DNA from: a virus
Strand: one strand, 5' to 3'
IMG/VR virus record: IMGVR_UViG_3300033553_000827
Span: 1-35,263 of that record
Length of the DNA stretch: 35,263 nucleotides
Positions 1 through 35,263 of this stretch are shown here, in pieces. The notes below the pieces were generated by a model. That model was given only the letters and a program-made list of their open reading frames with translations, searched no databases and had not been told where the DNA came from. How positions within the stretch are numbered: the stretch's first letter is position 1; each line of letters opens with the position of its first letter. The position numbers and the translations under genes were made by a program.

Positions 1-450
1 ATGAAATACCACTATACTGAATGTGGACTTAACAACGTAATTATTGAAGGTCTCAACGTCTTCCCCGATGACGAGGGTGATGATGTCGTGGAAATTCCAT
101 TCATCAACGAACTTCACCTAGCAATTGCTTCTGGTATCGTCATGCACGATCAAGGGATCAGCGGAGCTGAACTCCGATTCCTGAGGAGTGAGATGGGTAT
201 GACACAAGCAGAGCTTGCTGCGCTGGTTCACAAAGACAAACAAACTGTCGGTCGTTGGGAGCGGGCTGAGTGGGAGATAGATAGCACCTCTGAGACGATT
301 ATTAGGAGGTTTGCGATCGAAAAACTCGACTTAGATGTAACAGACGGCATTGACGTTTTGTCTCAGAAAAGTGTTGCGACAGCTCACGAACAAACAATTT
401 CTATTATTGCTAATGATAATAGTTACAGCCTAGCCCCCAAGGCTGCGTGA
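1..450 (+). CDS. XRE-family HTH regulator, antitoxin-like
   Basis: A 149-residue protein. Residues ~57-95 form a helix-turn-helix of the XRE type (LRSEMGMTQAELAALV, then KQTVGRWER, the recognition helix). The N-terminal third opens with YHYTECGLNNV, which I recognise from a family of small HTH proteins whose members often behave as antitoxins or autoregulators. The ATG is the first base of the window, so an upstream partner would be outside it. No toxin gene is seen on the downstream side: the next gene is convergent. The gene is visibly AT-richer than the phage structural genes, so it may be acquired cargo or host DNA flanking the prophage. The HTH assignment is firm; the antitoxin role is inference. 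Confidence 0.8.
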   Translation: MKYHYTECGLNNVIIEGLNVFPDDEGDDVVEIPFINELHLAIASGIVMHDQGISGAELRFLRSEMGMTQAELAALVHKDKQTVGRWERAEWEIDSTSETIIRRFAIEKLDLDVTDGIDVLSQKSVATAHEQTISIIANDNSYSLAPKAA

Positions 451-454
451 GACG

Positions 455-482
455 ATAAGCTGGTCCTTAGGGACCAGCTTAT
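455..482. terminator. Perfect 12-bp hairpin between convergent genes
   Basis: ATAAGCTGGTCC, the loop TTAG and the exact reverse complement of the first arm follow the stop of the XRE gene by 4 bases. It lies between the 3' ends of two convergent genes (1-450 plus, 518-736 minus), so a bidirectional terminator is likely. There is no T-tract on either side, so the terminator role is inferred from stem strength and position. Confidence 0.6.
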
Positions 483-517
483 GCTGAAAAGTAGATCAAT
501 CAGTGTTAGCTGTCTTT

Positions 518-736
518 CTACCAGCTCCGCCGGTCCTTCGGCAACTGCGACACATGCGGCCACCCTACCCCGCATCGACACTTCGCCCGGCTCTCGAAAT
601 CATGGGACAGAATCCCCGCCGGCAGATGATCAGGCTTAAGCTCGACCGCATGCCCACAGGACCAGCACTCGACCTTGATGTGGGTGCAGCCGGGCGGGAA
701 TAGGGCGTCAGCGGGCGAGTTGGAAGCCATGCGCAT
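518..736 (-). CDS. Small zinc-ribbon-like protein
   Basis: A 72-residue protein with a CWSCGH motif (Cys24, Cys27) and CRC (Cys53, Cys55), a spacing compatible with one structural zinc site. Short proteins with this pattern are common at the ends of Rhodobacteraceae prophages and gene clusters; the function is not known. It lies downstream of the terminator that closes the late operon, so it needs readthrough or its own promoter in the 45 bases ahead of it. An internal ATG at 730 is an alternative start; neither start has a strong ribosome binding site. Confidence 0.55.
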   Translation of the reverse strand: MRMASNSPADALFPPGCTHIKVECWSCGHAVELKPDHLPAGILSHDFESRAKCRCGVGWPHVSQLPKDRRSW

Positions 737-780
737 CAGGTATCCGATTCCGCCGTGGGTTCAAGCCACCCCAGAACGCA

Positions 781-821
781 AAAAAGAAGCCCGCTCACCA
801 ATGAAGGTAGGCGGGCTTTTC
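781..821 (-). terminator. Intrinsic terminator of the late operon
   Basis: Read on the minus strand, AAGCCCGC (819-812), a 16-base loop and GCGGGCTT (795-788) form an 8-bp stem followed by CTTTTTT. It lies about 50 bases after the stop of the last lysis-cassette gene (869). The plus strand also gives a stem followed by TTTTCC, so it may work in both directions. Confidence 0.85.
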
Positions 822-868
822 CATTGCTTGCACTTTTCGGCCAGATCCGACCGATTGCTTTCAGTCGA

Positions 869-1243
869 TCATCGAGCGGGCAGTGAAGGCTCACCCAGCT
901 TCGCCAGCGCCTCACGCGCGTACCGCTCAATCAGTCGATCGAGAACACCATCACCGGGCGTCAGGGCCGTCAGCGCATCGGGCACACTGCGCTGAATGTA
1001 GTCGAGTGTATTCGCTTTCAGGTAATCAAACCCCACATCTGGTCCATGTTTGATGGAGCTTTCAACGGACGTCAAAATCGCTTGGTGCAACGCCTCACGG
1101 TGCTTTGCCTCGATCTGGATCCCGGTCGCAGCCGCAAAAGCGCCAGCAGCGCGGTTGATGATAAAGGTCAGGATCATGCCGATGATACCGATGATAACCG
1201 CCTGCATGTCAGCACTGGCGAAAAGTTGAGATAGAAAATCCAT
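869..1243 (-). CDS. Membrane protein, holin-like
   Basis: A 124-residue protein with one hydrophobic segment at about residues 13-34 (AVIIGIIGMILTFIINRAAGA) and a soluble, amphipathic C-terminal part (ALHQAILTSVESSIKH). One N-terminal membrane span followed by a helical tail recalls LL-H-type holins, but I cannot assign a family with certainty. The start has a good Shine-Dalgarno (AAAGGAA, about 6 bases upstream). It is the last gene of the lysis cassette, just before the terminator at 781-821, which supports a role in holin or endolysin release. It could also be another phage membrane protein. Confidence 0.6.
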   Translation of the reverse strand: MDFLSQLFASADMQAVIIGIIGMILTFIINRAAGAFAAATGIQIEAKHREALHQAILTSVESSIKHGPDVGFDYLKANTLDYIQRSVPDALTALTPGDGVLDRLIERYAREALAKLGEPSLPAR

Positions 1244-1259
1244 AGTCGTTCCTTTCAGA

Positions 1260-1346
1260 TTATTTGCGCGAAAGCGCGATGATCACTGCCACAACGACAG
1301 CAAGGGGAATTACAAAGATCAGGAGGGTGACGATCTCGGCCGTCAT
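1260..1346 (-). CDS. 28-residue single-span membrane peptide
   Basis: The ATG overlaps the endolysin stop codon (ATGA), so its translation is probably coupled to the endolysin. The peptide is almost entirely one membrane span (IVTLLIFVIPLAVVVAVIIA) ending in a basic SRK tail, which predicts N-out/C-in insertion. It lies between the endolysin and the holin-like gene. Possible roles are a pinholin-type or antiholin-type peptide or a holin partner; the sequence shows only that it is a coupled transmembrane peptide. It is below normal gene-calling length. Confidence 0.5.
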   Translation of the reverse strand: MTAEIVTLLIFVIPLAVVVAVIIALSRK

Positions 1347-2056
1347 GCTTCGTTGACCGACAGGGCACCGGTGTGGGCCAACACCGCGGGCACACCCTTC
1401 CAGCCCTTCGGGCCACGGAACCCAAGCAGCCGGTCGCGCGCGATCCAGGTCTCTGTGACGTTGTCGGATTGATTGCCGCCGATAACGCGCACAGCGGTTT
1501 TGCTCTGGCCTGTCACGATCGCGACATGCCCGTTCCAGCTTGTCTTGGGATGGGTGCGCCAGAAGACAGCGATGGCACCGAGATCTGGGCCGCACTCCTC
1601 GCCATATTCCAGCCAGTTGCGTGCGCCCAGACGGTTGAAAGCCTGAGGCTCGTCCGGCGCACCGACAGAGATGCAATGCGCCACAAACAGGCCGCACCAG
1701 GGCACGTCATCGCCGGGATACCACTGGTCGAGATTGCGGGCCCATTCCATGATGGCGGGATTGCTGGCAGATCCGGGCGTCTCGCGCGTGCCAAGCAGGC
1801 TGCGCGCTTCGGTCAGCCAGGGCGGCTCATTGCCGATCGCTACGGGCACCGGCGCGGCCTTGGCCCCTGCCCCCCACAGCACTTCCAGCGTCAATGGCCC
1901 GGGATAGGGCCGTGCGCGGTAGCCATGCGCCTCCTTGAAGCGCGTGAAGGCGTTCTGGGTCATTGGGCCGTCCAGCCCGTCGATCAGGCCCTTGTACCAG
2001 CCGAGGTCCGCCAGACGGCCTTGATGCGCTGCCAGCAGCTGCTGCGTGAAGTTCAT
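1343..2056 (-). CDS. Endolysin, peptidoglycan-binding plus Cys/His amidase/peptidase (TIGR02594-like)
   Basis: With the ATG at 2056 the protein has 237 residues. That start is preferred over 2074 because GGAGA lies just upstream. Residues ~5-45 look like a peptidoglycan-binding module (LADLGWYKGLIDGLDGPMTQ, then AFTRFKEAHG). Residues ~85-220 match the TIGR02594/CHAP-like Cys-His hydrolase fold: Cys121 in PWCGLF, His177 in NGHVAIV and Asn195 in GGNQSD are the likely catalytic triad. It should cleave peptidoglycan during lysis. No signal peptide is visible, so export must depend on a holin; several membrane proteins sit next to it. The stop overlaps the ATG of the 28-residue peptide. Confidence 0.85.
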   Translation of the reverse strand: MNFTQQLLAAHQGRLADLGWYKGLIDGLDGPMTQNAFTRFKEAHGYRARPYPGPLTLEVLWGAGAKAAPVPVAIGNEPPWLTEARSLLGTRETPGSASNPAIMEWARNLDQWYPGDDVPWCGLFVAHCISVGAPDEPQAFNRLGARNWLEYGEECGPDLGAIAVFWRTHPKTSWNGHVAIVTGQSKTAVRVIGGNQSDNVTETWIARDRLLGFRGPKGWKGVPAVLAHTGALSVNEA

Positions 2057-2120
2057 GTCGTCTCTCCAATGCAAAAAAAGACCGCCGAAGCGATCTGTGG
2101 TGGGTCAAATTGTGGGTTGG

Positions 2121-2435
2121 TCAGCGGTTTCGCGTGCGGTCTTCGATCCTGGTCACTTGCTCCGCCACGCGATCGAGCTTTGCGTCGATGTCGCGCAGAT
2201 GCAGGATTTCTTCAAACTGCACTTGTGAGATGTGCTCGATCTTTCCCTGCAGCATGGGTGCACCGCAGCTGATCTGGGCGATCGCCTGTGCCGTGGCGGC
2301 GCTAGACGGCTTGCCGCGCTTGTATCCCCGCATTGCCATTACACAGGTCGACAGGAACGTCGCCACGCCAACCGCCAGCAACGTCATAACTTCCTTATCG
2401 ATGCTCTTTAAAAACGCACTGAACCATTCTGGCAT
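2121..2435 (-). CDS. Small membrane protein with C-terminal coiled coil (lysis cassette)
   Basis: A 104-residue protein starting MPEWF; ACAGGAG lies 8 bases upstream of this ATG, and longer versions lack a comparable site. One membrane span is at about residues 17-35 (MTLLAVGVATFLSTCVMAM), followed by a basic patch and a heptad-like C-terminal helix (ILHLRDIDAKLDRVAEQVTRI). It overlaps the end of the upstream four-span protein by 41 bases. Position next to the endolysin suggests a holin or spanin-like part of the lysis system; no spanin lipobox or proline-rich signature is seen. Confidence 0.6.
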   Translation of the reverse strand: MPEWFSAFLKSIDKEVMTLLAVGVATFLSTCVMAMRGYKRGKPSSAATAQAIAQISCGAPMLQGKIEHISQVQFEEILHLRDIDAKLDRVAEQVTRIEDRTRNR

Positions 2436-2844
2436 CTGCACCGCTCCTGTACGCAGAAAGCCCATCAAACAGGGCGAGTATAAGATAGGTGAAAACACCG
2501 GAGGAAAGGGGCGATCCGTAAGCCAAGGTCGGCCAGAGGAACGCCATCGCCAGCGTCGAAAAAATGACTGACCCAAACACCGCGCCGGCCATCCGCAGAT
2601 ATGGTGATCTGTGCCAGTTGCCGTTGATATGGAGCCCACAAAGCCGGAACGCAGCGATCAGAGCCATAGGCGTTCCGATCGAGGCCTCATCGAGGCCCAT
2701 CGATAAGAATGCCCTAAACCCGCTCGATGATGTGAGCGTGTTGCCGGGCATAGCAAGGCAGATTGCAAAGAACAGCAAGACTAGACTGCACAACCACTCG
2801 GTTGCCCTGCCCTGCTCCATGATGTTGAGACGGATAGTACTCAT
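2395..2844 (-). CDS. Four-span membrane protein
   Basis: A 149-residue protein with about four hydrophobic segments (residues ~17-32, ~45-70, ~83-105 and ~110-130). The start ATG is preceded by AAAGGTG and overlaps the stop of a possible 20-codon open frame (2841-2903). I do not recognise a family. Its place between the tail fibre and the endolysin suggests a holin-like or superinfection-related membrane role; this is inference from position only. Confidence 0.6.
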   Translation of the reverse strand: MSTIRLNIMEQGRATEWLCSLVLLFFAICLAMPGNTLTSSSGFRAFLSMGLDEASIGTPMALIAAFRLCGLHINGNWHRSPYLRMAGAVFGSVIFSTLAMAFLWPTLAYGSPLSSGVFTYLILALFDGLSAYRSGADARMVQCVFKEHR

Positions 2845-2903
2845 AGTAAAACACCTTTGGACTGGCCGGCCCGTTTCAAAATGAGTAGACAGTTTTCACG
2901 CAT
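2841..2903 (-). CDS. Possible 20-codon leader peptide
   Basis: A 20-codon frame begins at an ATG five bases after a perfect AGGAGG (2914-2909), the strongest ribosome binding site in this part of the window. Its TGA overlaps the ATG of the four-span membrane protein (ATGA). The peptide has no recognisable motif (begins MRENCLLI). It may act mainly to load ribosomes for the next gene. The evidence is the ribosome binding site and the stop-start overlap. Confidence 0.4.
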   Translation of the reverse strand: MRENCLLILKRAGQSKGVLL

Positions 2904-2930
2904 ATCAGCCTCCTATTTTGGTGTTGGTCA

Positions 2931-2964
2931 GACGGGGGATATGGGATGCAACCCTGCCCCCGTC
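2931..2964 (-). terminator. GC-rich hairpin after the fibre gene
   Basis: GACGGGGG (2931-2938) pairs with CCCCCGTC (2957-2964), with a further GGG/CCC inside. It begins 7 bases after the fibre stop codon. There is no T-tract on the minus strand, so it may attenuate transcription or stabilise the transcript rather than end it; the lysis genes continue in the same direction. Confidence 0.4.
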
Positions 2965-2970
2965 GCTCGT

Positions 2971-5900
2971 TTACCGTTTGTGGGGATAGCGAAACGCCAC
3001 GACCATGTGAGACGTGGCTACATTTGCTGCGAGAGTAGGTTGCACCTCGGCGTGACACAGATAAATCTCGTCATCTTGAAACGCCTTTTTGAGTGGGCAG
3101 TAACCAACATTCCGTTCAAGGTCGAAAAGCTGGTAATTGTTGCCAAGCGTCATGTCTATGTCATAGGCCGACTGGACCTTGTGCCCGCTATCCCCGCCCT
3201 TTGTAGAACGGGCGATAATGAAGCGACCCAACCGCCCGTACTTCCCGTCAGGGTCATCCTGAATAAATCCGTTATTGACAAGGTTGGTTTCGCTGTCGCC
3301 CGCACATTCGACAGGTTCAGTCCAAGTGTTTCCATTGTCCGTCGAAATGGAGAACGCCACATCGCCGCCGCCAGTGTTGCGGAAAAACATGACGATTGAA
3401 CCGTCTGGCCGATGCTGAATAGCAGGCTCGGAAAGAGACCCGATAGTGCCTGACGCAATCGCATCCGAAACAGGGTTGGATGAAACGAACCAATTATCAC
3501 CGCTCCCATCTCCCCCAACTTTGAAGTCGTCGCACCACATTGCGGCAAAATTTTGGTTTTGGATATTTAGCGCCGCCCAAACACGGCCATCAGGCATCTG
3601 ATAGATGTTGCCATTTTCACCAGTTGCTAGGAAACCAACGGTGAAGCCGAAGTCATCAAACAGGTCCAACACTTTGTTTGCGGCAGACCATGTGCGGCCA
3701 TTATCATCGGAGTACATTTTCCAGATGTTGCGATAATCGGGTGACTTTGTTCCTGTTGGGCTATCTTGTTGAATAAAAACCATCACAAGACGGCCTCTAA
3801 ATGGGCCATTTATGATTTTGCAAGTGGTGTATCCCTGAGCACCCCCAAGCGATGATGCAAAGCCAGGAGGCTCATAGATCACTGCCAGACGTTCCAATGT
3901 CGTAATCTCGTTGGTTGCACGATTAAACTCAAAGCGACCTTGAATGATCCGCTTGGGCTGTTCGCTGGTGTACCCGTTTTCGTCCTTCTCGCCTGAGAAA
4001 GTGATGAAACCGCAAACGTCACCGCGCTCATAAAGAACTTCAATATCTGGAATGCGGACTTTATCGAAGCCCGCACGTTCCCCTGCACGGTACACAAGCT
4101 GAGTTGCAAGAAGCTGTTTGTTGACGTTCTCAGCATCTGCATCAAGGTAGAATTTGCGCAGATCGTCGTTGGCGTCGTCAATCGCCTCTGGAACAACTAC
4201 CATTCGGTTGAGCCAGATACATTCGTTAGTTTCCAGACCCACATGTGTCATAACCGGAGCGCCCGGATTTGGATCGTACCACGGTGCCCCGCCGTTGAAG
4301 CTAAGTGCGTGATTGTTCGCCGCAACACGCATTGACATCTGCATCCGACCGCCAGCGTAGAAGTTACCAAAATTGGACAATAGCCCGGCAGTTTGGTGCT
4401 GCACACGCAAGGTCGTAACGCCTAGCTGGGTAATGACGAAACAGGCAGTCTCGGTGTTACCATCAAAGAACCCAATACGTGTACTACCTGCGGTGTCCCC
4501 GATTTTTTCAGTAGGATACCAAATATCCACATACACGCTCATTGGGTCGCCACTCGGAAAGCTGGTCAGAGGGATTTTTTGTTGCTCCGAAATCGTGGTC
4601 ACATCCGCCGTATTGCATGGAACTGCTGGCGGAACGTGACCACCAAAAATCACGTTGAACAAAGCCAACTCAATCTCGTCACCGCTTTCAGCCAGCCGGA
4701 AAACAACAGTCGGGTTTGCAACGGTGGTGCGCACCCAAACAGGGGTAAACGAACCAAGCCCGATTTCATCCGTCACGTCCTTGTAGGTCGATCCGCCATC
4801 GGCAGACATTTCAACCGCACCTGTACCTGTCTTGCGACGAACCCAAGCAAACGACATTTGACGGGTGCCCGCGGACGTAACAGCCTGCGTTACCGTACCA
4901 TTTGCTACGGTTGACGTGAGGGTGCTGCAAGGCTCCCCATGTGGCCCTACCGCGTCAAGCGCTGCCGTGGCGTTTGCCAGCGTCCAATATGTTGCATTCG
5001 TCAGGTCATCAGATGCGCGGCCCTTGTAGGTGTAAGAGAGGTCAAACCGGATTGCGCGATGGCTTGGTGTCCAGTCATAGGCAACCCCCGTGCGACGTGC
5101 TGTCGTTGTCGGGAGATACCCCACGCGCCCCATGCCACGATGCGAGTGTGCTTCGCTGGCAAATACCGTTTTTCCCGACGTGACAGCCGTGGAAGCATCA
5201 GCATTACATACACCAAGGACAATTTTTGTATTAGAAGATGCTAGCTTAAGCGATGCTGAGATATTATAAACGCCCGTGTTGTAAGGAAACCCATCCGCAT
5301 CATTCTCGGAGATTGCAGCGGTCAGGCCCGCGTCAACAGTTCCAACCACGCCAGTCGCCAAATTGAAGTACGCGCGACGGATCACCGCATTGTCTGAGAT
5401 TTCAATATAGCACCATCCCGAAGACCCTGCCTTTACAACAAATCCGCTCGTCCAGAAGAACCCTGCCACAAGCGTAAGGTTTTGCGTGATATAAGACGTA
5501 GTGCTACTTGTCGCGGTCAGCAAAGACATGCGCTTTTGACGCCCTACAGGCCCGTCATATCCTGCAACCGCACTCAGGTTAGGCCGCGCCCATGAGGTGT
5601 TAAAATCCTCGGATCGCAGAACATAATTATGCGATTGATAAAGCAGACTACCGTTTTCTTGCAGGCATAGCTTGGGGTTTATGAATGTGGTTGAAGGGAA
5701 GAAGTCCAGTGGAGAACCTTCAAAGTTGTTCGCGGGTGTCACCAAGTCCTTCACAACAATAGCGCTGCTTTTAATGTCGCTTGTCGCATCAATGAACAGG
5801 CCATCTTCACGCCCCTGCACCAGATCGTTTGCGCTGGTTTTGACGAACTCAGTCAGATCAACAATCTGATCGTCAACAGCTTCAAAAGCGCCGTACACCT

Positions 5901-6630
5901 CAGATTGCAGAAATGCCCTTTGGTCAGCCGCATAGGCCGAATTTTCAAACCGCGCACCGGGGATAGCGGTCGCCGTGCCTGCGACAATCTCATAGAACAC
6001 CATATCGGTTCCGTCGATTGTCCAGAAGGTATCACCGTCGATCAACGCGGCCTCGCCCGCCGCCAGTGTTGCATAGTAGCCCGATGATGCTGCCGCCAGC
6101 AAAGTAGCGTCACGCGCAGCCTCTGCGCTGACCACAGCATCAGCCGTGGCAATGCGGTTTAGGTCTGTTTGCGCGGCTGCCTCCTGCGCGAGGGTGGCGT
6201 TGCCTTCGCTGTCGGCTAGGGCGGCGCTTGCTGCGGCCTCCAATGCCCACGTCTTGCTCGATTTGCTGCCCTCTTCGCCGTCTGGCGATGTATCGCTTTC
6301 CGCCCAGGCTTGGGCCAGCAAGGCAAATTCATCAGTCGTCAACGTAGCAGGCAGGGCGGATATCTTATCCCAGGCGTCCGGCTGTTCGGCAGTGTCCCAT
6401 TTGTAGATGCCGCCATCGGTGCCACCGACCATTACCGCAAAGATGTCGCCCGTCGTGTTCCCTGTCGTGGGCAAGGCATCCAGCGCACCGACAAAGCCCT
6501 TGAGGATCTGCGTGGTAGCAAGAGCCTGCGTCTGCTCAAAGATCCGGACCAGATCCGGCTTTTCTGGCAAGTGACCGGAAGTCGCAGGATTGCCATAATA
6601 AGCATCCCGTGGCGTTGGAAATGTGGGCAT
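2971..6630 (-). CDS. Tail fibre / receptor-binding protein with Asp-box C-terminus
   Basis: A 1219-residue protein, start supported by AGGAGG 7 bases upstream. Residues ~1-110 look like a phage tail attachment region (IYKWDTAEQPDAWDKIS). Residues ~110-210 are alanine-rich and helical (WALEAAASAALADSEG), typical of a trimeric shaft. The middle (~290-850) is beta-rich, with repeated segments resembling carbohydrate-binding modules. The C-terminal third carries two clear Asp boxes, SDDNGRTW near residue 972 and STDNGNTW near residue 1095, the sequence signature of sialidase/BNR beta-propellers. It probably recognises, and may cleave, a host surface glycan. Sialidase catalytic residues cannot be confirmed by eye. 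Confidence 0.85.
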   Translation of the reverse strand: MPTFPTPRDAYYGNPATSGHLPEKPDLVRIFEQTQALATTQILKGFVGALDALPTTGNTTGDIFAVMVGGTDGGIYKWDTAEQPDAWDKISALPATLTTDEFALLAQAWAESDTSPDGEEGSKSSKTWALEAAASAALADSEGNATLAQEAAAQTDLNRIATADAVVSAEAARDATLLAAASSGYYATLAAGEAALIDGDTFWTIDGTDMVFYEIVAGTATAIPGARFENSAYAADQRAFLQSEVYGAFEAVDDQIVDLTEFVKTSANDLVQGREDGLFIDATSDIKSSAIVVKDLVTPANNFEGSPLDFFPSTTFINPKLCLQENGSLLYQSHNYVLRSEDFNTSWARPNLSAVAGYDGPVGRQKRMSLLTATSSTTSYITQNLTLVAGFFWTSGFVVKAGSSGWCYIEISDNAVIRRAYFNLATGVVGTVDAGLTAAISENDADGFPYNTGVYNISASLKLASSNTKIVLGVCNADASTAVTSGKTVFASEAHSHRGMGRVGYLPTTTARRTGVAYDWTPSHRAIRFDLSYTYKGRASDDLTNATYWTLANATAALDAVGPHGEPCSTLTSTVANGTVTQAVTSAGTRQMSFAWVRRKTGTGAVEMSADGGSTYKDVTDEIGLGSFTPVWVRTTVANPTVVFRLAESGDEIELALFNVIFGGHVPPAVPCNTADVTTISEQQKIPLTSFPSGDPMSVYVDIWYPTEKIGDTAGSTRIGFFDGNTETACFVITQLGVTTLRVQHQTAGLLSNFGNFYAGGRMQMSMRVAANNHALSFNGGAPWYDPNPGAPVMTHVGLETNECIWLNRMVVVPEAIDDANDDLRKFYLDADAENVNKQLLATQLVYRAGERAGFDKVRIPDIEVLYERGDVCGFITFSGEKDENGYTSEQPKRIIQGRFEFNRATNEITTLERLAVIYEPPGFASSLGGAQGYTTCKIINGPFRGRLVMVFIQQDSPTGTKSPDYRNIWKMYSDDNGRTWSAANKVLDLFDDFGFTVGFLATGENGNIYQMPDGRVWAALNIQNQNFAAMWCDDFKVGGDGSGDNWFVSSNPVSDAIASGTIGSLSEPAIQHRPDGSIVMFFRNTGGGDVAFSISTDNGNTWTEPVECAGDSETNLVNNGFIQDDPDGKYGRLGRFIIARSTKGGDSGHKVQSAYDIDMTLGNNYQLFDLERNVGYCPLKKAFQDDEIYLCHAEVQPTLAANVATSHMVVAFRYPHKR

Positions 6631-6641
6631 CTTATGCCTCC

Positions 6642-7049
6642 TTATGTAACTGTGATTTGTTCTGGGCCAACAAGCGTGCTTTCGACGCCCGAGGCGTTCG
6701 CGCTGGTCGCCCAGTATTCGTATGTCGCGGGTGAAAGGCCGCTGTTTTCGATCGACTGCACCAAGTTTGCGGGCCCGAAGATCGAGGCAACAAGCGTCGC
6801 CGATCCGAATGCCGCGCCCGCTCCGGTCGCACGATAGATCCTTGTGCTGTCATGGTTTGGATCGTTCGGTGTTGCCCACTCGATCACGACCGGGGCACCG
6901 CCTGCCCCGCCCGTCACTTCAAGCCCCTCGACCGGCGCCGGCGGCGTGCTGTTTGCGACCGCAGTGACGGTGCCAGAGGCGACCCATGCACTTGGCCTGC
7001 GTGCTGCGGTCACGTTGCGAATTTCGGCCTCATAGCTGTCGCCATCCAC
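6642..7049 (-). CDS. Tail-tip protein, C-terminal fragment (fibronectin III-like), out of frame
   Basis: The open frame actually extends upstream to about 7163. GTG at 7049 is only the first possible start inside it, and it has no ribosome binding site I trust. The 173 codons from 7163 to 6642 read smoothly on from Pro533 of the gene at 7114-8763 if one base is skipped near 7164: AQEAALNQEF follows AGP. The fragment contains a fibronectin type III-like domain (PVVIEWATPNDPNHDSTRIY, then SPATYEYWATSANASGVES), the usual C-terminal region of J-like tail-tip proteins. I read it as the displaced C-terminus of one ~706-residue protein rather than an independent gene. Confidence 0.6.
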   Translation of the reverse strand: MDGDSYEAEIRNVTAARRPSAWVASGTVTAVANSTPPAPVEGLEVTGGAGGAPVVIEWATPNDPNHDSTRIYRATGAGAAFGSATLVASIFGPANLVQSIENSGLSPATYEYWATSANASGVESTLVGPEQITVT

Positions 7050-7113
7050 AAGCCCCGGTGTGATCAGATCGACAGCACTATCCGTGATTAAAATGGATGG
7101 CTGCCACTCAGCG

Positions 7114-8763
7114 TCACCCGTCTTGCGGATGCGAAACTCTTGATTGAGCGCCGCTTCCTGCGCCGGGCCCGGCCACGGCGGTGCCGGTCAGGGTTGCGAC
7201 CGCTGGAACGGTGTTGTCGTTGGTCACCTCGGCCAGGACGGGGCGGTCAGGCTCTTCTGTGCTGGCAACAAAGTCCCAGTCTGACGCCGATGTTGAGCTG
7301 ACAACGATCTCAAAGGTGGCGTCATCTTCAGCGGGAGTGATCTTGCTGATCTCGCCAACAAAGTCGCGGCCTGCGATCTGGAGCCTCACAAACCTGTGCT
7401 CAAGCAGATCAAGCGCAATCGGTCCAATCTGCCCGGTCACACGATACTGCGGACGGGATGCCTTGGCTGTCCTCTTGACCGCCCGTGATGTCTGGTTGTG
7501 GCTGTCCGAAAAGTACATGGACACTGTTTCGCGGTTGGCCCGCGCCGCGTCATCTTCGACCCATACACCGGATGCGCTTTCGTTCCAGTCATTGGCGGGT
7601 TCAACGTATCGGGCTGCGAATTCTGTTTTCGGATCTTGGCCCCAGTCATTTTCCGCTATCTCGAAGCCGAAGAAATCATCATCTGTCAACGTCAAGGTCG
7701 GGGCTTCAAAGCGCCCAACCTTAAACCCGACCGTACCGTTGGGGCGCTCGAACACATAGCCATCGCAGGCCAAGATCATCTGCTGCACGAGTGTGTCGTA
7801 GCTTTGGCTGTCAGGAAAAGTGCCGTTCAGGGTCCACTTGCGCTGCGTGCCGCCCTCTTTGTTGGTGACCAGCACGTCAGCCGCATCCGCTTCAATCGCG
7901 ACATCACCCCAGTCGACCGTTCCAGCGCCCAGACGGTTCTCTGTTACCCACGCCCAGACCAGCGCGGCATTGTTGCTATAGACGGTCGTTCCACTGCGTG
8001 GATCGTACACCAGTGCACCCCGAATGACCGGCGTAAGCACCGGCCCGGTCTGCCCGCTGTTGCCATAGACTTCCGCAAAGGACGCATCAGCCACGCGCTT
8101 GGCAAAGGCAGCGACATGAGCAAGGCCTGCCAAATCGTGCGCCGTGGTCCACTCTGGGATCGCCGCAACCATCACGGGGTCCGCAACCTGCCCTGTGCCG
8201 CCAGTGTATTCTTTGAGCCGTATGTGCGGGCTATACGGGGCGGTCTCAACGATATCATCGCCGCCCACCAGCACCGGCACGCCGTCGACAAACCATTGTT
8301 CCACCCCATCGATCTCATGCGCGGCAAGGATCACCGAATAATGCCGACGGTCCACCTGGAAGGATGTCACCGAAAAAGGCCCACCTTTCCGGACGCGACC
8401 AAACACCCATTCCATCGGCGTGACCGGCTGCGCAAAGTTGACCAGCCGTTCAGAAGGGCTTGGTGCGGCGGGCGGTTTCGGGGCCAAGGCCTGCGCGATT
8501 GCAGATAGACCGTATGAAATCGCCGCATTCACAAGAAACCCGCCGATGGTCGTGCCAGCAAAAGCAAAGACCGAAGCCCCGGCCAGATAGGCCGTTGTCC
8601 CCAAGGTACCGCCAATCACGCCGGCGGCCCCGACAGCGGCACCCGCGCCGGTGATACCCGCTAAGAATTGGCTAGCTAATATCGTAACTGGATCAGCACG
8701 GGCTGGCATGGGTGTCAGGGCTGTTGTCGCAAGTAACGCGGCAATGGCAAAATTACGGCGCAT
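7114..8763 (-). CDS. Tail-tip / central fibre protein (J-like), N-terminal part, frame-broken
   Basis: 549 residues as read, the last 16 of them after an apparent frame break. The body has the FGRVRKGGPF, DGVEQWFVDG and TVYSNNAALV motifs of siphophage tail-tip proteins that assemble on the distal tail and begin host contact. The first 24 residues resemble a Sec signal peptide ending ARA-D, followed by a long Gly/Ala-rich hydrophobic stretch (~30-95) that J-like proteins often have. At about 7162-7170 the minus strand reads GGGCCCGGCGCAG; removing one base restores the frame into 7163-6642. The start overlaps the upstream gene's end by 11 bases. Confidence 0.8.
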   Translation of the reverse strand: MRRNFAIAALLATTALTPMPARADPVTILASQFLAGITGAGAAVGAAGVIGGTLGTTAYLAGASVFAFAGTTIGGFLVNAAISYGLSAIAQALAPKPPAAPSPSERLVNFAQPVTPMEWVFGRVRKGGPFSVTSFQVDRRHYSVILAAHEIDGVEQWFVDGVPVLVGGDDIVETAPYSPHIRLKEYTGGTGQVADPVMVAAIPEWTTAHDLAGLAHVAAFAKRVADASFAEVYGNSGQTGPVLTPVIRGALVYDPRSGTTVYSNNAALVWAWVTENRLGAGTVDWGDVAIEADAADVLVTNKEGGTQRKWTLNGTFPDSQSYDTLVQQMILACDGYVFERPNGTVGFKVGRFEAPTLTLTDDDFFGFEIAENDWGQDPKTEFAARYVEPANDWNESASGVWVEDDAARANRETVSMYFSDSHNQTSRAVKRTAKASRPQYRVTGQIGPIALDLLEHRFVRLQIAGRDFVGEISKITPAEDDATFEIVVSSTSASDWDFVASTEEPDRPVLAEVTNDNTVPAVATLTGTAVAGPGAGSGAQSRVSHPQDG

Positions 8764-9172
8764 AGCCGACCCCCCAAATTTTTACTGGTGAAACCAAGTG
8801 CGTAATCATCAAACCATTTCCGCTGGTCTTCATCGCCCACTGCGGTTTACCCTTAGGGGTGTCCTTGATCCGGATCGCGCCGCACATGAACTGATTACCG
8901 CGCACTTTCACGAACGCCACGTCACCGAACGCAGCCTTGTTGACCACGGGCAGACCAGAAAGGAACCTGTCGCCCAGTGGAACAGGGTCAGCACGATAGG
9001 TCCGCGCCAAAGGGCACACATCAGGATCGCCATATGTTCCGCGCAGCCCAACCGCTGGGTCATAGCCCTTGATGACCTGCACCCAATCGGCAAGCACCAT
9101 GTAGCAGTCGCAATATGACCATTCATGCGCCATGCCTGCCCAAAGGTGCAGATGCGCGTAAAGCTTATCCAT
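8753..9172 (-). CDS. DUF6950-like (NlpC/P60-related) tail protein
   Basis: 139 residues from the ATG at 9172; 9184 is an equally possible start and neither has a convincing Shine-Dalgarno. The segment WSYCDCYMVLADWV, followed by GYDPAVGLRGTYGD, matches the conserved N-terminal block of the DUF6950 family, related to NlpC/P60 proteins found just before the tail-tip gene in siphophages and gene transfer agents. The usual HDCC-type block reads YCDC here, so the Cys is kept but the preceding His/Asp context differs. The likely role is in tail-tip assembly or local peptidoglycan opening at infection. It overlaps the genes on both sides. Confidence 0.65.
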   Translation of the reverse strand: MDKLYAHLHLWAGMAHEWSYCDCYMVLADWVQVIKGYDPAVGLRGTYGDPDVCPLARTYRADPVPLGDRFLSGLPVVNKAAFGDVAFVKVRGNQFMCGAIRIKDTPKGKPQWAMKTSGNGLMITHLVSPVKIWGVGYAP

Positions 9173-9755
9173 AGAGCTTTTCATCCTGTCGTCCGTCTTG
9201 CGGCATGAATTGGAGAGACGGGTTTGCGGCACCGATCAGGCGGGCGTGATCTTCGACGTTGTAAAACATGCCCCGCGACGACACTCGCGCCCGGAATGGC
9301 CCCTCAAGCTGCACCGCGATGCTGCGCACGGTGTCGCCTTGGAATTTGACCTTCAGGCCACTCGCAACCACACGCGTTGCACGCAGAATGGGCGGCAGCT
9401 GCGGCTTGTAGAAGTCCGCCATATCCGTGAGCGGTTGCAAATAGATGCGCACGATCGATCCGGCGATGGCGCTGTCCCCGCTTTCGTTGATCTGGTCGAT
9501 CAGGTCAGGCGCATCCGGATCTTGGAAATACGACAGACCGATCATCGCTGCAGGTGCGACGGCCTCCCGTGGCAACTCAATCTCAGATACTTGAATAAGC
9601 TGCGAACCGATCCATGCGTTGCCATCGATGTCGATAAACCGGCCGTCTTGCCCAATCATGAACCGCGCAAGGCCGGACGGCGCATCGATGGACGCCAGCC
9701 GCAGATAGCCGACAATCTCCCCCCGCGCGTCAAAACCTTCTGGCCAGAACGTCAT
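9165..9755 (-). CDS. Minor tail protein (distal tail/hub)
   Basis: 196 residues from the ATG at 9755, which overlaps the upstream stop (ATGA); an in-frame GTG at 9764 is possible. It contains beta-rich segments (GEIVGYLRLASIDAPSGLARF, trimmed here) and a conserved-looking VRIYLQPLTDMADF. I do not recognise a named domain with certainty. It sits where lambda has L/K-type genes and where gene transfer agents have their hub genes: after the tape measure and distal tail gene, before the DUF6950 and tail-tip genes. A structural part of the baseplate hub is the most likely role. Confidence 0.65.
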   Translation of the reverse strand: MTFWPEGFDARGEIVGYLRLASIDAPSGLARFMIGQDGRFIDIDGNAWIGSQLIQVSEIELPREAVAPAAMIGLSYFQDPDAPDLIDQINESGDSAIAGSIVRIYLQPLTDMADFYKPQLPPILRATRVVASGLKVKFQGDTVRSIAVQLEGPFRARVSSRGMFYNVEDHARLIGAANPSLQFMPQDGRQDEKLYG

Positions 9756-10399
9756 CGCAGCCACTCTTGCAGCTGCATTGATGCGCTCGTGAGACGTTGC
9801 CTCGCAGAATAGGCAGGGTTCCCTTGCATTGGGCTTACCATCTCGAACAGGCCGCGCCCTTGAAGCTGGATCAGCGCCCCCGCCGGGATGTCCGACCGCA
9901 GCGGCATTTCGATCTCAAGCTCACTGCCGATGATCGATGTCACTGCGAACGGAAAGTCATCGTAGGACAACACCTGACCCTGCGATATCGGGCCGTTTGC
10001 GGTGTCCATGTTGACCGTGATGACCTCATCGCCACGGGACGCGCCAGCATCGCAGCGGACCGTGTATTCATCCGCAAAGCCCGTGCCGTCAGCAAAGAGC
10101 GTGCCGTCCGAGAACTGGATGGCTGCCTTTTTCGGCGCGCAAAAGACCTGCCGGTCCAGCATCGTGATCCGAAAGACCCCGGTCATCCCACGACCGCGCA
10201 GGATATGCGCCCGAAACGCACCGATGCCCTTATCATACGCGTTAAAGCTTGGGTTCCCAATCCAGCGCGGAAAGCTGTTGATATTGATGTTTCGCCGCCC
10301 CGCCACCGATGTGCCGGATGATTGCTCACGCCAATCGATGTTCCAGTCAAATACCGTCTGGTTCTGCGAAGGCGGTATCGTAATGATACGTCTTTGCAT
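9752..10399 (-). CDS. Distal tail-like minor tail protein
   Basis: A 215-residue protein with beta-rich composition. The N-terminus (VFDWNIDWREQSSGTSVAGR) and the central region (GRGMTGVFRITMLD) look like a distal tail or tail-completion protein. It follows the tape measure gene with no gap: its ATG is at 10399 and the tape measure stop is at 10400. That is the standard place for a Dit-type protein linking tail tube to hub. There is no catalytic motif. Assignment rests on gene order and overall character. Confidence 0.65.
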   Translation of the reverse strand: MQRRIITIPPSQNQTVFDWNIDWREQSSGTSVAGRRNININSFPRWIGNPSFNAYDKGIGAFRAHILRGRGMTGVFRITMLDRQVFCAPKKAAIQFSDGTLFADGTGFADEYTVRCDAGASRGDEVITVNMDTANGPISQGQVLSYDDFPFAVTSIIGSELEIEMPLRSDIPAGALIQLQGRGLFEMVSPMQGNPAYSARQRLTSASMQLQEWLR

Positions 10400-12763
10400 C
10401 TACACACCCCTCATTTGGGTATCTGTCAGCTGCCTGGGCAGCGCCTCGCGGGATTTCTTCATCCCGCTGCGCATGACCTGGACCGACACGCCGGCGGCGA
10501 TCTGACCGACCTGCTCGACCGTCACGCCATCGGCGGCATGAATGCGCAGATTGATGTTTTGAGTTCCACCGCCTTGGTTCATTATGCGTGCGGTCTGCGC
10601 ACCGCCGGTAACTTTTGCAGGGCCGCGAACAAGAATGCCGTTGACCAACTCATCGCGCTTTTCAGATACTATTGCCTTTTGACCCGCGCCGATGCTTCCT
10701 CCAGCATCCAAAAAGCCCAGAAAGCCCCCCATTCCGAGCAGCCCTTTCCCTCTGGTGCCCCCGCCGCCGATCAGCCCACCCAAAAGGCCGCCAAAACCAC
10801 TGCCCTTTTTGCCACCACCCGCAAGCATGCCCTTGCCGAAGAAGATGTATTCAAGCGCAGCCCTCTTAATACTGTTGGTGAACTGATCCATAGCGTCTTT
10901 GCCGCCCATGGCTGCGTCGATGACGCTGTCCTTCCATTCACCCTGGATCTTCTCCATGGCAGCAATACGATCACGGGCCTGATCGTATTGTTCCGCCAAC
11001 TTGCCGACATTTGCGGCCTCGGCATCAATCTTCGCGGTCAGCTCCTCAGTGATCGTCAGGCCACGCTTTTTCGCCTCATCCAGCAGCTTATGCTTGACCG
11101 TCAGCGCGGCGACTTCACCCTTGGACTTGCCCAGCATGTCAATCGACTGTTGCAGCTTTTGCAGTTCGTCCTCTGCAATGCTGAAAAGTGGCTCTTGTTC
11201 GCGCCCGCCTCCGCTTCTGCCGCCGCCCTTACTCCCACCGCCACCCCTTGCGCCTTTGATCTTTGGCAAAGGAATGCCAGCGGACCCTCCAGGTTGGTAC
11301 GCCAACTGAGCGCCAAGGTTGTTTGTTTGGATGTCCGACGCGCTGCCGCCAAATTTGCGAGGATCGCCGCCGCGCCCGCGCCCTGCCCCATTCGCAGCCG
11401 CAGCGTTTGCGACCAACTGACGGGCAAGGCTAAGAGCAATACCGAAATTCTCGGCCAGCTTGCGGGCTTCTTCGACGGCGGGGGAAATGCCGCTTGCCAT
11501 ATCGACCGATGCAATGCCCTCGGCAGCTACTTCGCCTTCTTCGAGCCGCGCTGCCATTTCACGCGCTACGGCCTCGGCATTTGTCACACCGTCCAAAACG
11601 TCCTGGCTTACAGTATCCCCGGCCTCGACAAGTAGATCCCGAATTTCGCCAAGCTGCGCAGCCATTTCTGAGAAGTCGCCCGCGTTGCGCGCTGCTTCAA
11701 GCCCCGCTTGTGCCTCGGATATCTGGCGCAAAAGGTCAGGCGAAATGTTAATTTCATCGACAAGCGAACCGATGTTGGCAAAGTCGCCCTGCATGGCCGC
11801 AAGCTCTTCACGCATGACGCGCAAGTTTTCGATATCTATAGGATCAACAAACTGCCCCGCCGCCTGACGGTCTGCAATGATGCCAGCAATCTTTTCAATC
11901 TCAAGGCGGTAAGCTTCGGCCTCTGCCTTGCCCGCGTCTGTGCCTGCGCTGGCAAGTGCCGCCGATACCGTGCCAGCCGTCGATTCCGCCGCCTTGGCGA
12001 TTTCCGCCGTGACTTCGGTAATAATCCCGCTGACCTTTGCAACCGCTTCACGCTTGTCGATCTCAAACAGCGCCAGCGCCATTTGCTGTACTTCTTCGGT
12101 CAATTCGCCGTATTTCTTGCGCAAACCCTCAAGGTCGGACACATTCGCAGCCGTTGCCGACATGGCGGATAAGGCTGCGTCTGCCTCCCCTACTCGATCA
12201 GCAAACGTCTTGGCTTTCTCCTTGGTTTCCTCTGTCGCGTCACCCATTTGCCAAAGTACGCCAGCCAGAGACGAACCAACAGCCAGCGCAGCGCCCATCA
12301 CCGCGCCCCATGGGCCAAACACGCCCAAAAGCTGCGAACCCTGCTGAGAGAACGCCACAAGCGCAGATTGCCCGCCTTGCACCTGAACCGCAAAGTCACC
12401 GATCTGATAACCAGCTTGTTGAAATACAGACCTGTTGCGCGTCATAAAGCCCGTTTGAGCGGCCACGCTGCTATTCATGGCGACGACATTGCTTGTCAGG
12501 CGCTTTGCGCGCTCCGAAGTCTGGTCATATTCGCGCTGCACAAGATCCATACCCTTGGCATGTTGCGCCGCGTCAATCGTGCCAGCTTCAAGGGCCGCAT
12601 TGAAACGAAGCTGCTGCTTTTCTAGCTTTGCTTCTGCCGCCGCCAAGGGCGTAAACTTGCGCTCAAGCCGATCAATAGCCGCGCCAGCAGACTTGGCCCG
12701 CTTTTCAAATTGCTGTTGCTCAAGTTCAAGCAGGATCGCAATGCGTTCGGTTGGTTCAGCCAT
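10400..12763 (-). CDS. Tail tape measure protein
   Basis: 787 residues, largely helical. The N-terminal coiled-coil region (~1-110) leads into QQAGYQIGDFAVQVQGG (~115-131), a motif I know from tape measure proteins, then a hydrophobic segment (~145-171, GPWGAVMGAALAVGSSLAGVL). The long helical middle is followed by Gly-rich stretches (~500-520 and ~655-690), with DAGGSIGAGQKAIVSEKRDE near the C-terminus, typical of the end that is ejected first. The protein sets tail length; at about 1.5 angstrom per residue it predicts a tail near 118 nm. The start overlaps the chaperone extension frame by 8 bases, as in many siphophages. Confidence 0.92.
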   Translation of the reverse strand: MAEPTERIAILLELEQQQFEKRAKSAGAAIDRLERKFTPLAAAEAKLEKQQLRFNAALEAGTIDAAQHAKGMDLVQREYDQTSERAKRLTSNVVAMNSSVAAQTGFMTRNRSVFQQAGYQIGDFAVQVQGGQSALVAFSQQGSQLLGVFGPWGAVMGAALAVGSSLAGVLWQMGDATEETKEKAKTFADRVGEADAALSAMSATAANVSDLEGLRKKYGELTEEVQQMALALFEIDKREAVAKVSGIITEVTAEIAKAAESTAGTVSAALASAGTDAGKAEAEAYRLEIEKIAGIIADRQAAGQFVDPIDIENLRVMREELAAMQGDFANIGSLVDEINISPDLLRQISEAQAGLEAARNAGDFSEMAAQLGEIRDLLVEAGDTVSQDVLDGVTNAEAVAREMAARLEEGEVAAEGIASVDMASGISPAVEEARKLAENFGIALSLARQLVANAAAANGAGRGRGGDPRKFGGSASDIQTNNLGAQLAYQPGGSAGIPLPKIKGARGGGGSKGGGRSGGGREQEPLFSIAEDELQKLQQSIDMLGKSKGEVAALTVKHKLLDEAKKRGLTITEELTAKIDAEAANVGKLAEQYDQARDRIAAMEKIQGEWKDSVIDAAMGGKDAMDQFTNSIKRAALEYIFFGKGMLAGGGKKGSGFGGLLGGLIGGGGTRGKGLLGMGGFLGFLDAGGSIGAGQKAIVSEKRDELVNGILVRGPAKVTGGAQTARIMNQGGGTQNINLRIHAADGVTVEQVGQIAAGVSVQVMRSGMKKSREALPRQLTDTQMRGV

Positions 12764-12890
12764 GCTTCGCCTTCAATTCTTCGAACTGTTCCCACGTTGG
12801 CGGGGATGTCGTTTCGCTTGCGTGTGATTCATTCCAGCCCTCAACAAAGAGGGACCAATCGGCGGGCGTCATTTGCCGCCAATCGGACAT
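12756..12890 (-). CDS. Tail assembly chaperone, second frame (GT-like extension)
   Basis: From its first ATG this frame encodes 44 residues (MSDWRQMTPADWSLFVEGWN onward). The open frame continues upstream without a stop to the A9 run at 12991-12983 in the first chaperone gene. That upstream part reads like protein (FSWIVKQDRPNSYEAQAKIK). The frame is -1 relative to the gene at 12893-13318, exactly what a -1 slip on A AAA AAA would enter. The fused product would be 112 + 75 = 187 residues. This parallels lambda G/GT and its position before the tape measure is canonical. Independent initiation at 12890 cannot be excluded. Confidence 0.75.
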   Translation of the reverse strand: MSDWRQMTPADWSLFVEGWNESHASETTSPPTWEQFEELKAKHG

Positions 12891-12892
12891 GC

Positions 12893-13318
12893 TTAAACCT
12901 GCGCTGATTGCGCTTTTGATCTTCGCTTGCGCTTCGTAGCTGTTTGGTCTGTCTTGTTTGACGATCCAGCTAAATCGGCGGCTTTTTTTTTATCCTCTGC
13001 CGGGATAAACGCGGCCAACAGAAGATCCTGCGCCATTGCGCGGATACGGTGATTTTCGCTTGGTGGCATATCGTCAACCAGCTTGTCAGCCGACTTGTCG
13101 TTAAGACCACCACCAACCAACCCAAGCGCCACAAGATCGCGGCAATGACGGGCTTGCGGCTCACCACGACCTAACAACTGATCCAGCATCGCAAAGATGC
13201 CCAAGCCGTGCTGGCGTTCAAATCGCTCAATCTCGCCGTTGCGTAGAACCAGCGGGCGACTTTCGCCGCCCAACTGTTCAATCGTACCGCCTGCCGGGGC
13301 GTCCGCTGTGATCGGCAT
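12893..13318 (-). CDS. Tail assembly chaperone (G-like / GTA gp10-like)
   Basis: A 141-residue protein. Residues ~10-70 (VLRNGEIERFERQHGLGIFA, then RHCRDLVALGLVGGG) resemble the tail chaperone family found between tail tube and tape measure in Rhodobacteraceae phages and gene transfer agents. From Lys110 the message reads AAA AAA AAA G. After this, the zero frame becomes a low-complexity basic tail (TKRKRRSKAQSAQV) and the -1 frame becomes protein-like, so I infer that two products are made. The chaperones coat the tape measure during tail assembly and are absent from the virion. The ATG overlaps the tail tube stop (TAATG). Confidence 0.85.
   Translation of the reverse strand: MPITADAPAGGTIEQLGGESRPLVLRNGEIERFERQHGLGIFAMLDQLLGRGEPQARHCRDLVALGLVGGGLNDKSADKLVDDMPPSENHRIRAMAQDLLLAAFIPAEDKKKAADLAGSSNKTDQTATKRKRRSKAQSAQV
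12983..12991 (-). promoter_or_regulatory. A9 slippery run, probable -1 ribosomal frameshift site
   Basis: Nine consecutive A on the minus strand are read in the zero frame as three Lys codons after GAT, creating A AAA AAA, a classic bacterial -1 slippery heptamer. A Shine-Dalgarno-like AGAGGA directly precedes the run and could stimulate slipping. No strong downstream stem-loop is obvious. The -1 frame is open from here to 12756. Confidence 0.7.
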
Positions 13319-13764
13319 TATACAGCCGCTGTAAAGGCGATATAGCCGGAGGATGCGAGGGAAAGGCTATAGGTTGCTGGCCCCTCCTGTTCCCCGCCAA
13401 ACTCCACATTATCGACATGGAAAGCGCCCTCGAATGTGCCAAAATCAGGCACAATCACTTGGAATTTGCCGATGGCATCAGCGGTATCGGTTACGGCAGA
13501 GCCAAACGCGATTGCTTTGAAACGCGTCAAAGAATTGCCACCCTCGAAAATGCCGTTGCCAGAGAATGAGATAGAACGCATCCCGGTCATGACCTCCTGC
13601 CACAACTGACTGCCCGGTGCTGTGCAATCCATCGTGGTAACGTCGAAATTGTTGTTGTTCAGGGTGATGGTTTTCGACTGAATGCCGCAGAGGGTGGTGA
13701 ACACCTCAGCTACTTCACCGTCACCGATTTTGATCAGCAGAAGCCGACCTTGCTGCTTTGCCAT
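13318..13764 (-). CDS. Major tail tube protein (TP901-1 type)
   Basis: 148 residues from the ATG at 13764 (MAKQQGRLLLIKIGDGE), chosen because TAGGAGCC lies 7 bases upstream; the frame extends to 13803 without a better signal. The sequence shows the tail tube pattern: FTTLCGIQSKTITLNNNNFD near the N-terminus, a middle SISFSGNGIFEG and a C-terminal ATYSLSLASSGYIAF. The family is the phage major tail protein TP901-1/TIGR02126 type. Hexameric rings stack into the tail tube. Its position between the tail terminator (interrupted by a moron) and the tail chaperone agrees. Confidence 0.88.
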   Translation of the reverse strand: MAKQQGRLLLIKIGDGEVAEVFTTLCGIQSKTITLNNNNFDVTTMDCTAPGSQLWQEVMTGMRSISFSGNGIFEGGNSLTRFKAIAFGSAVTDTADAIGKFQVIVPDFGTFEGAFHVDNVEFGGEQEGPATYSLSLASSGYIAFTAAV

Positions 13765-13809
13765 GATTAGGCTCCTATGTAGGTTGAACGATCGCTTGCC
13801 CAAGGCGAT

Positions 13810-13823
13810 GGTAAGGGCTTACC
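13810..13823. promoter_or_regulatory. Inverted repeat upstream of the secreted-protein moron
   Basis: GGTAAG-GG-CTTACC is a perfect 6-bp dyad, 28 bases upstream of the plus-strand ATG at 13852, followed by the AT-rich AAAATTATAC (13830-13839), which could hold a -10 element. It is the only gap between the tail tube and the moron, so a promoter for the moron and an operator are plausible. No clean -35/-10 pair is visible. Confidence 0.35.
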
Positions 13824-13851
13824 CTTGCGAAAATTATACAAAGGAAATTCT

Positions 13852-14103
13852 ATGAAATATGTTATTCTGATTTCAGCGCTGTTGGCCGGTCCTGCAATGG
13901 CGCAAGATGACTGCGAAGCGTCGCTGGATTTGTATGATACCTACACCAGCACCCTTGATTTCGTGCTGGCCTTTTCTCAGTCCTGTGAGACCAAACCAAC
14001 ATCGACTTGCGCCGAAGTTATTGAGCCACTCAATAAACTCATCGGTAGCATGGCCGAAGATAACGCAGAATTCATATCGGCCCTTCGCTCAAAGTGCCGC
14101 TAA
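13852..14103 (+). CDS. Secreted small Cys-rich protein (moron)
   Basis: 83 residues from the ATG at 13852, with AAAGGAAA 5-6 bases upstream. Residues 1-18 are a textbook signal peptide ending AMAQ, so the protein is probably periplasmic or released. The mature part has four Cys residues (DDC, QSC, STC, SKC), enough for two disulfides, and is otherwise helical. No family is recognised. It is the only plus-strand gene inside ~28 kb of minus-strand genes and ends tail-to-tail with the tail terminator gene (4-base overlap). That is the pattern of a moron expressed from the prophage for the host's benefit. Its function is unknown. Confidence 0.7.
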   Translation: MKYVILISALLAGPAMAQDDCEASLDLYDTYTSTLDFVLAFSQSCETKPTSTCAEVIEPLNKLIGSMAEDNAEFISALRSKCR

Positions 14104-14510
14104 CCATCCAGCAGGGCGGTAAACGCCGCGATGGCTGTATAACTTTCGCCGTCGCTGTCTTGCGCGACGGTTTGGGTCTGCCAGTGGACCTGCACAGTAT
14201 CGAAGCCTGCCACGGTCAAAGCAGCCTCATTTAGAGCAGCCACGATAGCCTCTGCGCATCTGGTAGCCTCTACACGCCCAGACGTTAGGGGGCGGCTGTG
14301 TGCCTCAATTGCAAAGGTTAAGGATGCAGCCGATTTTCCATCAGTGCGAAGGGGGCGCGGCTCAATCCCGCCAATGCGGATATAGGGGCGTGTCGCAGTC
14401 TGTGGGGGCTGGTCATAAACCCGCGCACCGACAAGCGCAGTCACGCCAGCGTCAGCCTTTAGAGCCGCAACAAGCGACTTTTGCAAGGCGAGTGCGTAAC
14501 TGTCAGCCAT
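14100..14510 (-). CDS. Tail terminator / completion protein (DUF3168)
   Basis: A 136-residue protein starting MADSYALALQKSLVAALKAD, with GARVYDQPPQTATRPYIRIG, the recognisable N-terminal core of DUF3168 proteins; LTFAIEAHSRPLTSGRVEA fits the second conserved block. DUF3168 members cap the tail tube and join it to the head (lambda U/gp17-like fold). Its start overlaps the end of the 56-residue gene upstream and its stop overlaps the convergent moron. Confidence 0.85.
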   Translation of the reverse strand: MADSYALALQKSLVAALKADAGVTALVGARVYDQPPQTATRPYIRIGGIEPRPLRTDGKSAASLTFAIEAHSRPLTSGRVEATRCAEAIVAALNEAALTVAGFDTVQVHWQTQTVAQDSDGESYTAIAAFTALLDG

Positions 14511-14673
14511 TGGAGGATTCGACCTCCTGCACAGTTAGGTATTTCTTCCAACGTCCAGTTTCTACTCGGCCCCGTGTTAAATTGGCGATGATAAAATCCA
14601 GCCAGATTAAAGGGTCGCGAACTGCTTTTTTAGCGTCAACGCTAACCCTGAGATTGATATTCAGTTTAGCCAT
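14503..14673 (-). CDS. Small 56-residue protein between connector and tail terminator
   Basis: The ATG at 14673 overlaps the stop of the HK97 gp10-like gene (TAATG), and its TGA lies inside the start of the tail terminator gene (8-base overlap), so it is locked into the operon at both ends. The sequence begins MAKLNINLRVSVDAKKAVRD and includes PLIWLDFIIANLTRGRVETG. No family is recognised. With both flanking junctions overlapping, this is very likely a translated gene, though too short for many gene callers. A head-tail joining role is possible from position only. Confidence 0.7.
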   Translation of the reverse strand: MAKLNINLRVSVDAKKAVRDPLIWLDFIIANLTRGRVETGRWKKYLTVQEVESSNG

Positions 14674-15011
14674 TACTTCACCGCCTTGATTGCGTCACGA
14701 ATGGCCTTGCGATTGCGCGCAGCCCGTTTGTTCTTGGTCGCCGCCAATGCCGGATTGACGAACGGACGCGGCCCGCTCCTGCCTTCGATCACCTTCGCCT
14801 TGGGGCCGAAGTCGATCAGCTGCGACCCATCAGCGCCGGGCAGGTTGCGGATCAGCGCCCTGTTTGTTCCCGTCGCCTCTGGGATAAGCACCTTTGCCAG
14901 ATCAACCACCATTTCGGCGTTGTCTTGGTTGGCCTGAGCAAACTTCGCCTCAATCGCTGGCGTGATCCGGTTCAGAATAGATTTTGTCGCTGCAAAGCCA
15001 GTCTTTTTCAT
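14673..15011 (-). CDS. HK97 gp10-like head-tail protein
   Basis: A 112-residue, basic protein. The middle has LIPEATGTNRALIRNLPGAD, which corresponds to the conserved region of HK97 gp10-type proteins (usually AP.GTG.LR..I), and the C-terminal PRPFVNPALAATKNKRAARN fits their PF..PA motif. Members join head and tail between the adaptor and the terminator. The start overlaps the upstream adaptor gene by 4 bases. Confidence 0.82.
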   Translation of the reverse strand: MKKTGFAATKSILNRITPAIEAKFAQANQDNAEMVVDLAKVLIPEATGTNRALIRNLPGADGSQLIDFGPKAKVIEGRSGPRPFVNPALAATKNKRAARNRKAIRDAIKAVK

Positions 15012-15340
15012 TGCGCACCGCCCGCCTCAACCAAAAGATCCAGCATCGCCCCCTTGTCATCAGCGTTCGCAATGCCTCTGATATTCCATGTCTCACCACG
15101 GGCAACCGCCTGGTCAGCTTCGTTCAGCCCACGCGATTGCAAACTCGATCTGATGCGGATCGTGGCGGTCCGGACGTTTTCGACAGATCCTGCAGCGACA
15201 CGTTCCTTGCCAGTGGCCTCGCGCACATTGCCCCAGACCGTGAATAACGTCTCGAATGCGCCTTTGACGTTGCCATATTCATCAACTTCATCACTCTGAC
15301 GGTTGAAAGTTACGCGATGGCGCAACTTGCCCGCCCTCAC
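15008..15340 (-). CDS. Head-tail adaptor / stopper protein
   Basis: 110 residues from a GTG start that overlaps the upstream stop. It begins MRAGKLRHRVTFNRQSDEVDE, then YGNVKGAFETLFTVWGNVRE, the unmistakable start of the phage head-tail joining family (PF05521, HK97 gp7/SPP1 gp16-like). These small beta-barrel proteins close the portal channel and form part of the neck. Length is normal for the family. Confidence 0.9.
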   Translation of the reverse strand: MRAGKLRHRVTFNRQSDEVDEYGNVKGAFETLFTVWGNVREATGKERVAAGSVENVRTATIRIRSSLQSRGLNEADQAVARGETWNIRGIANADDKGAMLDLLVEAGGAQ

Positions 15341-15912
15341 AGCATCACCCGGTAGCGCGCAAGAAGGGCATTCACTGCCATGGGAAGTTCCGCGACAGAC
15401 ATACCCAGCACCACCGTCTCGCGGTTGTCATACCAGTGGCCGACCATCATCTTGATTGCGACCTTGATACCTTCAGTTACATCAGCTGCGGCACCGAACC
15501 CCGCTGTGATCGTAATCTTCACCGGGTAGCGCGTGTCGCTGAGCTCCGGCGCCTGAAACCCGTCTACCCACTCCAAGACGGTTCGGGCTGACGGTGCGTC
15601 GATAATGACCAGCTGGTTTTCAGGCACGTCTGTTGCTGTGCCGATTTTATCCAAATACTGGACAGTGACCGACGACACCGGCTCGATCGGCAAAGCAAGA
15701 CGATTTGGCCAGGCGTCCAGCTCCAACAGCCATTCCTGTTCGATAATGGCCCGCCCGAGAATACCGGACGGGCCATCAAGATAACCGACTGCGGCGGCGA
15801 TGAGTGATTCAATCAGGGAATCCTCATCATCGTGATCGACACGACAATAGAGCTTCGCATCTTCTAGGGAGATTGGCAGCTCAGCAGGATCAAATGTGCG
15901 TGTCAGCCGCAT
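15337..15912 (-). CDS. Head-tail connector protein (gp6-like)
   Basis: 191 residues; ISLEDAKLYCRVDHDDEDSL then IESLIAAAVGYLDG is the hallmark N-terminus of the gp6-like connector family (PF05135/TIGR02215), an alpha-helical adaptor that binds as a ring beneath the portal. The C-terminal helix (AIKMMVGHWYDNRETVV) also matches. It is followed by a 4-base overlap with the adaptor gene. Confidence 0.9.
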   Translation of the reverse strand: MRLTRTFDPAELPISLEDAKLYCRVDHDDEDSLIESLIAAAVGYLDGPSGILGRAIIEQEWLLELDAWPNRLALPIEPVSSVTVQYLDKIGTATDVPENQLVIIDAPSARTVLEWVDGFQAPELSDTRYPVKITITAGFGAAADVTEGIKVAIKMMVGHWYDNRETVVLGMSVAELPMAVNALLARYRVML

Positions 15913-15915
15913 TGA

Positions 15916-16443
15916 TCAGCCCTTTTTCCCAGCGGGATTTGCGGCAGCATCAGCTTTGGCCTTTGCGGCTGCATCGGCGTCGGCCTTCTTGGCGTCAGCT
16001 TCTTCCTGCGCTCTGGCGTCAGCATCCGCCTTTTCCTTGGCCTGAGCATCGGCTTTAGCTTTGGCGTCGGCATCTTCCTTGGCCTTGGCATCCGCGTCTG
16101 CTTTGGCCTTGGCGGCAGCAGCTGCCTTTTCCTTAGCATCCGCGTCGGCGCTGGCCTTGGCATCAGCCTTGGCTTTGGCGTCAGCTTCCTCCTTAGCCTT
16201 GGCGTCAGCATCGGCTTTGGCTTTAGCCTTTTCCTTCGCCTTGGCATCGGCCTCTTCCTGAGCCTTGGCGTCCGCGTCAGCTTGGGCTTTAGCCGCTGCT
16301 TTCTTGGCGACCTGACGCTCATATTCAGCCGGATCAATTGCGGTACCAGACGCGATCAGCTTTTCAGCCAGAGCATCGTTGAAGCCCGCAGTCTCACCCG
16401 CCTGATACATCTGATACGCCTTGATCAGGCGTACGATCTTCAT
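15916..16443 (-). CDS. Ala/Lys/Asp-rich helical repeat protein
   Basis: A 175-residue protein. Residues ~1-46 are ordinary sequence (MKIVRLIKAYQMYQAGETAG). From ~46 to ~168 the protein is built almost only of Ala, Lys, Asp and Glu in units such as AKADADAKA and AKAKEEADAKA, with alternating charges that predict a long single alpha helix or coiled coil, roughly 15-18 nm if fully helical. Similar low-complexity proteins lie next to capsid genes in other alphaproteobacterial phages, but I know no function. The ATG overlaps the previous stop (ATGA). It could be a capsid fibre, a connector accessory or a scaffold-like protein. Confidence 0.7.
   Translation of the reverse strand: MKIVRLIKAYQMYQAGETAGFNDALAEKLIASGTAIDPAEYERQVAKKAAAKAQADADAKAQEEADAKAKEKAKAKADADAKAKEEADAKAKADAKASADADAKEKAAAAAKAKADADAKAKEDADAKAKADAQAKEKADADARAQEEADAKKADADAAAKAKADAAANPAGKKG
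15935..16310 (-). repeat. Degenerate GCC-AAG/GAC codon repeat tract
   Basis: A coding low-complexity tract formed by near-tandem repeats of Ala-Lys-Ala-Asp codons (GCC AAG GCN GAY and variants). Synonymous codons vary from copy to copy, which suggests protein-level selection and protection from slippage. Copy number probably varies between related phages. Confidence 0.7.
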
Positions 16444-16901
16444 TGTGGCAGGCGGTCAAAACCGCCAAAGACCATCACCGACGACAACGCCGCTGTGTCG
16501 GCTCCGGATGCGCTCAGGTTCGGGGTGAAGTTCGCCCGGACATAGCGACCAGCGCCTGCCAGCAGAAGATCAACCTCGACGGTACCCGCCACGGTGCCGC
16601 CACCCGCTGGGCCCGTAGCGACAACGGCGCTCGCGCCGGATACCAGCGAAGTCGCATCGCCCAGGTCATCAGCGTTGCCGCTCTCGACCTCATAGGCGAT
16701 AGACAGGGTTTCACCTGCTGCAAGCGTGGCGGTATAGGGGATCGCCAGCACGCCGGACAGCGGGTGGCCGCTCTCCATCAGGTCGAGGATCCCCCCCGTG
16801 ACGGCTGTTGCATCACCGGTGCCGCCTGCCGTGGCCGCAACGTTGGCCGAGGCACGCAACACTGCGATCAGCGCCCCGATGTTTCGCAATTGAGTGGTCA
16901 T
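16440..16901 (-). CDS. Probable capsid cement / head decoration protein
   Basis: 153 residues from the ATG at 16901, chosen because AAGGAGAAAG lies 5-8 bases upstream. The sequence is small-residue and beta rich (LAAGETLSIAYEVESGNADD, then AGRYVRANFTPNLSASGADT) and looks like a compact beta-sandwich. It recalls Bbp16-type capsid cement proteins, which lie directly after the capsid gene. Its location, the first gene after the capsid, supports a head decoration role. I cannot confirm the family by eye. Confidence 0.6.
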   Translation of the reverse strand: MTTQLRNIGALIAVLRASANVAATAGGTGDATAVTGGILDLMESGHPLSGVLAIPYTATLAAGETLSIAYEVESGNADDLGDATSLVSGASAVVATGPAGGGTVAGTVEVDLLLAGAGRYVRANFTPNLSASGADTAALSSVMVFGGFDRLPQ

Positions 16902-16992
16902 TTCACTTTCTCCTTGGGCAAGGCCCATTTAGGCTTCGGCTGGGATTGCCCGAGCCAAAGCGTGTTAGGTTCAGAAGTCGGTCAGGGAAGGT

Positions 16993-18303
16993 TTAGCCGG
17001 CTGTGCCCCAGGTCACGCCGGTCATGATGGACAGAGCCGCCAGATGACGCAGGCCGATGTCATGCTGCATAATCATGCGCATCAGGGTTTCGTCACGGCT
17101 GAAGGCTGCCTGCATGGTGCCGCTGGCATCCTTATAGGCCGCCTCTGTCGACATGGCGATTTCGATGCCCATGTGTTCGCCGACCATGACGTGCGCGGGG
17201 TGAACCAGCATGATTTCCGAAGCGATACCGCCACCGCCGAGGTTGTCCGGGATTTCGGTCGTGATGTGGACAGGCTTCTTGCGCAGCATGTTTTCGCCCA
17301 TCTCGGGATAGACCTTGTTGCCATTGCCGTCCCGCAGGTTGGTCAGGAACATCGCCGAGCGTGGCGACATGATCCAATGCGCCCCGGTGTAAACGATGTT
17401 GTTGTTGCCAAGGGCCAGCTCCATCGCGCCAAGATCGTTGTCGACCTTCTGGACATCAGGCACCGCCGTCATCGTCAAGATATGCGTGGCCTCAAACGGT
17501 GTGCCGAGGTGCTGGTAACGGAAGCCCTTTGGCTTGTATTCGGTACCGGCACCGCGCAGGAAGTGACGATCCTGAATTTGTGCGGCATCTTCGACGGCAT
17601 CGTCGCGGATCATCCGATCGACAGCCGTTGAGCTGGAGCGCAGCAGATCATTCGAGACCGGGATGATCCCGCTCAGCTTCTTCGCCGACAGTTTGACTTG
17701 GCCATATTCGTAGCCGGTTGCCGGCGCATCTTCCTGCTCGCCGCCATAACCGAAGTTCGCACCACTGACGCGGCGGTTGGTGGTCATGTTACCGTTCGGC
17801 ATCGGCACGATGCGCGGCCCCATTGCCGTCACGACGCTGACAGGGCGCAGCAGTTCAATCACTTCGGTCGATACGTCTTCGGGCACAAGGAAACCACCGG
17901 CGGTACCGGTGCTCATGTTCTGGTTGGCAAAGAGACCGCTGTCGCCGTTAGCTTCAGCCATCTGCTGCGCGACATAGTGATTGCCACCCGCTGCCGCGAT
18001 CGTGCGGACCATGCGGCCAAAGGTCAGACCCTTTTCGGCTGGTTTCGCAGGCGTGGTGCCAGCAACCGGCGGGGTGCTGCCGGGAAGTGGCTCAGGCGTG
18101 CGCGCAGCAGCAGCGCGGCGGCGCTCTAGATCTTCGAGGCGTGTCAGTTCCGTGGCCGCCTTGTCGTCCTGCGCTTTCAGCTCATCAAAGGCAGTCAGTT
18201 GCTCGGCGGTCATATCTTCACCATCGGGCACCTTTGCGAGCAGCGCATCCATCTGGTCGATAATACCCGCGCGGCGGGTTCTCAGCTCAAGGATTTTATC
18301 CAT
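16993..18303 (-). CDS. HK97-fold major capsid protein
   Basis: A 436-residue protein; AGGAG precedes the ATG. Residues ~1-66 are a coiled-coil delta/scaffold domain (LRTRRAGIIDQMDALLAKV, then ELTRLEDLERRRAAAAR), followed by a Pro/Gly linker (~69-90) where the prohead protease would cut. The rest is a clear HK97 capsid: TGTAGGFLVPEDVSTEVIEL, SAKKLSGIIPVSNDLLRSSS, and HWIMSPRSAMFLTNLRDGNG. The C-terminal FSRDETLMRMIMQHDIGLRH is the typical final strand. No separate scaffold gene is seen, as expected for this type. Confidence 0.96.
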   Translation of the reverse strand: MDKILELRTRRAGIIDQMDALLAKVPDGEDMTAEQLTAFDELKAQDDKAATELTRLEDLERRRAAAARTPEPLPGSTPPVAGTTPAKPAEKGLTFGRMVRTIAAAGGNHYVAQQMAEANGDSGLFANQNMSTGTAGGFLVPEDVSTEVIELLRPVSVVTAMGPRIVPMPNGNMTTNRRVSGANFGYGGEQEDAPATGYEYGQVKLSAKKLSGIIPVSNDLLRSSSTAVDRMIRDDAVEDAAQIQDRHFLRGAGTEYKPKGFRYQHLGTPFEATHILTMTAVPDVQKVDNDLGAMELALGNNNIVYTGAHWIMSPRSAMFLTNLRDGNGNKVYPEMGENMLRKKPVHITTEIPDNLGGGGIASEIMLVHPAHVMVGEHMGIEIAMSTEAAYKDASGTMQAAFSRDETLMRMIMQHDIGLRHLAALSIMTGVTWGTAG

Positions 18304-18305
18304 GA

Positions 18306-19250
18306 TCAGCTCCTTATTGCGGCACGCCGCGTTTCAATGTCGGTGGAAGCGCGCGCACGGCTCCCCACCACTGGTTGCCGGGTGCGCCCGGATTTCTCTG
18401 ACAGCAGCGCCTCAAGGGTGCCCACACGGTCAGCCATGCCTGCCTTCACGGCACGGGCAGCTGAAAGCATCGCCCCTTGTCCGAATTCAGCGCGGACCCG
18501 TGCTTCGGTCACTTTGCGACCGGCGGCGACGTCCGCGATGAAGATCTCTTCGATCGCGTCAATGTCGCGTTGAATGGCGGCCTTGCCCTCTTCGGTGCTG
18601 GGATCTGGCCGCTTCATCGGAGCGCCGGTGCTGACCACCTCATAGGACCGGCGACCGTTGGCATCCGGTGCCTCTTGGCGGGACATCGAGGCGACAACTC
18701 CGATCGAGCCCACGGCAGCGGATCGATCCATCACGATCTCGCTGGCCTGTGATGCCAGCCAATATGCAGCCGATGCGCCGTTGCCCGTGATGTATGCCGT
18801 GATTGGCTTGGTGGATGCGCGCAGCGTCTCTGCGGCCTCGCCCAGACCCGAGACCACGCCACCCGGGCTGTCGAACAGCATCACGATCCGTTCGACATCA
18901 GCTGATGCCAGCGCCACGCGATGATCACGCATGACGGCGTCTAGAGACGTGCCATCTGTCGATGCGCCCACCATACTGGCCCGCGGGAAGATCGCACCGA
19001 TCACAGGTATCACCGCGCAGCCGTCACGAATGGTCGACATACGCGCACCCTCCAGCCGCGTGCCAACAGCAGCGATTGCCATCCTGGACGCGTCGACGTT
19101 CTCGATGTGACCGTCGCGCGCAATGCGCTCAAGAACATCATCATCCAGCGCGCGCGCCGCGATCGCCTCGATTGCGGCCAGATAATCGGGAAGGATCGCC
19201 CACGGCTGCGACCGGATAGCTGCAATAAGTGCAGTCAGATCTTTGCTCAC
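18306..19250 (-). CDS. Prohead protease, S49 (SppA/ClpP-fold) family
   Basis: 314 residues from a GTG start overlapping the portal stop (GTGA). Conserved elements of the S49 fold are visible: VMLFDSPGGVVSG (oxyanion region, residues ~123-135), GNGASAAYWLAS (catalytic Ser160, ~157-168) and AAVGSIGVVASMS (~178-190). It processes the capsid delta domain during head maturation. It lies between portal and capsid, the usual order. The last ~30 residues (GRTRQPVVGSRARASTDIE) are a basic tail. Confidence 0.93.
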   Translation of the reverse strand: MSKDLTALIAAIRSQPWAILPDYLAAIEAIAARALDDDVLERIARDGHIENVDASRMAIAAVGTRLEGARMSTIRDGCAVIPVIGAIFPRASMVGASTDGTSLDAVMRDHRVALASADVERIVMLFDSPGGVVSGLGEAAETLRASTKPITAYITGNGASAAYWLASQASEIVMDRSAAVGSIGVVASMSRQEAPDANGRRSYEVVSTGAPMKRPDPSTEEGKAAIQRDIDAIEEIFIADVAAGRKVTEARVRAEFGQGAMLSAARAVKAGMADRVGTLEALLSEKSGRTRQPVVGSRARASTDIETRRAAIRS

Positions 19251-20518
19251 TCGTTTTCTCCATTTGCAGGGGGGCTTTCGGCAGACTTGCCAGCCACTTG
19301 AAAGTTGGACGGCATCCAGTAATCAGTGCCTGCTGCGCCCTTGATGTCCGGCTTGTTCTCATAGCTGCGCAGCTCGTTGCCGTTGACCATGCCCATCTGG
19401 CGCTGGAGCCAGAACGCTTCCATGCGGCTCTTGAGATCGCCCTTCACAAGCGCGTCGGTGACGTGCTCGAAGTAGAAGCCTTCGCGCGCAAAGGCCTTGG
19501 TTGCCGCCTGCGCCAGACGCGCATAGTGCGGGCCAAGGTGATAGATCACGAACTCAAGCGATTGCTGCTCGATGTTCCCAAAGGTTGCCTTTGACAGATC
19601 AAAGATCAGGTGCGGCGGCACGCCCCAGATCCGTGCAAGGTCTACCACCTGAAACTGGCGCGTTTCCAAGAACTGGCTTTGGCGCATGTCATGGGTCAGG
19701 AAGTTTGCCTTCAGATCCTGATCGAGGACGGCGATCATCTCACCGTCCTGCCCTGCGTAGAGTTTCGACCAATCCTCTTTGATCCGGCGCTTGTCATCCG
19801 TCCCGACCTTTTGCTCAGTCGAAAGGACCGTCGACGGCCTGCCGCCCTTGTTCCAGAAGCGTGCCGTGTGGTCCGATGTGGCAATCGCGCCGCCAAGCGC
19901 ATCCCGCGCATACTGAATCGGGTTCAGACCATTCAGACCATTCCGGGAGAACCCAGGCACATGGAAGATATCCCGCGCCGGGAACCGCTCATGTGATCCA
20001 TCCGGCAAGGTCGCATCGTAAAACAGGATCATTCCATCTTGCCGATCGAAGTATTCAGCGACCAACACAGTGCCGGGCTTGAGACGCGTCAGAACCCGTG
20101 CCCTGCCATCAAGACCCCGGCTGACATAGGCGTAGAAGTCACCGGCCAGCAGGATATCGGCCAGAAGCAGTTCCAGAAAGGCAAACGGCGTCTGATGGCT
20201 GTTCGGCGAGACCTTGAAGAGCTTTCCTTCGGTCTCTTCGAGGGCGGCAAACCGGCCACCTTGCCGGCGCTCGTAATAGTGCAGCGGCGTCATCGCAAAG
20301 ACGCCCGTCAGGATCCGCAGGGCTTGCAAAGTGGCCGGAATGGACAGAGCGCTCTTTTCATCAACACGAACGCCGGTTTTCGAGCGACCGGCGGTGACAA
20401 TGCCGTTCCACTGGCGTTCGCTCTGGACATCCGCACCCGACGCCTGAAGCGGAGGCTCGGCGCGCACGGATTGCGTCGCCTGCCCGCGGGCTGGCTTCCA
20501 GAAGTCCATAATTCCCAT
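19247..20518 (-). CDS. Portal protein (HK97 family)
   Basis: A 423-residue protein. SALSIPATLQALRILTGVFA (~56-75), LPDGSHERFPARDIFHVPGF, NPIQYARDALGGAIATSDHT and ATFGNIEQQSLEFVIYHLGP are recognisable HK97 portal blocks. A dodecamer forms the DNA channel at one capsid vertex and docks the terminase. It begins 3 bases after the TerL stop. Length and order are normal. Confidence 0.95.
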   Translation of the reverse strand: MGIMDFWKPARGQATQSVRAEPPLQASGADVQSERQWNGIVTAGRSKTGVRVDEKSALSIPATLQALRILTGVFAMTPLHYYERRQGGRFAALEETEGKLFKVSPNSHQTPFAFLELLLADILLAGDFYAYVSRGLDGRARVLTRLKPGTVLVAEYFDRQDGMILFYDATLPDGSHERFPARDIFHVPGFSRNGLNGLNPIQYARDALGGAIATSDHTARFWNKGGRPSTVLSTEQKVGTDDKRRIKEDWSKLYAGQDGEMIAVLDQDLKANFLTHDMRQSQFLETRQFQVVDLARIWGVPPHLIFDLSKATFGNIEQQSLEFVIYHLGPHYARLAQAATKAFAREGFYFEHVTDALVKGDLKSRMEAFWLQRQMGMVNGNELRSYENKPDIKGAAGTDYWMPSNFQVAGKSAESPPANGENE

Positions 20519-20520
20519 GA

Positions 20521-22221
20521 TCAGATCCCTGTGTACTCAAAAGCCTGCGCACCGGCGGCGACCGGGTTGCGCGACATCATCATGAAGGCATCGAACGTCG
20601 CCATGAGCGGATCGATCTTTGCCTTGCCGGCTGTTTCTTTCGTGATCAGGACAGCATTGCCCCGTTGTTCAGTCTTGGCGTTACCAAGCACCCACGCCAT
20701 CATCGGCGAACCGCAGTGCCGGAACGTCCCATTCTTGAGCTTGCGCTCCATCCCGTTGATCGCAGGCGTGAGCCTGTACCCCTGCCCCACGGCCACCATC
20801 ATCTTGTGCTCGACGCCGCGTGACGCCATTTCATCGACCAGCGCGCTGACACCCATCGGATCGAGGCCGACAGCGCCCTCTTCGGGCAGCAATCCGGATT
20901 CGAGCAGCTGCTCGACGATATCCGCAACCTCGACAATGTCCCTGGTCGGCTCATCATCGCCAACTGTGACCAGATCCCCAGCTGCTGCAAAATCCTGCAG
21001 CGTCGGCGCGATCTCTTTGCGCTTGAAGACTTCCGGATGCGCCCAGGCTTTCGCCCAATGCAGCCAGTCTTTGGTTTCCCTGTCCCGACCGATCACTGCC
21101 AGCCCCATCAGATCGTCCAGACCGCCGCCATCAATGCCGACCACTGCAACCTCGCAGCGCTCAATCAGCGATTTGAGGTCGAGACCCGCCAGCGCAGCGC
21201 CTTCCCAGTAGTTTGCGCCGACCCAACTGTTCGACTTCAAACCGAGGCCGATCTGCACATTGAAGTGCTGGGACGCCAGAAGCGCCAGTTCGGCGGGTCC
21301 ATCCCGCAGCGCCGTGGTCAGCTGATCCGCCAGAAACGCCTTGTCGACCGATCTGTTCAGGTTCGGATTGACCAGCCCCCAAGTCGCAGCATCCTTCCAG
21401 CCGCCCGACTTCTGCATCTTGGCCGGAAGTTCATATAGAACCGCCAGCAGCGGCAGCACCAATTCACCGTCCCGCACCGCGCGGGCCCGATCGAGTTCTT
21501 TCTTGAACACGCCCGCCGGCGGCGCTTTCGACTGCGTCGTGATCTGCAGCAAGAAACCGTCAGGCCGCGCCGCCAGTGCCCCGCGCACCTCGATGAATAC
21601 CGCATCGGCCTTCGACTTGGTCGCAAACTCGTGCGTCTCATCAATCAGCGTGAACGTGGACTTGCCGCCAGTGATCGCATCCGTGTCAGCCGCTTTGATC
21701 ACGATCTCGGCCAGCGAAATTCGATGTGTGATTTTCTTCAGGTGGTCCTGAAGGTGAAACGTGCGCGTCAGATCCGGGTCCAGGCGAATGATGCCCTTGG
21801 CCTGCTTAAACGCGATCGCCGCAATCGTCTTGGTTGGAGCGATCAGCAGCAGCTCGGCTTCGGGCCGCTCGTTCATGATCGCCGCCGTGACGATGATCGC
21901 GGCGGCGATGCTCGACTTCCCGTTCTTCTTCGGCACCATCATGAAGAATTCACGGATCATCCGGCGCTTGGTGACCGGGTCATAGGATCCGAAGATTGCC
22001 CGCACGAATGAGAACACCCATTCGTCACAGGCTTCGCCATAGGTCGGCGTCCCGATGATGTCCGGCACTCGCAGGCGCTTGAATATCCGGAGCGCCTTAG
22101 CCGCGACCTCATCGAAGAGCGGCAGGTCCGGAATCAGCGAACGCCCCTGGACGATCCTTTCTTCCCAGTCCGGGACAGCCGTTGACCAGTTCGCCGGTTC
22201 TTCGGGCAACGCGTCCAGCAT
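20521..22221 (-). CDS. terL: Terminase large subunit
   Basis: A 566-residue protein. The ATPase has a Walker A-like VPKKNGKSS (~96-104, deviant form typical of this terminase group) and Walker B TLIDETHE (~191-198). The nuclease domain starts near GIDGGGLDDL, with acidic residues at ~364 and 369-370, and continues through GLDPMGVSALVDEM. It pumps DNA into the prohead and cuts it. Its ATG overlaps the TerS stop (TGATG). Together with TerS and an upstream HNH gene it matches cos-packaging HK97-like phages. Confidence 0.95.
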   Translation of the reverse strand: MLDALPEEPANWSTAVPDWEERIVQGRSLIPDLPLFDEVAAKALRIFKRLRVPDIIGTPTYGEACDEWVFSFVRAIFGSYDPVTKRRMIREFFMMVPKKNGKSSIAAAIIVTAAIMNERPEAELLLIAPTKTIAAIAFKQAKGIIRLDPDLTRTFHLQDHLKKITHRISLAEIVIKAADTDAITGGKSTFTLIDETHEFATKSKADAVFIEVRGALAARPDGFLLQITTQSKAPPAGVFKKELDRARAVRDGELVLPLLAVLYELPAKMQKSGGWKDAATWGLVNPNLNRSVDKAFLADQLTTALRDGPAELALLASQHFNVQIGLGLKSNSWVGANYWEGAALAGLDLKSLIERCEVAVVGIDGGGLDDLMGLAVIGRDRETKDWLHWAKAWAHPEVFKRKEIAPTLQDFAAAGDLVTVGDDEPTRDIVEVADIVEQLLESGLLPEEGAVGLDPMGVSALVDEMASRGVEHKMMVAVGQGYRLTPAINGMERKLKNGTFRHCGSPMMAWVLGNAKTEQRGNAVLITKETAGKAKIDPLMATFDAFMMMSRNPVAAGAQAFEYTGI

Positions 22222-22700
22222 CAGTGGGTCTGCCCACCGCTGAACTGTAGATCTTCACCCCAGGTGTCGCTTTCGCCCGCCTCTCTCGCCTCGATGGCGG
22301 CCCGTTCCTTCTTGCCCAGCTTTTCCTTTGGATCGTCATCACTTTGCGCACGCTCGAGCCTGCGCTCGGCGTACATGCGATCGTTTTTATCCATCATCTG
22401 GTCCAGCAGCTTCAGCGCCGTCATGTTGCCTGCGTTCGCCTGCTCAAGTGCGATCTCGAATTGACGCGCAACCAGCCGGTCGCGCATCACGTCCCGAATT
22501 TTCAGATCGGCTCTAAAATACCGCTTCAGAGTGGCCAGTGAGATGTCCAAAGCGTTAGCAATCCGTTGGTTGCCCCAACCCAAAGCCAGTAACATCTTGA
22601 CTTTGTTACGATCTTTTTCTGTTGCCTCATATCTTGGCCGCCCGCGCTGCCCGAGACCGGGCTGCACAGGGTTACCAAAGAGGTCAAAATGTTCATCCAC
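22221..22700 (-). CDS. terS: Terminase small subunit
   Basis: 159 residues from a GTG start preceded by GGAGA; no ATG is available near the N-terminus. Residues ~32-66 contain a helix-turn-helix (LLALGWGNQRIANALDISLA then TLKRYFRADL) of the sort that binds packaging sites. The C-terminal half is charged and helical (RMYAERRLERAQSDDDPKEK), fit for oligomerisation and TerL contact. The gene immediately precedes terL. Confidence 0.85.
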   Translation of the reverse strand: MDEHFDLFGNPVQPGLGQRGRPRYEATEKDRNKVKMLLALGWGNQRIANALDISLATLKRYFRADLKIRDVMRDRLVARQFEIALEQANAGNMTALKLLDQMMDKNDRMYAERRLERAQSDDDPKEKLGKKERAAIEAREAGESDTWGEDLQFSGGQTH

Positions 22701-22790
22701 CGAAAAAAATTCTCCGCGTGAGGGAAGGTGCCGGTCTAGATGTCGATCAGGGCCTAGGGATTTGACCCCCCATACCCCTACGCCAACCGG

Positions 22791-23144
22791 CTATCGTGCC
22801 GAGCGCTCTGCCCGCTGCTTTTCGCCGTTGTGACAGGGCGCGCAGAGGCACTGAAGGTTCTGGGCATCCCAGAACAGTGCCGCGTCACCGCCGTGTCTGA
22901 TCGTGTGGTCCGCAACAAGTTGCGATGTGTCTGACCGAACATCACCGCACATCTTGCAGGTGAAGCAGTCACGAACGAGGACTGACCAGCGAAGCCGTTG
23001 CCAGCGCGCCGTCTTGTACCAGCTGCGCCAAGACAGCCGCTGGTCACGTTCCCTGCTCTGATCGTTCCGCGTCTGTGGTGCGAGATAGCCAAGCTTCGGT
23101 GCGACACGGTGCAGGCCATCAGGTAACTGACGAAGCTTTCCCAT
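22791..23144 (-). CDS. HNH endonuclease (packaging-associated)
   Basis: A 117-residue protein. Residues ~42-58 (WYKTARWQRLRWSVLVR) lead into a zinc-binding HNH domain: Cys63 and Cys66 (CKMC), Asp79-His80 in VADH, Asn96 in AQNLQCL and Cys101-x2-Cys104-His105 (CAPCH). Genes of this type next to terminase (HK97 gp74 family) are required for specific cos cleavage and packaging in several phages. Its position 90 bases before terS fits that role. Confidence 0.9.
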   Translation of the reverse strand: MGKLRQLPDGLHRVAPKLGYLAPQTRNDQSRERDQRLSWRSWYKTARWQRLRWSVLVRDCFTCKMCGDVRSDTSQLVADHTIRHGGDAALFWDAQNLQCLCAPCHNGEKQRAERSAR

Positions 23145-23164
23145 GCGAGACCCCCAAACGCAAA

Positions 23165-23194
23165 GCGCCCGGAGCGGGTTTACCGTCCGGGCGC
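23165..23194. terminator. Perfect 9-bp GC hairpin before the HNH gene
   Basis: GCGCCCGGA (23165-23173) and TCCGGGCGC (23186-23194) pair perfectly with a 12-base loop. On the minus strand it is followed by TTTG only. It lies between the unknown gene ending at 23226 and the HNH start at 23144, so it could be an attenuator between early and late parts of the operon or part of the packaging site region. Confidence 0.45.
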
Positions 23195-23225
23195 AGAAGT
23201 GTTGTTGGCATGATGTCTAGGGGGG

Positions 23226-23933
23226 CTAACCCTGAGGCGCAATACCTTTCTTCCATGGCGTCATCGGTGGCATGCAGTCATCCACTGACCATCTTGACAG
23301 ATTAGTGTGTATTTCAAATGTGATACGCAGTTCACTTAATGCAGACCACCACTGCAAATAATTACGCCGAGCCGCTGCTACCTGCCCACCATCAGGCCGA
23401 TACACGACAGGACAGACCTGCACATCGTGACGCCGAGGCCTCAGACCCGAGGAATCAATCTCAATGCCGAGGCTCATGGTCTTTGCCCTGCGACCATACG
23501 GATTGACGTGCCAGTCCTTCGGTTCACATCGTGGCTGCACCCCGACGAACGCGTCAGGCATCGCCCTCGCCCGCGCCAGCTCAGCGATCTGCACCGCCAT
23601 GCGCCGGCCACCGCAACCCTCTGGCAACACAGCCACAGCAGCAGCGACCAGATCAGCATCAGGATCCGGCAGTGAATAGCCACCGCCATCGACCCGACAA
23701 CCAAGCGCACCACGCTGTGCCATCAGGTAAGCGTTCCCCACAGCGCCATATCCCATTGCCAGCGTGCCTTCATCTTCAAAGTCGATCGAGGCGCATTCAT
23801 CCGCGAATGCCCATTCCAGCAAAGACTGGATGCTGATCGGTCTGCGCATGCGCCCAAGGCCATCCTGTGACGTCTGCGCTGCCATTGTTTTGCCAACCCG
23901 TCGACCCGATTGAAAAGCCCGGTGCACCATCAT
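23226..23933 (-). CDS. Phage protein of unknown function
   Basis: 235 residues from the ATG at 23933, which overlaps the upstream stop (ATGA) and follows GAGG. I do not recognise a domain. Conserved-looking parts are RRPISIQSLLEWAFADECAS, the Gly-rich GYGAVGNAYLMAQRGALGCR, and a C-terminal LQWWSALSELRITFEIHTNL. Similar proteins occur between replication and packaging genes in roseophages as I recall them, so a replication or late-switch role is possible, but nothing in the sequence shows it. Confidence 0.65.
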   Translation of the reverse strand: MMVHRAFQSGRRVGKTMAAQTSQDGLGRMRRPISIQSLLEWAFADECASIDFEDEGTLAMGYGAVGNAYLMAQRGALGCRVDGGGYSLPDPDADLVAAAVAVLPEGCGGRRMAVQIAELARARAMPDAFVGVQPRCEPKDWHVNPYGRRAKTMSLGIEIDSSGLRPRRHDVQVCPVVYRPDGGQVAAARRNYLQWWSALSELRITFEIHTNLSRWSVDDCMPPMTPWKKGIAPQG

Positions 23934-24520
23934 GAAGCATCCTCCGTCACACCGGACTGGTTGCCAACCAACCCTTCCACATAGGCGACCTTGTCCTGAT
24001 ACCAATCAAGCCACTGCGCATCGTCATCAGGGATACTATGCCCGCGCGAGATGCGATCCTTTGCCAACTCGACACGCCGCCGCCAATCATCTGCCTTGTC
24101 AGCGACCATCTTCTTATCCATCGGCTTGACCGGTGGTCGCTTGTGCTGCGTCCAAAACCAGTATTCAGCGACCAGCCGATCCCCGAGCAATGCCGCACCG
24201 CCCGCAGCAGACGCGAACCACCTCAGCAGCTGGGGCAGTTCATCCAATGGCCGGCGCTGAAAGCTTTCCGCCAAGCCAAGCACCGTGGCAGGCACAGGCC
24301 AGAAGCATCTGGACGTGCCTTCACCCTTAGTCCGCAACGAAATGCGCAAGGCGACCAGCCCGTCATCCTTGAGATAGGCCAGATCATCCGCCAAGCGATC
24401 CAAGCGCGTCTTTGCATCCTCAACCGTCACGCCCTTGGAAAACCGAAACCCGTCAGCCTTCAACGGATTGATCAGCAGCCTGCGCACACGGTCCCGTTTG
24501 GTCTCTGTCGCCTCTTCCAT
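23930..24520 (-). CDS. Phage protein of unknown function (possible replication accessory)
   Basis: A 196-residue, soluble, charged protein with a strong ribosome binding site (AAGGGGAA, 6 bases before the ATG). It contains LRTKGEGTSRCFWPVPATVL and SFQRRPLDELPQLLRWFASA, neither of which I can assign. It is the first gene after the phased-repeat region at 24640-24692 and is coupled to the next gene. Position suggests a role near replication or its control; this is inference. Confidence 0.65.
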   Translation of the reverse strand: MEEATETKRDRVRRLLINPLKADGFRFSKGVTVEDAKTRLDRLADDLAYLKDDGLVALRISLRTKGEGTSRCFWPVPATVLGLAESFQRRPLDELPQLLRWFASAAGGAALLGDRLVAEYWFWTQHKRPPVKPMDKKMVADKADDWRRRVELAKDRISRGHSIPDDDAQWLDWYQDKVAYVEGLVGNQSGVTEDAS

Positions 24521-24639
24521 GCCGTTCCCCTTTTCTCAGCCTAATCCCCTGTCAGCACCCGCATCTCTGGCGGTGTGCTACGCCGTTTCTGTTCCGTGCT
24601 GTCTCTTTCGTTTCATTTCATTTCCTTTCCTTTACGCAG

Positions 24640-24692
24640 AACTGTTCCAATCTGTGCCAGTCTGTTCCGGAACTGTTCAGAACTGTTCCGGT
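24640..24692. repeat. Five ~10-bp repeats in helical phase (candidate origin iterons or operator array)
   Basis: CTGTTCC-type units start at 24642, 24652 (CTGTGCC), 24662, 24673 (CTGTTCA) and 24683, spaced 10, 10, 11 and 10 bases, about one helical turn. A sixth copy stands alone at 24589. The last two units form AACTGTTCAGAACTGTTCC. The array fills part of a 200-base gene-free gap with an AT-rich right flank (24691-24720) and a T/C-rich tract with TTTC repeats on the left (24601-24633). It lies just after the DUF1376-like gene. Such phased repeats are typical of initiator or regulator binding. Confidence 0.6.
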
Positions 24693-24720
24693 AACAAACG
24701 CCCCGATTTATCCAATCAAT

Positions 24721-25371
24721 TCAGACCCTGCGAACAGTGCGCCCCATCCAACCCTGTTCAGCCGCGTGCCGAAGCGCTCGTGTAATCGATGCTTCGAACT
24801 GTGGCATGCGCCGCTGACCGTGGTGGTTTTCCAGCAGCCAAGCATCCAGCCGCTCAATCAGAACCCGATCGGCACAGACGGCCTTATCACAGCCAACGTC
24901 GCGCATTGCTTCGGACAGACGCTGCTGGCGCTGATAGACCGCCTTGCCTTCACTACTGGCCTTGCGAACATCGCGGCGGTCCAGCGCATCGCGCACCACC
25001 TCAGTCACGACAGGATGTACCAGTCGCACTTCGCCGTTGTCGCAAAGCGCCTGCGTCCAGTTGTGCAGCGGTGTGATCTTGCGCGCGCAAAGCTGACGCC
25101 AACGCTCGATGGTGATGCCGAGCGCCTTTGCAAGCAACTCTTCCGATACTGGCAATGTGCCGACTGGCGTTTCGTCGTGCGCTTCGCAGAACAGCAGGAA
25201 CCCGAACCAGCCAACCTCAGGCTCTGCCAGCTGACGGAATTGGCTCTTGCGCCAGCGCTTAAGGTTCCACTGGATGAAATAGTGACTGTCGAGCCGTTCG
25301 TCTGCCGATACCGTGTGTTCAGGCAGCGCGCTTGAATCGACAAGCTGGAGTATTGGAAGCGGGCCGCTCAT
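24721..25371 (-). CDS. DUF1376-like replication protein candidate
   Basis: 216 residues from the ATG at 25371, overlapping the previous stop (TGATG). Residues ~25-90 (HYFIQWNLKRWRKSQFRQLA, then EPEVGWFGFLLFCEAHDETP and LLAKALGITIERWRQL) resemble the winged-helix start of DUF1376/DnaD-like and O-like phage replication proteins. The basic C-terminal part has SITRALRHAAEQGWMGRTVR. A repeat array that could be an origin follows the gene directly. The family match is by pattern only, so the role is moderately supported. Confidence 0.55.
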   Translation of the reverse strand: MSGPLPILQLVDSSALPEHTVSADERLDSHYFIQWNLKRWRKSQFRQLAEPEVGWFGFLLFCEAHDETPVGTLPVSEELLAKALGITIERWRQLCARKITPLHNWTQALCDNGEVRLVHPVVTEVVRDALDRRDVRKASSEGKAVYQRQQRLSEAMRDVGCDKAVCADRVLIERLDAWLLENHHGQRRMPQFEASITRALRHAAEQGWMGRTVRRV

Positions 25372-26285
25372 CAAGCACCGGCCCGCTGGCGCAGGATCCT
25401 CAGCAACCGCGACTGATGACCGATATCACCGACCTTTGTGTTTAGAGCCCGGAACCGCGAAACGATGTCGCCCACCTCGACCCCCAGCTCATCCGCCACC
25501 AGCGCAGCAGCTTTGCCAGTCGTCAGACCTGTCAGGATCTCGAAGTCCTTTTCGGCTGACCAGCCACCGGAATAATCCAAAGCATCCAGATGGGTGACAA
25601 CGGCACGATCATCAGCGCATAGCTTGGGCAGTTCCTGCGCAGGCTCTGGCAGAGGTGCAGGTTTGGGCATCGCTTTGGCTTCTAGCTTCACTGGCGCTGG
25701 CGTAGCGGCCACAGGGCGCGGCTTTTTCGCCCGCTCTACCTTGATCGCCTTGATCTTCATACCCACGGAGATCTTGCTCCGATTGACCATTTCAGCAATC
25801 TCATCACGGCTTTTCCCGGCATCCAGCGCCTTGGCAATGCACTCGATCTCATTTTCGGTGAACGGCCCAACCTTGTACTCACGCGGCCCCGCCTTCATCG
25901 CTTTAGCACCACTGCGGGGTTTCTTGATCGGCTCGGCAGCCTTGCGACGCGCAAAGGGCGGCGCTGAAGGCAGATCGTCAGCCTCAGCGGGTGTTGTCTC
26001 AGGCAACGGTGCAGCATCAATCGCAGGCGCTGGTTCAACCGCCTGCGGTACCAGCGACTGCACCACCGGCAACACAAAGCTGACCGAGACGCGCGCACTG
26101 GCATCGAACGTCACATCGGCATTGAGGCCAATGCGCTCAAGATCATCCTTAGCAGTGCGCAGGAAAATCAGGACATCATCGACCTGCTTCACCGCGCTTT
26201 CGAATTTGGCGAGATCGGCCTTGATGACTTCGAGAGAGGCACCGCCCTGCTCTCGCATTCCCTGAAGCTGTTCCAGAACGTTCAT
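25371..26285 (-). CDS. SANT/GcrA-like DNA-binding-type phage protein
   Basis: A 304-residue protein. The N-terminal ~50 residues are helical (ADLAKFESAVKQVDDVLIFL). A Pro/Ala-rich linker (~80-115) leads to FTENEIECIAKALDAGKSRD then EIAEMVNRSKISVGMKIKAI (~142-181), a three-helix pattern like SANT/GcrA or sigma region 4 DNA-binding modules. A second Pro/Ala linker precedes a globular C-terminus (FEILTGLTTGKAAALVADEL). No catalytic motif is seen. It lies between a methyltransferase and the replication candidate; a regulator of early genes is possible. The ATG is at a TGA-overlapping junction with the methyltransferase. Confidence 0.6.
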   Translation of the reverse strand: MNVLEQLQGMREQGGASLEVIKADLAKFESAVKQVDDVLIFLRTAKDDLERIGLNADVTFDASARVSVSFVLPVVQSLVPQAVEPAPAIDAAPLPETTPAEADDLPSAPPFARRKAAEPIKKPRSGAKAMKAGPREYKVGPFTENEIECIAKALDAGKSRDEIAEMVNRSKISVGMKIKAIKVERAKKPRPVAATPAPVKLEAKAMPKPAPLPEPAQELPKLCADDRAVVTHLDALDYSGGWSAEKDFEILTGLTTGKAAALVADELGVEVGDIVSRFRALNTKVGDIGHQSRLLRILRQRAGA

Positions 26286-27010
26286 AGCACTTGCTCCTCT
26301 TGCAGTTTATGGGCATCGACCGCCGCACGCACCCGCGCGCAGGCAGTCTCAAAATGCTTTGGTGATTTCTCGATACCGATCGCGCCCCGGCCCGCCTGGA
26401 CGGCAGCGACCAGTGTGGTGCCCGACCCCATGAAAGGATCAAGGACCAGCTGACCGGGCAGCGATGAGTTTTCGATGTAGAGCTGCATCAGCGCAACCGG
26501 CTTTTGCGTGTTGTGGACCGCGTCAGCGGGGCGATGCCCGCGCCAAACACGCTTGCTGCCACCGTTGTTGATATCGACCGCACGGCCCTTCCAGAGGTAC
26601 AACGTGAATTCGCTGTCCTTCATGTAATACCGCGTTCGGTTCGGCACGATCTTGTCCCAAACCAGCAGGCTGTGAAACTTGAACCCCGCACCGATAAACC
26701 CGCTATGAGCGGCAAACAGATTGCTGTCATCAGACATCACATAGGCATCGGCATTTGGTTTCAGAGACCGAAAGATAGGCCCGCCAATTTCAGACCATGC
26801 AACAACATCCATCAGCAGCCCTGAATTGTCGTAATTCTCGGCTGACAGCTTGCCGCCCAATGCCCCCGGACATGAACCGCCCGAAGACAGTTTATAGGGA
26901 ACATCCGTCACACACAGATCGGCTTGCAGGCGCAGCTCAGGCAAAACCGCCCGCGCATCGCCCTGAATCAACCTGCACCCGCCGATGGTGATATCGCGCT
27001 CGATGGTCAT
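26282..27010 (-). CDS. DNA methyltransferase (N6-adenine/N4-cytosine, beta-type order)
   Basis: A 242-residue protein. The catalytic motif IV is TDVPYKLSSGG at residues ~35-45, where DPPY is usual: Val replaces the first Pro. The SAM-binding motif I, DPFMGSGTT (~191-199), comes near the C-terminus, preceded by HNTQKPVAL. This order is that of beta-type methyltransferases. KFHSLLVWDKIVPNRTRYYM (~111-130) also matches phage enzymes of this group. It probably protects phage DNA from host restriction or marks it; no cognate endonuclease is adjacent. Both gene junctions overlap. Confidence 0.88.
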   Translation of the reverse strand: MTIERDITIGGCRLIQGDARAVLPELRLQADLCVTDVPYKLSSGGSCPGALGGKLSAENYDNSGLLMDVVAWSEIGGPIFRSLKPNADAYVMSDDSNLFAAHSGFIGAGFKFHSLLVWDKIVPNRTRYYMKDSEFTLYLWKGRAVDINNGGSKRVWRGHRPADAVHNTQKPVALMQLYIENSSLPGQLVLDPFMGSGTTLVAAVQAGRGAIGIEKSPKHFETACARVRAAVDAHKLQEEQVL

Positions 27011-27504
27011 CAGCTACGCCCCGCCTTTGCAGCGGCCTGCGCTGACAATCGCATCGCAGCAGACAAAATACGCTGACGGCCCTCTTTTGATTTATACCGC
27101 AGCGCATGCGAGATAAATCCTGGCTTAAAGCCAAGCGCGCGATCTGCCTCGCGCATGGAGACAAAAAACATCCCACCGATCTCGAAAGGCTTGGCGTTGT
27201 TCAAAACACGCCTTGGGGCCGTGCCGAAGCGATCCTCGCACCCCCGAGATATCGACGTATAAATGGCAGATTTTGTTACTTTGAAATGCTTGGCAGCCGC
27301 CGCCGCACTTGGAAAGTCCTTACCACCAATACGCACAGGCATCGGCTCAACACCACCATGGCCTGTTCCGACCCGATGCAAAGTGCCATTTCGTACCGCG
27401 TGCCTCACCGTCTCGGGGCTGACCCCATGGGCAGCCCCAGCCGACCGCAAATCCGCATATTTAACACCACGAATTTCGATGGTGATGTCGCGCTTTATTG
27501 GCAT
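27010..27504 (-). CDS. Three-repeat HTH (NUMOD-like) protein without nuclease domain
   Basis: 164 residues from the ATG at 27504 (TGATG overlap). It is made of three related ~45-residue units, each a short beta segment followed by a helix-turn-helix: RGVKYADLRSAGAAHGVSPE, GGKDFPSAAAAAKHFKVTKS and GGMFFVSMREADRALGFKPG, each then followed by VRHAVRNG, IYTSISRG and ISHALRYK. This is the pattern of nuclease-associated modular DNA-binding (NUMOD1-type) repeats of homing endonucleases, but no GIY-YIG or HNH domain is present. A sequence-specific DNA-binding role is likely. Confidence 0.65.
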   Translation of the reverse strand: MPIKRDITIEIRGVKYADLRSAGAAHGVSPETVRHAVRNGTLHRVGTGHGGVEPMPVRIGGKDFPSAAAAAKHFKVTKSAIYTSISRGCEDRFGTAPRRVLNNAKPFEIGGMFFVSMREADRALGFKPGFISHALRYKSKEGRQRILSAAMRLSAQAAAKAGRS

Positions 27505-27980
27505 CAACGCATCTCACCACAACCGCGACCGACCTCGCCGGGCTTGTCCGCGCCCACAAAATCCTTCCAGTGACGCCAACCCTGATGGCACAGGAAACCC
27601 CACTGGCGAACGCGCGGTCCTGTAATAAAAACGGTAAGCGCCGGCGCATCCCGAACCATCAGCCGATGGGCAAATTTTGCATCCCGGTAGACCCACTGCA
27701 TCGGCTCAATCACTCGCAAATGCCGTTCCTGCGAGCCCGCTTGATACTCCTCAAGCAAGCCCGCCTCGACCATCAGCGACAAGCTGGCCCACGGGTGATC
27801 ATGCAGTGGGCGGTCATCATCATCCCGCAAAACGCGATGCACATAGACGTTGAAAATGCGATTGCGCGGAATCCAGAACCAGCGAAGCATGTACGGATCA
27901 TCAGACGAACCGATAATGAAGTCGGGTGCGCGGCGTTTCGTAAGCGCAACAGCGCGCTTTGCAATGAGGCGGGAGATCAT
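27504..27980 (-). CDS. Cupin-like phage protein
   Basis: 158 residues from the ATG at 27980, whose codon overlaps the previous stop (ATGA). Features: RWFWIPRNRIFNVYVHRVLR (~33-52), then a metal-ligand-like cluster PLHDHPW (His60, His62), His105 in AKFAHRLM and TGPRVRQWGF (~120-129). This arrangement is that of a small cupin/double-stranded beta-helix protein common in phage early operons. The reaction is unknown; no partner enzyme is adjacent. The histidines suggest one metal site. Confidence 0.65.
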   Translation of the reverse strand: MISRLIAKRAVALTKRRAPDFIIGSSDDPYMLRWFWIPRNRIFNVYVHRVLRDDDDRPLHDHPWASLSLMVEAGLLEEYQAGSQERHLRVIEPMQWVYRDAKFAHRLMVRDAPALTVFITGPRVRQWGFLCHQGWRHWKDFVGADKPGEVGRGCGEMR

Positions 27981-28255
27981 CGGATTGCACCCGTCATTAG
28001 AGCCATCGCTTCGCGATTGCTGTACCCGTCCAATGCATTGTCGGCGCTTGCAGCGTATGAATTTCCACCAGCCCCGCGATAATGCGCCTTTGTCGTGCGC
28101 AGCCGCCCGCCCCAATTCTTCAACTTGATCACAGCCCGCACGGTGGCAACCGGTTCATCCACCGCCTCGGCAACCTCCGCCAGGGTGCAATCCCATGCCA
28201 GCGGCTTGCAGAGCTGCCATATACGAAAGGCTATTGCGTGGCCGCGTGGGGTCAT
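27977..28255 (-). CDS. Small winged-helix-like early protein
   Basis: A 92-residue protein with AWDCTLAEVAEAVDEPVATV then RAVIKLKNWGGRLR (~19-52), a helix-turn-helix and wing-like arrangement. The C-terminal half is low in features (SYAASADNALDGYSN). It overlaps both neighbours by 4 bases, so it is clearly part of the operon. It is probably a DNA-binding early regulator; no target is known. Confidence 0.65.
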   Translation of the reverse strand: MTPRGHAIAFRIWQLCKPLAWDCTLAEVAEAVDEPVATVRAVIKLKNWGGRLRTTKAHYRGAGGNSYAASADNALDGYSNREAMALMTGAIR

Positions 28256-28389
28256 CTGTCATCCCCCTGAGAGTTTGCAGAAAGTTTTCCAAGCCGACGG
28301 GCAGCCGAAGCTGCCCACCAGTCGCCAACCGCACCAAGGTGGTTAGCAACGATGATTTCCTTGATGATGACCCAGCGAACAAACCGCAT
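28252..28389 (-). CDS. 45-residue coupled small protein
   Basis: The ATG at 28389 shares a base with the upstream stop (TAATG) and the TGA overlaps the next ATG (ATGA). It begins MRFVRWVIIKEIIVANHLGA and includes GDWWAASAARRLGKL. The first half is hydrophobic and the second half amphipathic and basic, which suggests peripheral membrane association or a short helix-turn-helix; I cannot decide. Double coupling makes translation likely. Confidence 0.6.
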   Translation of the reverse strand: MRFVRWVIIKEIIVANHLGAVGDWWAASAARRLGKLSANSQGDDR

Positions 28390-28649
28390 TACGCGACCTC
28401 TTTCAGTTGCACCGTGGCCTGTTTGGGAAACTGCGCATAGGCATAGCCCACGGCAAACCCCGACGGCGCGTGACTGCCGACCCACCACTTCTTGGCGGTC
28501 GATCCGTCCACCCCGAACACCATGGCGGCCTCTTCCGGGCTTTCAAAGTTTGCGCGGATGAAATCCGACCACCGCGCCGCGAATTGCTGGCGATAGGTCA
28601 GAACCTTGTGACGCTGGGAAAACTTTCCTGAAAACTTTAATGCAGACAT
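28389..28649 (-). CDS. Small HTH-like phage regulator
   Basis: 86 residues from the ATG at 28649, with CGGAG 8 bases upstream. An alternative start at 28733 would overlap the upstream stop (ATGA) and add 28 residues that look non-conserved. The core RWSDFIRANFESPEEAAMVF then GVDGSTAKKWWVGSHAPSGF resembles a conserved early phage protein of alphaproteobacteria with an XRE-like fold (FGVDGSTAKKWW as the turn and recognition helix). It is the second gene of the leftward operon, where lambda-type phages carry a cII or similar regulator. Confidence 0.7.
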   Translation of the reverse strand: MSALKFSGKFSQRHKVLTYRQQFAARWSDFIRANFESPEEAAMVFGVDGSTAKKWWVGSHAPSGFAVGYAYAQFPKQATVQLKEVA

Positions 28650-28729
28650 ACCTGTACTCCGATCACATGTTGGGAACTGTGAAGTGCAAACATTTTGAAC
28701 ATTGGGAAGGTGACGAGGGGATGCAGCGG

Positions 28730-28936
28730 TCATGCTGCGTCCTCTTGATTTTCTGGAATGGGATGCGCGGCCATGTAGCTGCGCACTTTATCCGTGGTCC
28801 GATGGGTTGCGGTCCCGCCCGCTTCCCATTTTGCCCAGGTCGATCCGTTCCCCGCGTCTGCACGCTGGATGATCGTGGTGGGGAGAACACCTATCGCAGC
28901 CGCATAGGCCCGAACTTCTGCCATGAATTGTTCCAT
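28730..28936 (-). CDS. Cro-like small HTH protein
   Basis: A 68-residue protein, the first gene transcribed leftward from the repressor-operator region. VRAYAAAIGVLPTTIIQRAD (~8-27) fits a helix-turn-helix of the Cro/XRE type, and NGSTWAKWEAGGTATHRTTD continues it. It faces the CI-like gene across 86 bases that hold two operator copies, the classical cro position. No strong ribosome binding site is visible. Cro function is inferred from position and size. Confidence 0.7.
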   Translation of the reverse strand: MEQFMAEVRAYAAAIGVLPTTIIQRADAGNGSTWAKWEAGGTATHRTTDKVRSYMAAHPIPENQEDAA

Positions 28937-28947
28937 AGGGTCCGATG

Positions 28948-28986
28948 TAGGTATTTAGTTCTACCTAAGTCAAGAACTTTGTACCT
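28948..28986. promoter_or_regulatory. Operator pair between cI-like and cro-like genes, leftward early promoter
   Basis: Two copies of AGGTA-N4-GTTCT: AGGTATTTAGTTCT at 28949-28962 (plus orientation, within the dyad TAGGTATTTAGTTCTACCTA, 28948-28967) and AGAACTTTGTACCT at 28973-28986 (minus orientation). On the minus strand a TTGACT (28973-28968) lies between the two cores and can serve as the -35 box of the leftward promoter, so bound repressor would cover it. The same motif occurs at 30351-30392. Confidence 0.8.
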
Positions 28987-29022
28987 ATGGAGAGAGATTC
29001 CTATTGTCGGCATAAATAAGGA

Positions 29023-29385
29023 ATGAATGATCTTGGCATCACTGACCCATTCTTGAAACGTTTGCGGCGCCGGATCGACGAAGATCCGACGTTGACCGAG
29101 GCTGGATTAGCTAAAAAAGCTGGGCTTTCGGATAGCGCAATCCGCCAATATTTCTCAAAACCCAACAGAACGCCAAGGGTTGAAAATGCACGCAAGATCT
29201 GCGCCGCACTTGGCACGACTCTCGAAGAGTTCATGTCCGAGGCTCAAACCCCAGAAGAAAAAGAGATTGTTCGCCTAACACTTGCGCTACCCGATCACTT
29301 GCGCCGCCAGCTTCTAAGCTATGCAAAAGGGCTTGTTGATGCGTCGGAGAGCGTGTCTCGACCAGATGATGCAACAGATCAATGA
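29023..29385 (+). CDS. CI-like prophage repressor (short, XRE type)
   Basis: A 120-residue protein. Residues ~8-70 form an XRE helix-turn-helix (AGLAKKAGLSDSAIRQYFSK, then PRVENARKICAALGTTLEEF). The C-terminal ~45 residues are helical (EKEIVRLTLALPDHLRRQLL) and too short for the S24 self-cleavage domain, so induction would not follow the lambda RecA-cleavage route; an anti-repressor or another mechanism is needed. It is divergent from the Cro-like gene and next to operators. AAGGA directly abuts the ATG, so translation may be leaderless or weak. Confidence 0.85.
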   Translation: MNDLGITDPFLKRLRRRIDEDPTLTEAGLAKKAGLSDSAIRQYFSKPNRTPRVENARKICAALGTTLEEFMSEAQTPEEKEIVRLTLALPDHLRRQLLSYAKGLVDASESVSRPDDATDQ

Positions 29386-29468
29386 TTTCCTTGTCCAGCA
29401 TAATCCACCCCTCACCTTAGAGAACAAAACCGGAACAAAACCGCAATACAACTGAAAGTAGGATTATT

Positions 29469-29660
29469 ATGTCAGATAATGACAAGTCGAAACGTAATTT
29501 ACCCCCATCGCCCAAGTACGAGCAGCGCAGCGCGCAACCGATGCGCGTATCGCCCATTCAATCACCGCAACGCATCGTCACCGGCGGCCAACAGCCTTTG
29601 CGAGACGTGCAGACAGGTCAGACCACTTCCCCGAAACCCAAAAAGCCGAAGGAAGATTAG
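29469..29660 (+). CDS. Proline-rich small protein (convergent accessory pair)
   Basis: A 63-residue, Pro/Lys/Gln-rich, probably disordered protein (RNLPPSPKYEQRSAQ; VTGGQQPLRD; SPKPKKPKED). AAGTAGGA lies about 6 bases before the ATG. Its last 83 bases overlap the 3' end of the convergent membrane protein gene. I recall similar short proline-rich proteins encoded beside membrane proteins in prophages and mobile islands, but cannot name the family. It lies between cI and the rightward operon, a usual site of lysogenic accessory genes, so expression in the lysogen is plausible. Confidence 0.55.
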   Translation: MSDNDKSKRNLPPSPKYEQRSAQPMRVSPIQSPQRIVTGGQQPLRDVQTGQTTSPKPKKPKED

Positions 29661-30270
29661 GATCGACGCGCACTTCGATCCGCTTGATTTCTTCTTTTGA
29701 AATATAGGTCACGAGCAAACCGTATTCCGCTGAAAAAATATCCGTTCGCACCAGTTCCTTACCGGTAGGCGATACCTCATCCGTAACTGCCATTAGAACA
29801 TCACCTGAAGGGCCTAGTGAAAGCTTTGACATCGAAGGCTTGCTGATTTCAGGGGCCAAGTCTGGGTCAAGATGGAGTTCGCGCCCGTCTTTTAGGTAGA
29901 CCCTCACTTCCGTGGCCTCGTGATCATCCATCGCTGCACAAAGTGTGTCCCACGCCGAGGCTTGGCCATCTTCCTTGTGCACGCCTAGTGCCTTCATGGC
30001 CCCGTACCACCAGCCCCTGTAGACGCTGCGCCAGCCGACCCCGAGAACAAGAGGCACCATTACAGCCGCGCCGAATTGGACCGCCAATCCCCACCCGCCC
30101 GCCAGCTCAAAAAACATCAGCGATATACCGCTGAATATCCCCGTGATTATGATAGCATCCTGCGCCCGGTGATTGTGCCGCAACCCGGCATAGGAAGCAG
30201 CATAGGCAGCGAAGCCCGCTGCAATCGAGATCTGAATTTGTAGCGGCAGTGCAAGTAGATCTGGTGACAT
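29578..30270 (-). CDS. Three-span membrane protein with cytoplasmic domain (accessory, possible exclusion factor)
   Basis: A 230-residue protein, ribosome binding site AAAGGA 6 bases upstream. Three hydrophobic segments lie at about residues 12-30, 38-58 and 60-80. A beta-rich soluble domain follows (ATEVRVYLKDGRELHLDPDL, ELVRTDIFSAEYGLLVTYIS). It resembles DUF6338-type membrane proteins in layout. It faces a proline-rich small gene tail to tail and starts next to operator sites at 30351-30392. Membrane proteins here in prophages often block superinfection; this is inference from position and topology. Confidence 0.6.
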   Translation of the reverse strand: MSPDLLALPLQIQISIAAGFAAYAASYAGLRHNHRAQDAIIITGIFSGISLMFFELAGGWGLAVQFGAAVMVPLVLGVGWRSVYRGWWYGAMKALGVHKEDGQASAWDTLCAAMDDHEATEVRVYLKDGRELHLDPDLAPEISKPSMSKLSLGPSGDVLMAVTDEVSPTGKELVRTDIFSAEYGLLVTYISKEEIKRIEVRVDPNLPSAFWVSGKWSDLSARLAKAVGRR

Positions 30271-30350
30271 TGGGTATCCTTTGAGATCAGCCTAGCCGAC
30301 AATTATGGCGAGGACAGCCCCACGGATAACACAATCGACACAATGCAAAT

Positions 30351-30392
30351 AGGTATTAAGTTCTATTTTAGTTGACATAGGTATTTTGTTCT
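30351..30392 (+). promoter_or_regulatory. Operator pair and rightward early promoter
   Basis: AGGTATTAAGTTCT (30351-30364) and AGGTATTTTGTTCT (30379-30392), both in plus orientation, 28 bases apart, match the operators at 28949 and 28973. A consensus -35 TTGACA (30372-30377) lies immediately before the second copy, which would occupy the promoter spacer; the -10 is unclear (near 30392-30400). The next gene (30425) has an excellent ribosome binding site, AAAGGAGG. The repressor probably shuts this operon in the lysogen. Confidence 0.8.
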
Positions 30393-30424
30393 AATACCGA
30401 TAGCCTCACCTAAAGGAGGCTGAC

Positions 30425-30688
30425 ATGCAAACACCCATCGACAAAGCAAAACACGTCGTCACCCACCCGCAGCACTTCGCGCGGGTTCCTGCGGTGCTGG
30501 CGATCAACTGGGAACGGCTTAAGAACGCACGCGGCCAGACGGTCGATTACAATCGTATCGGCCCACCCGCCTACGTGATCGGCCCCGAATGCCCCGGCAT
30601 CGCCGCCGCCCGCATGTCTCGCATCCCCGCCAAAGTCCGCGAGATCGCCAGAGCAAAGGGCTATGACATGCCGCCGAGTGCCGCATGA
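30425..30688 (+). CDS. Early phage protein of unknown function
   Basis: An 87-residue basic protein, first gene of the rightward operon, with AAAGGAGG 5 bases before the ATG. Sequence features include RVPAVLAINWERLKNARGQT and GPPAYVIGPECPGIAAARMS. No domain is recognised. Small early genes at this location in other phages often modify host functions or regulate recombination, but nothing here shows which. The stop overlaps the next start. Confidence 0.65.
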   Translation: MQTPIDKAKHVVTHPQHFARVPAVLAINWERLKNARGQTVDYNRIGPPAYVIGPECPGIAAARMSRIPAKVREIARAKGYDMPPSAA

Positions 30689-31014
30689 TGCACGAACGCC
30701 TCGCCACCTTTGTTTCGGGCCTCGACAAGATCGATGCCGAGGACACAGAAACGCTGAAAGACGCGTTCATGAACGAAGTGATCGAGAACGGCGGGACATA
30801 CGATCCACCGGACGGCGCGGGACGCTCCTATTTTGAGATCAGCCTGCACGATGTGACCGCCACCGGCGCATCCGAACTGCTGGCCATCCGCAATTGGCGC
30901 ATCGCCGCCACCGCACGACTGCTCAACCCCGACGGCCGCGATGTCGAGGCTGATGGTTTCATTACCATGCACCCGCCCTGCGACCTGCTGACAGACACGG
31001 GGGTCAGCACATGA
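30685..31014 (+). CDS. Early phage protein of unknown function
   Basis: A 109-residue, acidic protein whose ATG overlaps the previous stop codon. It contains YFEISLHDVTATGASELLAI and a C-terminal ADGFITMHPPCDLLTD. I do not recognise it. The acidic character beside a basic partner suggests they might interact, but this is speculation from charge. It overlaps the next gene by 4 bases. Confidence 0.6.
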   Translation: MMHERLATFVSGLDKIDAEDTETLKDAFMNEVIENGGTYDPPDGAGRSYFEISLHDVTATGASELLAIRNWRIAATARLLNPDGRDVEADGFITMHPPCDLLTDTGVST

Positions 31015-31193
31015 AAACCGTTGCCCAACTCTCCGCGACCGAAATCAGAGACGCATTGCGCGAATACGTAGAACGTAAAACAGGCGGCAAGGTCATCCAG
31101 AATGGCGTTCTTATCAGTGCGCGGCGCGCCGATGGAAACGACCAGCGCGAGCGCGTCGAACTGACCACAAAGATCACCTACGAGACCAGCTAG
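31011..31193 (+). CDS. Small early protein of unknown function
   Basis: A 60-residue protein, ATG overlapping the previous stop (ATGA). It reads like a small alpha/beta protein: an N-terminal helix (SATEIRDALREYVERKTGGK), then two strands (VIQNGVLISARR; RVELTTKITYET). No family is recognised. It is the last gene before the tandem hairpins at 31208-31271. Confidence 0.6.
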   Translation: MKTVAQLSATEIRDALREYVERKTGGKVIQNGVLISARRADGNDQRERVELTTKITYETS

Positions 31194-31207
31194 CCCCCGT
31201 TACCTGC

Positions 31208-31271
31208 TGCGGCACACCTCCTCCCGTGCCGCACACTTGCCGGCGGGCCTCAATGCCCGCCGGTCTTTTCC
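31208..31271 (+). terminator. Tandem hairpins with T-tract inside the rightward operon
   Basis: Hairpin one: TGCGGCAC (31208-31215) with GTGCCGCA (31226-31233). Hairpin two: CCGGCGGGC (31240-31248) with GCCCGCCGG (31255-31263), followed by TCTTTTCC (31264-31271). The second is a good intrinsic terminator and would split the rightward operon, so downstream genes need readthrough, antitermination or their own promoter. Confidence 0.75.
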
Positions 31272-31291
31272 AAATCAAATGGATATGCGTC

Positions 31292-31534
31292 ATGGACATC
31301 TTTCGAGATCACGACAAAGAAACGCCGCCCAACCGGATTGAACGGTGCCAGCAATGGCCCGAATGCGGCTGCATCAGCGGCCACTCAAAGGCGTCCTGCA
31401 CCAACATCACGCACCGCCAGTCACGCGGGACGCATGGTGCCGCGATCATCGTCCCGATCGCCACCGCCTTTGCCCTAGCCTTTGCCTACGGCCTGACCCA
31501 ACTGGCAGCCCTCACGATCGGCATGCTGCCATGA
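31292..31534 (+). CDS. Small Cys-rich protein with C-terminal membrane span
   Basis: 80 residues from the ATG at 31292; only a weak GGAT lies upstream. A cysteine cluster (CQQWPECGC and CTN, ~18-38) could bind a metal. Residues ~51-75 form one membrane span (AAIIVPIATAFALAFAYGLT). It is therefore a tail-anchored small protein with a cytoplasmic, possibly metal-binding head. No family is recognised. Its stop overlaps the next ATG. Confidence 0.55.
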   Translation: MDIFRDHDKETPPNRIERCQQWPECGCISGHSKASCTNITHRQSRGTHGAAIIVPIATAFALAFAYGLTQLAALTIGMLP

Positions 31535-31806
31535 CCTCCAAAATCCGCCAGCGCCTGGACGACATGCAGCCCGCGCAACAGGCGGGCATCCTATGCAACG
31601 ACCCAAGGTTCCAGCGCTTCGCCGCGATGCGGTGCGGCCTGTCCGGTCAGCAGTTCAGCGCCAGCGCATCCGCCGAATATCTGCGCGACTGCTGCCAGAT
31701 CGACAGCCGCACCGCGCTGAACACAAGCGGCCCCGCCCAATCCAAATTCGCCGCCCTGCGCACAGACTTCGACGCATGGACCGGCAAGATCGCCAGCCCC
31801 AGATAA
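31531..31806 (+). CDS. Early phage protein of unknown function
   Basis: 91 residues from the ATG at 31531 (ATGA overlap with the previous stop; longer in-frame starts would run inside the upstream gene). It is mainly helical: IRQRLDDMQPAQQAGILCND; RFAAMRCGLSGQQFSASASA; AALRTDFDAWTGKIA. No domain is recognised. Confidence 0.6.
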   Translation: MTSKIRQRLDDMQPAQQAGILCNDPRFQRFAAMRCGLSGQQFSASASAEYLRDCCQIDSRTALNTSGPAQSKFAALRTDFDAWTGKIASPR

Positions 31807-31823
31807 AAAGGAATCCCAAAGTG

Positions 31824-32246
31824 ATGGCAAAGAAAACACCTGGCACCGAGATTGCCAAACCCGCCCCGCATGATCCGTACAAAATGCGCACCCTTGAACA
31901 GATCCTTGCCCTGTTTGATGGCGGTGATTTCCTCGAAGAAGTCATGGACGGCCATAAGAAGCTTCAAATCGATCTTTTGGAGCACAAGGCAGAACACGGC
32001 ACCAAGGGGTGTGGCGGTTCCATGACACTTCAGGTCAGCTATGCCCTTGGCAAATCCGGTGACGTCGCCATGGGCGCAACCGTCACCTTCAAAGCGCCGA
32101 AAAAGCCACCCAGCAGCGCCGCAGCCTTCATCAACGATAACGGCGAACTGACGCTCTATAGCCCGTTCATGTCCCGCATGCATCAGCCCGTCCGCGATGT
32201 CAGCGACTATGACCCGGACACAGGCGAAGTACGCGACACCGACTAA
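31824..32246 (+). CDS. Early phage protein, beta-rich, paired with DUF2303 gene
   Basis: 140 residues from the ATG at 31824; AAGGAA lies about 10 bases upstream and a GTG at 31821 is possible. The middle region reads GGSMTLQVSYALGKSGDVAM then GATVTFKAPKKPPS and looks like a small beta sheet; the C-terminus has SDYDPDTGEVRD. It directly precedes the DUF2303 gene, with which homologues seem often paired in alphaproteobacterial phages as I recall. No function is known. Confidence 0.65.
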   Translation: MAKKTPGTEIAKPAPHDPYKMRTLEQILALFDGGDFLEEVMDGHKKLQIDLLEHKAEHGTKGCGGSMTLQVSYALGKSGDVAMGATVTFKAPKKPPSSAAAFINDNGELTLYSPFMSRMHQPVRDVSDYDPDTGEVRDTD

Positions 32247-32270
32247 CCCAAACCGAAAAGGAGCCGAGAA

Positions 32271-33260
32271 ATGGCCGAAAAACCAATCTACACCATGGAA
32301 AACCCCGCACAGACAATGCGCGATGTGATGGAAGAAATCGGGGGCAGTGAACATATCGCCGCACCAACTGATTTTGATCTGACCAAAGCGCACGTGATAA
32401 CCATTCCAGAGAAACGCACGGTCGCAGACCTCACGAAGTATCACCGTGACGCGGCGGAATACCTGAAGCCGGCGCGCCGCAAGGGCACTGCCCGCTTTGA
32501 CGATCTGGAAAGCCTCATCATGTGGGCGAACCGCTTCAAAGGCGAAACCTCGGCACTGTTTGCAAAACCCGACATGACCGCCCCGACACTGAACTGCATC
32601 GCAGACTATCACGCACAGGGCCCAGTAACGGTGAACACCCAGACAGGCGACCCTACCGCGATGCACTGCAATCATCGCGCCATCTACAATTTCCCGCTTT
32701 CCGACGAATGGAAGGCATGGATGGCAATTTCAGGCGCTGCGCTGGACAAAGATGAAATGGGCGAATTCATCGAAGTGCAGGCAAAAGACATCATGGACCC
32801 CACGCCAGCAGTCCTGCGCGGTCAGCCGTCGGACAACAATGAAAAGTGGGAAAACAAGCTGATTGAAACGGCCCATCAGATTGAAGGCCGGTATGGCCAA
32901 TTGACCCAGCTGCTGGCGATGTCCAAGAAGTTTCAGGTTTTCGAGACAAGCGACCTGAAAGTCGCCACAAACCGCGATACAGGCGAGGCGGAGATCCAGT
33001 TCCTTAACGAACACAAGGACGCAGACGGGCAACCGCTGAAGATTCCGAACCTGATCATCATTGCGATCCCGGTGTTCCTGGGCGGCGCGCTGTACCGGAT
33101 GCCCGTCCGCTTCCGGTATCGGAAGTCAGGCGCATCGGTGAAATTCATCCTGTCGATCTACAACCCCGAAAAGGCATTCGAAGCTTCATTCGAGGAGGCA
33201 ATCACAGTCGCCAAAGAACAAACAGATCTTCCATTGTTTCTTGGCACTCCGGAATCCTGA
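32271..33260 (+). CDS. DUF2303 (YfdQ-like) phage protein
   Basis: A 329-residue protein, ribosome binding site AAAGGAG upstream. The N-terminal KRTVADLTKYHRDAAEYLKP then ARRKGTARFDDLESLIMWAN is diagnostic of DUF2303/YfdQ, known from E. coli CPS-53 and many phages. PTLNCIADYHAQGPVTVNTQ and the later AIYNFPLSDEWKAWMAISG also match. The role is not established; it often lies with single-strand annealing or exonuclease genes, none of which I see here. Length is normal for the family. Confidence 0.88.
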   Translation: MAEKPIYTMENPAQTMRDVMEEIGGSEHIAAPTDFDLTKAHVITIPEKRTVADLTKYHRDAAEYLKPARRKGTARFDDLESLIMWANRFKGETSALFAKPDMTAPTLNCIADYHAQGPVTVNTQTGDPTAMHCNHRAIYNFPLSDEWKAWMAISGAALDKDEMGEFIEVQAKDIMDPTPAVLRGQPSDNNEKWENKLIETAHQIEGRYGQLTQLLAMSKKFQVFETSDLKVATNRDTGEAEIQFLNEHKDADGQPLKIPNLIIIAIPVFLGGALYRMPVRFRYRKSGASVKFILSIYNPEKAFEASFEEAITVAKEQTDLPLFLGTPES

Positions 33261-33270
33261 TTTCTCTTTC

Positions 33271-33292
33271 TGGCCCCCTGACATGGGGGCCA
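33271..33292 (+). terminator. GC-rich hairpin after the DUF2303 gene
   Basis: TGGCCCCC and GGGGGCCA form an 8-bp stem with loop TGACAT, starting 11 bases after the DUF2303 stop. No T-tract follows. It may attenuate transcription into the RelA/SpoT-domain gene. Confidence 0.5.
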
Positions 33293-33321
33293 TCGACAGA
33301 AACCAGACTGGGAGAACTCCA

Positions 33322-33453
33322 ATGTCGAAGAAAAGCATGGCCGTGCCGCGCCAGCCCACGAGCGCGCCGGTCGAGCGTGAGAACAGTGAGGTGCAGGCTT
33401 TTATCTTTTCACACACAAGGATGGAGATAGCTTATGATCACTCAACCGCTTAA
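33322..33453 (+). CDS. Possible 43-residue protein upstream of the RelA/SpoT gene
   Basis: The ATG at 33322 has a good ribosome binding site (GGGAGAA, 6 bases). The frame ends 20 bases inside the RelA/SpoT gene, so it could be translationally linked to it. It begins MSKKSMAVPRQPTSAPVERE and has VQAFIFSHTRMEIAYD. No family is recognised. If real, a small partner such as an antitoxin or regulator of the next gene is one possibility; it is only a candidate. Confidence 0.4.
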   Translation: MSKKSMAVPRQPTSAPVERENSEVQAFIFSHTRMEIAYDHSTA

Positions 33454-34654
33454 TCTCGCGGCAATCCAAAAAAATTGCACTGAGGTATTTGATGTGTCCG
33501 ACTTCCCGCGCCTTGAGTTTTCAAAGAAAGACGTTGTCCGCGCAGGCAGCTCACTCAAAGGGCGCATCCTGTGGACATCAGAGAACGAAGCAGAAATTCT
33601 TCGGGTTTTTCAGATCGCAAACAGCTGGCGTGCATCCCATGCATTTCCAATGCACAGAATGCGGGCTGAGCTTCATGGCCGCATGAGTGCGTTGAAGATC
33701 AGAGGGCTGACCGCCGCACGCCTAAAGCAAATGACCTCAATTCGGGGAAAACTAATCCGGATTAGCAGCAACCTTAGACAGTTGCAGGATCTTGGTGGCT
33801 GCCGAGCTGTCGTGCCCACCATAGCGGAAGCTAAAGTTTTAGCCGCTGAGATCGGTGAGAAATATCCACACTATTTGAAGCGTGAAGACGCATACATGGA
33901 TTCGCCACGGCCGAGCGGTTATCGGAGTCACCATCTGGTGTTTGCATTTACACCCCGCAATATCCACGAAACAGAGTACGAAGGTCGATTGATAGAAATT
34001 CAGATACGTAGTCGACTTCAGCATTCATGGGCGACAGCTGTCGAGGCTGTAGGTCTTTATCGTGGAGAAAACTTAAAGGCTGGTTACGGCAGCAAAGATT
34101 GGCTCCGCCTGTTTGAACTTATGTCTTTTGAATTTGCCCTGAGTGAAGGATGTGAATTTGCACAAGATGGGTCAAATGAAAGAGTTGCTGAGATTATTGA
34201 TCTAAATAATTCGTTGAATGCAGCGCAAACTCTAGACACGCTTAGTCATGCAGTTCTTGGCCTTGATAGAATTGAGCGTGATCGCAATCACAAGCCAAAA
34301 TATTGCCTGATTACCTATGACCATCAAAACCGAAAAGTTGGGGTAAAATATCTCGATGGTCCTTCAAATATTGGGTCGGCTCTTGAACGCGGTAATGCAA
34401 ATAGCGACGACGAAAATAGATATAGCGCTGTGGTAGTCGAGTTAGACAAAATTGAAAATCTAAAGAGCGCATACCCTAATTACTTTGGAGATGTTCAACT
34501 TTTCAAGTCAGCGCTGTCAGACGTAGTAAGTGGAAAGCCTCCAAGAGAGTATTCCTTACCTCCAATTGAACGTGTGCCACCACCACCCAAGGAGATCCCT
34601 GACGATTCATGGCTTCGATATCCGAACCGTCGCAATCGTCGTTGGGATGAGTAG
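33434..34654 (+). CDS. RelA/SpoT-domain nucleotidyltransferase (alarmone synthetase-like)
   Basis: A 406-residue protein. Residues ~60-205 match the RelA/SpoT synthetase fold: an N-terminal helical lead-in (NSWRASHAFPMHRMRAEL), SIRGKLIR (~102-109), the metal-binding LQDLGGCRAVV (Asp119), YMDSPRPSGYRSHHL (~154-168, nucleotide-binding Tyr/His region) and IEIQIRSRLQHSWA with the conserved Glu188. No HD hydrolase, TGS or ACT domain is present. A C-terminal ~170-residue extension (KPKYCLITYDHQNRKVGVKY; proline-rich ~370-385) is of unknown role. It may make ppGpp/pppApp or pyrophosphorylate tRNA, as toxic small alarmone synthetases do. The gene is distinctly AT-richer than its neighbours, indicating transfer. 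GGAG lies 8 bases upstream. Confidence 0.88.
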   Translation: MITQPLNLAAIQKNCTEVFDVSDFPRLEFSKKDVVRAGSSLKGRILWTSENEAEILRVFQIANSWRASHAFPMHRMRAELHGRMSALKIRGLTAARLKQMTSIRGKLIRISSNLRQLQDLGGCRAVVPTIAEAKVLAAEIGEKYPHYLKREDAYMDSPRPSGYRSHHLVFAFTPRNIHETEYEGRLIEIQIRSRLQHSWATAVEAVGLYRGENLKAGYGSKDWLRLFELMSFEFALSEGCEFAQDGSNERVAEIIDLNNSLNAAQTLDTLSHAVLGLDRIERDRNHKPKYCLITYDHQNRKVGVKYLDGPSNIGSALERGNANSDDENRYSAVVVELDKIENLKSAYPNYFGDVQLFKSALSDVVSGKPPREYSLPPIERVPPPPKEIPDDSWLRYPNRRNRRWDE

Positions 34655-34657
34655 AAA

Positions 34658-35038
34658 ATGACTAAGTCGCCGTTATTTCACGATGATTGGTTTTGTCGGC
34701 CCATACGCATCCAGCTGCAGCGCACCAAAGGATGGCGCATGCCGACCAACACAGTGAACGTTGCGCGTGGGCCCGGTCGCGAATGGGGAAACCCTTGGAT
34801 CATTGGCAACAAACGTTGCGGGCGCGACGCACTTGGAAATTATCAGGAAGAGCTGATCAAAGACGCCGAAACAGCGGTGCACTTCTTTTCGGAAATGCTT
34901 GAATACGAACTGCGGCGATACCCCAGCAACGATGAAATCCGCGCCGAGCTGCGCGGCAAGAACCTCGCCTGCTGGTGCAAGCTGGATGCGCCCTGCCATG
35001 CAGACGTTCTGCTGCGAATTGCGAACGAGGACACCTGA
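34658..35038 (+). CDS. DUF4326 family protein
   Basis: A 126-residue protein. RIQLQRTKGWRMPTNTVNVA (~17-36), EWGNPWIIG and the C-terminal LRGKNLACWCKLDAPCHADV then LLRIAN are diagnostic of DUF4326, a small phage and bacterial family. Two Cys-His-type clusters (CWCKLDAPCH) suggest a metal or catalytic site, but the activity is not established. It starts 3 bases after the RelA/SpoT gene stop, so the two are probably co-transcribed. The composition returns to GC-rich here, unlike the preceding gene. Confidence 0.85.
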   Translation: MTKSPLFHDDWFCRPIRIQLQRTKGWRMPTNTVNVARGPGREWGNPWIIGNKRCGRDALGNYQEELIKDAETAVHFFSEMLEYELRRYPSNDEIRAELRGKNLACWCKLDAPCHADVLLRIANEDT

Positions 35039-35041
35039 CCC

Positions 35042-35263
35042 ATGCCAGTCACCCTTGATTTTGCCCCAAGGCTGATGCCCGCACCCCAGGCAGCACACTA
35101 TATAGGTGTGTCAGCCAGCACGTTGCGAACCCTGCCGATCCCACGGAAAGAGAACGGCACCAAGCGCCTCTATGACAAACGCGACCTTGACGACTACGTT
35201 GACGCGCTGCCCTATGAAGGCCAGACAGGGGAAAACACATGCGACGCGGTATTCAGCGATTGA
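35042..35263 (+). CDS. Excisionase-like HTH protein (AlpA/MerR type)
   Basis: A 73-residue protein. LMPAPQAAHYIGVSASTLRT (~11-30) then LPIPRKENGTKRLYDKRDLD is the standard winged helix-turn-helix of AlpA/Xis-type proteins (site choice, then R/K-x-Y-D-x-x-D-L-D). Its end overlaps the beginning of a frame that looks like an integrase. A recombination directionality factor beside integrase is the expected arrangement. The stop is at the last base of the window. Confidence 0.8.
   Translation: MPVTLDFAPRLMPAPQAAHYIGVSASTLRTLPIPRKENGTKRLYDKRDLDDYVDALPYEGQTGENTCDAVFSD
35239..35263 (+). CDS. Start of probable tyrosine integrase (runs off the window)
   Basis: An ATG preceded by CAGGGGAA at 6 bases opens a frame reading MRRGIQRL to the window edge, overlapping the excisionase-like gene. 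Roseophage integrases often begin with this kind of sequence (RRGI..L). Only eight codons are visible, so this is inference from position and the ribosome binding site. Confidence 0.5.

Follow-up and report, generated by a model that had tools for sequence, protein, structure and literature searches.

The window, by which we mean the whole stretch of 35,263 nucleotides analysed here, contains a prophage. Its structural and packaging genes are encoded leftward of 28.9 kb, small early genes and a DUF2303-type gene (phrog_210, name from annotated relatives) are encoded rightward, and an integrase-like ORF was seen by eye beyond the window. Between two pairs of predicted operators are situated the gene of a 120-residue repressor and one cargo gene. 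The immunity region of phage lambda has the order OL-rexBA-cI-OR-cro; we take the left pair to correspond to lambda OR, the right pair to lambda OL and the cargo gene to occupy the position of rexAB. From left to right the region comprises:

28730-28936, minus strand: first gene of the leftward operon, 68 residues, predicted four-helix HTH-like protein in the cro position
28944-28973, minus strand: putative leftward promoter, TTGACT-18-TACATC, with a -35 box kept in relatives
28948-28963, plus strand: predicted left operator O1, TAGGTATTTAGTTCTA, between the -35 and -10 boxes of the leftward promoter
28972-28987, minus strand: predicted left operator O2, TAGGTACAAAGTTCTT, overlapping the -35 boxes of the leftward and repressor promoters
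28979-29007, plus strand: putative repressor promoter, TTGTAC-17-TATTGT
29023-29385, plus strand: predicted repressor, 120 residues, with an XRE/HTH_3 domain and a predicted two-helix C-terminal hairpin
29231-29401, minus strand: antisense ORF (aORF), 56 residues, a candidate gene for induction or for an antirepressor, which overlaps the repressor gene in its 3' part
29422-29436, minus strand: LexA-type box GTTC-N7-GTTC, 37 nt past the repressor stop and, on the aORF strand, 20 bp ahead of the aORF start
29578-30270, minus strand: cargo gene at the place of rexAB, with a membrane-protein-like product (phrog_12870, and a weak match to DUF6338)
30350-30365, plus strand: predicted right operator OR1, TAGGTATTAAGTTCTA
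30372-30400, plus strand: putative rightward promoter, TTGACA-17-TACCGA
30378-30393, plus strand: predicted right operator OR2, TAGGTATTTTGTTCTA, within the spacer of the rightward promoter
30425-31193, plus strand: the three small genes that open the rightward operon

An earlier note on this DNA had confined the motif AGGTA-N4-GTTCT to the two divergent promoter regions, and a motif scan of the window bears this out. There are exactly four exact copies, at 28949-28962 (plus), 28973-28986 (minus), 30351-30364 (plus) and 30379-30392 (plus), where about 0.07 would be expected by arithmetic in 35 kb. With up to two mismatches allowed, 22 places are found in the window against 11.97 expected, and those with no mismatch are the four sites only. 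The whole genome (3.88 Mb, 94.6% complete) contains one further exact copy (C21:1719), which is devoid of the flanking TAG/CTA letters common to the prophage sites, and six matches to the reversed control pattern. The operator unit is best read as 16 bp, TAG-N10-CTA, which refines the 14-bp motif; TAGGTA-N4-GTTCTA with at most one mismatch occurs at seven places in the genome, four of them being the prophage sites, and its control at 23. In the second left site (28972-28987) one end is degenerate, AAG standing for TAG, because the -35 box overlaps it there.

Each pair of operators flanks a TTGAC -35 box. The boxes that the same note had described as adjoining a copy of the motif at each promoter are present as TTGACT at 28968-28973 (minus strand) and TTGACA at 30372-30377. 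The three putative promoters were assigned by reading the sequence; their -10 boxes are poor, and a consensus promoter scan lists none of them. Two operators, not three, are found per promoter in the window. A third 16-bp site, situated 17-50 bp before the repressor start, has been observed in the related loci L026-L031, L035, L037, L039 and L046 and is absent from the window.

The leftward early region contains a cysteine-dioxygenase-like phage gene (27504-28115, minus strand; phrog_4786, E-value 1.6e-47), and the rightward early operon encodes a RelA/SpoT-domain protein (33434-34654, plus strand; PF04607 with 62.9 bits, phrog_4773) that could be an alarmone-type toxin or a defence gene. The cargo in the rexAB position differs between the prophages L012-L046, often with N-terminal hydrophobic stretches as judged by eye; that of L015 and L022 belongs to one family and that of L025 to DUF7946. 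This position is a candidate hot spot of superinfection exclusion. The cargo was also considered as a set of defence genes and this assignment was given up, PADLOC having returned one weak match (ZorA) among 10 proteins.

The same layout is conserved in related prophages, which are from Rhodobacteraceae or Rhodobacterales wherever their titles name an organism. In all 34 repressor loci that were fetched, one site adjoins the repressor on the left and a pair follows on the right at 0.45-1.7 kb. Close relatives, with repressors 96% and 90% identical, retain all four sites at a different distance between the pairs, and more distant relatives have the same frame with other inner bases. When the inner bases are disregarded and up to 2 of the 12 letters may deviate, the pattern (TAG-N10-CTA) N6-9 TTGAC N (TAG-N10-CTA) identifies the right pair once in each of the 34 loci and in none of the 34 reversed controls. 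The leftward -35 box reads GTCAA in the plus-strand direction (in L041, GTAAA), and the left operator begins 20-22 bp ahead of it. L043, L044 and L045 have sites and distances identical to those of L029, L030 and L031 and were therefore taken as the same loci, which leaves 31 distinct loci; L007, L009, L010 and L011, being shorter copies of L038, L034, L035 and L037, had been dropped before the count.

Held-out material was obtained in two ways. A profile search of 394 family genomes gave five with matches, three of them new; the full layout with an operator of its own is found in two of these three loci, and the third (L085, a weak repressor match with an internal stop) has neither the layout nor the aORF. 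Two geometry scans, covering gaps of 6 and 8 only, gave 26 stretches, of which the 14 from new records were examined. Six of these viral contigs, selected from geometry alone, hold the repressor, and in all six the left site is at most three mismatches from the right. No repressor was found in the stored piece of L052, nor among the geometry-scan stretches L056, L059, L061, L066, L067 and L068, these last six being likely chance or unrelated matches. The remaining one, L069, is a prophage of another kind that encodes a longer repressor of another type and has a matching left site, TAGGGAAAATACCCTA (L069:8509), with TAGGGTAAATACCCTA and TAGGGTAAAATCCCTA on the right (L069:10272-10317). The TAG-N10-CTA / TTGAC frame is therefore wider than this repressor family.

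A tblastn search with the repressor against 50,697 phage records gave no match. The isolated phages RcapNL and Pyei1 (8-kb stretches) and LagS-V1 were tried as carriers and rejected, the operator geometry being absent from them. Paracoccus phage vB_PyeM_Pyei1 encodes a longer CI-like repressor and has palindromes of its own, TGGGGGAATTCCCC / TGGGGGAGTTCCCC, arranged in pairs at L072:1070-1113 and L072:3138-3179, about 2 kb apart, of which the pair on the repressor side flanks TTGAC; these are apparently the operators of that phage.

The HTH_3 domain of the repressor (PF01381) is recognised with 35.8 bits against a cut-off of 23. Matches in Pfam and PHROGs cover the HTH part only and list no S24 peptidase family, so that with no peptidase domain in the protein RecA-induced self-cleavage is not expected. 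The AlphaFold model (mean pLDDT 80) consists of the five helices of an XRE domain followed by a C-terminal helix pair. The nearest folds are those of restriction-modification controller proteins, a prophage Lp1 protein, SinR and P22 c2, the match to SinR (1b0n) being weak (Foldseek E-value 0.048; VIA Z 7.5, rmsd 5.5, 99 aligned).

The earlier note had overlooked the aORF. Its frame, antisense to the 3' part of the repressor gene, is present with 55-63 codons in 39 of 39 loci, namely the 31 distinct loci and eight later ones, with L008 and L085 left out. Neither an aORF nor a LexA-type box was found in those two, of which L008 is distant (32% identity), and in L047, which is counted, the N-terminal part of the aORF is out of the family frame. 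The distance from the repressor stop to the aORF start, which is preceded by a Shine-Dalgarno-like stretch, is 16 nt in 28 of the 31 loci, 19 nt in two and 28 nt in one, and the frame ends in the conserved GTTLEEFMS segment of the repressor or just beyond. Among the 28 aligned loci, which were chosen from the 31 for a start at 16 nt, the start triplet is always ATG, GTG or TTG (CA followed by T, A or C on the repressor strand) while its neighbours drift. Under a strict definition 29 of the 31 loci have an uninterrupted frame as far as the usual stop; the two that fail are presumably L022 and L023, with ORFs one codon shorter. Permutation gives an average probability of 0.36 per locus that the frame is open, and the same antisense frame over the upstream part of the repressor gene is open in one locus of 31.

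Synonymous constraint in the repressor gene is confined to the overlap. Between the two main groups of repressors the ratio of observed to expected synonymous identity is 0.91-1.17 in codons 9-70 and 1.41-2.44 in codons 72-104, which form the overlap; the best-conserved codons, 55-70, give 0.97-1.09. At the amino-acid level the repressors of the two groups are less alike across the overlap (identity 0.377) than in the stretches preceding it (0.518 and 0.778), so that a recent exchange of this part does not explain the synonymous constraint. Identity in the antisense frame is 0.261 in the overlap as against 0.145 after synonymous permutation (z 16.9); control stretches are in excess as well (z 5.4 and 2.2), and part of the excess in antisense identity is therefore due to shared ancestry. 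The aORF proteins gave no match in Pfam or PHROGs below an E-value of 0.09 and none to solved structures below 0.07, and a search of phages with one aORF sequence gave no relatives. Searches of the open-access literature gave no earlier description of a conserved gene lying antisense inside the repressor gene of a phage, or of these operators.

The box beside the aORF start conforms to GTTC-N7-GTTC, the LexA motif of alpha-proteobacteria (PMC3091678), and the same motif precedes lexA and recA in this genome. Four occur in the window where 0.91 are expected. The motif is not rare genome-wide (111 places, control 236), and its position rather than its presence is therefore the evidence. Between the repressor and the right pair the count over the loci is 13 for the N7 spacing and 0-2 for each of nine other spacings. 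A box lies beside the aORF in 19 of the 39 loci and in none of the other 20. Many of the loci lacking it (L014-L026, L032-L039) have, about 30-45 nt past the stop, a stretch resembling CCACCC, which reads GGGTGG on the aORF strand. No minus-strand terminator is listed between 28.65 kb and the LexA-type box.

The box could instead serve the cargo gene on its rightward side and not the aORF, a reading that we think unlikely. Its orientation relative to the aORF is opposite to that of the boxes at lexA and recA, and when read rightward it is GAAC-N7-GAAC, as found before these two host genes; the window also has a small rightward ORF at 29469. The distance from the box to the aORF start is almost fixed, however, whereas the ORFs on the rightward side vary, L012, L029, L041 and L046 having none or a doubtful one, and in L063 and L083 the box itself has the other orientation. 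The rightward ORF of the window (29469-29660), considered as a LexA-linked gene, was dropped, the related loci being without it. It has further to be asked if the aORF is a protein gene at all, or if the 3' constraint stems from RNA structure or from an antisense RNA. The 20 loci that are devoid of the box would fit with such a reading, but the restriction of the start to three initiation triplets, the Shine-Dalgarno-like stretch before it, the presence of the frame in every locus counted and the coincidence of wobble constraint with the second codon position of the antisense frame make this quite improbable.

The two pairs of sites have also been suggested to act through a DNA loop, as OL and OR of lambda do. 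Paired sites about 1.4 kb apart with one common reader would suit such an arrangement; the distance between left and right pair nevertheless ranges over 555-1763 bp with no preferred helical phase (Rayleigh R 0.007, 31 loci), which gives no support to a phased form of the looping suggested in the earlier note, and the repressor is without a large C-terminal domain for higher oligomers. The spacing is weak evidence against looping, because loops above 0.5 kb need little phasing; we regard a loop as improbable to a high degree.

The inner ten bases of the operators vary between prophages and agree within each of them. Over the 31 loci the left site matches its own right pair at 8.10 of 10 inner bases and those of other loci at 5.01, the own value being reached in 0 of 10,000 permutations, and for 19 loci the own pair comes first among the 31 right pairs, the window not being among them since two close relatives score higher there. 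The distance between operators is correlated with that between repressor HTH domains (Mantel r=0.43, 0 of 5000 permutations as high) and not with that between repressor C-termini (-0.012, 2761 of 5000). A blind scan of protein residues against operator positions 4-6, over the 26 loci with distinct HTH domains, places residues 36, 39 and 42 at the top of the variable repressor positions, with no permutation as high in 6 of 228 tests. In the AlphaFold model, where the recognition helix spans residues 39-45, these three residues lie on the same face of it. As the permutation tests do not model phylogeny, the strength of the co-variation is overstated to some degree, and much of the weight of the argument is carried by direct contrasts. 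L034, L035 and L038, all prophages of Albibacillus kandeliae J95, have one leftward protein in common over its first 60 residues as aligned, but each has an operator and a repressor HTH domain of its own; a fourth prophage of that strain, L037, has a fourth type. Identical or near-identical HTH domains with somewhat differing operators also occur, at operator distances of 0.32 (L028-L029), 0.30 (L015-L025) and 0.47 (L025-L037).

Since the inner bases track the repressor HTH and neither its C-terminus nor the leftward protein, the 29023 protein is almost certainly the reader. It is highly probable, to judge from these comparisons, that a temperate Rhodobacterales phage has its operators in these four sites and that this repressor reads them, and the earlier suggestion that a single CI-like protein encoded at 29023 serves both early promoters thus gains support from the co-variation of its HTH with the operators. 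The series of operators and HTH domains looks like one of heteroimmunity types. That the leftward 68-residue protein is the main reader, or a true Cro reading the same bases, is most unlikely: it starts right beside O1, is predicted to have a small HTH fold, occupies the lambda cro position and, without correction, varies in step with the operators (r 0.214 between distances, 4 of 5000), but given the repressor HTH the correlation falls to 0.069 (partial Mantel, 819 of 5000), none of its residues passes the scan (0 of 147) and one and the same protein accompanies different operators in L034, L035 and L038. It has been rejected as the determinant of specificity on the partial Mantel and residue tests, and could contact the constant TAG/CTA letters.

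From the computed features, which are the sites, their geometry and co-variation, the aORF, the synonymous constraint and the boxes, we infer repressor binding and repression, translation of the aORF, LexA control and antirepressor action in the following manner. A dimer of the 120-residue repressor would bind each 16-bp TAG-N10-CTA site, residues 36, 39 and 42 would read the inner bases, and the invariant Arg41 may contact the constant operator ends. Bound at O1/O2 and OR1/OR2, it would cover the -35 to -10 regions of both early promoters and keep the prophage silent; O2 overlaps the promoter of the repressor itself, and autoregulation is therefore likely. Related prophages would keep the frame and swap the inner bases together with the repressor HTH, giving rise to many immunity types. 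As the repressor has no self-cutting domain, it has to be released in some other way. DNA damage would induce a LexA-controlled leftward transcript from beside the aORF start, which would run antisense through the repressor gene and continue into the leftward lytic operon. This transcript would yield the 56-residue aORF protein, which may bind the repressor, and the antagonism could be exerted by antisense transcription, by protein contact or by both. A different trigger would be required where no LexA-type box is present.

We consider the balance to be even for the proposal as a whole, in which the aORF is the release switch of a non-cleavable repressor and lies antisense in its gene: an SOS transcript would silence the repressor, make the antirepressor and enter the lytic operon, and the HTH half of the repressor would be free to change with the operators towards new immunity types. 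If true, the repressor gene would encode its own antagonist on the opposite strand. With about thirty natural pairs of repressor and operator set in a constant frame, an amino-acid/base code of XRE proteins becomes directly testable. Such a code would allow immunity groups to be predicted from sequence, and immunity types would explain the four related prophages in Albibacillus kandeliae J95.

Repression of two promoters together with immunity types is a feature of phage lambda. The lambda-like logic proposed in the earlier note holds in so far as one repressor, situated between two groups of operators, would serve two early promoters (34 of 34 loci by the layout of sites), and also in that cargo is placed between the repressor and the distal operators. 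It does not hold for the repressor itself, which is without the cleavable domain of its lambda counterpart. Lambda further differs in having three sites per region instead of two; in the window the cargo is not cotranscribed with the repressor, the protein in the cro position does not follow the operators, and an antisense ORF is present within the repressor gene.

SinI is a helical antagonist of SinR, which is a short HTH repressor. The present pair is similar in having a short HTH repressor with a helical C-terminal hairpin and a candidate helical antagonist of similar size; the fold match being weak, this is a resemblance only.

Two-promoter repression with immunity types is also already known from Cluster A mycobacteriophages (PMC6550527) and Gifsy phages (PMC3121763). 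In the Cluster A account binding motifs diverge together with repressor specificity, as they do here. That report gives up to 30 stoperator sites genome-wide, in contrast to four exact sites in 35 kb here, and states that the C-terminus also affects specificity, whereas only the HTH tracks the operator in the present family (PMC6550527).

SOS-linked release of non-cleaved repressors by antirepressors is likewise known already (PMC3121763, PMC10432266). The first of these reports describes the non-cleaved repressors GfoR/GtgR of Gifsy phages and their LexA-controlled antirepressors GfoA/GftA. Non-cleaved repressors and heteroimmune operators are common to both systems, and a LexA-linked small release protein is only proposed here; the Gifsy antirepressor gene is described as lying outside the immunity region, unlike the present candidate, which is antisense in the repressor gene (PMC3121763). 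In a Vibrio polylysogen, a small protein without known homologues, encoded by a TF-smORF, inactivates cI, an action proposed for the aORF protein as well; that system is described as SOS-independent, with the smORF adjoining a dedicated activator gene (PMC10432266).

Overlapping ORFs in the repressor region of phages are found likewise in the case of 434 Hex (PMC3564112) and the olg genes of Fc02 (PMC9936078). From the text of these reports that could be consulted, Hex is on the transcript of the repressor itself and olg overlaps upstream of the repressor gene, neither being antisense to the repressor gene as the aORF is (PMC3564112, PMC9936078). Short repressors without a peptidase have been noted in roseophages, with no explanation offered there (PMC7305329), and if the aORF is an induction switch it would suggest a release route for these roseophage repressors also.

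Follow-up and report, generated by a model that had tools for sequence, protein, structure and literature searches.

A RelA/SpoT-type synthetase gene near the integrase end of a prophage raises the question of whether its product serves growth control or phage exclusion, and of what holds it in check. We have analysed the DNA around such a gene over a stretch of 35,263 nucleotides (here called the window), which corresponds to C80:20193-55455 of its genome. A first-pass annotation had proposed the gene as a candidate abortive-infection or exclusion factor. This proposal is supported by CapRel homology throughout the protein and by the conservation of its catalytic and neutralising residues. 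In our view, the gene is very probably prophage cargo encoding a fused toxSAS toxin-antitoxin of the CapRel type, where infection would be aborted by a self-inhibited, tRNA-pyrophosphorylating enzyme whose sensor domain would be released by phage and whose switch may be tuned by a C-terminal tail. The region between the phage gene DUF2303 and the integrase gene is organised as follows:

32271-33260, plus strand: DUF2303 phage gene, left edge of the cargo zone (Pfam PF10065, E 7.5e-55; 26 related proviruses)
33322-33453, plus strand: 43-codon frame upstream of the CapRel gene, no convincing family match in Pfam or PHROG
33494-34654, plus strand: putative CapRel-type fused toxSAS toxin-antitoxin, 386 aa from a probable GTG start (phmmer 7ZTB, PADLOC PDC-S33, PHROG 4773)
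34658-35038, plus strand: DUF4326 phage gene, neighbour of the CapRel gene (Pfam PF14216, E 7.4e-21)
35042-35263, plus strand: excisionase-like helix-turn-helix protein (PHROG 66, E 2.8e-4; HTH_17 below cut-off)
35239-35263, plus strand: 5' end of the tyrosine integrase gene; the gene runs on past the window (L013:2432-3511) to a tRNA-Arg and the att repeat

Genes for terminase, portal, protease, major head protein, tape measure and tail fibre were found in the prophage, and the integrase gene that starts at 35239 ends beside the tRNA-Arg. The 3' end of this tRNA is covered by an exact 16-bp repeat, ATGGTGAACCCAGCTG (C80:56540-56555), which occurs again at C80:17286-17301. These two att copies bound a predicted prophage of ~39 kb, of the HK97 type, in which the CapRel gene lies close to the end that carries the integrase. 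The nearest relatives, from Sphingomonadales and rhizobia, point to an alphaproteobacterial host setting.

The frame at 33434-34654 on the plus strand is open, as had been annotated, and gives 406 codons of protein from the ATG at 33434. The start itself is probably the GTG at 33494, giving 386 aa, because the DNA similarity of two Sphingomonadales chromosomes to the window begins at 33495 (L002) and 33491 (L003) and because the relatives begin at an equivalent MS(E/D)(F/Y)P. A purine-rich TGAGG precedes this GTG, and a purine-rich leader is found at both plausible starts. With the later start, the overlap of the CapRel gene with the 43-codon frame (33322-33453) is gone. Residues are numbered here for the 386-aa version; adding 20 gives the numbering of the 406-aa version.

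The only Pfam domain above cut-off in the window protein is the synthetase domain RelA_SpoT (E 4.1e-17, 62.9 bits, cut-off 27); hydrolase, TGS and ACT domains gave no Pfam match, in agreement with the earlier reading. A phmmer search against solved structures identified CapRel-SJ46 (7ZTB; complex with Gp54, 9ERV) at E 2.4e-26. The alignment covers residues 26-362 of the 406-aa version, toxin and antitoxin domains alike, whereas the next matches, small alarmone synthetases, cover the synthetase core only. Profile searches gave PADLOC PDC-S33 (E 2e-92) and PHROG 4773 (E 3.5e-70), both of which are family labels with no named function in those libraries; these matches stop near residue 365 of the 406-aa version and leave the tail outside. 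A search of BFVD returned partial RelA/SpoT matches only. Other identities were rejected: the small alarmone synthetase model of the YjbM type (NCBIfam NF053588) reached 33.8 bits against a cut-off of 320, and the long RSH model for RelA/SpoT/Rel (TIGR00691) 21.6 bits against 499.2, with the synthetase region alone matched. A Pfam match to Zot (E 0.045) lies under its own cut-off and overlaps the synthetase region.

As judged from these alignments, the window protein is a homologue of CapRel-SJ46 over its whole length, with a single-chain toxin-antitoxin layout. One open reading frame carries an N-terminal toxSYNTH domain and a homologous C-terminal domain, as in fused CapRels. The first-pass annotation had noted a C-terminal extension of ~170 residues that classical small alarmone synthetases lack. 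This holds for those enzymes, but fused CapRels do have a homologous antitoxin/sensor domain. The suggestion that this part acts as sensor or autoinhibitor gains support from the full-length CapRel homology and the conserved neutralising residues. The predicted parts of the protein, all on the plus strand, are:

33605-34156, plus strand: toxSYNTH (nucleotide pyrophosphokinase) domain, residues ~38-221, from Pfam RelA_SpoT and structural alignment with small alarmone synthetases
33719-33721, plus strand: Arg76, equivalent to R79 of CapRel-SJ46 (ATP coordination), invariant in 17/17 and 22/22 aligned sequences
33803-33805, plus strand: Arg104, equivalent to R116 of CapRel-SJ46 (ATP coordination), an invariant column in the sequence alignments
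33920-33922, plus strand: G-loop Tyr143 (Tyr163 in the 406-aa numbering), equivalent to Y155 of CapRel-SJ46, an invariant column
33995-33997, plus strand: Glu168 (Glu188 in the 406-aa numbering) of the IEIQIRS motif, invariant in 22 sequences
34157-34534, plus strand: C-terminal anchor helices and pseudo-zinc-finger antitoxin/sensor domain, residues ~222-347; the 7ZTB fold match reaches 347
34472-34483, plus strand: YXXY neutralisation motif Y327-P-N-Y330, equivalent to Y352/Y355 of CapRel-SJ46, from sequence alignments
34535-34651, plus strand: C-terminal tail, residues 348-386, with a Pro-rich disordered linker and the terminal motif PDDSWLRYPNRRNRRW (34598-34645); clade-conserved, low pLDDT

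The synthetase motifs of the window protein are LQDLGGCRAVV, YMDSPRPSGYRSHH with the G-loop tyrosine, and IEIQIRS. These motifs had been recognised before, together with the glutamate at 188, and were confirmed here; as in the family generally, Glu168 of IEIQIRS would be catalytic. CapRel-SJ46 combines toxin and antitoxin in one chain, senses phage and pyrophosphorylates tRNA (PMC9712102, PMC11578894). Its ATP is held by R79 and R116, with Y155 in the G-loop, and its off-state depends on Y352/Y355 of the YXXY motif together with A77, V338, L339, A341 and A351, mutants of which are toxic (PMC9712102). In our alignment, A77, R79, R116, Y155, V338, A351, Y352 and Y355 are all present in the window protein, the equivalents of A77, V338 and A351 being A74, V313 and A326. 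Two interface positions are altered (L339 to V314 and A341 to E316), while every published key position that is invariant across the family is retained.

An AlphaFold2 model built from 22 sequences (pLDDT 83, pTM 0.80) had 7ZTB residues 12-372 as its best structure match, with Z 26.1 and an rmsd of 3.1 over 278 residues. RelQ/RelP came next at Z 14-15, small alarmone synthetases being aligned at residues 39-221, and Tas1 scored only Z 10.0. According to the alignment with 7ZTB, the pseudo-zinc-finger C-terminal fold with its anchor helices is present in the model. The YPNY forms a short helix in this model, whose rmsd to the open crystal is 10.4. A model from 9 sequences, comprising the tailed relatives only, is less confident (pLDDT 76) and comes close to the open crystal (rmsd 4.8, TM 0.70). 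The two arrangements are suggestive of the published closed and open CapRel states, a resemblance judged from scores.

Overall, the window protein resembles CapRel-SJ46 from Salmonella phage SJ46 (7ZTB, 9ERV) in domain order, predicted fold, single-chain layout and temperate-phage carrier, and also in the ATP-site arginines, the G-loop tyrosine and the YXXY motif. It differs in having only ~27% sequence identity and a C-terminal tail of 39 residues. The carriers differ as well, SJ46 being a Punavirus and the window CapRel residing in an HK97-type prophage. RelQ/RelP (YjbM, YwaC) share the synthetase core fold, but they have neither the antitoxin domain nor the YXXY motif, both of which are found in the window protein. 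CapRel-Ebc, a sensor of T7 Gp0.4 with FtsZ, shows that triggers can be unrelated even between close CapRels and that host factors can be enlisted (PMC13423816). It is the same kind of fused toxSAS, likened here by its description.

Toxicity, substrate and phage protection are proposed for the window protein by homology with the SJ46 and Ebc proteins. In the uninfected lysogen, the pseudo-zinc-finger domain would be folded back, with YPNY inserted into the ATP site and flanked by Arg76 and Arg104, keeping the enzyme off. Upon infection by another phage, a phage protein or a phage-host complex may bind the fast-evolving C-terminal domain and open the enzyme. The toxSYNTH domain would then move a pyrophosphate group from ATP onto the 3'-CCA of tRNA, translation would be halted and the infection aborted. 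The SW-type tail might tune this switch through docking, be it of a trigger, of a host factor or of the protein on itself.

The features of the C-terminal domain are in keeping with such a sensor. Identity to the three closest relatives is 51-54% in the sensor domain versus 76-81% in the toxin domain, and to the more distant L065 it is 23% versus 49%. In these comparisons, the C-terminal domain is the fastest-diverging part of the protein.

Other functions have to be considered for a protein of this family. Since the domain resembles alarmone synthetases (RelQ/RelP at Z 14-15, with the NCBIfam YjbM model below its cut-off), it is conceivable that this fused toxSAS leaves tRNA unmodified and acts by synthesising an alarmone, (pp)pApp or ppGpp, and exhausting ATP. 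We regard this as improbable, since the tRNA-pyrophosphorylating CapRel is closest both by sequence and by fold, Tas1 scores only Z 10.0, and the donor-site blocking YXXY motif accompanies translation-targeting toxSASs (PMC11782079). Membership in the RelA/SpoT family might also hint at a tool of the phage or host for the stringent response, controlling growth through ppGpp rather than serving in defence. This is very improbable indeed: a long RSH is already encoded by the host itself (717-aa frame, contig C81), the PADLOC PDC-S33 match is of the defence type, and the relatives are patchily present and lie on mobile elements.

The neighbouring genes are closely spaced on one strand, which would suit a multi-gene system with the 43-codon frame as neutraliser of the toxin and DUF4326 as co-effector. 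Both had been put forward as partners, and neither role is supported by the comparison. The antitoxin is already fused in the CapRel chain, DUF4326 is present in proviruses without CapRel and shows no co-occurrence with CapRel elsewhere, and no conserved neighbour was found across 12 loci of relatives, except between near-copies; we give such a system hardly any chance. The 43-codon frame, which has no homologue, no conserved position and no counterpart in any related locus, is most likely a small phage gene occupying this place locally, or what is left of one, and not an antitoxin. At its position, the related locus L081 has a different frame of 133 codons with a similar leader. Somewhat more weight, although still little, goes to a decayed or silent cargo gene, whose frame is intact but whose expression or triggering in the lysogen has been lost. 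A promoter scan upstream of the CapRel gene gave a count at chance level, so that expression in the lysogen is putative; moreover, some relatives carry internal stops (see below). On the other hand, the frame is intact, the family-invariant key residues are all kept and the leader is purine-rich at either start. A scan revealed no terminator-like site directly 3' of the CapRel gene.

The preferred reading, a fused CapRel as cargo, also agrees with the genomic setting. The stretch from DUF2303 to the integrase is a variable cargo zone, and other genes occupy it in 26 proviruses with a related DUF2303 (31-77% identity). None of these 26 has a CapRel in the DUF2303-side cargo zone within the stretch covered. 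The related provirus L004 carries a 66%-identical CapRel elsewhere, with a phrog_9306 gene on one side and an HNH endonuclease/terminase on the other. In the Sphingomonadales chromosomes L002 and L003, CapRel lies in a common 1.8-kb block with different surroundings. The CapRel gene has a GC content of 47.4% and a GC3 of 0.42 (43.3% and 0.32 in its C-terminal part), compared with 55-63% and 0.61-0.76 in most phage genes. The variable zone, the AT-richness and the lack of a common neighbour fit mobile cargo, as had been supposed from base composition, with no obligatory partner. In the same cargo zone of another related provirus (L091:5558-7774, between DUF2303 and an excisionase-like gene), we found a 738-aa protein that is cytosine DNA methyltransferase-like.

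Using a threshold of E <= 1e-40, CapRel relatives were detected in 8 of 391 genomes of the order and in 12 of 398 genomes of the phylum, and further ones occur on phages, proviruses and plasmids. In a tree built without the tail columns, the window protein falls into a clade of 15 CapRels with 100/100 support. This clade is new, and 13 of its members have a tail. A second, well separated CapRel-like clade (100/100; L016, L017, L153, L154, L162-L164, L166, L035, L036) has FRNYF or FKNYF instead of YPNYF, and two of its members are found in genomes of the window's own genus. Three CapRel relatives (L156, L158 and L160, in genomes G960, G1094 and G1134) contain internal stop codons, which suggests frequent decay of the gene. 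The annotation of phage vB_EcoM-673R5 (L070; SJ46 itself is L064) divides a CapRel-like gene into two frames next to each other, URC10210.2 and WMI38117.1, which we interpret as a split or broken gene of the SJ46 type.

CapRels of the SJ46 type end after the last anchor helix; SJ46 and other CapRels have no tail. In the 13 tailed clade members, a variable and often Pro-rich linker is followed by a conserved terminal [ST]W[LFW] motif, which is basic in most. The motif reads PDDSWLRYPNRRNRRW in the window protein, where it includes W373, PDLSWFKQRHRRW on rhizobial plasmids, and GDYSWLHNWRRRARSGR or DDFSWLRDYRTKRR in genomes of the same family. Of the remaining two members, L104 has a degenerate form and L066 no tail. 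Eleven of the 12 distinct tails contain [ST]W[LFW]; in 5000 shuffling trials, the mean was 0.24 and the maximum 3. This excess is due in part to common descent, yet the linker diverged while the motif did not. The tail is disordered in the AlphaFold models, with pLDDT <50 in the run with tailed relatives only. The CapRel/toxSAS literature that we searched, mainly open-access, makes no mention of such a tail.

We infer that the tail may be an extra docking or gating element, acting as a second lock or as a contact for a host factor or for the trigger. Slightly below even chances, in our estimate, stands a more specific idea: the clade would have a third regulatory element in this conserved short linear motif (SW/basic), which is carried by a disordered linker, binds a partner from the host or the phage, or else a second enzyme site, and gates the activation step. 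If true, infection would be sensed by tailed CapRels in another way than by CapRel-SJ46 and CapRel-Ebc. As a short, defined element that can be deleted, the tail lends itself to direct measurement of what it contributes to sensing or self-inhibition. In the CapRel literature searched, the CapRels with published triggers are all enterobacterial and respond to coliphages. With a CapRel from a distant bacterium, on a prophage that looks complete, it can be tested whether the same switch operates in other phage-host pairs. Moreover, the HK97-type capsid of the prophage itself (major capsid protein at 16993-18303, minus strand) raises the question of self-immunity, namely whether the phage avoids triggering its own CapRel.

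Further genes of the prophage were noted on the minus strand. At 26282-27010 lies a phage DNA methyltransferase (PHROG 67 and PADLOC type II methyltransferase models), with no restriction enzyme seen beside it. The frame at 2971-6630 adjoins the tail genes and encodes 1219 aa with a BNR-repeat domain (PF13088) and no PHROG match; its product is likely a receptor-binding or glycan-acting tail protein. At 29578-30270, a protein of 230 aa (PHROG 12870) with hydrophobic N-terminal segments is encoded next to a repressor-like gene, and this might possibly be a second lysogenic cargo gene.
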